Of a DNA stretch of 41,133 bases, positions 1 to 41,133 are shown in pieces. The notes under the pieces are model-generated. The model was not told the DNA's origin, did not search any database, and saw nothing but the letters and a program-made list of their open reading frames with translations. The position numbers were made by a program, and so were the translations under genes. The stretch is taken from NCBI GenBank assembly GCA_903919075.1, contig CAIXGR010000051.1, positions 1 to 41,133 of the forward strand, in the 5' to 3' direction. How positions within the stretch are numbered: the first letter of the stretch is position 1; every line of letters begins with the position of its first letter. Source of the DNA: an uncultured Bacteroidota bacterium (lineage in GTDB: Bacteria > Bacteroidota > Bacteroidia > Chitinophagales > LD1).

Positions 1-695
1 AGGCCATCTCCTGCGCCGTTTCCAGTTACCGTTAAAGTAGTAGGCTGTCCGTAACAAGCTATTGTAGGATATGAAACTGTTGCGTATACATATGCTATAG
101 AAACTGATTTGCTACACTCGCAGCTAAAGTTTACCGCATTTTGTGTAGTGTCGTTAACCTGAAGGTTAAACTCGAAACCGCTGGTTCCCGGAAATACTAC
201 TAATGTATCATATGTAGTATTTGTTCCGGCGTAATACACCCCAGAGGCCTTAGCGTTTCTCACGCCAACACCGGTCCCATTAGGATTAATAATTGTTCCG
301 TGCAAATCTTTCCGAATAAAAGCTCCGGCAGAGTTGCTGGCGAACGAATATGAAATAGTTGAGTGAGCCGTGCTCCTCGCTACTTCTATATAAATGATAA
401 AATCATGGGTGGTATCATTAGGGCTGCTTACAGCACATGCAGTTAATGGACCCACAATATTACAAGCAGGTGGCGGGGTATTTTGCGCACTGCTTGTTTG
501 GGCAGTAGCAACAAAAAAAAGCAACATCAGGAATCCCAAAATGTTGCTTGCGCTTTTGCCAAATACATTTTTTGTCAAGTTTAGACAACATGTAGAAAGA
601 TTTTTCATATCCAAGTTTTTAAGCTTATTGTTTGAAGAAATATTGGGTGCTGTATATATATTAGAATTCATATTTTTTGTAGCTTGATTGTTCAT
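1..695 (-). CDS. Partial secreted surface protein (C-terminus beyond left edge), SprB-like repeat onset
   Basis: The reading frame stays open from an ATG at 695 to the window edge (231 codons). It has a signal-peptide-like hydrophobic stretch (NILGFLMLLFFVATAQ) and then a module with the signatures CNIVGPLTAC, FIIYIEVARSTAHSTI and SNSAGAFIRK. The last visible residues (SYPTIACYGQPTTLTV) resemble the start of SprB-like repeats of Bacteroidetes adhesins, so a long repetitive protein probably continues to the left. In-frame ATGs at 671 and 608 are alternative starts. The one at 608 gives a more ordinary signal peptide, because the 695 start leaves a roughly 48-residue polar N-region. It lies 8 bp downstream of the paralogue 704-1174 and probably shares its transcript. 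Role inferred: cell-surface or extracellular; exact function unknown. Confidence 0.75.
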   Translation of the reverse strand, partial: MNNQATKNMNSNIYTAPNISSNNKLKNLDMKNLSTCCLNLTKNVFGKSASNILGFLMLLFFVATAQTSSAQNTPPPACNIVGPLTACAVSSPNDTTHDFIIYIEVARSTAHSTISYSFASNSAGAFIRKDLHGTIINPNGTGVGVRNAKASGVYYAGTNTTYDTLVVFPGTSGFEFNLQVNDTTQNAVNFSCECSKSVSIAYVYATVSYPTIACYGQPTTLTVTGNGAGDG

Positions 696-703
696 TCTTT
701 AAA

Positions 704-1174
704 TTAGTTACCGGAAGTTGAAGAAGCACCTGAAGTAGATACTGATACAGACTTACTGCATTTTGAAACACCATTCGGCGTGGTTACTTCTAATTTAAGA
801 TTGAACTCAGAACCCTGATTGCCCGGGCAAACAATTAATTTTTGGGTTACAGTGTTTTTAGACGGGCTGTAAACAATAGGTCCTTTGGTACGAATAAAAG
901 CATTGGAAGAGTTGCTTGAAAATTCGTAGTTAATAGTAGGATTAGCCGTACTGTGGGCTACCTCAACATTGATTGTGATATCAGGACCTGAAGCTACTGC
1001 CTCAAGCGGCCCTGAAATATTGCACGAAGGATAAGCTACGCCCTGAGCCTTACCTTCATACTGAAATGCGAAAACCATAAAAAGCATTGCGAATAATGCT
1101 TTTGCTAAAAAATTCGCTGCATAACAACGGTCCTGACAATAAGTTCCAAGACCTCTAAGTGTAGAGTAATTCAT
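704..1174 (-). CDS. Small secreted protein, paralogue of the N-terminal module of the downstream gene
   Basis: A 156-residue protein with a hydrophobic export segment (ALFAMLFMVFAFQYEGKAQ) followed by one compact domain. The motifs CNISGPLEAVASGPDI, INVEVAHSTANPTI, SNSSNAFIRTKG and CSKSVSVSTSG line up with the next gene on the same strand, so the two are tandem duplicates. This copy stops right after the shared module, in a Ser/Gly-rich tail, while the neighbour continues into a SprB-like repeat. There is no T9SS sorting domain. No catalytic motif or named family recognised. The long N-region ahead of the hydrophobic stretch leaves the start somewhat uncertain. Role inferred: exported or surface-associated. 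Confidence 0.72.
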   Translation of the reverse strand: MNYSTLRGLGTYCQDRCYAANFLAKALFAMLFMVFAFQYEGKAQGVAYPSCNISGPLEAVASGPDITINVEVAHSTANPTINYEFSSNSSNAFIRTKGPIVYSPSKNTVTQKLIVCPGNQGSEFNLKLEVTTPNGVSKCSKSVSVSTSGASSTSGN

Positions 1175-2041
1175 ACTTTATGACTTTTTAATTTTTAAAA
1201 AAATATATAAAATCCCAAATCCAATCGTCCTACTTACTAAATCTGGGAGTGTGTCCTTTGTCCCTTTAGTTCTTCCTGGGGTAGAAAAACTAAATCTTAA
1301 AAAATCTATCTCAAAAAAAACAAACAACTTCATCAAAACCTGAGAACAATATATTCGTGCATTTATAATTTGTCAACTACTTTTTTTACATTTTTTCTTT
1401 TCGCACACAAATTTTCTCCGCACAAAAGTATTTATTTAGTTACATGTTAAAGCGCCTGTTTATAATACATTTTACAACTAACAACAATTTTGTGTACCGT
1501 AAAAGACCTAATTAAATATAAAACTACCGAGGCCTGTTTAACCATTTTTGTAATGGACATCATAAAATCGAAAATTCAATTATATCTTATTGTGTGCCTT
1601 TAACGGGCGGAATATATACCAAGCGGAAGTTACATTGAAAAAAAGTTATTCACTATTTCAATGTAATACCAGGGGAAATAACGCACTAAATATTAATAGA
1701 GCTATCGCCCGAAAAAATAGCTAAATAATATTTGTGAGATAAAATTCATGCAACCGGAAATGCCTAATTCTGCAAGTTAACACGCTCAAACCTACATATT
1801 CCAACATGGGCTGAAACCGGCTAATAGCTTGGAAATCATCTGTTGTATGCACACTTTACACAAAAGCAAACTGCTTATTTACTTGACAAACCATTTGCCA
1901 CCGTTTATCTTAATACATATTCAGGCATTGTTTAAAAAAACAAACAACCTGAGTAGGCATTAAATTAAAATTTGCTGCCACCTAAGTATCCACAATTTGA
2001 AATGAAAAAGTGTGGTGTTTTTTTTGAACTGAATATAAATT
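1175..2041. other. Long non-coding divergent region (867 bp)
   Basis: No convincing reading frame on either strand; the region is very AT-rich. It separates the divergent secreted-protein pair and the LuxR-type regulator, so it should hold both promoters. Visible elements are an 11-bp perfect inverted repeat at 1630-1666 and a minus-strand TACTTTTG at 1423-1430 that matches the Bacteroidetes -7 consensus but lacks a clear -33 TTTG. A sigma70-like TTGACA (1883-1888), 17 bp, TATCTT on the plus strand is probably fortuitous in this phylum. Confidence 0.6.
1630..1666. repeat. 11-bp perfect inverted repeat, 15-nt loop
   Basis: TTACATTGAAA (1630-1640) pairs perfectly with TTTCAATGTAA (1656-1666). 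No T-tract follows, so it is not a standard terminator. It could be an operator, or a structured leader or small RNA in the long gap upstream of the LuxR-type regulator. Confidence 0.5.
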
Positions 2042-2854
2042 ATGCTAACAAAAGATATTTCAAACATCATTTACTTTGTGCAAGCAAAAGGAATTAATCC
2101 TGCTGAACCGAGTTGCGCATTGGCGGCCAGACTTGCTGAAGCCGAGTCGATTACCAAAACCAATCTTTTAGTTTATGATTTTGAGTTGAATAAACTCTTT
2201 TTCGCCAACGAAAGAGCCTCATCTTTTCTTGGCGTGGAAAAAATGACACACAACAATCAAGACGATTCGTTTATTGAAAACATACTACACCCTGTTAGTT
2301 ACCAATTACTTCAACTTAATCCAAGATTAAGACAGCGACAAACCGAAGACCTTTGCGGCGTCTTTTATTTAAAAACGCAGGGAAAGGGAAAATATGGATG
2401 GGTTTATGCTACAGCAAAAGTGATAAATTATAATGCAGCCGGAGTACCAAAACTTATTTACATCTGCTTTCTTGAAGTTGAACGTGCAGTTGAATATTAT
2501 CTCAAATTCATTCGCAATGCATCTACTACCGGCGAGGAAACACGTGTAGTTGAGTTGATGGGCACATTGAAAGACCGTGAAATGGAAATGCTAAGCTTGA
2601 TTGCAGATGAATGTACATCAAAAGAAATAGCTGATAAATTAAGTATTACCCAAGCGGCTGTAGATGCTGCAAGAAAAAGGCTTATTAAAAAGCTGAAAGT
2701 AAAATCTGTGGTTGGATTGGTTAAAGTAGCAGTGGCATTAGGTTTAACAGGAAAAGGTTCGCTACATACACCTTACGCGCGTAATTTAGGTCGACATAGA
2801 AGAACTGTTTCAAACAACTTTAAGGTGCCTGCTAATAGAACGCCCGATGCTTAA
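2042..2854 (+). CDS. PAS-like / LuxR-type HTH transcriptional regulator
   Basis: The 270-residue protein has a C-terminal GerE/LuxR helix-turn-helix at about residues 175-234, with LKDREMEMLSLIADECTSKE, IADKLSITQAAVDAARKRL and the typical LKVKSVVGLVKVA end. Residues about 40-145 resemble a PAS fold (LLVYDFELNKLFFANERAS ... GWVYATAKVINYNAAGVPKL), so it probably senses a ligand or partner. There is no receiver domain and no signal peptide, so it should act in the cytoplasm as a one-component or partner-controlled DNA-binding regulator. The basic tail after residue 235 (YARNLGRHRRTVSNNFK) is unusual. It follows a long non-coding region and stands alone; its targets may be the divergent secreted-protein pair, but that is only proximity. 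The 3' neighbour is convergent. Confidence 0.88.
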   Translation: MLTKDISNIIYFVQAKGINPAEPSCALAARLAEAESITKTNLLVYDFELNKLFFANERASSFLGVEKMTHNNQDDSFIENILHPVSYQLLQLNPRLRQRQTEDLCGVFYLKTQGKGKYGWVYATAKVINYNAAGVPKLIYICFLEVERAVEYYLKFIRNASTTGEETRVVELMGTLKDREMEMLSLIADECTSKEIADKLSITQAAVDAARKRLIKKLKVKSVVGLVKVAVALGLTGKGSLHTPYARNLGRHRRTVSNNFKVPANRTPDA

Positions 2855-2890
2855 CCACCTTCTGTAATAAACACTTTGCCCCTTGTAGTT

Positions 2891-3784
2891 TTAATGCTGA
2901 TTGAGTATAAAGATTGTAGAAAAACAAACAATCATAGATAGCGAAGAAAGCATAGTCATTCGCATAGCATGTGCAAAATCTGCACTTGATTTATCCCTTA
3001 AAGTTATTGTAAACCAATACAAGAAATACACTACTACTGGAAATAGACATCCACTGAAAATAAAAAACTGCCCTACGCCATAATAGCTAGAAAAGTAATA
3101 ATAGCTAATTGCAGAGGCCAACAGAAACAATAGTGCTGAAAAAATAAAAGTGCCTATAACTCCTAATTTATAACTAATAGTATAGTCTCCTCTCCTGCTA
3201 TCTTCATCGTGCTGATATATTTGTGTTAGCGGATAAAAACCGCCGATTAGCAACGACGCAATAAGCATACAAGCTATATTTTTATTGTCGAACCATTGTG
3301 TATTAAAGTTATTCTCGCTGCACATATTTACTATCATAAAAGTGAATGCTCCTTGAAATGTTATAACTATCAACCAACTTAGTATTGCGTATTTTTTAAG
3401 GCGTATGCCCCGCCAGCTATATGCTTTAGACACCGCAACGTATAAAAGCATTAATAGCAATAGCCACATATTTACAAACAGACACAATAACAACCCTATG
3501 GTATCCATTATAATACTGGCATTGTACAACTTAATGGTAGCCGGTGGTGGATTTTTCAGCCCACCTATACTACCTTTATCGTTATCCATATAGCTATTGT
3601 ATACATTACTACCAGGATAGATGAAAAAATGAAGGGATATAAAAACAATAAGGGTGTTCATCCAGTTAATGGTTACTGACTGACTTATTGCAAAGCAAAA
3701 AATAGGAAAAAGGAATAATGAAAACGGTATGCGTAGATGTATAATAGTATCTCTGTCGAAAATATCGGTAATATAATTTCTCAT
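2891..3784 (-). CDS. UbiA-family membrane prenyltransferase
   Basis: A 297-residue polytopic membrane protein with about eight hydrophobic segments. Both Asp-rich regions expected of UbiA-type aromatic prenyltransferases are visible: NVYNSYMDNDKGSIGG (about residues 60-75, with Asn63, Asp67 and Asp69) and YPLTQIYQHDEDSRRGD (about 184-200). These coordinate Mg-diphosphate of the prenyl donor. It is transcribed divergently from the type III PKS operon, so it most likely prenylates the phenolic product of that operon; donor and acceptor cannot be read from the sequence. A less likely alternative is a role in respiratory-quinone synthesis. The spacing of the first motif differs slightly from classical NDxxDxxxD. 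Confidence 0.88.
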   Translation of the reverse strand: MRNYITDIFDRDTIIHLRIPFSLFLFPIFCFAISQSVTINWMNTLIVFISLHFFIYPGSNVYNSYMDNDKGSIGGLKNPPPATIKLYNASIIMDTIGLLLCLFVNMWLLLLMLLYVAVSKAYSWRGIRLKKYAILSWLIVITFQGAFTFMIVNMCSENNFNTQWFDNKNIACMLIASLLIGGFYPLTQIYQHDEDSRRGDYTISYKLGVIGTFIFSALLFLLASAISYYYFSSYYGVGQFFIFSGCLFPVVVYFLYWFTITLRDKSSADFAHAMRMTMLSSLSMIVCFSTIFILNQH

Positions 3785-3817
3785 GGCACACTAATTGCGT
3801 TGTTTTTCATTAAATTG

Positions 3818-3847
3818 CATAAGTAATACTTCTGTTTCGAATACAAA
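3818..3847 (-). promoter_or_regulatory. Bacteroidetes-type promoter for the UbiA-family gene
   Basis: On the minus strand TTTG (3844-3847) is followed by exactly 18 bp and then TACTTATG (3818-3825), a 7/8 match to the -7 consensus TAnnTTTG. The start codon is at 3784, giving a short leader. Confidence 0.55.
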
Positions 3848-3917
3848 TCACCCATCAGAAAGTAAATATAGAGAATAGTGCGTTGAACAGATTTTTATTC
3901 ATTAAAGCAAACTGAAA

Positions 3918-5033
3918 GTGTCACCATCAATATTCGCAATCGGAACGGCCGTTCCACCTTACAAAATATCACAGCTGTTACATTGCTCAATTTTAGAGTC
4001 GGCAGAAGGAATTGGCAGAAGAGAAAAACTACAATTGCGCAAAGTGTATCATAGTAGTGGTATTACAACTCGCCACAGTGTGCTTGAAGAATTTGGGCGA
4101 ACCGACCAAACAGAAAATATTCTTTTTTATCCCTCCAATCATCATGCATCAATGCCCATTTCACGACGAATGGCTTTGTACGAACATTACGCATTGGGCT
4201 TGTCGGAAAAGGCTGTAACAGAATGTTTAGAGAAATTGCCTTTAATAAAGCCAAATCAAATCACACATTTAATTACGTTCAGTTGCACAGGCATGTCGGC
4301 ACCTGGTTTAGATATACAACTTATCGAAAAATTAGGTTTAAATAGAACTATAGAAAGGACTTGTATCAATTTTATGGGGTGCTATGCGGGCATCAATGCC
4401 ATTAAATCGGCATACCACATTAGCCGGTCGGAACCTGAAGCAATAGTGTTATTGGCTGGAGTTGAACTTTGTACGTTGCACTATCAGCAAGGAGATAAGG
4501 AAGACCAGATTATTGCCAATGCTATATTTAGCGATGGTGCTGCAGCATGTATTATCTCCGAAAAAAAAATACAAACTGCTAATAATTCTCTATCACTACA
4601 ACCTAAAAACTTTTATTCGGCCTTTGAACCGGGAGAGAAAGAAGAGATGGCATGGCGCATAGGCGACCATGGTTTTGACCTTCGACTTAGTTCATATGTA
4701 CCTGCCCTTATTAAAAAAAGCATACCTGACTTTATGTCAGAGTTATTTAATCGGGCAAACGTAAAACAGGAGGATATAGATTTTTACGCGTTCCATCCTG
4801 GCGGCATGAAAATATTAGAAGCTTGCGAGGAAGCCTTACATATATTAAAGAAAGAGAATGAAATTGCCTATCGTGTATTAAGTGAATATGGGAACATGTC
4901 TTCAGTAACTATATTTTTTGTATTGAAACAGTTTTTGGAATTCTTCAAACCGGAAGATATTGGCAAAAAAATACTGGCCTGTGCTTTTGGGCCAGGGCTT
5001 ACTATGGAGTCGATGATTGCAGAAATTGCCTAA
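3918..5033 (+). CDS. Type III polyketide synthase (chalcone/stilbene synthase-like)
   Basis: A 371-residue thiolase-fold synthase of normal family length. It condenses an acyl-CoA starter with malonyl-CoA and cyclises the chain to a phloroglucinol, resorcinol or pyrone. The complete catalytic triad is visible: Cys155 in INFMGCYAGINA, His293 in FYAFHPGGM and Asn326 in YGNMSSV. The N-terminus IFAIGTAVPPYKISQ is typical. The start is GTG: an in-frame TAA at 3903 rules out any upstream ATG. The methyltransferase gene follows after 9 bp and the FAD oxidoreductase overlaps that gene, so the three form one operon. By analogy with Streptomyces SrsA, an alkylresorcinol or alkylpyrone product is plausible, but chain length and starter cannot be deduced. 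Confidence 0.93.
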   Translation: MSPSIFAIGTAVPPYKISQLLHCSILESAEGIGRREKLQLRKVYHSSGITTRHSVLEEFGRTDQTENILFYPSNHHASMPISRRMALYEHYALGLSEKAVTECLEKLPLIKPNQITHLITFSCTGMSAPGLDIQLIEKLGLNRTIERTCINFMGCYAGINAIKSAYHISRSEPEAIVLLAGVELCTLHYQQGDKEDQIIANAIFSDGAAACIISEKKIQTANNSLSLQPKNFYSAFEPGEKEEMAWRIGDHGFDLRLSSYVPALIKKSIPDFMSELFNRANVKQEDIDFYAFHPGGMKILEACEEALHILKKENEIAYRVLSEYGNMSSVTIFFVLKQFLEFFKPEDIGKKILACAFGPGLTMESMIAEIA

Positions 5034-5042
5034 AAAATAACC

Positions 5043-5756
5043 ATGACTGACCTCTCTATACGCTCCTCTCTTCCCGAAAAAATGGATCAGGCAGATGAAT
5101 CGAAAGATGAAACCTTAAAATCTTTGAGCGAAATTGAGACCATTAATAAATGGTTAGGAGGCTATAATGTTATAATTAATGCATTTGAAAAATTGGAGTG
5201 GCCAAACCGAACTGTAACTATTGTAGATTTGGGAAGCGGGGGTGGCGATACCTTGCGTGTAATTGCTAAGTGGGCAAAAAAAAATAACAAATCGGTTAAA
5301 CTAATTGGTATCGACAGAAATCCTGTAATGACCGAATACGCTACCAGCCGCTCTCAGGCTTTTGGCAACCTTATATATATGACAATGGATGTTTTTGATC
5401 CAAAGCTTTTGGATATAAAGGCTGATATTACCATGAACTCACTTTTTTGCCATCATTTTAATAATGATGAGCTAACCCGGCTGATGGGCAATATGTACAA
5501 GATTGCCTCGCATAGTGTAATCATTAACGATATTGACCGGCATTGGTTGGCTTACTATTCCATTAAATGGATTACAGCTTTATTTTCAAAAACCTATATG
5601 GTTAAGTACGATGCTCCTCTATCGGTAGCCCGTTCACTAACAAAACGGGAATGGCAGTTAATCATGCAACAAGCCGGCATTAAAACTTATTCGCTACAGT
5701 GGATGTGGGCATGGCGCTGGCAAATTATTATTCGTAAACCCGAAGTGCATGCCTGA
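5043..5756 (+). CDS. Class I SAM-dependent methyltransferase in PKS operon
   Basis: A 237-residue methyltransferase. Motif I is IVDLGSGGGDTLR (about residues 60-72), and the acidic residue after beta-2 that binds the SAM ribose is Asp91 in LIGIDRNP. SLFCHHF (about 138-144) lies in the motif IV region. There is no signal peptide; cytoplasmic. It sits 9 bp after the type III PKS and overlaps the FAD oxidoreductase by 8 bp, so translation is probably coupled. Its substrate is inferred to be the phenolic PKS product, comparable to SrsB in the Streptomyces phenolic-lipid operon. O- versus C-methylation cannot be told from sequence. Confidence 0.9.
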   Translation: MTDLSIRSSLPEKMDQADESKDETLKSLSEIETINKWLGGYNVIINAFEKLEWPNRTVTIVDLGSGGGDTLRVIAKWAKKNNKSVKLIGIDRNPVMTEYATSRSQAFGNLIYMTMDVFDPKLLDIKADITMNSLFCHHFNNDELTRLMGNMYKIASHSVIINDIDRHWLAYYSIKWITALFSKTYMVKYDAPLSVARSLTKREWQLIMQQAGIKTYSLQWMWAWRWQIIIRKPEVHA

Positions 5757-6915
5757 TAATACTTCAGCTTCAAAAAATACTTTTGACATAATAATTGTTG
5801 GCGGTGGCCTAGCCGGCCTGGTTTCGGCTATACTTTTAAGCCGCAAGAATAAAAAAGTACTATTAATAGAGAAGAAAGCATATCCTTTTCACAGGGTTTG
5901 TGGTGAATATATAAGTAATGAAGTGCTGCCATTTTTAAAGTCCTTGGGTTTCGACCCATATATATATGGTGCAGTTGCCATTAACAAATTGCTCATTTCA
6001 ACCCCATCTGGCAAAAGTGTTTACCCGCCGCTTGGACTTGGAGGCTTCGGCTTAAGCCGTTATACTATGGACCAAGCCTTGTTTGAATTGGCCAAAAAAA
6101 GTGGTGCTTTTATACTGACAAAAACAAAAGTTGCAGATGTAGCTTTCGAAAACGATGCATTTATGGTAACCACCAACAACAGTGAAACATTCTTTGCCAA
6201 AATAGTAATAGGCAGTTATGGCAAACGCGATACGCTTGACAAACAATTGAACCGAAAGTTTATACAAACGCATACCGGCTACCTGGGTGTAAAGTATCAT
6301 ATCAAAACAGATTACCCGGCAGATGAAATTGGACTGCACAATTTTGAACAAGGCTATTGCGGTATCTCGCGCGTTGAAAACGATACCTATAATTTATGCT
6401 ACCTCTACCATAGAAAGAATAATGCAAAAATTAAAGATATAGCTAATATTGAACAAAATGTTCTTTTCAAAAACCCAGTGCTTAGGGAAATATTTTCCAA
6501 CTCGGAATTTCTGTTTGATAAACCTGTGGTGATTAATGATTTTTCGTTTGCGCCAAAATCTTTGGTTGAAAACCATATTTTGATGTGTGGCGATAGTGCG
6601 GGGTTGATTACCCCTTTGTGCGGAAATGGTATGAGCATGGCCATACATGGAGCTAAACTACTTTGCGATTTGATAATTGAAATGAGCGTTCTGGATAGCG
6701 ATATTATTAATTTACATCAAAGAGAGGTTTTAGAGAATCTGTATGAAAAGGAATGGAGTAAAAATTTTAAAGCAAGGTTATTTTGGGGAAGAACTATTCA
6801 AAAGCTATTCGGCAATAGTACAATTACGGGAATGAGTATTAGAAGCATTCATGCAGTGCCGCCTTTGGAAAGATGGTTGATTGGAAAAACTCATGGCAGC
6901 GTAATAAATGTTTAA
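5749..6915 (+). CDS. FAD-dependent oxidoreductase / aromatic hydroxylase-like (geranylgeranyl-reductase superfamily)
   Basis: The 388-residue flavoprotein starts with a Rossmann FAD motif, DIIIVGGGLAGLVSA (residues 13-27), with acidic Glu41 for the adenosine ribose. HRVCGEYIS (about 48-56) and the second FAD motif LMCGDSAGLITPLCGNGMS (Asp282) are typical of the PHBH/geranylgeranyl-reductase superfamily. It ends the PKS operon with an 8-bp overlap. By analogy with SrsC it may hydroxylate the methylated phenolic ring on the way to a quinone. Reduction of an isoprenoid chain is the main alternative, given the nearby UbiA gene and the superfamily name. The last about 30 residues are basic and could be membrane-peripheral. 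Confidence 0.87.
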   Translation: MPDNTSASKNTFDIIIVGGGLAGLVSAILLSRKNKKVLLIEKKAYPFHRVCGEYISNEVLPFLKSLGFDPYIYGAVAINKLLISTPSGKSVYPPLGLGGFGLSRYTMDQALFELAKKSGAFILTKTKVADVAFENDAFMVTTNNSETFFAKIVIGSYGKRDTLDKQLNRKFIQTHTGYLGVKYHIKTDYPADEIGLHNFEQGYCGISRVENDTYNLCYLYHRKNNAKIKDIANIEQNVLFKNPVLREIFSNSEFLFDKPVVINDFSFAPKSLVENHILMCGDSAGLITPLCGNGMSMAIHGAKLLCDLIIEMSVLDSDIINLHQREVLENLYEKEWSKNFKARLFWGRTIQKLFGNSTITGMSIRSIHAVPPLERWLIGKTHGSVINV

Positions 6916-7092
6916 TCAGGGTTTACTACTCTCCCACCACAACCTTTTTAAAAATCAGTAAACCATCCATCAAAAATTTTCTGTCTCATATATAGACAAA
7001 GTTGGCAAAATTCAGCAACCTTTAGATGAGTACATATAATAGAGACAAAAACCCTTTATCTTTATACTCTCTATTGATAAAATTGAAACCCC

Positions 7093-9471
7093 ATGATAAA
7101 AAAACTACTCTGCTGTCTTATAGCCACTTTTTTATTAAGTATTATTTTTCCAAACCATACATTATTAGCACAGGGCACTTGGACCCAAAAAGCCAGTTTT
7201 TCCGGAGGTGGCAGAGTATATTCAACCTATTTTGCAGTTAAAGGAAAGGGGTATATCGGGTTTGGTGATTATACTAATCCGAATGACCTTTGGGAATTTG
7301 ACCCCGCCACAAATGCATGGACCCAAAGAGCTTCAATACCAGGCGAGTCGGGAAGAGCAGAAATGCTGGGGTTTGCCATTGGAAATTATGGTTATGTTGG
7401 GTTGGGGTTATCTACAACGGGACAAGATGATAACGGTTTTTGGAAATTTGACCCTTCATCAAATACATGGTCGGCTATAGCTTTTTGGCCAGATGACTGG
7501 ACACGTGGTGCATTTGCATTTGTAATTGGCAATGATGCATATGTTGGTTCAGGAAGTGCAGATACTATGACACATTTTTGGAAATACAATTTAGTGAACA
7601 ATGCATGGACCCGAAAAAACAACATACCCACTGCTGCAGTACGTTATTTCGGTATTGGTTTTGCAATTGGCAATAAAGGTTATGCGGCCATAGGTGTTGG
7701 CGCCGACGGCAGTACTGCCAAAAACGACCTTTGGGAATATAACCCTGATACTGATAGCTGGACTCAAAAAGCAAATTTTGGGGGAGGAATAAGAGTAAAC
7801 GCAGTTGGTTTTGCCAGCGCATCAAAAGGGTATATTGCCACTGGGCACAATAATCTGGGCAGCTACTTTAATGACTTTTGGGAATATAACCCTGGAACAG
7901 ATACCTGGACGCAAAAAGCAAATTACCCTGGGCCAGGCTTGCTTGCCGGTGCCGGGTTCTCAATAGGTTGCCACTCATATTTAGGTTTGGGCGATACCCC
8001 GCCACCCGGTTTTATACCTCAATCAGATTTTTGGCAGTTTACTAATGATGCAGCATCCTCGTTATATGTTACTGCAGATACTACCATTTGTCCGGGCAAT
8101 CCGGTTGCACTAACTGCAAATGGGGGTGTATCTTATCTATGGAGCCCCTCCACCGGATTAAATACAATAAATGGAGCAACTGTAATTGCTACACCAAATA
8201 ATTCTATTGCCTATACTGTTACCGACACTTCTATAAGCGGGTGCAATGCATCTGCCACCGTTAACATTACTATTAGTTCGGGTGATACAGCAAGTGTTTC
8301 AATTCAGGCAAACCCTACCGGCACAGTTTGCGCCGGAACGCCCATTACTTTTACAGCATTACCGGTAAACGGCGGCAATCCTTTATACCAATGGAAAGTA
8401 GGTGGCCTTAATACCGGAACCAATAATTCTGTTTTCACTTCAAGTTCACTTAGCGATAGCAATATAATTACCTGCATAATGACTTCAACAGCCAACTGTG
8501 TAAGTGGTTCGCCTGCAACATCAAATTCAATTATTGTAAATATAGCTCCTGGTCCAGCAGCAGGAACAATAACAGCCAGCAGCGATACAATTTGTACCGG
8601 TAGCCCTGTTCACTTGGTGGATGGGGGAAGCTCAGGGAGCATTCAGTGGCTAACATCTTTAAACGGAACTTCGTTTACCAATATCGCTGGTGCTTCATCA
8701 ACCACTTACGATACTTCAAGCTTAACTGAAACCACTTACTATTTTGTAACTGCAAGTGGAAGTTGTGGTACCGATACTTCTAATACAGTAAAAATATTTG
8801 CTGCTCCATTGCCGGCCCCCATCCTCTCTGCCACTGATTCCATTTGCCCCGGCGATTCAACACAAATATGCGAAGTTACCGCCTTTAGCGGGTACCATTG
8901 GAACACCGGTGATAGCACATCGTGCACATGGGCCAATCAAGCCGGTGGATATTGGGTTATTGTAACCGATGCTAATGGATGCATTGCGGTTTCTGAGCAT
9001 CAAAATGTTTTAACTTATTCCACTCCTCAAGTTTCAATAACTGTTCATGGAGATACTTTATCTACTGTCAATGCGGTTTCAAGCCAATGGCTTTTAAATG
9101 ATACAATTATACCCGGAGCAACTTCGAATATTTATATAGCGCACGAAACAGGAAATTATTCAGTACGGGTAGCTGATGCTAATGGTTGCACAAATGAATC
9201 GATCGCAACGCGCATAGTTATAAGTGGTATTGCAAAGTTTTCGGATGATGCTGACTTGAAAATTTATCCTAACCCTGCTTCCAGTATATTAGTTATACAA
9301 GCAAAAGATTTTTCTGCCGCCGAAATTTTGGTTTTTGATGTAACCGGTAAATTAGTAATGAAAGAAAAATTTACGCCACAACTTAACATTAGTGATTTAC
9401 AATCCGGTATTTATTTAATAGAACTACAAAGCAATTTTGCAACTGCCAGAAAGAATTTTTTGAAATTATAA
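7093..9471 (+). CDS. Secreted kelch-repeat / Ig-like protein with T9SS sorting domain
   Basis: The 792-residue protein begins with a clear signal peptide (cleavage near LLAQ|GTW, residue 27). Residues about 28-316 carry six kelch repeats, each ending in a form of (D/G)FWxFxPxTxxW (for example NDLWEFDPATNAW), which implies a six-bladed beta-propeller. Several Ig/PKD-like modules with paired cysteines follow (TICPGNPVALTANGGVSYLW; TICTGSPVHLVDGGSSGSIQ; SICPGDSTQICEVTAFSGYH). The last about 75 residues form a type A T9SS C-terminal domain (KIYPNPASSILVI ... VFDVTGKLV ... LQSGIYLIEL). It should be exported by Sec, then T9SS, and attached to or released from the cell surface. Ligand unknown; a carbohydrate- or protein-binding role is inference. 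Monocistronic by position. Confidence 0.92.
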   Translation: MIKKLLCCLIATFLLSIIFPNHTLLAQGTWTQKASFSGGGRVYSTYFAVKGKGYIGFGDYTNPNDLWEFDPATNAWTQRASIPGESGRAEMLGFAIGNYGYVGLGLSTTGQDDNGFWKFDPSSNTWSAIAFWPDDWTRGAFAFVIGNDAYVGSGSADTMTHFWKYNLVNNAWTRKNNIPTAAVRYFGIGFAIGNKGYAAIGVGADGSTAKNDLWEYNPDTDSWTQKANFGGGIRVNAVGFASASKGYIATGHNNLGSYFNDFWEYNPGTDTWTQKANYPGPGLLAGAGFSIGCHSYLGLGDTPPPGFIPQSDFWQFTNDAASSLYVTADTTICPGNPVALTANGGVSYLWSPSTGLNTINGATVIATPNNSIAYTVTDTSISGCNASATVNITISSGDTASVSIQANPTGTVCAGTPITFTALPVNGGNPLYQWKVGGLNTGTNNSVFTSSSLSDSNIITCIMTSTANCVSGSPATSNSIIVNIAPGPAAGTITASSDTICTGSPVHLVDGGSSGSIQWLTSLNGTSFTNIAGASSTTYDTSSLTETTYYFVTASGSCGTDTSNTVKIFAAPLPAPILSATDSICPGDSTQICEVTAFSGYHWNTGDSTSCTWANQAGGYWVIVTDANGCIAVSEHQNVLTYSTPQVSITVHGDTLSTVNAVSSQWLLNDTIIPGATSNIYIAHETGNYSVRVADANGCTNESIATRIVISGIAKFSDDADLKIYPNPASSILVIQAKDFSAAEILVFDVTGKLVMKEKFTPQLNISDLQSGIYLIELQSNFATARKNFLKL

Positions 9472-9608
9472 AATTGATGTTGATTTATTTAAAAGCGAGG
9501 TAACCCCGCATTAGATAAATGTACCAATTATGAATAATTACAAACTCAACCAAAATAATTTATTGGTAATCATATAACTATAAATTAAAAAGTAGTTTAC
9601 AAGTGCCT

Positions 9609-9639
9609 GTTGGGAATAATATATTTTCCCTTAACTTCG
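9609..9639 (+). promoter_or_regulatory. Candidate promoter with embedded palindrome upstream of the Met/Lys-rich gene
   Basis: GTTG (9609-9612), 19 bp, then TAACTTCG (9632-9639) fits the Bacteroidetes -33/-7 pattern with one mismatch in each box. The spacer holds the near-palindrome GGGAATAATATATTTTCCC (9612-9630), placed where a repressor could block RNA polymerase. Confidence 0.4.
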
Positions 9640-9702
9640 TTGTTACGTCAACAAGCGTTGTTCAAAAAAAATGATTTTTTTAAAACCTAAAACTTAAAGA
9701 AT

Positions 9703-10023
9703 ATGAAAAACTTAATCTTATTATTTACTGCATTAACTATTTCGCTTGGCATATTTGCGCAAGGCAGCAAAATGGAAAGCAAAAAAATGGAAGGCCATAA
9801 AATGAAGGACTGTTGTATGATGAAAGATGGTAAAATGATGTGTATGAAGGATGGCAAAACCATGGCAATGGATAAAGACATGACCATGAAAAACGGCTGC
9901 ACAGTAATGAAGGATGGTACTGTAAAAATGAAAGATGGAAAAACCATGAAAATGAAAAATGGTGAGTCGATAGATATGGATGGAAAGATGGAAGAAATGG
10001 ATATGGATAAAAAAATGAAGTAA
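9703..10023 (+). CDS. Small exported Met/Lys-rich repeat protein (DUF6799-like)
   Basis: A 106-residue protein: signal peptide MKNLILLFTALTISLGIFAQ, then about 85 residues built almost entirely of Met, Lys, Asp and Gly in imperfect repeats of the form MKDGKxMxMKDGKTMxMD. It contains only a few cysteines (DCCMMKDG, MMCMK, NGCTV) and one His. The pattern resembles the DUF6799 domain of Bacteroidetes, as far as I recall it. Met-rich periplasmic segments with occasional Cys/His often bind Cu(I)/Ag(I), so a metal-binding or buffering role is a reasonable inference, not shown. It has its own promoter candidate and a strong downstream terminator, so it is monocistronic. Confidence 0.85.
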   Translation: MKNLILLFTALTISLGIFAQGSKMESKKMEGHKMKDCCMMKDGKMMCMKDGKTMAMDKDMTMKNGCTVMKDGTVKMKDGKTMKMKNGESIDMDGKMEEMDMDKKMK

Positions 10024-10050
10024 TACAATTGACCATAAAAACGCTTGTTA

Positions 10051-10086
10051 AAAATAAGGCCGGTGAATTAACCCCGGCCTTATTTT
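10051..10086. terminator. Strong bidirectional intrinsic terminator
   Basis: AAAATAAGGCCGG (10051-10063) pairs perfectly with CCGGCCTTATTTT (10074-10086) across a 10-nt loop. T-runs flank both orientations. It sits between the Met/Lys-rich gene and the convergent glycine-rich gene and can serve both. Confidence 0.9.
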
Positions 10087-10120
10087 TTCGTATGAAATTA
10101 AGTTCTATTTTTTTCCTCAC

Positions 10121-11867
10121 TTACCAAGAAATCACCACTAAGCCATTACCACCATTACTATAATAACCTCCGCCCCTTCCAACTCCTGCAACATAATTTG
10201 CATCGGTATCATTAGGCGCAGCCCAACCAGCAAAAGTATTAGTACCTGTATTATCGTAATTACCTGCAATGTTAGTTACCGTTGAAAGGTTGCTTGTATA
10301 GGAAGAACCGCCACCGCCACCGCCTACGGTCATATTGCTTGCATAGTAACTATTAAACCCGCCGCCGCCGCTACCACCATAATAACCACCGCCGCCACCG
10401 CCACCGGCAAAAGGAGCATTGGCACCTGCTGAACCTGTATATTGAGTTCCGTTAATACTATTTGCATCAGCGCCAGTACTTGCAGTACCACCGGCACCGG
10501 TAGTAGCCCCGTGGCCGTTGCCGCCACCGCCACCCGAACTATACCCCCCATCAATTCCGTTGGGGGCACCGCCGCCGCCACCCTATACTGGTGTTTGATA
10601 TGCCGCACTACCACCGCCACCACCACCGCCTGCCGTAGCAGCATCAGCTCCCGGTGCAATTTGTACGGCAGAGCGCCCCCCCCCCACTACCCGCAAAATA
10701 TCCTGAACCTGCGCTTGGGCCTCCGTATCCTGAACCGGTACCACTTGCACCACCACCTCCAAAACCGCCGGCCGACCCAGATGAGGACGTTGCATATATA
10801 CCCGCACCGCCCACTATAACAGTAAGCACTGAGCCAGGTGTTACTGCCAGCCAGCCGCTTACGTAGGCGCCCGCTCCACCGGATGAATAATTATTGCCAC
10901 CGGCTCCTCCGCCAGCCCACATTTTTAAAAATACCTGGGTAACACCGGCTGGAACAGGAAAACTTTGATTAGAGCCGGTATAAGTAAATACCTCAGGATT
11001 TGGTGGAGGTGGTCCGGCATTTACTGTCATAGTTATGGTATTTGAAGTTGCCGGTGAGTTAGTTGCACAAATAGCATCGCTGGTCATTACACAACTTACA
11101 ATATCGCCGTTGGCAAGAGCAGTGCTGGCGTATGTTGGACTGTTTACCCCCACATCACTACCATTTATCTTCCATTGATACGAAGGTGATCCACCGCCAT
11201 TAGTTGGAGAGGCAGTAAAAGTAACATTAGTGCCCGTACTAATTGCGCCCGGTGGGCTTGCTGAAATATTTACGTTTGCTGGTGAAATTGTATTAACAGT
11301 TATTGAGTAAGTTGATGAAGTAATGCCCTGTCCACAAATATTTTTCCCTGTTACAGTTAAACTTCCAGATGTTGCCGAGTTGGAAAAACTTATAGCCACA
11401 GGGTTAGTAGAATCTGAGATAGTTGCGCCGGTACCGGAATAAGCCCACGAATAACTTGCCACATTGTTAATAGCTGGCACAGAATAGGAAACTCCATTTT
11501 GTCCTTGGCAAACCGTGGCTGTACCGGTTATTGAGCCAGCTGCACCTGGTAGATTTGGAGAAACAAAAACAGGCACCCAGTTTGGCGCTGATGACGTGCC
11601 AACATTGCAGTTAATGTTATCGCAATCCAAGTTGTATATCTGTAATGCTTTTGCAGGTGAGGCAATCGCATCGCGCTGAACAGTTGTCATTCGCGGAATT
11701 AGCAGGCCCTTATTAGTAAAGTTAACATCAAGCGCTGCCGAATTATCAGGCGGCGTTCCGGAGGGGCTAATACCTACTCCCTGTGCACTAGCATAAACAA
11801 ACGAGCATGCGGCAATTGCGACAACCAACATTGCTTTCACTAATCCATTTATAAATTTTTCACCCAT
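10121..11867 (-). pseudogene. Glycine-rich secreted protein, disrupted by a G10-tract frameshift and an in-frame amber codon
   Basis: From ATG 11867 the frame gives a signal peptide, the motif DNSAALDVNFTNKGLLIPRM common at the start of Bacteroidetes surface/fibre proteins, Ig-like modules, and then a glycine-rich domain. Shortly after the glycine-rich part begins, a run of ten G (10676-10685 on the minus strand) shifts the frame and translation would stop at 10644. With one G fewer, the frame continues as GRSAVQIAPGADAATAGG and reaches an in-frame TAG at 10583-10585. Beyond that the same frame is again glycine-rich to its natural end GGNGLVVISW. The 1747-nt span is 1 nt over a whole codon number, giving a repaired length of about 581 residues. 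The intact paralogue is at 18413-20320. It is either a pseudogene, a phase-variable gene with an extra lesion, or partly an assembly error. Confidence 0.82.
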
Positions 11868-11889
11868 AGTAATTCAATTTAGAATACTA

Positions 11890-11919
11890 TAAAGTTAGCT
11901 TTAATAAATTATTGGCAAA
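11890..11919 (-). promoter_or_regulatory. Bacteroidetes-type promoter for the broken glycine-rich gene
   Basis: On the minus strand TTTG (11916-11919), 18 bp, TAACTTTA (11890-11897) matches the -33/-7 consensus with one mismatch, 22 bp upstream of the ATG at 11867. The gene therefore has its own promoter, separate from the operon above it. Confidence 0.6.
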
Positions 11920-11964
11920 GTAATATTTAGAGTAGTAAGACTAAAGATACAAGAAGAAGGATAA

Positions 11965-14900
11965 TTACTTGGTTAAAACAATCGGAGTATTGGCACTCCA
12001 ATTTCCTTGCTTAACTTGTAGTAAATAAACGCCTTGCGCGAAAGATGAAAGATCGAGTTGCAAATTAATCTTTGTTCCTGTAAGTGTTTCAGTTTCAGAA
12101 ATTATAGTTTGGCCAATCATATCCCATACCTTAATACTAACCGGTTCATTATTTGAGTTTTCCGACAAAGTTATATTTACTTGTCCGGTAGTAGGATTGG
12201 GAAAAATACTCAGATTATGGTTATTAATAATATTGTTTACCCCAAGTGTGGTATCTGTAAATACTGCCGAACGGCTGCTACAACCAAAACTGTCGGACAC
12301 TTCAACCTGATAATGGCCACTTGTAGTAATAACAATAGCAACCTCAGTATCTCCGGTAAGTGCAACCGAATCCCTAAACCATTGGTAATAAGTTGCGGAT
12401 GAGGAAACCAATGTATTGCCAAACCGTGTAATAGTTGGAACCGCAGGTGACGGGTGAACAATTAACTTTAAAGTAATAAAGCTATCGCAGCCGCCTACAG
12501 TGGTTAACGAATCAGTATAAGTACTGGTAGTAGTGTGCCCCTCAAAAATATCTCCCTGACAAATGCTGTGTGTAATAGTGTCCCTAATCGCCGCATTCAT
12601 GGTAAGATACAAAGTACGGATACTATCACAACCGCCAGCAGCTGAAAGCGTATCAATATAAGTTCCGGGGCTGGTATAACCATAATAAGCATCTCCATGG
12701 CATATACTTTTATTTACCGTTGTATTAACAGTACTTGCAGCGGTAAGGTTTAGTGTGCGGGTACTATCGCAACCATTTACCGATGTATAAATATCAACGT
12801 AAGAACCGGTGGTTGTATGACCTGCATAACTTTGCCCTAAGCAAATGCTCTGGTTAATGGTAACAGCTATTTGCTCTAACACCGTTAAATTTAAAATGTT
12901 GATACTATCGCACCCATTTGATGCTGTAAGTGTATCGCTATAAGCACCGGTTGCAGAATGGCCTTGGTAAGTATGCCCGTAACAAACAGTTTTGTTCTGG
13001 GTAGTGCTGATTAATGACATTACAGTTAAATTCAAAGTACGGATGCTATCGCAGCCATTAGCACCGGTAAGTGTATCTACAAAATTACCACTGGCACCAT
13101 GTCCGCCGTACGATTCGCCATAGCAAATACTTTCTGTAACCGTTGTATGGCTTACCTGTAAAACAGTAAGATGCAATGTGCGAATACTATCGCAGCCGTT
13201 AACAGCTGTAAAAGTATCAATGTAAGTACCGGTGTTAGTATGGCCAAGATATGATTCGCCGGTGCAGATACTCTGGTTAACTGTAACTGTATCTTTATTT
13301 AATACAGTAAGGTTTAGTGTGCGTATACTATCGCACCCGTTAGTAGCATTAAATGTATCAATGTACGTTCCGCTTTGATTATGCCCCAAATAAATATGGC
13401 CAAAGCAAACTGTTTGTTCTACGGTTACTAGGCTAAGCGGTAAAACAGTAAGGTTTAAAGTCCGGATACTATCGCAACCATTTGCAGCGTTAAAAGTATC
13501 GACATAAGTACCGGTTGAACTGTAACCCGCAAAAGTAACACCCTGGCAAACCGTTTTGCTAACCGTAGAAGTTACAACCGGTATAATTACAGGAATTATG
13601 GAGTCGAATGAACATGCATTACCACTATTATCGCAACCTTTTACTTTTAACTTGTAAGGGCCAGAACTATTCCAAGTAACGGTAACGCTGTTAGTGCCAC
13701 CACCCGCTGTAATTGAACCGCCGGTTATACTCCATGTATATGTACTGCCGGCAACCAATGGTGTAGAATAAACATTGCCGGCTATATTATTGCTGCACAA
13801 AGTTTCGCTGCCTGAAATATTTACATTAGGCGCACCAAGAGTGGTATCAATATTTACCACTATACTAAATACAGGGCCCCAATTTCCGGCAATATCTTTG
13901 CTGCGCATACTTAAAAGATGAATACCCTGTGTTACCGGTGCCGGTATAGCGGCGCCAAGCAAATCCTGAAAATCGCCGCTAAAATTTCCACCCTGTGCTA
14001 ACATAGGTGTGGCATTACCCGGTCCCGGATCGCTGTCGAAAAAATACTCGGCGGACATTACACCGGCATTTCGTATAGCAGCAGAGGTATTCTGTACATC
14101 TACCACAACCGTAAACACTGGCCCCCAGTTACCGGCTACTTCTTTAGCGCGAATGTTTAAAGTATGCGCACCAACTGATGGAAGTCCGATGTTACTTTGA
14201 GAAATAGTCTCAAATGCACTATTAAAGTTTCCATCGAAAGCCGTCATAGGGTTAGCACTGCCTTGGCCGGGGTCATTATCCCAAAAATATTCTGCGGCAA
14301 TTACCTTATCGGCACGGATAGAAGTTAAATTATTTAATACCTGCATTACAACAGTAAACACAGGGCCCCAATTTCCGGCAACATCTTTTGTGCGGATATT
14401 TAAAGTGTGCGCCCCAACCGATGGAAGCCCTACATTATTTTGCGAAATATCTTCAAATGCCTGATTGAAATTGCCATCAAATGCTACCATAGAATTTCCG
14501 TTGCCCTGGCCGGGATCGTTATCCCAAAAATATTCCGCAGCTTTTACATTATCCGCGCGTGTTGAAGTAGAATTATCTAATATTTCTTTAACTATTGTAA
14601 ATACCGGGCCCCAATTTCCGGCTATATCTTTCGCACGAATATTTAAAGTATGCACACCGACCGATGGAAGTCCTACATTATTTTGCGATATGGTTTCAAA
14701 TGCATTATCAAAATTGCCATCGAAAGCCGCCATAGCACTACCATTACCCTGGCCCGGGTCGTTATCCCAAAAATATTCGGCAGCTTTTACATTATCTGCA
14801 CGGGTTGAAGTTGAGTTATCTAATATCTGTTCTACAATTTTAAAAACCGGCCCCCAGTTACCGGTCGCTTCTTTAGCCCGAATGTTTAAAGTGTGAGTTC

Positions 14901-15354
14901 CCACAGATGGGAGACCGATATTACTTTGCGATATAGCTTCAAATGCATTATCAAAATTTCCGTCAGTAGCAATTAATGGATTACCACTTCCTTCACCTGG
15001 ATCATTATCCCAAAAATATTCACCGGCAGCTATATTTTCCTGGCGTGTGGCGGTAGATGAACCCAGTTGCTGAACAACAATATTAAACAACGGCCCCCAG
15101 TTACCTGTTGAATCTTGTGACCGGATAAATAATTTATGCACTCCAACACCGGGAAGATTAGATATATTTTGCGAAATGTTTTCAAATGCCTGGTTAAAAG
15201 AACCGTTGGTAGCTGCTATTGATGTACCGCTGCCCTGCCCCGGGTCATTATCCCAAAAATATTCCGCCTTCGCCACACGCTTGTATTGCGCATTTGCAGA
15301 AAACATTGAAAACATTAAGAATATAGCTAATAAAACCCTAACCGGGAATATCAT
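11965..15354 (-). CDS. Large secreted two-array repeat protein with T9SS sorting domain
   Basis: A 1129-residue protein with a signal peptide (LLAIFLMFSMFSANAQ). Residues about 28-432 are five repeats of exactly 81 residues (AEYFWDNDPGQG ... LPSVGxHTLNIRAK ... GNWGPVF), followed by a diverged sixth copy (AEYFFDSDPGPG). A PKD-like linker (CSNNIAGNVYSTPLVAGSTY) comes next. Then come eight repeats of exactly 47 residues at DNA 12454-13581 (GTYIDTF ... NGCDSIRTLNLTVL), each with two Cys. The end is a T9SS domain (LSIFPNPTTGQVNITL ... GVYLLQVKQ). It lies 34 bp after the beta-helix gene, so the two form an operon. The architecture suggests a stalk-like extracellular adhesin; no enzymatic motif is visible. 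The repeats make copy number prone to change and to mis-assembly. Confidence 0.92.
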   Translation of the reverse strand: MIFPVRVLLAIFLMFSMFSANAQYKRVAKAEYFWDNDPGQGSGTSIAATNGSFNQAFENISQNISNLPGVGVHKLFIRSQDSTGNWGPLFNIVVQQLGSSTATRQENIAAGEYFWDNDPGEGSGNPLIATDGNFDNAFEAISQSNIGLPSVGTHTLNIRAKEATGNWGPVFKIVEQILDNSTSTRADNVKAAEYFWDNDPGQGNGSAMAAFDGNFDNAFETISQNNVGLPSVGVHTLNIRAKDIAGNWGPVFTIVKEILDNSTSTRADNVKAAEYFWDNDPGQGNGNSMVAFDGNFNQAFEDISQNNVGLPSVGAHTLNIRTKDVAGNWGPVFTVVMQVLNNLTSIRADKVIAAEYFWDNDPGQGSANPMTAFDGNFNSAFETISQSNIGLPSVGAHTLNIRAKEVAGNWGPVFTVVVDVQNTSAAIRNAGVMSAEYFFDSDPGPGNATPMLAQGGNFSGDFQDLLGAAIPAPVTQGIHLLSMRSKDIAGNWGPVFSIVVNIDTTLGAPNVNISGSETLCSNNIAGNVYSTPLVAGSTYTWSITGGSITAGGGTNSVTVTWNSSGPYKLKVKGCDNSGNACSFDSIIPVIIPVVTSTVSKTVCQGVTFAGYSSTGTYVDTFNAANGCDSIRTLNLTVLPLSLVTVEQTVCFGHIYLGHNQSGTYIDTFNATNGCDSIRTLNLTVLNKDTVTVNQSICTGESYLGHTNTGTYIDTFTAVNGCDSIRTLHLTVLQVSHTTVTESICYGESYGGHGASGNFVDTLTGANGCDSIRTLNLTVMSLISTTQNKTVCYGHTYQGHSATGAYSDTLTASNGCDSINILNLTVLEQIAVTINQSICLGQSYAGHTTTGSYVDIYTSVNGCDSTRTLNLTAASTVNTTVNKSICHGDAYYGYTSPGTYIDTLSAAGGCDSIRTLYLTMNAAIRDTITHSICQGDIFEGHTTTSTYTDSLTTVGGCDSFITLKLIVHPSPAVPTITRFGNTLVSSSATYYQWFRDSVALTGDTEVAIVITTSGHYQVEVSDSFGCSSRSAVFTDTTLGVNNIINNHNLSIFPNPTTGQVNITLSENSNNEPVSIKVWDMIGQTIISETETLTGTKINLQLDLSSFAQGVYLLQVKQGNWSANTPIVLTK
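12454..13581 (-). repeat. Eight in-frame tandem repeats of 141 bp (47 aa)
   Basis: 1128 bp = 8 x 141 bp with no indels between units. Every unit keeps GCDS at the same offset and a Cys-Gly or Cys-x-Gly turn near residue 12. Divergence between units at DNA level indicates an old array under selection, not recent slippage. Confidence 0.88.
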
Positions 15355-15388
15355 AAATCTGGTTTATACCATCAATAAAAATGAAAAA

Positions 15389-16591
15389 TTATTTGTCGTA
15401 AGAACTGGCCTTTATATTAATTGTATTGCCGGTTCGTACACTAAAATTGTAGTTGGTTAACCACGTCATAGCCCAATTAGGTGATTGAGGGAAGAAGTTT
15501 TTAATTGTAAATGAGCCCCCATAACAACCTGCATCGTTTTGCGAAAGATCGGTATCATAAAACATAACACCAGGGTTTCCACCATCTACACCCACATTGG
15601 CTTGCGTTGAACCATTGCCGTTTAGGGTAATATAATTGGTAGTGTTATTGAGGTTAACTGTTAAACTGCCACCTATTGCATAATAAAAATACGCGTCAAC
15701 AAAATTATATGTAGCCGATAAAGTACCACCAGACCCTGCTGAGGCATAAATGCCGTAGTCATAATATCCGGAGCTATTATATTTATCAACCACATTATTT
15801 TGTATATCTATTTGTGAATTGGTATTGCCTACTACATAAATTGCGTACGCATAGCTGGTGCCACCATTAACACTTACCGTATTATTATATATTTTATTAA
15901 CACCGGTACCACTTGCTACACTAGTTGTTATGTTAAATCCATAGCTGGCACCCGATTGAGCAAAATTATTGCGAATATCATAGTAAGATGAAGTAGAATT
16001 CCAAGTAAGAGGATTTGAAGATGTAATTTTGTTCCCCATAATATAACTGGTATCAACCGGGTTAATATTTTCCGTATTAACCGTTATTCCATTTCCACCT
16101 ATCGTATTCCCCACAATAACACCGTGCTTGTAATAAATACCAGTAGTGGTTGTGCCCTGAACAATAACATTGTAATTGTTATTACTAATATTCACATCTC
16201 CTGCTAATTGTCCATTTAATATCCTCAGTGTACTGCGGTTTCCGGTAGGGTTTGAACCACTGCCGATACCGGCACTCAGGTTAATCATACCTATAATATT
16301 AATGGTGGAATTAGAGGAAGGCGAAATAGTAACGGTGCCTTGCATTACAAAAAAACTATCGTTTTGAAATGCCAACAAATCCAACGATTGGGAAATTGTA
16401 ATATTTTCCAACCAGGGCAGGTTGCCCGCTTTGTTTTTTATAAATATACGGTCTCCGGAACTGGCTGCTGAAATAGCTGATTGTATAGAACTATAACTTG
16501 GCGCTTGGCCGTATTCTTCAACAACAAGGTCTGCAGCACGGGCGGTAATGGCAATAGCAATTATAACCCAAAGGAGTAGTGATTTTTTCAT
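15389..16591 (-). CDS. Secreted right-handed parallel beta-helix-like protein
   Basis: A 400-residue protein with a signal peptide (MKKSLLLWVIIAIAITARA). The start of the mature chain (VVEEYGQAPSYSSIQSAISA ... SGDRIFIKNKAG) is the usual opening of pectate-lyase-like parallel beta-helix proteins. The rest is a ladder of short Asn/Thr/Ser/Val-rich strands (NIIGMINLSAG, NSQIDIQNNVVDKY, TNSQ and NNT turns). I see no clear polysaccharide-lyase catalytic site and no T9SS domain, so either it is a non-catalytic binding or structural protein or its export differs from its operon partner downstream, the two-array repeat protein. Carbohydrate interaction is only inferred from the fold. Confidence 0.8.
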   Translation of the reverse strand: MKKSLLLWVIIAIAITARAADLVVEEYGQAPSYSSIQSAISAASSGDRIFIKNKAGNLPWLENITISQSLDLLAFQNDSFFVMQGTVTISPSSNSTINIIGMINLSAGIGSGSNPTGNRSTLRILNGQLAGDVNISNNNYNVIVQGTTTTGIYYKHGVIVGNTIGGNGITVNTENINPVDTSYIMGNKITSSNPLTWNSTSSYYDIRNNFAQSGASYGFNITTSVASGTGVNKIYNNTVSVNGGTSYAYAIYVVGNTNSQIDIQNNVVDKYNSSGYYDYGIYASAGSGGTLSATYNFVDAYFYYAIGGSLTVNLNNTTNYITLNGNGSTQANVGVDGGNPGVMFYDTDLSQNDAGCYGGSFTIKNFFPQSPNWAMTWLTNYNFSVRTGNTINIKASSYDK

Positions 16592-16930
16592 TGTAATTGG
16601 TTTGTGTGTTCAGTCAAAAGTAAAGTTTTATTTTCTTTTTCGAATATTAAAATTTTCAACCCGTTTTTACACTTCTACTCTAACATTAATAAATACGGTG
16701 CTGATACCCTGTTTTTAATTACGGTGCAATATTAGGTTTTTGGCATGTTCGAAAAAGTACAAAATTGATAAACTCATTCGGTTTCGAAAACCCGGTTAAA
16801 ACATAAAAAACTTTTTTTCCATAATGAATACCTTGATATAAATGATTACTTGTCAAAAGTCGAAATACAGTAAAGCCTTTTATTTAACGGGCATAAGTGT
16901 CATCTTTACATACATAAAGGCAGTATAATT
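16592..16930. promoter_or_regulatory. Divergent intergenic region (339 bp)
   Basis: No coding frame is evident. It must hold promoters for the beta-helix operon (minus) and the helical protein gene (plus). On the minus strand TACTTTTG (16615-16622) is a perfect -7 TAnnTTTG about 25 bp upstream of the ATG, but no TTTG lies at the expected -33 distance. I see no clear promoter on the plus strand. Confidence 0.4.
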
Positions 16931-18391
16931 ATGAAAACAACCGATGAATTGCACTTATTAATTAGAGGCATGGACAGAAACGAGAAGGGCTATTTCCGTA
17001 AATTCTCCAAGCTTCACAGCAGCCGGAATGGCAACTATCTGAAATTGTTTGACTGTGTAGCCTCCATGAAAGACTATAGTGACGATCAGGTGCGCGTGTA
17101 TTTTAAAAGCGAAAAATTTATTTCAAGATTAAACGCCACTAAGTTTTATCTAAAAAACATGATCGTTCGTGCTTTACGTAATTACTATGAAGAGCAGGAA
17201 CCGTACGTTGGTAAATTAATGGCTTTGGCGGAAACTTATATAATACTAAAAAAAGGCTTGCATCAAACTGCGGTAAAAAAAATAATGAAGGAATGGCAGA
17301 ATTGCAGAGCCGACGAAAATTTTGTATTTACCTTGCAATGGATAAACCTTTATCAGCGGCTTATAAATTCAGATGACCGTATTAAGGAACTTATTGAATC
17401 GGCACCGGCGCTTTATGAAGAAAAACAAAAAATCACTAATCGCTATATCGAAAATGCAGGTTTTGAATTTTTGAGAAGCAAAATTGTAGCAGCGCAAACA
17501 AGAGAAAGCGCTAAACAGCCCGAGTTATTACAACAGGTGCTTCGTAATCCATTATTTAACGAAAACAAAATACTTCTTTCGAACATAGCGCGAGCACAGC
17601 GTACTGAATTACTAGCCCGTGTTTATAGCTTATTAGATGAGCCTGAAAAAGGAAGGCGAGTATTAATAAATATGATTAATTGGTGCGATGACCCTTCCAA
17701 TAATTATATGCCCTCGCCATTCAATTATTACATTATGCATAACCAGCTGCTTAACCTTATAGATGGCGATGAAGCAACAGAAATGGCACATCTTATTGAA
17801 AAATGCAGAAAAATTATTACGATTAAACACAACAACCTTAGCGCAAAAGAAGAATATGAAATACAAGCTAATATTTACCTACACGAAATGCGAATGTATT
17901 ATTGGCTAAAAAAGCCTGCGGAAATGCTGAAAAGCGGATTTAAAATGGAACGTTATTTTAGTAAGCATGGAACTAAGGGCGAAGCACAAATGATATTATT
18001 GCTACTAATGGCTTTTGCATACTTTGCTTTGAAAAAATTTGACAAGACACTGGAACGACTAAACGCAATGTTTAGCAACGAATTTGGCGACCGTAAAGAT
18101 TTACTAACCGAGGCTTACCTGCTTAACATTATGGTGCATCTTGAACTAAAAAATTACAGTATTATTAAACGCCAGGTTAACCTGGCCGAAAATTTTATCA
18201 GGAAAAATAGCTCAGAAGCAAGTACAGAATTAAATTTGATAAAAGTGTTTTATAAAATTGCAAAGGCAACCGAAGCACGAGATAAAAGTGCTATAGGTGA
18301 ATTGGCACTAAAACTTTTAAAAATTTTAAGCCCCAAAAAATTGAGCGAACGCAGATATATTGCAGATTGGATACAGGGAAAGTTGAAGTGA
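16931..18391 (+). CDS. Conserved helical (TPR-like) protein of unknown function, paralogue of 28290-29774
   Basis: A 486-residue soluble protein with no signal peptide or membrane segment, predicted almost wholly alpha-helical. The N-terminal about 90 residues (ELHLLIRGMDRNEKGYFRKF, NYLKLFDCV, FYLKNMIVRALRNYYEE) align by eye with the N-terminus of the protein at 28290-29774, including the spacing of the Phe/Lys-rich helix and the YLKN...L helix. The rest looks like degenerate helical hairpins similar to TPRs (for example KPAEMLKSGFKMERYFSKHG, FDKTLERLNAMF). I do not recognise a named family. Each paralogue is next to a large secreted-protein gene and not in its operon. A scaffold or regulatory role is guesswork. 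Confidence 0.8.
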   Translation: MKTTDELHLLIRGMDRNEKGYFRKFSKLHSSRNGNYLKLFDCVASMKDYSDDQVRVYFKSEKFISRLNATKFYLKNMIVRALRNYYEEQEPYVGKLMALAETYIILKKGLHQTAVKKIMKEWQNCRADENFVFTLQWINLYQRLINSDDRIKELIESAPALYEEKQKITNRYIENAGFEFLRSKIVAAQTRESAKQPELLQQVLRNPLFNENKILLSNIARAQRTELLARVYSLLDEPEKGRRVLINMINWCDDPSNNYMPSPFNYYIMHNQLLNLIDGDEATEMAHLIEKCRKIITIKHNNLSAKEEYEIQANIYLHEMRMYYWLKKPAEMLKSGFKMERYFSKHGTKGEAQMILLLLMAFAYFALKKFDKTLERLNAMFSNEFGDRKDLLTEAYLLNIMVHLELKNYSIIKRQVNLAENFIRKNSSEASTELNLIKVFYKIAKATEARDKSAIGELALKLLKILSPKKLSERRYIADWIQGKLK

Positions 18392-18412
18392 TTAAAGAAG
18401 TCGTATTCTAAA

Positions 18413-20320
18413 TCAATTCCATGAAATGATAACCTGGCCGTTGCCAGTTTGCGCACCTTGCTGGCTATTTTGGTTAGCACCGCTGTTGTATGAGCCACCA
18501 CCACCGCCGCCACCGCCAATACCCGAACCAGAGCCACCACCACCACCGGTGTACCCTCCTCCCCCGCCGCCAGATTGGTAACTATAACTTACACCATTAC
18601 CACCGCCACCGAAACCTCCATAACTGTTATTGGAATTGCCATAGCTGACTTGGTAACCGCCATTTCCGCCATTAACATAAGATAAAGCGGCAACTGGGCT
18701 GTTTTGGCCTGCACCGCCATTGCCAGTGAAGCCAGCTCCACCACCGCCCCCTAACCCACCACCATAATTGCCATCTTGTCCATTGCAACAAGTACCGCCG
18801 CCACCGCCGCCGCCTGCGTAATAACCACCGGTGCCTGAGTTACCCCCGTTATTCGCGGTGCCGCCTGTTGAAGTATTTCCTCCAGAGCTATTTCCGGCAT
18901 TAACAGTAGTTAAACCTGGTCCACCGGCAACCAAATCGCCACCACCGCCGCCGCCGCCGGCAATAATTAAAGGATTGCCTGCGTATACCACAAATGTTCC
19001 TCCGCCCCCGCCTCCGCTGCCCTGGTCTGGCGGATTAGCGCCTGCCTGCCCAACTAAAATACTTAATTGCTGGCCTTGTGTAAGGTTAAAATCACCTTGT
19101 ACAAATGCACCGTATCCGCCTAGTGTTGCCGAATTCCCCCCCTGTGCACCATAAGCCTTAACAGTATAAGTGGCGGTTACCGGTGCAGTAAAAGTTTGTA
19201 TGCTACCTGTATAACCATTACCGGTGGCCGTAAATAATTGCGCCTGTATATTTATAACCTCTGTTTGTGCAGCACTTACACCACAAGGATTATTAGCTGA
19301 AACTGACAGACTTCCGAAACCAGATGAATCCCATGTTATATGTACAGAATCTGTACCCTGGCCGGATGTGATAATGCCTAAGAAAGCTGTCCATTGATAA
19401 TTGGCCACGTTGGGCAATGGGCCAATTGAATAAATGGCGGAGGAATTAAGGCTATCGTTGGTAGGCCCTGTAATAGCACCAGGCTGGCCAGCCGCCATAG
19501 GATAATAGGTAGCCGTAACTGCCGTGCGGGTAGGGGTAGTACAGCCGTTGGCACTAGCATCAACATAATAAGTAGTGTTTGAATTAAGGCCTGCAACCGT
19601 AAAGGAAGCGCCCGATGACAACGACGACCCTCCGGTAGGAGCATCGTACCAATTAATAGTACCCAAATTGGCCGAAGCACTTAAAGTTACTGCACTACCA
19701 CTACAAAATGCCGAGGGTGTGGTACCGGTAATTTCAGGAACAATATTTACAAGCATAATAAGGCCATTAGAAGTAGCCGGCGAACCGGTAACACAGGAAA
19801 CGCTTGATGTTAATATACAATTCACAACATCGCCATTATGTAAAGTTGAATCAGTAAAAATTGCACTATTGGTGCCCATGTTATTTCCGTTCACCTTCCA
19901 CTGGTATGAAGGTGATAAATTATTTTGACTAGGTGTTGCGTTAAACGTTACCGTACTACCGGCGCATATAGCACCAATGGGATTTGCAGAAATGGAAACC
20001 CCAGCCACTAGTGCGTTGCTTGAGTTTAAAGTAGACCAGTTAGGAGAAGATGGAGTACCTGCGTTGAAATTATATACGTGGCAATCGGTATTAAAAATTG
20101 TAAGGCCCTCTGCAGGCTTGTTAATCGCATCGCGCTGAGCCGTATTCATACGGAGCATTAACTGCCCCTTGCTGCTTGAGTTTACATCTAACACAGCTGA
20201 ACTATCGGGAAGGGTCCCGGCAGCGTTAATGGCTACTCCTCCGGTTTGTGCATTTACTTTTAAATTAAACACTACCAACATTACAACTAACGAAATAGAT
20301 AAGAAGTATATTTTTTTCAT
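18413..20320 (-). CDS. Glycine-rich secreted surface protein (intact paralogue)
   Basis: A 635-residue protein: signal peptide (IYFLSISLVVMLVVFNLKVNAQ), then the opening DSSAVLDVNSSSKGQLMLRM, Ig/PKD-like modules (ISANPIGAICAGSTVTFNAT; ITGTTPSAFCSGSAVTLSA; GAITGPTNDSLNSSA), and from about residue 370 a glycine-rich domain (FTAPVTATYTVKAYGAQGG ... long GGGGGG stretches) ending NGQVIISWN. This is the glycine-rich domain organisation often annotated in Bacteroidetes surface proteins. It lacks a T9SS domain. It is the same architecture as the broken gene at 10121-11867 and lacks that gene's long homopolymer. It is convergent with the helical protein gene, 21 bp away. Confidence 0.88.
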   Translation of the reverse strand: MKKIYFLSISLVVMLVVFNLKVNAQTGGVAINAAGTLPDSSAVLDVNSSSKGQLMLRMNTAQRDAINKPAEGLTIFNTDCHVYNFNAGTPSSPNWSTLNSSNALVAGVSISANPIGAICAGSTVTFNATPSQNNLSPSYQWKVNGNNMGTNSAIFTDSTLHNGDVVNCILTSSVSCVTGSPATSNGLIMLVNIVPEITGTTPSAFCSGSAVTLSASANLGTINWYDAPTGGSSLSSGASFTVAGLNSNTTYYVDASANGCTTPTRTAVTATYYPMAAGQPGAITGPTNDSLNSSAIYSIGPLPNVANYQWTAFLGIITSGQGTDSVHITWDSSGFGSLSVSANNPCGVSAAQTEVINIQAQLFTATGNGYTGSIQTFTAPVTATYTVKAYGAQGGNSATLGGYGAFVQGDFNLTQGQQLSILVGQAGANPPDQGSGGGGGGTFVVYAGNPLIIAGGGGGGGDLVAGGPGLTTVNAGNSSGGNTSTGGTANNGGNSGTGGYYAGGGGGGGTCCNGQDGNYGGGLGGGGGAGFTGNGGAGQNSPVAALSYVNGGNGGYQVSYGNSNNSYGGFGGGGNGVSYSYQSGGGGGGYTGGGGGSGSGIGGGGGGGGSYNSGANQNSQQGAQTGNGQVIISWN

Positions 20321-20420
20321 GACCCGAATTTATTTGATTAGATAAATGTAGTGAAGAATGTGGAAATAACCCTTTTAGTCTTTCAAGTACAAAATATGGA
20401 CTTTGTCCTTTCAGCTTCTT

Positions 20421-20768
20421 TTACTTCTTTTTCTTTTTTGGCGTAGCCTTTGCCTTTTTATTAAACTCTAACGCAAAGCCTAACCAGTAATCGAGTTGCT
20501 TTTTAGTTTTTATTACATTTTCGTGCACCATTATATAGCCTTTATAAGGCTTACCTTTCATTTCCATGGTACGGCAGCCGGGCTGTGCAATAAGTGTTTC
20601 ATGCAGTGCATGGTCTATACGCAACATTAACTCATCGTTACCGGTGCTTACACACATTTTCCCGTCTACCATAAACAACACACCTCTAAACATTACCTTC
20701 TCTTCTACTTTGGGGACATTGGCAAATGCTTCTCGCACCCGTGCGGTTAATTTTTCGTTATGCGCCAT
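20421..20768 (-). CDS. TfoX/Sxy N-terminal-domain protein
   Basis: The 115-residue cytoplasmic protein matches the TfoX N-terminal domain: EKVMFRGVLFMVDGKMCVST, LMLRIDHALHE, and a C-terminal LDYWLGFALEFNKK, with a lysine-rich tail (ATPKKKKK). In gammaproteobacteria TfoX/Sxy promotes competence together with CRP, but single-domain TfoX-N proteins in Bacteroidetes have no established role and are often linked to general stress or transcription. The basic tail could help contact nucleic acid; this is inference. Isolated gene. Confidence 0.85.
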   Translation of the reverse strand: MAHNEKLTARVREAFANVPKVEEKVMFRGVLFMVDGKMCVSTGNDELMLRIDHALHETLIAQPGCRTMEMKGKPYKGYIMVHENVIKTKKQLDYWLGFALEFNKKAKATPKKKKK

Positions 20769-20827
20769 ATAATTTTGCTATTAGGCAAGTTACAAAAAAA
20801 TGTTTTAGGTGGTTAGGGTAGCCATAT

Positions 20828-22741
20828 TTAGTGGCAGTATTGTTTAATCAAACCACCGGCGTATTTATTTCCCAACTCCATTGCTTTTTGCCAGTCGGTA
20901 CAGGCATTTTGCATATCATTAAGCTCCTTAAACGCATTACCGCGCAGTAAATAAGCCACGTCTTCTTTTGGCGATAGGTTTATTAATAAATTATATTCAT
21001 TAACGGCCCCATGCAAATCACCAAGGCGCGCCTTTAAGGCGGCTATATTATACATTGGCTTTTTAAAATCGGGCTGTGCAGCAATAGCTTTAGTATAATT
21101 TTCCAAAGCTGAATCAACTACGCCTGCTTGGTCGTATGCCCAACCTATATTGTTAAGCGCCTCAGCATATAGCGGTTTTATGGATACAGCCTTCCGGTAA
21201 TCATCCATGGCTGCATTTTTATTACCGGTCTGGTAATAAATCCAACCCCGGTTGTTATATGAATCGGCTTGCTTTGGATTTAATTTTATTGATGTGGTGT
21301 AATCAACCACGGCGGCTTTTAAATTACCTAACTGGCTGTTTACCCTACCTCGGGTAAAATAAGCATCTTCAAAAGTTGGATTCAATTCAATAGCTTTTGA
21401 ATAATCAGCGAAAGCCGGGTTTAAATTACCTTCTATTTTTTCAGCGTTTCCCCGTAGCCAATATCCAAAATATACATTGGGGTTCTTTTCTACCAGGTCG
21501 TTAAAAAGGGTGTAGTCATTTTTCCATACATCAATTCTATTCCATATTATAACTGAAAATATAATTATATAAAACAGAAAAACACTTAAGGCTAAACCTT
21601 TAAATTTATCGAGCTGAATATATTTTGCAGCTAATATTCCTATAATATAAAACAACCCGATATAGGCGATATAAGGATAATGTTCTGACACAAAGCCGGA
21701 ACCTACTGACACAATTTGGAGCATTACTGAAATGGCTACAAAGAAAAAAGCCACCCCAAACCATATTTCTTTTCGGTATACATTTTTGCGAACTACCATC
21801 CACGCAATGGAAAGAACAACCGGTAACGATAAATAATAAATCCACGGCAAAAAACCATTTTTAAGTGCCGGAAAATAATGCGTTGTACATAGCCATACGG
21901 GTGCCAGTAGCCATGTAAAATAAAAAGCAATACCAGATGTAAACATAAAAAAACCATTAACCGGGCCGTACGAAACCATTAAGGCATTATGGGCACCAGC
22001 CTCGCGTTGCGAAATGATGGCTATTACTCCAAATACTATAGATAAAGCAACAAGAGGAGTTTTTTCTGCTATTGAGCGGAAGGATAACTTTCTTCCTTTA
22101 TAAAAATCAATTACAAACAATAATACCGGAAGGGTAACAGCTGCAGATTTACACAACAGTGATACTAAAAAAAGTGCCGCTACACCAGTATAGTATACCA
22201 ACCGGTAACCCGAAGACAAATAGCGTAAATAAACCAGCAGCGACAGCAAATAAAAAGACGCATATGAAACATTTTTTAGCTCGGAAACCCAAACTACTGA
22301 TTGTACATTGAGAGGATGCAGCGCAAATAAAATGGCTACCACCAAAGCAATAAAACTTTGGCCGCTCAGCCGTTGGGTTAATTTAAAAACAAGTGCAATA
22401 TTGACTAAGTGAATCAGCACGTTTAATAAATGGTACGATACCGGATTAAGCTCGAAAAATTTATATACCACTAAATAAACAAGCATGGTAATGGGCTGGT
22501 AGTGGCCTACATAGTACGAAGTGAAAATTGTTTTGACGCCGTGTAAACTGAAATCGCGAATTGCAGGATTATTAGTAACATAAAAATCATCATCGAAACT
22601 GGTTAGGCTGCAAAATGCTGCTTTGCTATAAAGTATGGCTGTAAACACTAACAAAGCGGGCAGGGCCCAATTGGGAATGGCAACTACATCCTTATTTATC
22701 TTCTGCTTAGTGTGTGCTTTTTTATTTTGTTTACCTGACAT
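20828..22741 (-). CDS. TMTC-like polytopic membrane protein with C-terminal TPRs (possible protein O-glycosyltransferase)
   Basis: From ATG 22741 the protein is 637 residues. The first about 410 residues are a multi-span membrane domain with signatures of the TMTC/PMT-like GT-C family: SFDDDFYVTNNPAIRDFSLH (acidic loop after TM1), YVGHYQPITMLVYLV, and FALHPLNVQSVVWVSELKN. Residues about 420-637 carry about six TPRs (AFADYSKAIELNP, AAVVDYTTSIKLNP, AAMDDYRKAVSIKP, SALENYTKAIAAQP). In animals TMTC proteins O-mannosylate cadherins; the bacterial versions are mostly uncharacterised. A TTG at 22804 would extend the frame, but it lies in the T-tract of the upstream gene's terminator, so ATG 22741 is preferred. 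The gene follows the giant PKD protein on the same strand but is separated from it by that terminator. Confidence 0.86.
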   Translation of the reverse strand: MSGKQNKKAHTKQKINKDVVAIPNWALPALLVFTAILYSKAAFCSLTSFDDDFYVTNNPAIRDFSLHGVKTIFTSYYVGHYQPITMLVYLVVYKFFELNPVSYHLLNVLIHLVNIALVFKLTQRLSGQSFIALVVAILFALHPLNVQSVVWVSELKNVSYASFYLLSLLVYLRYLSSGYRLVYYTGVAALFLVSLLCKSAAVTLPVLLFVIDFYKGRKLSFRSIAEKTPLVALSIVFGVIAIISQREAGAHNALMVSYGPVNGFFMFTSGIAFYFTWLLAPVWLCTTHYFPALKNGFLPWIYYLSLPVVLSIAWMVVRKNVYRKEIWFGVAFFFVAISVMLQIVSVGSGFVSEHYPYIAYIGLFYIIGILAAKYIQLDKFKGLALSVFLFYIIIFSVIIWNRIDVWKNDYTLFNDLVEKNPNVYFGYWLRGNAEKIEGNLNPAFADYSKAIELNPTFEDAYFTRGRVNSQLGNLKAAVVDYTTSIKLNPKQADSYNNRGWIYYQTGNKNAAMDDYRKAVSIKPLYAEALNNIGWAYDQAGVVDSALENYTKAIAAQPDFKKPMYNIAALKARLGDLHGAVNEYNLLINLSPKEDVAYLLRGNAFKELNDMQNACTDWQKAMELGNKYAGGLIKQYCH

Positions 22742-22800
22742 ATTCTTCAATATGGATAATGAACCGATTGGTGCTAAGTTGATATTTTTAATGTGAAATA

Positions 22801-22841
22801 GCAAAAAAAACGCCCCCGTGGAAACCCACGGGAGCGCACCC
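22801..22841 (-). terminator. Intrinsic terminator of the giant PKD-protein gene
   Basis: On the minus strand CGCTCCCGTGG and CCACGGGGGCG pair (10 Watson-Crick pairs plus one T-G wobble) around a 4-nt GTTT loop. Eight T follow. It starts about 25 bp after the stop codon at 22867. Confidence 0.88.
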
Positions 22842-22866
22842 TATGCAATTTAAATAATTTAGCGTT

Positions 22867-25800
22867 CTATTGGGCCACCATTTTTCCTTTGCCAATTACT
22901 ACGCCTTTGTTAAGTATTTCATACATATACATGCCCGATGCAAGATTACCTCTATCAATATTAAAGGTATTACCACCGGCAGTTTTATCAATTACTACTT
23001 TGCCAATCATGTCGTAAACCTTTAACTGGTACGATGCTTCAGCGCCTTCAATTTTTAGTATAGTAAACTGGCTGAATGGATTAGGCTGTAAAGTAATGTT
23101 TATGTTTCCGGAAGAAATATCATTAACCGAAAGTGAGTAATCAATTGTATTAAGTGTGGTATTAGTACCTACGCCGGCATTGTAGTCAAAAAACATATAA
23201 CCGGTGTTCTCAATTTGCGCACCCTGTTGCAAGCCTTGAGCCGGTGCTATGGCGTAAGTTACAAAGCCGTGGCTTCCCAATTCATCAACTGCACTATCCG
23301 GTAGCATAATATCATTGAATTTCCAGATAGCTACTCTGCCGGTTATTTGCATGGTGTATGGATGGCTGGCACCAATCATTTTGAATGTTGCCAAATCAAG
23401 ATTAGCTGAAAGTGTATCGTGTATTACAATATTTACAGCCGGCGCAGTACCGGTATTTTGGAAATTAAGCGTGTAGGTTAATTCCTGGTTACCGGTAATT
23501 CTTCCCTCAGGACCTTCGCCGGCAGGGGTTACTGTTTTATTATTCGGATCCCAGCTTGATGTAACCGTTTGATGAAGCGTATCAATATTATCGCTCATAT
23601 CTATATCATCGCAACCGGTGGTAGTTACACTAGCCAGTGTAAAGATAAACTGCCCTGATGTTAAGTCCGTATCAGCAGTAAAAGCTACCCAGAAGTATTT
23701 GCAATTACCTGGCAATAAATTGTTCAAATCCCAACTTGCTACATAAGCGCTTGAATTTTGCGAAGAAGCGGGTGGCGAAGAATAATTGTATTGCAAACCC
23801 GGATTGTAAAACAGATTTACAGTGCCATTTGCAGCGTTGCTGCCAAGGTTGCATACTTGTATATAATACCAAGCTGGAAAGCCCGGTGTAACAGTAGTAT
23901 TAGGAGTAACCTTAATACTCAGGTTACATTCGCCCGGTGGCGTGTAAATACCAAAGTCGTTGTGATTATAGGTTTGTCCGTTTGCCAAAGCCGTATCGGT
24001 AATAGAGCCCGGTGTAATTACACCACCGTTGTATGCATTTGAATGAACAGTGATAACATAAACACCCTCCGGCACTATGGCGCAGTAATGGCCATACTGA
24101 TCGGTAAATACTGTGTATGCCACGTTATCGGTATTGGTTAATGTTACGTGTGCACCTCCAATACCAGCCTCGCCCTGATCCTGCGACTGGTTATCATTGG
24201 CATCAAAGTATACAGTTCCGCAAATGGTAACGCTGTTAATCTGTATGCCAAAATCATATCCGCAATTTGAACCGGTGCCTATTTGCACACCTTCGTATAC
24301 TGCACAGGTAACATCGTTACCATTATAAATTCCGTTCACCGGTATTGAGAAAGTGTAGCCCTGAGGCGCACAATAACGAATATTGTAGGTGCCCGGTGGA
24401 ACAATAGCTACATAGTGGCCGGTTGAATCGGCATGGATGGTAAAGCCGCCAATGTGTACTTCGGCACCGCCTACTCCATGTTCACCATCATCCTGAACGC
24501 CATTACCATTAAGGTCGTTAAATACAACACCACAAACAGTATCATTACCCTCGTTTCCGCATGGATGAACCACTACAATTTGCTGGTATACCGCCTCGCA
24601 GTTAGTCGCTGAATTATAGATTACTAATGATACGGTCCATGTTCCCACAGGGAAAGTATGCATAGGGTTAGCTGAGGTATCTGTATTGCTACCATCTCCA
24701 AAAGACCAATATTGGTGTACATAGCCACCGGTAGAAGTATTGGTAAATGCTACCACTTCGCAAGTGTCGAAAGTAAATGTAAACGAGGCATGGCAATTTT
24801 CATGCTGATCGCCACCTACGTGAACTGAATCGCAGAAGGTATTGCTGCATCCGCTTGCGCTTGTAATGGTAAGACATACGTTATATGTACCTGCATGATT
24901 ATACAAATGCGCAGGGCTTCTATCATGCGAACCTGAACCATCCTGAAAATCCCATATATAAGATACAATAGAATCGTCGCTGGTTGAAGTATTATGGAAA
25001 TAAACTTTGTTAGCAGTATCGCTATAGCTAAAGTTGGCATGGCAACTGCTACCGGAACCGGTGCCTTGTATAGTTTGGCACGAAGTATCGGCACAGCTTC
25101 CTTCTACACCAATAATGTGGCACACTTCATACGTGCCAGGGCCGGTGTAATAATGAGTAGGATCGTTATTGGTTGAAAAAGTTCCATCACCAAAATACCA
25201 TAAATTGAATACGTTGTTGGCTGTGCTGCTTCCAGCAAAGTGGACCCCGCCATTTTGAGTGTAGTTGTAATTCCATGAAGCACTTAAACCGTAGCAAGGG
25301 TTGAACAACACATTTATTGAATCGCAATAAGTGCTGGTACAGCCATGCGCAGTTGTTATTGTTAAGCATACTTTCCACAAACCACTATGCGGGAAGGTAT
25401 GGTTTCCGCTAGCAAAATCGGCAGTGGCGTTGTCACCAAAGTTCCATGAGTAGCTTATAATAGAATCATCGGAGGTGGAAAGATTTGTAAAGTGCACAGC
25501 ATTATATGGCGGATAGAAAGAATGGAAACTAAAATTAGCACTGCAGCCCGATGCACCTACCTGTATCGTGTTGCATGAAGTATCAATACAATTAGTTCCA
25601 GGTATATAAACAATCAAACATACGTTGTAATTACCCGGATGCGCATAGGCATGTGTAGGGTCAAAGTTAGTTGATGTAGTACCATCGCCGAATGACCATA
25701 TATGATGAACAGTTGTGTTTAAATCAATTGGTTTGAATTGCACATTGCCGTTTGGCAGCACAGTATCAGCCCACTGAGCAGTTAACCCGTAACAAGCATC

Positions 25801-28173
25801 GTATTGAACATTTACCGAATCGCAATAAGTGCTACTGCAACCATTTGCAGTTGTTATAGTAAGGCAGGTGTGCCATTTGCCACTATGCGGATAAACGTGA
25901 GCACCGTTTTTAAAGTCGCCTTCTGTTCCATCGCCAAACACCCAGTGGTAAGCGGTAATTGAATCACCGGAAGTTGAGTGGCTGGTAAACTGAAGTTGGT
26001 TAACCGGCGGATAAATAGATTGATAAGTAAAGTAAGCCTGACAGTTTGAGGCATTTGCCTGAACATTCTTGCACAACGAATCAACGCAAGTGCTTCCAGG
26101 AATATAAACATACAGACACACGTGATATAAACCCGGATTAGAATATGCGTGAACTACGTGAATATCGCTTGATGAAGTTCCATCGCCAAAATTCCAGATG
26201 TGATGAGCGCTGGTATTAGTATCAACAGCGGAGAAAGAAACATTATTATTCTGTAAATAAGTTGCGCTCCAATCAGCAGTTAAACCGGCGCAGGCATTTG
26301 AGCTATCAATAGTAATATACTTACATACTGAATCGCATAGTGTTCCATTGCTGGTGTATAAATACATACACAGGTCGTAAGTGCCATTGGCAAGGGTTTG
26401 CGAAACTATATAATTAGTATGGCCCGACTGCGATTGAACAAGGCCTCCGTTGGCAGCCCACAGATACCATGCATAAACAGTTGTTGAATCAACACCGGTT
26501 GATGTACTGTATGCGTGAATAGAGTTATGGCTGTATATGTAATAATTATAAGCAGCAGTTCCACAATGTGGAGCACCGGTTACTGTTACAACTTTACAGC
26601 TGGTATCGGCACAAACAGTACCTGGCTGGCTAACTATTAAACAAACAGTATATATACCTGGCTGCGCATATACGTGAATAGGGCTGGGCTGGGTAGAATT
26701 AACACCATCGCCAAATATCCAATGATGATATAAATTCGATGAGTTAGTGGTAAACCGTACTGAGTCGCCGTGTGGCAATTGCTCATACGTCCAATCTGTA
26801 TTTAATGTACCACATGGATTAGGGTTTTGCAACACAATTGTATCGCACTGGTGGCTGGTACAGCCGCCTGATGTTGTAATATATAAACAAACAACATAGG
26901 TGCCGTAGGCATTAAAATGAACTACCGGATTTTTTAAGGTTGAATAATTACCCGGTCCAAAGCTCCATTCGTACGCCGTAATTGAATCGCTACTGGTAGA
27001 GGTATTGGTAAAATATATTGTTGGAGTATCGGAATTGCTTTGGAAATAAGTAAAACTAGCGTGGCAATTGCTTGTTCCGTTTATTGTAATATCAGAACAA
27101 GAAGAATCAACACAATTAGTATTAGGTATATAAACAATTTCGCATACATGATAAGTGCCGGGATGAGCATAGGTATGCGTAGGATTTAAATCAAATGAAT
27201 AGTTTGAGCCATCACCAAAATTCCAATTGTGATGATGCACAGTGAAAGTATCAACTGCCTTGAAGTGAACAGTGCTTCCTGTAATAGTATCTGCCCATGC
27301 GCCTGAAAGGCCCGCGCAATTGATATTATTATTAACGTTAATAACCTGACAACTAGTATCGGCACAGCCCAGGTTAGTTGAAACTACAATATGGCAAACA
27401 GTATAAGTGCCTGCTTGCGCATAACCATGTGTAATACTGGCATGGGGCGAAGTAGCACCATCGCCAAAAATCCACTGGCTAGTATAGCTAGCCTGTCCAT
27501 CGGCCGAAAGAAATTGTATTGAATCGGTGTTGGGCACCTGGCTATAAGTCCAATTGGCATTTATAACTGAGCAAGGATCGTTAATAGTTATAGTATGGCA
27601 TGCCGAATCGCAAAGCGTATTTTGTCCGGCATATACATATAAACAGAAAGTATGTGTTCCGTACGGTGCATTTTGAAAAGCGAAGGAAGTATTAGGATTG
27701 GCGTACGCAATAATTTGTCCATCCATCCACCATTGGTATAAAGCAGTATTACCGGTACCGGTTGATACGCTGTTGAATAAAACCGTATGCCCGTTAACAG
27801 TATCAATAAACTCAGCATGTGCATTACCGCAAAGCGAACCGCCAATGGCTACCTGCTGGCAAATGCTATCGGTACATATTAGTTGCCCTGAATAATAGTT
27901 GTGTAAATACAAACACACATTGTAAACACCAGGCGATACATACGCATGTGTTACAATGCTGCTATCGCCCGAAGTTTGCCCGTCGCCAAAATTCCAGGTG
28001 TACTGGAGAGTTGTATTGTGGGCAGAGGTTGTAGATGTATTTGTAAATACAACGATAGTTGAATTAGGGTTTGCTTGAAATGTAAAGTTGGCGTGGCACG
28101 AAGCCTGCGCCATACTTTGATATGCCGAACCAGCCAGCATAAAAACAAACATTAATCGTGTAACTATTTTCAT
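22867..28173 (-). CDS. Giant secreted PKD-repeat protein with SdrD-B domains and T9SS sorting domain
   Basis: A 1768-residue protein. A signal peptide (LMFVFMLAGSAYQSMAQ) is followed by 14 PKD-like repeats of about 83 residues to about residue 1210. Most have the W(N/I/S)FGDG core, and two (the second and seventh) are degenerate without it. Nearly every repeat adds an N-terminal Cys, a Cys in VCL and a CxDSxC-type pair, so disulfides are likely. Two SdrD-B-like domains follow (FNDLNGNGVQDDGEHGVGG at about 1213; FDANDNQSQDQGEAGIGG at about 1316). Next is a DUF11-like conserved-repeat region with the signature SSWDPNNK, then a type A T9SS domain (LQPNPFSQFTILKI ... VYDMIGKVV ... SGMYMYEIL). Probably a fibrous surface adhesin. 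It has its own terminator. Confidence 0.94.
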   Translation of the reverse strand: MKIVTRLMFVFMLAGSAYQSMAQASCHANFTFQANPNSTIVVFTNTSTTSAHNTTLQYTWNFGDGQTSGDSSIVTHAYVSPGVYNVCLYLHNYYSGQLICTDSICQQVAIGGSLCGNAHAEFIDTVNGHTVLFNSVSTGTGNTALYQWWMDGQIIAYANPNTSFAFQNAPYGTHTFCLYVYAGQNTLCDSACHTITINDPCSVINANWTYSQVPNTDSIQFLSADGQASYTSQWIFGDGATSPHASITHGYAQAGTYTVCHIVVSTNLGCADTSCQVINVNNNINCAGLSGAWADTITGSTVHFKAVDTFTVHHHNWNFGDGSNYSFDLNPTHTYAHPGTYHVCEIVYIPNTNCVDSSCSDITINGTSNCHASFTYFQSNSDTPTIYFTNTSTSSDSITAYEWSFGPGNYSTLKNPVVHFNAYGTYVVCLYITTSGGCTSHQCDTIVLQNPNPCGTLNTDWTYEQLPHGDSVRFTTNSSNLYHHWIFGDGVNSTQPSPIHVYAQPGIYTVCLIVSQPGTVCADTSCKVVTVTGAPHCGTAAYNYYIYSHNSIHAYSTSTGVDSTTVYAWYLWAANGGLVQSQSGHTNYIVSQTLANGTYDLCMYLYTSNGTLCDSVCKYITIDSSNACAGLTADWSATYLQNNNVSFSAVDTNTSAHHIWNFGDGTSSSDIHVVHAYSNPGLYHVCLYVYIPGSTCVDSLCKNVQANASNCQAYFTYQSIYPPVNQLQFTSHSTSGDSITAYHWVFGDGTEGDFKNGAHVYPHSGKWHTCLTITTANGCSSTYCDSVNVQYDACYGLTAQWADTVLPNGNVQFKPIDLNTTVHHIWSFGDGTTSTNFDPTHAYAHPGNYNVCLIVYIPGTNCIDTSCNTIQVGASGCSANFSFHSFYPPYNAVHFTNLSTSDDSIISYSWNFGDNATADFASGNHTFPHSGLWKVCLTITTAHGCTSTYCDSINVLFNPCYGLSASWNYNYTQNGGVHFAGSSTANNVFNLWYFGDGTFSTNNDPTHYYTGPGTYEVCHIIGVEGSCADTSCQTIQGTGSGSSCHANFSYSDTANKVYFHNTSTSDDSIVSYIWDFQDGSGSHDRSPAHLYNHAGTYNVCLTITSASGCSNTFCDSVHVGGDQHENCHASFTFTFDTCEVVAFTNTSTGGYVHQYWSFGDGSNTDTSANPMHTFPVGTWTVSLVIYNSATNCEAVYQQIVVVHPCGNEGNDTVCGVVFNDLNGNGVQDDGEHGVGGAEVHIGGFTIHADSTGHYVAIVPPGTYNIRYCAPQGYTFSIPVNGIYNGNDVTCAVYEGVQIGTGSNCGYDFGIQINSVTICGTVYFDANDNQSQDQGEAGIGGAHVTLTNTDNVAYTVFTDQYGHYCAIVPEGVYVITVHSNAYNGGVITPGSITDTALANGQTYNHNDFGIYTPPGECNLSIKVTPNTTVTPGFPAWYYIQVCNLGSNAANGTVNLFYNPGLQYNYSSPPASSQNSSAYVASWDLNNLLPGNCKYFWVAFTADTDLTSGQFIFTLASVTTTGCDDIDMSDNIDTLHQTVTSSWDPNNKTVTPAGEGPEGRITGNQELTYTLNFQNTGTAPAVNIVIHDTLSANLDLATFKMIGASHPYTMQITGRVAIWKFNDIMLPDSAVDELGSHGFVTYAIAPAQGLQQGAQIENTGYMFFDYNAGVGTNTTLNTIDYSLSVNDISSGNINITLQPNPFSQFTILKIEGAEASYQLKVYDMIGKVVIDKTAGGNTFNIDRGNLASGMYMYEILNKGVVIGKGKMVAQ

Positions 28174-28289
28174 AAGTATGATTTTTATTAAAAAATGAAT
28201 TTGATTTTTAGGGCCACCAGCAACATTACTAATGACAGGTTAAATATACGTTGCAGTTGTATAAAAGGATAATAATATTATACAATTTC

Positions 28290-29774
28290 TTACCTATTCA
28301 AATTTTCGGTAGTTAAGCCTACTTTAGGGGCCAGCCAATCCCTGTATCTAAGCACTTCGGCATCTTCTACCGATTCCTTTACAGGGGCTAAAACGAACCT
28401 TTTCATCTGATTAACAAGCTTATTATCCTTAGTAAGATTCTTGGAATCAATCATTTCGGGGATTAGTTTGAGAATGAACCTTTCGCGTTTAAAATCATCC
28501 AAATTAAGCTGGTCTTTATACTGTTTTTTTACTTGTTCAAGCCTTTTCAAAGTGTTCAAATCATCATCTGATTCGTACTGCATAATGCATTCAGCTATGG
28601 CAATTTTCATTTTAAACGATACATCGGTTTTTTTGTAGTGGTCGTTAATATAAAGTTTAACCAAGTTGCGGATGGCCTCGTTAGTTTTGCGCTGATAAAA
28701 AAGAAGGCTGGCACGATTGAGCAATATAAAAAAATCGTTATAACTGTTTTTCATTGCTTTCATTTCGCTTTCTGCTTCATCCAACGCTTTTAATCCCCTT
28801 GCCAAATCTATTTGTGCATAGTTTATAACAAGCGCCTGATAATAGAATATCAGGTATTTATTATGCAGCATATTATTAAACCCGCTTAGCTCCTCTCCCA
28901 GTGTTTCGGCATAATCAAGGCTTAGGGTATGCTTCCTGTTTTTAAAGGTGGCATTTACTATATATATCAATATCTGAATTTTCGTTTCGTGGTTTGACTT
29001 ATCGAACCATTTCTCATCCACAAATTTCTTGTAGGTATTAATCATAAATTTTTCCAGCTCCACAAAATTATGGCTTTGAATAAGCAGCTGGCTTACTGCC
29101 TTAAAAATGCGGGTTTGAAAAGTTTTGCTCCGGCTTATAGTCTCATCCTGTGCAAACTCTTTAATGGTATTATCCAGAAGTTTTAATAATCCTACATCGC
29201 GCTTGCCGTAGTTTAGCGATAACCTTAGCCGGTAATTAACCGCTGCAAGTACCTGATCGGTTTCGCGTATTTTATTTAGCTTAACTGCATTCTCTTTTCG
29301 CTGCTGAATATAGATTTCAGGATTTATTTCAGCGTTATCGCCCGAAAGCTTTACAAAGTTGGCATATATAACATCCAGCAATTCAAAATTTTCAGTCTTC
29401 GAAGCACGCTTTTCAGCTTTTTTCAAATAGTATAAAGCTATATCGGGCTGGCTGCGCGAAATAAAAATATTATACAAGCTTAAAAGCAAATACAAGCTAT
29501 TCGATTCGTGCTTTTCGAAATGCAGTAAAGTTAGGTTGTAGCCAAGGTCTTCAAGCAACCTGTTTTTAAGGCGGTAAAATGAGTTTTTATCGCCTTTCAA
29601 ATAAAGTTTTTTGAAGATAAAATCTTCGTCGTATTTATCGCCTGCTTTGCGTATATAATCATAAAGAAGTATATCTTTCCGTTCGTCTGATGCATTGGTG
29701 CTGTTTAGCCATAGCTTAAAATTGCGCACCTCTTCTTTATTCATTACCGAAATGATGTTGTTGAGAATATCCAT
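28290..29774 (-). CDS. Conserved helical protein of unknown function, paralogue of 16931-18391
   Basis: A 494-residue soluble protein, predicted all-helical, without export signal. Its first about 85 residues (NNIISVMNKEEVRNFKLWL, RKDILLYDYIRK, NSFYRLKNRLLEDLGYNL) correspond to the N-terminal domain of the 16931 gene. The remainder contains helix-turn-helix pairs of TPR type (QPDIALYYLKKAEKRASKTE; RGLKALDEAESEMKAMKNS; KTNEAIRNLVKLYIND). No catalytic motif or named family recognised. It is followed on the same strand by the giant PKD gene after 116 bp, but that gene is likely to have its own promoter. The ATG at 29774 agrees with the promoter 27 bp upstream. Confidence 0.82.
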   Translation of the reverse strand: MDILNNIISVMNKEEVRNFKLWLNSTNASDERKDILLYDYIRKAGDKYDEDFIFKKLYLKGDKNSFYRLKNRLLEDLGYNLTLLHFEKHESNSLYLLLSLYNIFISRSQPDIALYYLKKAEKRASKTENFELLDVIYANFVKLSGDNAEINPEIYIQQRKENAVKLNKIRETDQVLAAVNYRLRLSLNYGKRDVGLLKLLDNTIKEFAQDETISRSKTFQTRIFKAVSQLLIQSHNFVELEKFMINTYKKFVDEKWFDKSNHETKIQILIYIVNATFKNRKHTLSLDYAETLGEELSGFNNMLHNKYLIFYYQALVINYAQIDLARGLKALDEAESEMKAMKNSYNDFFILLNRASLLFYQRKTNEAIRNLVKLYINDHYKKTDVSFKMKIAIAECIMQYESDDDLNTLKRLEQVKKQYKDQLNLDDFKRERFILKLIPEMIDSKNLTKDNKLVNQMKRFVLAPVKESVEDAEVLRYRDWLAPKVGLTTENLNR

Positions 29775-29800
29775 AACTGTAATTTTGAATGAGTAAGAAA

Positions 29801-29829
29801 CAAAGATAAATATTTATTACTATTGCAAC
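29801..29829 (-). promoter_or_regulatory. Bacteroidetes-type promoter for the 28290-29774 gene
   Basis: On the minus strand GTTG (29826-29829), 17 bp, and a perfect TATCTTTG (29801-29808) match -33 and TAnnTTTG. Spacing to the ATG at 29774 gives a leader of about 20 nt. Confidence 0.65.
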
Positions 29830-29944
29830 TAAGCCATTAACTTAGCAGTCAAAGTAAAAGATGGTAAAAGAATTGACACAATATTTTCCAGCCCGGGTTT
29901 ACAATATGCTGAATAAGGTATTTGGAAACATGCAGTATTGCAGT

Positions 29945-30646
29945 ATGCGGAAACAGTTTTTAATTGTTACTGCGTGCGTTTGCCTTGTATTGTTTGCGCC
30001 GTTCAATACACATGCAGCCGATGGAGGAATTGGGGTAACCGTGGTTAACTATACACTTAATAGCAGCCACGAGGTTACCTTAGACTATACCATTACTATT
30101 AATGCCGAGGTTACCAATTTCGACTCTACTGCTTTTACCGGCCACCTTTCTTTTGGGTTGCGTAATAACCAGGGTATAATTACAAGCGGCGATATTTTTG
30201 GTGGGCCGCCTTATAGCGGCAATATTATTTCATTGCACGGGCACGAAACCATACCGGCAATTTTTAGTGTTACAATAACCTCGCAATATTTTGCCCCCGG
30301 CCCTGATGTAGTAGTTATTTGGCCAATTTTTTCAGGTACTCCACAGGATTCAATTATCATACCAATTAATATTGTTACACCAAATGGCATTAACAATACT
30401 AAAGAAAAGCGAATTGAATATATTGTTACCAATGATAAAATAATTCTGCAAAACACCAGCAATCAAAACTCCTTTAAACAGGTAAGATTATATAATACGC
30501 TGGGGCAGCTACTTTATGAAACGCATTCATCATTTATTACCGAAATACCTATGGGTGCCCTACCCAAAGGAATATACCTTTGCGAGTTTACCGCCGAAGA
30601 TGGCAGCAAGCAGGTAATTAAGTTCTTTTACCCCACAACATACTGA
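29945..30646 (+). CDS. Small secreted protein with T9SS-type C-terminal domain
   Basis: Starting at ATG 29945 the protein is 233 residues and opens with a classic signal peptide (MRKQFLIVTACVCLVLF, cleavage near THA|ADG). The middle is a single beta-rich domain (VNYTLNSSHEVTLDYTITI ... FSVTITSQYFAPGPDVVVIW) that looks like an Ig-like or adhesion module. The C-terminal about 75 residues (IILQNTSNQNSF ... VRLYNTLGQLLYE ... LPKGIYLCEFT) form a T9SS sorting domain. In-frame ATGs at 29861, 29906 and 29933 would add up to 28 residues, which fit an export signal less well. It is divergent from the 28290-29774 gene. No specific function recognised. Confidence 0.82.
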   Translation: MRKQFLIVTACVCLVLFAPFNTHAADGGIGVTVVNYTLNSSHEVTLDYTITINAEVTNFDSTAFTGHLSFGLRNNQGIITSGDIFGGPPYSGNIISLHGHETIPAIFSVTITSQYFAPGPDVVVIWPIFSGTPQDSIIIPINIVTPNGINNTKEKRIEYIVTNDKIILQNTSNQNSFKQVRLYNTLGQLLYETHSSFITEIPMGALPKGIYLCEFTAEDGSKQVIKFFYPTTY

Positions 30647-30797
30647 AATAACTAAGGCGCAGGCGCGTTGTTGCAACAATTACGCAGCAAAAAGCATTCT
30701 CCATAAACCAGCCTGCTAGTTTACAACCTAAAAAATAAGGTTTGAATTATGGAGTATAAATTCCATGTTTGTGTAAAATACCAGACTTAATTTCAGC

Positions 30798-31370
30798 ATG
30801 CACGAAATAGAACCATATTTTAGCTGGCGCGATGAATACATTGCATCGAACGATAAACTATCGCCTTTTTATGGAAGGCAGTATAGCGAGTTTCATTACA
30901 CCCAGCGTATTTACAATTACTACATACACCCACAGTGGGATTTTTTTGGCTCCTCGACTTTATACTGCAAAATTCTTTATGCCGATTACAATGACCAGTT
31001 TGTAGTTATTGAATTTATTGGCGAATGGAACGATGCCGTGCATAACGACATTATGGAATTAAAACGCAGTGTGATTGACCCTTTAATTAAAAAAGGAATT
31101 ACCAAGTTTATATTGATTGGCGAAAACGTTCTTAATTTTCATGCTTCGGATGAACTTTATTATGAGGAATGGTATGATGATGTAAAAGATGAAGGCGGAT
31201 GGATAGTGCCGGTTAATTTCAGAGAACATGTATTACATGAAATGAAAAGAGCTAAACTACATCACTACCTTAATATTAACGAAGCCTATAATAATTTGCT
31301 GTGGCGCAAATTTAAACCGGCGCACATGCTTGACCTGGTTGAAAATTTATTAATAAAAAGCCTGCGGTAA
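30798..31370 (+). CDS. Conserved hypothetical cytoplasmic protein
   Basis: A 190-residue acidic, Tyr/Trp-rich protein without signal peptide or membrane segments. Distinct motifs are YFSWRDEYIASNDKLSPFYG, NYYIHPQWDFFGSSTLYCK, VIEFIGEWNDAVHND, KFILIGENVLNFHASDELY and GGWIVPVNFREHV. The alternation of strands and helices (YCKILYADY, FVVIEFIG, KFILIGENVL) suggests an alpha/beta fold. I do not recognise the family. It is the first gene of a same-strand run with hldD, rpe and a TonB-dependent receptor; the ATG of hldD is 26 bp downstream, so co-transcription with envelope biogenesis genes is likely. Confidence 0.82.
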   Translation: MHEIEPYFSWRDEYIASNDKLSPFYGRQYSEFHYTQRIYNYYIHPQWDFFGSSTLYCKILYADYNDQFVVIEFIGEWNDAVHNDIMELKRSVIDPLIKKGITKFILIGENVLNFHASDELYYEEWYDDVKDEGGWIVPVNFREHVLHEMKRAKLHHYLNINEAYNNLLWRKFKPAHMLDLVENLLIKSLR

Positions 31371-31396
31371 CTTACAGTTTGAAAACGAAAGCAAGC

Positions 31397-32371
31397 ATGA
31401 ATAGAATTGTTGTAACCGGTGCGACGGGTTTTATAGGCAGTAATCTGGCAAGGCGATTGAATGGAAGAGGATTGAATGAACTTATACTGGTAGATAAATT
31501 CGACAACCCCGCAAAGGCCAAAAACCTTGATGGCATTACATTTAAAACCAAAATTGACCGCAACGATTTTATAAACTGGCTAAAAGAAAATCCTAAAGAA
31601 ATTGATTTCGTGTTTCATCTTGGCGCGCGAACCGATACTACTGAGTTTGATTTCGAAATCCTCGAAACGCTTAATCTTAATTATTCAAAACAGCTTTGGA
31701 ATATTTGTGCTGAAAACAAAATTCCTTTTGTGTATGCTTCTTCGGCGGCTACCTACGGGCAGGGCGAAAATGGATTTAGTGATGACCACGCTTTGATTAA
31801 AAATTTAAAGCCACTTAACCCCTACGGCCTTTCGAAACAGCTATTCGACATTTTTGTGTTGGAGCAAAAAAAATCTCCTCCATTTTGGGCAGGGTTAAAA
31901 TTTTTTAATGTTTACGGCCCATACGAATTTCATAAAGGCAGAATGGCATCGGTTGTTTTACATGCCTATAACCAAATAAAAGAAACCGGAAAAGTAAAAC
32001 TTTTTAAAAGCCACCAACCAGCATATAAAGATGGCGAGCAACTACGCGATTTTATTTTTGTTGATGATATAACAGAAATATGCCTGTTCTTTTTAGATCA
32101 ATGTACTTCATCATCGCAAACCATTAAGCCGGGTATTTATAATGCCGGAACGGGCCACGCCAGAACCTTTAACGACCTGGTAGATGCCATCTTCACTTCC
32201 CTACATCTAAATCCTCAAATTGAATACAGTCCCATTCCCGAAGATATTAGGGACAAATACCAATATTTTACCGAATCTAAAATGGATAAACTGGCCGCTG
32301 CGGGGTTTAAGCAAAACTTTCTGTCTATTGAAAAGGGCGTAGAAAAATACGTCACTTTTTTGGGTGCATAA
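31397..32371 (+). CDS. hldD: ADP-L-glycero-D-manno-heptose 6-epimerase
   Basis: The 324-residue protein (E. coli HldD is 310) is an extended short-chain dehydrogenase that converts ADP-D-glycero-beta-D-manno-heptose to the L-glycero form for LPS inner-core synthesis. Visible are the NADP Rossmann motif VVTGATGFIGSNLARRL, GARTDTTE, YASSAATYGQGENGFSDDH, the catalytic YxxxK in NPYGLSKQ, and FNVYGPYEFHKGRMASVV, all typical of HldD. A TTG at 31379 would add six residues, but ATG 31397 gives the family-standard MNRIVVTGA. Rpe, 54 bp downstream, acts on pentose phosphates, from which the heptose precursor sedoheptulose 7-phosphate is made. Confidence 0.95.
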   Translation: MNRIVVTGATGFIGSNLARRLNGRGLNELILVDKFDNPAKAKNLDGITFKTKIDRNDFINWLKENPKEIDFVFHLGARTDTTEFDFEILETLNLNYSKQLWNICAENKIPFVYASSAATYGQGENGFSDDHALIKNLKPLNPYGLSKQLFDIFVLEQKKSPPFWAGLKFFNVYGPYEFHKGRMASVVLHAYNQIKETGKVKLFKSHQPAYKDGEQLRDFIFVDDITEICLFFLDQCTSSSQTIKPGIYNAGTGHARTFNDLVDAIFTSLHLNPQIEYSPIPEDIRDKYQYFTESKMDKLAAAGFKQNFLSIEKGVEKYVTFLGA

Positions 32372-32425
32372 CCTATTAACAGCCTGCTGTAAACTATACA
32401 CTATAAACTATATATTCGCCCCGTT

Positions 32426-33085
32426 ATGAATATAATTATAGCACCCTCAATACTTAGCGCCGATTTCGGAAACCTGCAACGAGATGTAGAGATGCTTAAT
32501 AACAGCGAAGCAGAATGGATACACATTGATGTAATGGATGGCGTTTTTGTGCCCAATATTTCATTTGGCTTTCCGGTTTTAGCAGCCGTAAAAAAACACA
32601 GCAAAAAGGTTTGCGATGTTCATTTAATGATTACCAAACCGCAACGTTACATCAAGCAATTTCGCGAGGCTGGAGCTGATAATATTACCATACATTACGA
32701 GGCGGTAACCCATCTCGATTCTATAATTAACGAAATAAAAAGCACCGGTGCTAAAGCAGGTGTAGCCCTTAACCCTGCAACACCGGTTAATGTTTTGAAA
32801 GAAGTTATAGGTTTACTGGATTTGGTTTTAATAATGAGCGTAAACCCCGGTTTTGGCGGTCAAAAATTTATATCCTATGCTACTGATAAAGTGCGCGAAT
32901 GCCAACAAATGATAACCCAGGCCGGAAGCAAAGCTATAATTGAAGTTGACGGGGGGGTTGGCTTGAACAACGCAACTGAACTTATAAAAGCCGGTGCAGG
33001 GGCGCTTGTAGCAGGCAATGCCGTATTCGGATCCGGAAATCCGGCTCAAACTATTCATCAATTTAAACAAGCGGCTGTAAAATAA
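32426..33085 (+). CDS. rpe: Ribulose-phosphate 3-epimerase
   Basis: A 219-residue TIM-barrel enzyme of normal length that interconverts ribulose 5-phosphate and xylulose 5-phosphate in the pentose phosphate pathway. Signatures: IAPSILSADFGNL, metal ligands in WIHIDVMDGVFVPNISFG and CDVHLMI, the flexible loop SVNPGFGGQKFI, and the phosphate-binding EVDGGVGL and GAGALVAGNAVF. Cytoplasmic. Co-oriented with hldD (54 bp) and the TonB-dependent receptor (29 bp), so probably one operon. Confidence 0.97.
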   Translation: MNIIIAPSILSADFGNLQRDVEMLNNSEAEWIHIDVMDGVFVPNISFGFPVLAAVKKHSKKVCDVHLMITKPQRYIKQFREAGADNITIHYEAVTHLDSIINEIKSTGAKAGVALNPATPVNVLKEVIGLLDLVLIMSVNPGFGGQKFISYATDKVRECQQMITQAGSKAIIEVDGGVGLNNATELIKAGAGALVAGNAVFGSGNPAQTIHQFKQAAVK

Positions 33086-33114
33086 ACTCATTCAACCACC
33101 GTTTTATCCAATCA

Positions 33115-35658
33115 ATGTTGAAGAAAACAATTGTATTACTATTATTTCTTATTCCAGGTATAGCAATATTTGCCCAGGATTTTGGTACTGTAAAAGGAAT
33201 CGTAAAAGATTCTACCGGTGCGGGTGTAGATATAGTAAGCATAGTGATTGAAGAAAACCAGCAGTACGAGACCATTACCGATAGCAAAGGTGCATTCGAG
33301 CTAAAAATTCCTGCCAACCAAAAACTGACGCTTGTTTTTTCATCTATTAATATCCACGCTGCAAGAAGAACCGTTGAGGTATTACCGGGAAAAACAATTG
33401 TTATCCATCAAATAGTAGATAGTAAACAACATACATTTAAACCGGTTACTATTAGCAAAAACCGGGAAGAAACAAATGTGCCAAGTACCGCACCGGTAGA
33501 AGTGCAACCCTTTGGCCCCTCGCCTAACGAAAGTTTTGAATCTACACTGGCAGCACAAGCTCTTGGAGTGTCGAAAACAAACGAATTAAGTTCAACCTAC
33601 TCCGTTCGCGGTGGAAATTTTGATGAGAATTTAGTTTACGTAAACGATTTTGAAATATACCGCCCCTATCTTATCCGCTCGGCTGAACAGGAAGGATTAA
33701 GTTTTGTAAACCCCGATATGGTGGACAATGTAAAATTCAGCTCCGGTGGTTTCCAGGCAAGGTATGGCGATAAAATGAGTTCGGTAATGGATGTAACCTA
33801 CCGGCGCCCCGATTCGCTACGCGGCTCGGTTTATGCCAGCTTGCTAGGCCTTGGCGGGCACCTTGAAGGCACTGATAAAAAAAGAAGATTAACCTATTCG
33901 GTTGGGGTAAGGCAGCGGTTAAGCCAGTATATATTGGGCAGTCTTGACACCAAAGGCGAATACAGCCCTAATTATTTAGATGTGCAGGGTTTAATAACCT
34001 ATGTAATTAGCGAAAAGCTAAGCGTTGAAGCACTGGTTAATTACTCGCGCAACCAATTTAATTTTGTACCGGTTAACCGGCAAACTACTTTTGGGTTGCT
34101 TACAGATGTGAAGAACCTAACCGTTTATTATGATGGCGAAGAAGCCGACCAATACCAAAGCGCCACTAATGGACTGGCTTTTACATACCGGCCCAATAAC
34201 GACCTTCGCATAAAATTTCTGAGCTCGTATGTATTAGACCGCGAAAAAGAAAACTATGATATTATTGGTCAATACTTTTTAAGCGAAGTAAATTCAGACT
34301 TGGGCAGTAAAAATTTTGGGCAAACTTTATATAGCCTTGGCACCGGTGGCTTGCAGGACTGGGCGCGCAACACCCTTAACGTTGATATATTCAGCGCGGG
34401 TATGCGGGGTTCGTGGTTTAAGAAAAGCCATAACCTGCAATGGGGGCTCGATTACAAACATGAAATTGTTAGCGATAAAATAAGCGAATGGAACCGGTTA
34501 GATTCGGCAGGATATTCGCTTCCGTACAATTATAATATTACATTGGATAGCAGTGGCAATGTTGTTTATCCTAAAAGCGAGGTTGATCTTAACCGGGTAG
34601 TTAAATCTTCGCTCGATTTAAATTCAAACCGTGTTGCAGGCTTTATACAGGATACCTGGAAATTCGGAGATTCGGCACATTTTACCTTTAACTACGGGGT
34701 GCGTTTTGAGTATTGGGATGTAAATAAAGAACCGGTAATAACACCACGCGTGCAATTTAGCTACAAGCCCAAAGGCCGTGCCGACCTTGTATTTACTACC
34801 GCCGCCGGTTTGTATTATCAGCCACCTTTTTACCGCGAAATGCGCAACGACTTTACCGGTGCTGTAAATACTTCGCTAAAAGCACAAAAAAGTTTTCATG
34901 CAGTTGCAGGGCTTAATTATTCATTTCTTGCATGGCACCGAAATTTCAACTTTACTACTGAGGTGTATTATAAAACAATGTGGGATCTTATACCCTACCA
35001 GTATAACGATGTGCTGATACAATACCTTGGTGCTAATTCCGGCAAAGGTTATGCCTATGGTATAGATATGAGGCTTAATGGTGAATTAGCTAAGGGCGTG
35101 CAAAGCTGGATTAGTATGAGCATTATGCAGGCTATGCAAAATATTGCCGGCGATGATTATACCGCTTACTACGATAGTACGCATCATCAAATAGCTTACA
35201 ATCAGGATAACCTGCCTTTAATAAGAGATAGCGCCCATATCAAACCCGGAAAGTTTCCTCTGCCAACTGACCAGCGTGTAAATTTTAATATGTATTTCCA
35301 GGATTATATTCCACAATTTCCGTTTATAAAACTGCATATTAATTTAGTATTTGCAACCGGCTTGCCTTTTGGGGCACCGGGCAGTAATTTTTATACCGAT
35401 GTATTACGCACACCCCCATACCGCCGTGCCGATATAGGTACTAGTGCCCAATTATGGAAGCCCAACTGGGCCAAGCATAAAAACAAATTTAACCAGGGCT
35501 TAAAGGGTGTTTGGCTTTCGTTGGATGTATTCAACATCTTCGGCATTAGCAATGTGGTTTCGTACCTTTGGGTGCGTGATGCCAGTGGGGCGCAATACGC
35601 AGTACCTAACTATCTTACCTCGCGCAGGGTAAATCTTAAATTGCTGATTAATTTTTAA
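33115..35658 (+). CDS. TonB-dependent outer-membrane receptor with carboxypeptidase-like N-terminal domain
   Basis: The 847-residue protein has a signal peptide (MLKKTIVLLLFLIPGIAIFAQ). Next comes a carboxypeptidase-regulatory-like (CarboxypepD_reg) domain at about residues 25-110 (TVKGIVKDSTGAGVDIVS ... ITDSKGAFELKIP). A TonB plug follows (STLAAQALGVSKTNELSST, YSVRGGNFDENLVYVNDFE, GGFQARYGDKMSSVMDVTYR). The rest is a beta-barrel with alternating aromatic strands and C-terminal Phe (RRVNLKLLINF). There is no SusD partner next to it, which argues against a classical glycan SusC/D pair. The substrate cannot be deduced. It follows rpe by 29 bp and is convergent with the Rrf2 gene. Confidence 0.92.
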   Translation: MLKKTIVLLLFLIPGIAIFAQDFGTVKGIVKDSTGAGVDIVSIVIEENQQYETITDSKGAFELKIPANQKLTLVFSSINIHAARRTVEVLPGKTIVIHQIVDSKQHTFKPVTISKNREETNVPSTAPVEVQPFGPSPNESFESTLAAQALGVSKTNELSSTYSVRGGNFDENLVYVNDFEIYRPYLIRSAEQEGLSFVNPDMVDNVKFSSGGFQARYGDKMSSVMDVTYRRPDSLRGSVYASLLGLGGHLEGTDKKRRLTYSVGVRQRLSQYILGSLDTKGEYSPNYLDVQGLITYVISEKLSVEALVNYSRNQFNFVPVNRQTTFGLLTDVKNLTVYYDGEEADQYQSATNGLAFTYRPNNDLRIKFLSSYVLDREKENYDIIGQYFLSEVNSDLGSKNFGQTLYSLGTGGLQDWARNTLNVDIFSAGMRGSWFKKSHNLQWGLDYKHEIVSDKISEWNRLDSAGYSLPYNYNITLDSSGNVVYPKSEVDLNRVVKSSLDLNSNRVAGFIQDTWKFGDSAHFTFNYGVRFEYWDVNKEPVITPRVQFSYKPKGRADLVFTTAAGLYYQPPFYREMRNDFTGAVNTSLKAQKSFHAVAGLNYSFLAWHRNFNFTTEVYYKTMWDLIPYQYNDVLIQYLGANSGKGYAYGIDMRLNGELAKGVQSWISMSIMQAMQNIAGDDYTAYYDSTHHQIAYNQDNLPLIRDSAHIKPGKFPLPTDQRVNFNMYFQDYIPQFPFIKLHINLVFATGLPFGAPGSNFYTDVLRTPPYRRADIGTSAQLWKPNWAKHKNKFNQGLKGVWLSLDVFNIFGISNVVSYLWVRDASGAQYAVPNYLTSRRVNLKLLINF

Positions 35659-35670
35659 GGAAGGCGATTA

Positions 35671-36111
35671 TCATTTCTTCAACCGTTTCAACTTCTTCTC
35701 TTTATTTACTACTTCGGCAAAGTTATTTTCTTTAAGTGTGGCCAGCGTTTGTTCGCGCACTATTCTAAAAATTTCGCGAATTGCACAGGTGGCTTCATCT
35801 TCACATTCTTCGCAGGGCTCGTAATATTTTAGCGCTACACAGGGCAACAGGGCAATAGCACCTTCAAAAAGGCGCAATATATCCACCATATTAATTTCTT
35901 CGGGCGATTTGATAAGATAATAGCCGCCGCCTTTACCTTTTTTACTTCCCAAATAACCGGCCCGGCGCAAATCCAATAAAATAGCTTCGAGGAATTTTTT
36001 GGGGATATGTTCATCCTTAGATATATCACTAATCAACGAATGTTCGCCTTTCTTTTTACGCGAAAGGTAAATCATCGCCTTCATGGCATATTTAGCTTTT
36101 TTGGTTATCAT
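35671..36111 (-). CDS. Rrf2-family transcriptional regulator with four C-terminal cysteines
   Basis: The 146-residue protein begins with the Rrf2 winged helix (KKAKYAMKAMIYLSRKKKGE, ISKDEHIPKKFLEAILLDLR, and the wing GSKKGKGGGYYL). Cysteines at 91, 100, 103 and 109 (LLPCVALKYYEPCEECEDEATC) are arranged much as the Fe-S ligands of IscR/NsrR, so a redox, Fe-S or sulfur signal is possible. Cysteine-metabolism regulators of this family also exist. It is divergent from the FAD/NAD(P)-binding gene, and a palindrome in the shared promoter region is the likely binding site, implying control of that gene and perhaps itself. Confidence 0.92.
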   Translation of the reverse strand: MITKKAKYAMKAMIYLSRKKKGEHSLISDISKDEHIPKKFLEAILLDLRRAGYLGSKKGKGGGYYLIKSPEEINMVDILRLFEGAIALLPCVALKYYEPCEECEDEATCAIREIFRIVREQTLATLKENNFAEVVNKEKKLKRLKK

Positions 36112-36189
36112 AACTTTTGGGTTGGGTACGGGTGCTTTTCTGTTGTTTACAAGATACGGGTAAAAATAATTTAAAAAAACTTCTAAATT

Positions 36190-36208
36190 ATCTACTAAAT
36201 TGATAGAT
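36190..36208. promoter_or_regulatory. 19-bp palindrome, candidate Rrf2 operator
   Basis: ATCTAnnAAnTTnnTAGAT is fully symmetric at the 14 stated positions. It overlaps the -35/-33 zone just upstream of the TACTTTTG -7 element at 36215-36222 on the plus strand, so a bound protein should affect transcription of the FAD/NAD(P) gene. Confidence 0.6.
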
Positions 36209-36214
36209 TAAGTA

Positions 36215-36222
36215 TACTTTTG
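36215..36222 (+). promoter_or_regulatory. -7 promoter element of the FAD/NAD(P) gene
   Basis: A perfect TAnnTTTG (TACTTTTG) lies 22 bp upstream of ATG 36245. No TTTG is seen at the usual -33 distance; that zone is taken up by the palindrome, consistent with a regulated or activator-dependent promoter. Confidence 0.5.
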
Positions 36223-36244
36223 TGGCATAAACCTGCTTTTATTA

Positions 36245-37645
36245 ATGAATAGAAAGTTAAACATAGCTATTATAGGTGGCGGAGCCAGCGGCACTATTGC
36301 AGCCATTCATCTGTTGCATAAACTGAAAAGTGAGGCAAAAGTTTACCTGATTGAAAAAAGGAAAGATACGGTATACCGCGGCATAGCTTATTCAAGCATG
36401 TTGGAATATGAACCGCTTAACGTACCTGCCGGCAGAATGAGTGTTTTTAATGATCAGCCAGCCGATTTTCTGAATTGGCTAAAAAACGAAAAACAAGTCG
36501 AATCGGAAGCTGAGATAACGGAAGACAGTTTTGTTTCGAGAAGATGGTTTGGCGAATACCTTAAAGGACGGGTTGAAACAGCAGCAACGCAAAATAGCAA
36601 CGTAGCATTAGAACTAGCCCATGGCACCGTTCATGATATTGAATATACGACAGACAAAAACAATTACGAGGTATTTTTAAACGACAATAAAAGTATTATT
36701 GCAGATTATGTGGTATTTGCTACCGGTAACGATACACCCGGCGAGCTTTTTACCAAACCCGAAACACAGCTAATGGGTAACAAATATGTTTCGAACCCAT
36801 GGTGCGGTAATCCTTTCGAGTCACTAAAGCCCACCGACGATGTTTTAATACTGGGCACCGGGCTAACTATGGTTGACCATGTAATAAGCCTGAACAAGAG
36901 AAACCATGCAGGAAAAATATACGCAATTTCAAGGCGGGGATATTTACCCTTGCCACATTCCGAATCGCATAAAAAATATGAATTTGATTTAAGGGTTGAG
37001 CAGAAAATTACATTGCCCAAATTACTGGCAGAGGTAAAGAAAAATATTTCGAAAGCCCGGGCACAAAATATTACCTGGCAAAATGCGCTGGATGGGCTGC
37101 GCGAAAAAACCACACATATATGGCAGGCGCTTGATTACGATTCGCGAAAACTATTTGTAAAGCGCTTAAAGCCTTTCTGGGAAATTCACCGGCATCGTGT
37201 TCCACCAGCCTCGCTTAATATTATTCAGCGTATGAAACACCTGGGCTTGCTTGAAATTATTTCGGGCTCAATTAAAGGCGTTAGTTTAAGCGGCGAAAGA
37301 ATTAAGTTTAGTTACCTTGCTAAACAAGATAAAAGAGAAGCATCAATTTCCGTTGACTATATTATTAATTGCACCGGCCCTTCGGAAAATTACCTGGCCC
37401 ATAAAAATACTTTACTTAAAAATTTAATAAGCAAAGGCTGGATGAGGCCCGACGATTTACTACCAGGCATAAAAACCGGAATACAAGGCGAAATTATTCA
37501 ACAAAATGGGCAGACACTTAAAAATGCATACTCTATAGGCCCCATGCGCAAACCCACCGAGTGGGAAAGCACAGCAGTACGCGAAATAAGAACGCAGGCC
37601 GAAAAACTTGCGGCCCTTGTTTCATCTGTTTTGGTAAACTTCTAA
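36245..37645 (+). CDS. FAD/NAD(P)-binding protein (NAD_binding_9-like)
   Basis: A 466-residue cytoplasmic flavoprotein. The FAD Rossmann motif is IAIIGGGASGTIAAIHLL (about residues 7-24), followed by IEKRKDTVYRGIAYSS. A second nucleotide-binding motif is DVLILGTGLTMVDHVISL (about 199-216), and INCTGPSENYL (about 375-385) is the usual ATG-like closing motif. This matches the FAD-NAD(P)-binding family PF13454, distantly related to N-hydroxylating and disulfide oxidoreductases. Substrate unknown. Its divergent Rrf2 regulator suggests a role in sulfur, Fe-S or redox metabolism, an inference from context. A DUF486 membrane protein follows after 69 bp. Confidence 0.88.
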   Translation: MNRKLNIAIIGGGASGTIAAIHLLHKLKSEAKVYLIEKRKDTVYRGIAYSSMLEYEPLNVPAGRMSVFNDQPADFLNWLKNEKQVESEAEITEDSFVSRRWFGEYLKGRVETAATQNSNVALELAHGTVHDIEYTTDKNNYEVFLNDNKSIIADYVVFATGNDTPGELFTKPETQLMGNKYVSNPWCGNPFESLKPTDDVLILGTGLTMVDHVISLNKRNHAGKIYAISRRGYLPLPHSESHKKYEFDLRVEQKITLPKLLAEVKKNISKARAQNITWQNALDGLREKTTHIWQALDYDSRKLFVKRLKPFWEIHRHRVPPASLNIIQRMKHLGLLEIISGSIKGVSLSGERIKFSYLAKQDKREASISVDYIINCTGPSENYLAHKNTLLKNLISKGWMRPDDLLPGIKTGIQGEIIQQNGQTLKNAYSIGPMRKPTEWESTAVREIRTQAEKLAALVSSVLVNF

Positions 37646-37714
37646 CGTAGAACCTGCGTCAAATTTTTAAAGTTGCCGGAAGATTGTGAAATTCACTTCC
37701 ATAAACTTTAATTA

Positions 37715-38047
37715 ATGAGAACCATCCTCCTTCTGCTCGGCTCCAATATATTTATGACTTTTGCCTGGTACGGGCACCTGCGCTATAAGAATGTTGCCCT
37801 TTGGAAAGTAATTGTAATAAGCTGGCTCATCGCATTTTTTGAATATTGCTTACAGGTTCCGGCTAACCGTATAGGAAGTGCAAGCTACACCACCGCACAA
37901 CTAAAAATAATACAGGAGGTAATAACACTGGTAGTGTTTGCGGGCTTCTCTGTTTTTTACCTTAAAGAAGACTTTAAATGGAACTATGCGGTAAGTTTCT
38001 TTTTTGTGCTTTGTGCAGTGTTCTTTGCCTTTAAAAATTTTGATTAG
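37715..38047 (+). CDS. DUF486 / DMT-family small membrane protein
   Basis: The 110-residue protein has four hydrophobic segments with the family pattern SNIFMTFAWYGHLRYKN, SWLIAFFEYCLQVPANRIGS and TLVVFAGFSVFYLKEDFKWNY, matching DUF486 (PF04342). The family belongs to the drug/metabolite transporter-like group; no substrate is established. It is 69 bp after the FAD/NAD(P) gene on the same strand and may be co-transcribed. Confidence 0.92.
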   Translation: MRTILLLLGSNIFMTFAWYGHLRYKNVALWKVIVISWLIAFFEYCLQVPANRIGSASYTTAQLKIIQEVITLVVFAGFSVFYLKEDFKWNYAVSFFFVLCAVFFAFKNFD

Positions 38048-38147
38048 GCCTCGGGGTATTGCTTCCTCACATCTAATTAACTTATGTTAAATAAACTACA
38101 GCTTTCTATTATTGTTTTCTTTTCTACTTTTATCGAAATATTCTTTT

Positions 38148-40178
38148 TTGAAAAGGGCCTCGAAATATTTTTTTCTTACTGCCATTGTTTTTGTGGCTGC
38201 TTGCAAAACAGTTCCGTTTAAGGTAAACAATGGTAATACTGCTGTAAGCCTGAAACTATATCACCAAAGCACCGATTTTTTAATTAAAGAATTTAACGAA
38301 GAAAAAGACCCTATTAAGAAGCAACAAAAAGCTTTTGAGATAGGTGAATCGTACCGCAAATTTAATGACTGGGCCAATGCTGAAAAATGGTATAAACAAT
38401 CGCTGGATTTAAAGGGTGGGGAGGAATCGCTTTACATGCTAGCCATGATGCAAAAGCAGCAGGAAAAATATCAGGAAGCTCTTAAATCATTTGAAGAATA
38501 TCAGAAGATTGCAGGTAACGGATTTGAAGGGCGCAAACAAGCCATGCAATGTCAGGATGCTATTGAATGGAAAAAAGAGTTTTTAAAAATAAGAGTAACC
38601 AATATTGAAGCGCTAAATTCGGCTGCTAACGATTATGCTTTGGTGCCTTATAAACAGAAGCAGTTTGTTTACTCCTCATCGCGCAATGAAGCATTGGGTA
38701 CTGAGCGCGACGGATGGACTGGTGAAAAATTTACCGACCTTTTTATTACTGAAAAAAAGGAAACAGGTTTTGCCGCACCAACTAATATCGGAGCACCGGT
38801 AAACACAATTGCGCACGAAAGCTCGGCCACTTTTAGTAAAGATGCCAAGGAAATGTATTTTATACGTTGTAAAGACGACCAGCAAAAAAGTGCCCAATAC
38901 TGCAACCTGTACTACACGGCGTTTAATAACGAGCATTGGGAAGAGCCTGTAAAAATTGACCTCTTTGCTGATAGTATAAATATATACGACCCTTTTCTCT
39001 CGAAGGATGGAAAGCTACTTCTTTTTGCTTCCGATGCACGAGGTGGCTTCGGTGCTACCGACTTATATATGGCCACTAAGGTTGATACCGGCTGGAGCAC
39101 TCCTCAAAACCTTACCCGTAACATTAACACACCGGGCAGCGAACGTTTCCCCTGGTTAGATGATAAGAGCAATTTGTATTATTCCTCAAACGGCTTACCG
39201 GGTATGGGTGGCCTTGATATTTTTAAAGCAACCAAAACAAAAACCGGATACAAAGACCCGGTTAACCTTAAATACCCCATTAATAGCGGTGCCGATGATT
39301 TTGGATTTAGAATAGACAAGTATAAGCCCTCAAGTGCCGATGATACTATTCTCTACTCCGGTTACCTTTCTTCAAACCGCCCCGGTGGAAAAGGTGGCGA
39401 TGACATTTACCGGTTCGAAGAAAAATGGATTAACCTGTTTGTTTTACGCGGCAAGGTGGTCGAAAAAAATTACGAGAAACCAGATGATGCTGAAAGCAAA
39501 GTGCTTGGTTTAAAAAATTTACCCAAAGCCAAAGTGGATTTAAAATCAACAGATGACAGAGTTATTGCCAGCACTTTTTCAGATAGCATAGGCAACTTCG
39601 CCTTCCGGTTAAATGCTGAAACCGATTATAAAGTTGCCGGAACTAAAAACGGTTACTTCTCTAAAACCGAATATACCTCAACCAAAGGCAAGCGCAACGA
39701 GGATTCAACTATTATTACCTTGCACGTGCAAATTGAATTGGAAAAAATATTCCCTCAAAAAATGCTGGTTATACCCAACATTTATTACGATTACGACAAA
39801 GCAACTTTACGGCCAGAATCAAAGCTGGTGCTCGATTCCATTTTAATTTTCTTTAATGAAAACCCCGACCTTACTATCGAGTTAGGTTCGCATACCGATA
39901 GCCGTGGCAGCGATGATTACAACCTTAAACTTTCTCAAGCACGCGCCCAAAGTGCGGTTGATTATTTGATTGAAAAAGGAATACCCAAAGACCGCCTTGT
40001 AGCCAAAGGCTACGGCGAAACCATGCTGGTAAACAACTGCAGCAACGGTGTAAACTGCACCGAAGAAGAACACCAGAAAAACCGCCGCACTACTTTACGG
40101 GTGGTATCTGCTAAATTAAATCTCGAATCAATACAACCGGAAGACATACGCGTAGTGCCTAAACCCGAAGAGAAGTAA
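38148..40178 (+). CDS. PorE-like outer-membrane lipoprotein: TPR, beta-propeller (PD40), CRD, OmpA domain
   Basis: From TTG 38148 the protein is 676 residues with a lipoprotein signal (MKRASKYFFLTAIVFVAAC, acylated Cys19). It contains a TPR segment (WANAEKWYKQSLDL, YQEALKSFEEYQKI) and PD40/WD40-like blades (FSKDAKEMYFIR, FLSKDGKLLLFASDARGGFG, LYYSSNGLPGMGGLDIF, YLSSNRPGGKGGDDIYRF). A carboxypeptidase-like domain (LRGKVVEKNY ... DSIGNFAFRL) and an OmpA_C peptidoglycan-binding domain (YYDYDKATLRPES ... GSHTDSRGSDDYNLKLSQAR) follow. This order equals that of the T9SS component PorE, but Bacteroidetes have several paralogues with it. No in-frame ATG exists near the start; the only nearby ATG (38084) is in another frame. 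Confidence 0.9.
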   Translation: MKRASKYFFLTAIVFVAACKTVPFKVNNGNTAVSLKLYHQSTDFLIKEFNEEKDPIKKQQKAFEIGESYRKFNDWANAEKWYKQSLDLKGGEESLYMLAMMQKQQEKYQEALKSFEEYQKIAGNGFEGRKQAMQCQDAIEWKKEFLKIRVTNIEALNSAANDYALVPYKQKQFVYSSSRNEALGTERDGWTGEKFTDLFITEKKETGFAAPTNIGAPVNTIAHESSATFSKDAKEMYFIRCKDDQQKSAQYCNLYYTAFNNEHWEEPVKIDLFADSINIYDPFLSKDGKLLLFASDARGGFGATDLYMATKVDTGWSTPQNLTRNINTPGSERFPWLDDKSNLYYSSNGLPGMGGLDIFKATKTKTGYKDPVNLKYPINSGADDFGFRIDKYKPSSADDTILYSGYLSSNRPGGKGGDDIYRFEEKWINLFVLRGKVVEKNYEKPDDAESKVLGLKNLPKAKVDLKSTDDRVIASTFSDSIGNFAFRLNAETDYKVAGTKNGYFSKTEYTSTKGKRNEDSTIITLHVQIELEKIFPQKMLVIPNIYYDYDKATLRPESKLVLDSILIFFNENPDLTIELGSHTDSRGSDDYNLKLSQARAQSAVDYLIEKGIPKDRLVAKGYGETMLVNNCSNGVNCTEEEHQKNRRTTLRVVSAKLNLESIQPEDIRVVPKPEEK

Positions 40179-40235
40179 TTTTACAAAAACCATTACCCAT
40201 TAAGCTTACCGCTGCAATTGCAATATCTCTACAGC

Positions 40236-40739
40236 CTAATTAAAATGTCTCTTCTCATGGGTTATAATTATCTCGAAAGCCTTTTCCAATTTATAAACTA
40301 TTATGTTATTGGCGGGCGAAGAAATAACCTGCCCTTTCGCAACCAGGTCAGCGCAATCAGTGATTGATTTTTTCAACTCTTCCTGATGCTTGGCAAATTC
40401 ACTAACAATATTGCCACTTATGGTGCTGGCTTGCGGCTGCCAAATAGGAAAGGTTTTCATTTTTCTTTTCCGCTCCGGTTCAACAGAATTGAGAATAAAA
40501 TTTCCGAAAAAATTGGTGATGAATGAAAACCTTGCCAAAAACGGAAGCCGGTAAGTACCATTTCGCACCGCAGTAATTATAGGGAAATAAGTTTTGTTGA
40601 TTACAATAAGGTGATCTATCACTTGCGCAATGCTCCAGGTTTCGGCATTAGGTTTCCAGTTCAATTGTTCAGCTGTAAGGTTGCCGAATTTTTCGGTAAA
40701 GCTTTTTGTTAGCTGGTCTATTTCGTTTTGAAAGTTCAT
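40236..40739 (-). CDS. DinB-family (four-helix bundle) protein
   Basis: With ATG 40739 the protein is 167 residues: MNFQNEIDQLTKSF, then LTAEQLNWKPNAETWSIAQV, IDHLIVIN (candidate metal His) and the C-terminal HEKRHFN with further His. This is the DinB_2-like pattern of small metal-binding four-helix-bundle proteins, some of which act as thiol-dependent transferases; substrate unknown. A GTG at 40769 would extend it by ten residues, but the ATG gives the usual family start. Convergent with the PorE-like gene, 57 bp away. Confidence 0.88.
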   Translation of the reverse strand: MNFQNEIDQLTKSFTEKFGNLTAEQLNWKPNAETWSIAQVIDHLIVINKTYFPIITAVRNGTYRLPFLARFSFITNFFGNFILNSVEPERKRKMKTFPIWQPQASTISGNIVSEFAKHQEELKKSITDCADLVAKGQVISSPANNIIVYKLEKAFEIIITHEKRHFN

Positions 40740-41064
40740 ACTGGTAAAATTAAAAATAAATGAATGCACGATTCATTCGCTCTTGCGGACACACGGGTAA
40801 CAGGTTACACTTTAAAAACTTAATCATTCAAAATCAATTCTTTACGCAAAATAAATGTAACCCATTGTAACCCATCTTACCGGCTCAGGCATCCCTCCCC
40901 TTTCACGCTGCAATTCTCCTTTTTAGGTTAATAATCAAATTCATGCTACAAAAGTAATATTTATTTTTTTGAGATAAAATTTATTTTTTTAATAATTACA
41001 GATACTACGCACTTCAAATGCGCGCCTTCTCCATGCAATGGCTTGTCTTTGAAAACTGCCATCC
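40740..41064. other. Non-coding AT-rich region with GTAAC-containing repeats
   Basis: No credible gene. It holds a 12-bp inverted repeat GTAACAGGTTAC (40797-40808) and two adjacent copies of TGTAACCCAT (40856-40875), both sharing GTAAC. It may be a regulatory region for the DinB gene or the gene entering at the right edge. Confidence 0.45.
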
Positions 41065-41133
41065 ATGAAAATGCCGTTAAGAAATTTTCTTGAAGCAAAG
41101 CAAGAGAGCAAAACGCTGTTTGAGCACAACACA
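41065..41133 (+). CDS. Possible 5' end of a gene running off the right edge
   Basis: ATG 41065 opens a frame of 23 codons (MKMPLRNFLEAKQESKTLF) that stays open to the window end. It is too short to identify and could be chance. Confidence 0.2.
   Translation, partial: MKMPLRNFLEAKQESKTLFEHNT

Follow-up and report, generated by a model that had tools for sequence, protein, structure and literature searches.

A widespread Bacteroidota gene set with a variant UbiA-type protein, predicted to form a prenylated alkylresorcinol-derived quinol

To our knowledge, the SrsABC system of Streptomyces griseus has no prenyltransferase. The agq cluster of Actinoplanes missouriensis is said to combine a UbiA-like enzyme with a monooxygenase and a methyltransferase. 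Its products are reportedly alkyl-O-dihydrogeranyl-methoxyhydroquinones, going by the title of Awakawa et al. 2011 (doi 10.1002/cbic.201000628). In excerpts of PMC10896814 the AgqA products are described as prenylated and hydroxylated, and excerpted text on a Micromonospora los locus lists a type III polyketide synthase (PKS) together with UbiA, a methyltransferase and an acyl-CoA dehydrogenase. One Raphidiopsis hierridin-like cluster adds a prenyltransferase, and the paper on the cyanobacterial clusters reports none in the others of that clade. According to the same kind of partial text, known trios of PKS, methyltransferase and flavoprotein yield alkylresorcinols or alkylquinones.

The locus described here lies in a window of 41,133 nucleotides, the whole stretch of DNA that was analysed, from an uncultured Bacteroidota bacterium. 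As far as the reported content of agq goes, the two are alike in joining a UbiA-type gene to genes for a type III PKS, a methyltransferase and an oxygenase, but agq is an actinomycete cluster, whereas the present set is widespread in Bacteroidota. In gene content only, the locus also resembles the pkqABC operons of Mycobacterium smegmatis and Streptomyces sp. MNU77 (PKS, methyltransferase and oxidoreductase; excerpts of PMC9927152 and PMC8730385); Trp is reported there at the place of ArsB residue 281, to which Trp246 of the window PKS may correspond. Unlike the present set, pkqABC has no reported prenyltransferase, 'prenyl' occurring 0 times in the main texts of the two papers. The hierridin operon hidABC and its Planctomycetota relatives share the methyltransferase-oxidoreductase-type III PKS trio and give alkylresorcinol products, but such trios mostly have another gene order (excerpts of PMC10896814 and PMC8086630). 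SrsABC unites a type III PKS, a methyltransferase and a hydroxylase in the formation of alkylquinones (Funabashi 2008, as cited in excerpts of PMC10896814 and PMC9927152). It fits as the model proposed in the first-pass annotation, but not as the sole closest one, the mycobacterial and Streptomyces polyketide quinone operon being as close in the partial texts. The accompanying statement that a prenylated product was not described for such a set was too strong, because the agq cluster of Actinoplanes is known and its products are prenylated, and both los and one Raphidiopsis cluster include a UbiA or prenyltransferase gene, according to the excerpts. Among the matches listed in the literature searches, no title or abstract opening describes the present pathway. 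The best reading of the locus is a widespread Bacteroidota variant of this known kind of trio, with a prenylated alkylresorcinol-derived quinol as its predicted product; the four genes probably act in a single pathway that builds a phenolic lipid with a decorated ring and a prenyl chain.

All four genes were confirmed as real and intact. The gene for a UbiA-superfamily intramembrane prenyltransferase of a variant subfamily, assigned by Pfam UbiA, fold, alignment and tree, occupies positions 2891-3784 on the minus strand. A divergent intergenic region of 133 bp (3785-3917, no strand) separates it from the type III PKS gene, which has a GTG start (3918-5033, plus strand). The gene for a class I SAM-dependent methyltransferase (5043-5756, plus strand) follows after the 9 bp between positions 5033 and 5043, and it overlaps by 8 bp (5749-5756) the gene for an FAD-dependent oxidoreductase (5749-6915, plus strand) of the PHBH/halogenase/geranylgeranyl-reductase fold, predicted to be a ring hydroxylase or quinol-forming oxidase. 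Both distances agree with the initial description. Bacteroidota promoters have a consensus of TTTG or TTG, a spacer and TAnnTTTG. No exact copy of it was found in the 133-bp gap between the UbiA and PKS genes, which holds only one-mismatch -7 boxes, and the promoter of its own with which the UbiA gene had been credited was not borne out.

The PKS matches Pfam Chal_sti_synt_N and Chal_sti_synt_C at 79.8 and 83.5 bits (cut-off 27 each), and the Cys155-His293-Asn326 triad, whose residues were located in the sequence, is intact as first claimed; together these identify a type III PKS. The triad and Trp246 are invariant in 40 rows of the PKS alignment, and Trp stands at the 246 position in 170 of the 171 PKS rows having a letter there. 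Trp246 failed to distinguish PKSs accompanied by the other genes from those lacking them, Trp being present in nearly all. This residue takes the place of chalcone-synthase Gly256 and, by our inference, corresponds to ArsB Trp281, a resorcinol-type marker. The closest solved structures are 4b0n (a chalcone-synthase-like protein), PKS18 and Steely1. As PKS18 forms long-chain alkylpyrones in vitro (excerpts of PMC8730385), the window enzyme might make alkyl-alpha-pyrones rather than resorcinols, in which case the pathway would lead to methylated or prenylated pyrones. We regard this as quite improbable: PKS18 and 4b0n both have Leu at the Trp246 position in the alignments, ArsB Trp281 goes with resorcinols and the ArsC Gly with pyrones in the excerpted literature, the equivalence of Trp246 being a presumed one, and a flavoprotein hydroxylase makes little sense as a partner in pyrone formation.

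The methyltransferase matches Methyltransf_25 at 36.6 bits (cut-off 27) and is closest to PRK06202, with 126 bits against a cut-off of 243, which a relative in another class passes with 275 bits. Methyltransferases of the published trios act on C or O, so the window enzyme may methylate either. The flavoprotein matches FAD_binding_3 at 38.7 bits (cut-off 22), and its top NCBIfam profile, under cut-off, is that of the geranylgeranyl-reductase superfamily. Class A aromatic hydroxylases (PHBH/UbiH) are characterised by the motifs GxGxxG, DG and GD. In the flavoprotein, GxGxxG and GD are invariant and the Asp of the DG motif is absent in all 39 rows, so that it departs from the class A motif set, and its fold is that of the class A hydroxylase (PHBH/UbiH) superfamily. 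The original description as an FAD oxidoreductase stands, but, given the missing Asp and the top profile, the protein falls outside the classical subfamily of NAD(P)H aromatic hydroxylases. In the fold search, the top ten (Z 34.9-36.0) mixed halogenases with 3-hydroxybenzoate 6-hydroxylase and were followed by a geranylgeranyl-reductase-like protein (Z 32.1), a result that does not separate hydroxylase, halogenase and reductase. Reduction of the prenyl chain by the flavoprotein was considered and is less likely, because in another class a classical aromatic hydroxylase type fills the same slot.

The UbiA-type protein of the window belongs to its superfamily by a Pfam UbiA match of 57.4 bits (cut-off 34.2). 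Canonical UbiA proteins carry the Asp-rich motifs NDxxDxxxD and DxxxD. The corresponding motifs here are N60-x-x-N63-S64-x-x-D67-x-D69 and Q188-x-x-Q191-x-x-x-D195, and the six letters of this NSxxDxD plus QxxxD variant are identical throughout the UbiA alignment (45 of 45 rows). The claim of both Asp-rich motifs could therefore not be upheld, and the protein is placed in the superfamily solely as a variant subfamily, because the canonical motifs are lacking. This departure makes its reaction uncertain. The UbiA-fold protein may act on the PKS product other than as a simple aromatic prenyltransferase, with another phosphorylated donor, or by cyclising or reducing, to give a non-prenylated or cyclic terpenoid product. 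Consistent with this are the replacement of Asp by Ser in the first motif and by Gln in the second, fixed in 45/45 and kept in another class; a structural match to a membrane phosphoribosyltransferase (8j8j, Z 17.1); and a single NCBIfam match of the window protein, whose 20.2 bits fall short of the cut-off (248). We nevertheless consider it unlikely. N63, D67 and D195 are retained, and the best structural match of the AlphaFold2 model (pLDDT 96.6) is the DMAPP-bound enzyme AfUbiA with Mg (4tq4; Z 23.1, rmsd 3.5, 271 aligned). In the alignment, Ser occupies the Q191 place in the chlorophyll a synthase of known structure, so Asp is not universal there. Genes for isopentenyl-diphosphate isomerase and YceI near some loci also speak for prenylation. 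A Foldseek search matched the model to 7bpu (E 1.9e-6), and the subfamily profile is distant from all solved UbiA structures (best E 0.0014).

The UbiA gene could also belong to primary quinone or heme metabolism and lie here by chance, since MenA of the same genome likewise has KG in its first motif and some cassette members weakly match MenA-type profiles (1/45 to TIGR00751, E 6e-4). This is very improbable, as MenA and CtaB are separate genes of the same genome, L003 (274 bits, cut-off 102) and L001 (260 bits, cut-off 210), and the UbiA gene co-occurs strongly with the PKS even when unlinked to it. The window protein has no match to TIGR00751 (MenA) at E 0.001 and none to TIGR01473 (heme O synthase CtaB/CyoE). 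The UbiA tree, a quick tree with long branches that shows separation from MenA and CtaB, sets the cassette proteins apart, in separate groups with values of 99 each. Grouping with MenA or heme O synthases, which the first-pass annotation had said would speak against its prediction, was thus found neither in the profiles nor in the tree. A grouping of the cassette with the other-class UbiA proteins is neither supported nor rejected (p-AU 0.133), and two rows of paralogues (L306 and L308), although treated as outside, fall on the cassette/other-class side. The UbiA-297/EboC protein of marine Flavobacteria is likewise a UbiA-like enzyme with a distinct Asp-rich motif, but it sits in an ebo cluster, has a motif of about DxxDxxxD and farnesylates quinolines (excerpts of PMC9235831). 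Its family NF035940 is absent from the matches of the window protein and from the 19 families to which the 45 members gave matches. The prenyltransferase groups named in the excerpts of PMC9235831 are MenA, EboC-like, GGGP synthase and CtaB; the window subfamily is not among them by name.

Conservation of the neighbourhood was assessed in 80 PKS loci, covering up to about 6 kb either side of the PKS, and in the best 80 UbiA loci of the genome collection, 7 of which repeat loci of the PKS set. UbiA and PKS occur together in 65/80 PKS loci; all four genes are present in 58, and 33 have the order UbiA-PKS-methyltransferase-flavoprotein, all in one direction. Among the best UbiA loci, the PKS lies within the stretch in 68/80 and all four genes in 46/80. 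The 80 include L156, a MAG titled Azovibrio that was read as misbinning and kept in the count. With the 7 shared loci taken into account, 97 different loci besides the window carry all four genes, and the association is more than chance. Lack of conservation of the UbiA gene beside the operon in relatives, which had been put forward as evidence against the prediction, was not what was found.

The two genes are also inherited together. Among 345 genomes of the class, 68 have both, 8 the PKS only, 6 a UbiA relative only and 263 neither, so carriers number 74/345 by UbiA and 76/345 by PKS, about one in five sampled; the PKS matches besides the window's own genome number 75, of which 74 were fetched (G232 was left out). 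Genome G349, scored as having both, has only a weak PKS match and an altered first motif in UbiA. Cultivable carriers include Solitalea agri, Arcicella aurantiaca and Fulvivirga kasyanovii. Where the UbiA gene is unlinked, the PKS is found elsewhere in the genome (11/11 genomes). It is present in 19/19 genomes of one family in another class, where it was sought solely in genomes picked by UbiA, and the other-class UbiA proteins keep NSxxDxD and QxxQxxxD in 8/8 read. In the PKS-less genomes, the UbiA relative is motif-altered or incomplete in 5/5. Neighbourhood, phyletic pattern and decay where the PKS is absent thus place the UbiA protein in the PKS pathway, in support of the original proposal that its gene is part of one pathway.

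In the preferred pathway to a prenylated quinol, the intact PKS would use malonyl units to elongate a long-chain acyl starter, and aldol condensation would then give a 5-alkylresorcinol. The flavoprotein may then hydroxylate or oxidise the ring to a hydroquinone or quinone, and the methyltransferase would place a methyl group on an O or C position. In the membrane, the UbiA protein, with its prenyl-diphosphate site, is predicted to attach an isoprenyl chain, either at the phenol oxygen or on the ring, the reaction, the donor length and the order of steps being presumed. The pathway would end in a very lipophilic quinol of the membrane that acts like a prenylated polyketide quinone, with a putative redox, antioxidant or envelope role. 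Because UbiA and PKS stay together over class boundaries and the UbiA site has decayed where the PKS is absent, the data favour a membrane lipid with a physiological function over an occasional antibiotic as the product. More tentatively, and with rather low confidence, the product could be a second membrane quinone that is widely inherited in Bacteroidota. It would be a prenylated polyketide quinone whose synthesis relies on a UbiA subfamily dedicated to it and bearing a catalytic signature of its own, and it would serve alongside menaquinone, either as an alternative carrier of electrons or as an antioxidant in the membrane. The locus thus gives a testable claim on what besides menaquinone sits in Bacteroidota membranes.

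An all-against-all comparison of 552 flank ORFs did not reveal a fifth gene shared by every locus. The largest flank cluster (15 loci), with a phytochrome-type sensor kinase as an example, looks mixed. An iterated search of the 65 linked UbiA-PKS loci found YceI near 13, an SDR near 7, isopentenyl-diphosphate isomerase near 5 and MATE near 2; every YceI copy lies on the UbiA strand, and the one isomerase neighbour checked is over the TIGR02150 cut-off. Neither YceI nor the isomerase is near the window genes. Counts in the second locus set were 6/80 for YceI and 0/80 for the isomerase, and both were 0 in 24 other loci, 20 of them from the other-class family. YceI also occurs in 2/15 PKS loci without UbiA.

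On plasmids, the UbiA subfamily gave no match at E 1e-5. The PKS is matched by 189 plasmid records, of which 6 were examined; on plasmids of other phyla the PKS-methyltransferase-flavoprotein trio occurs without UbiA within the stretch seen, so UbiA is not required for the function of the trio there. In a paper on Fulvivirga kasyanovii, excerpts report one type III PKS cluster and, among all clusters of the genome, close MIBiG homologues for just two, of the arylpolyene and siderophore types. The Fulvivirga kasyanovii locus of the present set (L187) carries all four genes and comes from a strain other than that of the paper.

The cassette at 2891-6915 comprises four intact ORFs in a genome assembly of 3.53 Mb (97 contigs, 99.6% complete): the minus strand carries a UbiA-type gene, the plus strand genes for a type III PKS, a methyltransferase and an FAD protein. 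All four proteins exceeded the curated Pfam cut-offs. The first-pass annotation had described the PKS triad Cys155, His293 and Asn326, which is indeed present and invariant across 40 aligned rows, and its 9-bp gap and 8-bp overlap between the plus-strand genes are also correct. The promoter that it assigned to the UbiA gene was not recovered, since the 133-bp gap between the divergent UbiA and PKS genes contains no exact match to the Bacteroidota-type promoter consensus; the one-mismatch -7 boxes found there may be taken as weak promoter evidence. A gene for a LuxR-type (GerE) regulator (2042-2854, plus strand) is convergent with the UbiA gene and ends 36 bp from its end. Large kelch, Ig-like, PKD-like and TPR proteins are encoded close to the cassette (7093-9471, plus strand; 18413-22804, minus strand), and the kelch protein carries a type IX secretion sorting domain.

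The distribution of the PKS and UbiA genes was compared in 345 genomes of the class. PKS matches (E 1e-40 or better) were found in 76 genomes and relatives of UbiA (alignment search, E 1e-25 or better) in 74; 68 genomes had both, 8 the PKS only, 6 UbiA only and 263 neither. Fisher's test gives 2e-55, a description rather than a probability because the genomes are related. All eight PKS-only genomes carry a weaker kind of PKS with 31-34% identity. At strict thresholds (PKS E <1e-50, UbiA E <1e-80) the counts were 66 and 67, with 65 shared; the cut removed ten genomes with a weak PKS (G143, G232, G235, G260, G266, G302, G312, G331, G349, G370) and seven with a weak UbiA (G039, G067, G081, G092, G141, G173, G349). 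The three exceptions to strict sharing are G081, with UbiA in pieces, G257, where the contig ends in a PKS fragment (92.5 bits), and G312, a 61% complete genome with a weak PKS. G349 counted as having both genes in the loose table, yet its UbiA has an altered first motif and is cut by the contig end.

In five genomes of the class the UbiA match is weak and no PKS reaches E 1e-10. The UbiA motif letters are replaced in three of them (G039, G067, G141), the gene is truncated with loss of the first motif in G173, and only its first part was found in G092, where the first motif is near intact (NG for NS). A UbiA relative was also detected in 45 of 395 genomes of the phylum sample (E 1e-40), 19 of them from f91, a family of another class, whose UbiA is distant (140-158 bits). 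No PKS was found in eight stretches fetched around the f91 UbiA genes; in these genomes, selected by UbiA, a type III PKS is nevertheless encoded in 19 of 19 (370-443 bits), and NSxxDxD and QxxQxxxD are kept in all eight UbiA proteins read. An intact UbiA active site thus goes with retention of the PKS, which we regard as the strongest evidence that UbiA acts in the PKS pathway. Three of the five loci of altered or incomplete UbiA relatives in PKS-free genomes (L277-L279 among L276-L280) adjoin a gene whose product has about 955 aa.

The conservation of the UbiA gene beside the operon, which the first-pass annotation had proposed to examine, was confirmed. Among 80 loci fetched around PKS matches (6 from the window's own family, 74 from the class), 58 have all four genes, five UbiA and PKS, and two UbiA, PKS and methyltransferase; without UbiA, four have the other three genes, one PKS and FAD, and ten PKS alone. 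In six genomes with a UbiA-free PKS stretch (G068, G087, G187, G217, G271, G350) UbiA is located elsewhere. The four genes run in the same direction in 33 loci, are divergent as in the window in 13, and are ordered FAD-UbiA-PKS-methyltransferase in nine. A clear PKS occurs in 7 of 30 own-family genomes, the window's included, and the other six loci all share the window's divergent arrangement of the four genes, the FAD gene being read as two ORFs in one (L065). At least 580 stretches of a titled collection encode a relative of the window UbiA; among the best 80, all four genes were found in 46, a PKS in 68, UbiA alone in 11 and UbiA with methyltransferase in one of the stretches examined, and the titles bear Bacteroidota names in 78 cases, 'bacterium' in one and Azovibrio in one. 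The genomes with UbiA alone encode a PKS elsewhere in 11 of 11 cases (461-508 bits). Seven of the best 80 loci repeat the PKS set, leaving 97 different four-gene loci.

Instead of both canonical Asp-rich motifs, as first annotated, the cassette UbiA has N63-S64-x-x-D67-x-D69 for NDxxDxxxD and Q191-x-x-x-D195 for DxxxD, letters identical in 45 of 45 alignment rows. Its AlphaFold2 model (pLDDT 96.6) best matches a DMAPP- and Mg-bound Archaeoglobus enzyme (Z 23.1, rmsd 3.5, 271 aligned), and prenyl donors exist, since the genome has three prenyl diphosphate synthase genes. That the protein belongs to primary metabolism was rejected: MenA (274 bits, cut-off 102) and CtaB (260 bits, cut-off 210) are encoded by separate genes elsewhere, and in a tree of 53 rows, made by a quick method and having long branches, each forms its own group with support 99 while the cassette proteins group together, apart from both. 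For the 14 control genomes the search used the whole Pfam family rather than the cassette subfamily. A further UbiA of the genome is closest to GGGP-synthase models, under their cut-offs. Another odd UbiA-family protein of the same genome (L005, 1243-2103, contig C25) passes no NCBIfam model; the adjoining ORF appears SGNH-hydrolase-like by eye.

The closest solved structures to the PKS by sequence are 4b0n (Ectocarpus PKS1), a chalcone-synthase-like protein, PKS18 and Steely1. In the printed alignments Trp246 stands against Leu in PKS18 and 4b0n, and of the 171 PKS rows that are not gapped at this place, the window's among them, 170 have Trp. Through what is presumably the Gly256 position of chalcone synthase, Trp246 would correspond to Trp281 of ArsB. 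Trp281 is reported to accompany resorcinols in ArsB, and a glycine pyrones in ArsC (PMC9927152). The methyltransferase is nearest to PRK06202 (126 bits, cut-off 243), for which a relative from the other class reaches 275. The flavoprotein's top structural rows mix halogenases with 3-hydroxybenzoate 6-hydroxylase (Z 34.9-36.0), its best NCBIfam model is the geranylgeranyl-reductase superfamily (97 bits vs cut-off 158.8), and the Asp of the DG motif is missing in 39 of 39 cases. All 10 f91 loci examined have methyltransferase and FAD genes after the PKS; for two FAD proteins that were scanned, monooxygenase and UbiH-type hydroxylase models score best, under their cut-offs, and five of five inspected have the DG motif. 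Two flavoprotein subfamilies thus occupy the same slot, an argument that its function is ring oxidation. A MATE-transporter-type gene lies upstream of the three genes in 10 of 10 other-class loci (L324-L333; one profile-checked).

Most likely, the pathway works in the order PKS, FAD protein, methyltransferase and UbiA: the PKS would convert an acyl starter to an alkylresorcinol, the FAD protein would hydroxylate or oxidise the ring, the methyltransferase would methylate it and UbiA would prenylate it in the membrane. Intact genes, predicted UbiA and FAD folds, co-inheritance and co-decay are direct results; each chemical step, the step order, chain lengths and role are inferred.

The three genes without UbiA are a known, widespread kind, described as polyketide quinone operons of mycobacteria and Streptomyces (PMC8730385, PMC9927152) and as hierridin and planctomycete operons (PMC10896814, PMC8086630). 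They also occur on plasmids of Psychrobacter, Falsirhodobacter, Deinococcus, Roseomonas and Paludisphaera (6 of 189 matching records inspected); in Microbacterium, one of the six, the PKS is unannotated and matches in two pieces. The flavoprotein is of the monooxygenase/UbiH-type hydroxylase kind in Deinococcus, as in f91, and geranylgeranyl-reductase-like in Falsirhodobacter. FAD and methyltransferase genes lie on the strand opposite the PKS in Psychrobacter. The 49-kb plasmid 5 of Psychrobacter urativorans from Antarctica encodes a type III PKS that shares 45% identity with the window's, and no UbiA was found in the stretch examined; the window-type UbiA had no match on plasmids. The view that the product was undescribed for such a set has to be withdrawn, as prenylated products are reported for the type III PKS set of the Actinoplanes agq cluster (PMC10896814). 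With the operons widespread and agq products prenylated, the pathway kind is already known. The Bacteroidota variant, distinguished by a UbiA subfamily of its own, was found described in none of the open-licence titles and abstract starts listed by the literature searches, a scope outside which most subscription journals fall.

YceI proteins bind polyisoprenoids. YceI-family genes lie in 13 of the 65 linked UbiA-PKS loci, all on the UbiA strand and three within 31 bp; about 1% would be expected per 13-kb stretch, because the window's genome has three YceI genes in 3.53 Mb, and no p-value is attached as the loci are related. The link to UbiA is weakened by YceI in 2 of 15 UbiA-free PKS loci. 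An isopentenyl-diphosphate isomerase gene is nearby in 5 of 65 linked loci, always on the UbiA strand (one checked, above the TIGR02150 cut-off). Among the best 80 of at least 580 titled loci, YceI occurs in six and the isomerase in none; neither was found in 24 further stretches (L310-L333) or near the window cassette. In one relative, genes for DNA repair proteins of Ku and LigD type (L066, 8163-10886) sit immediately beside the cassette. In one own-family genus (four loci, L067-L070), genes for a phytochrome-type kinase, heme oxygenase and DAHP synthase-chorismate mutase (one example each Pfam-checked) lie near the cassette, which hints at light control there.
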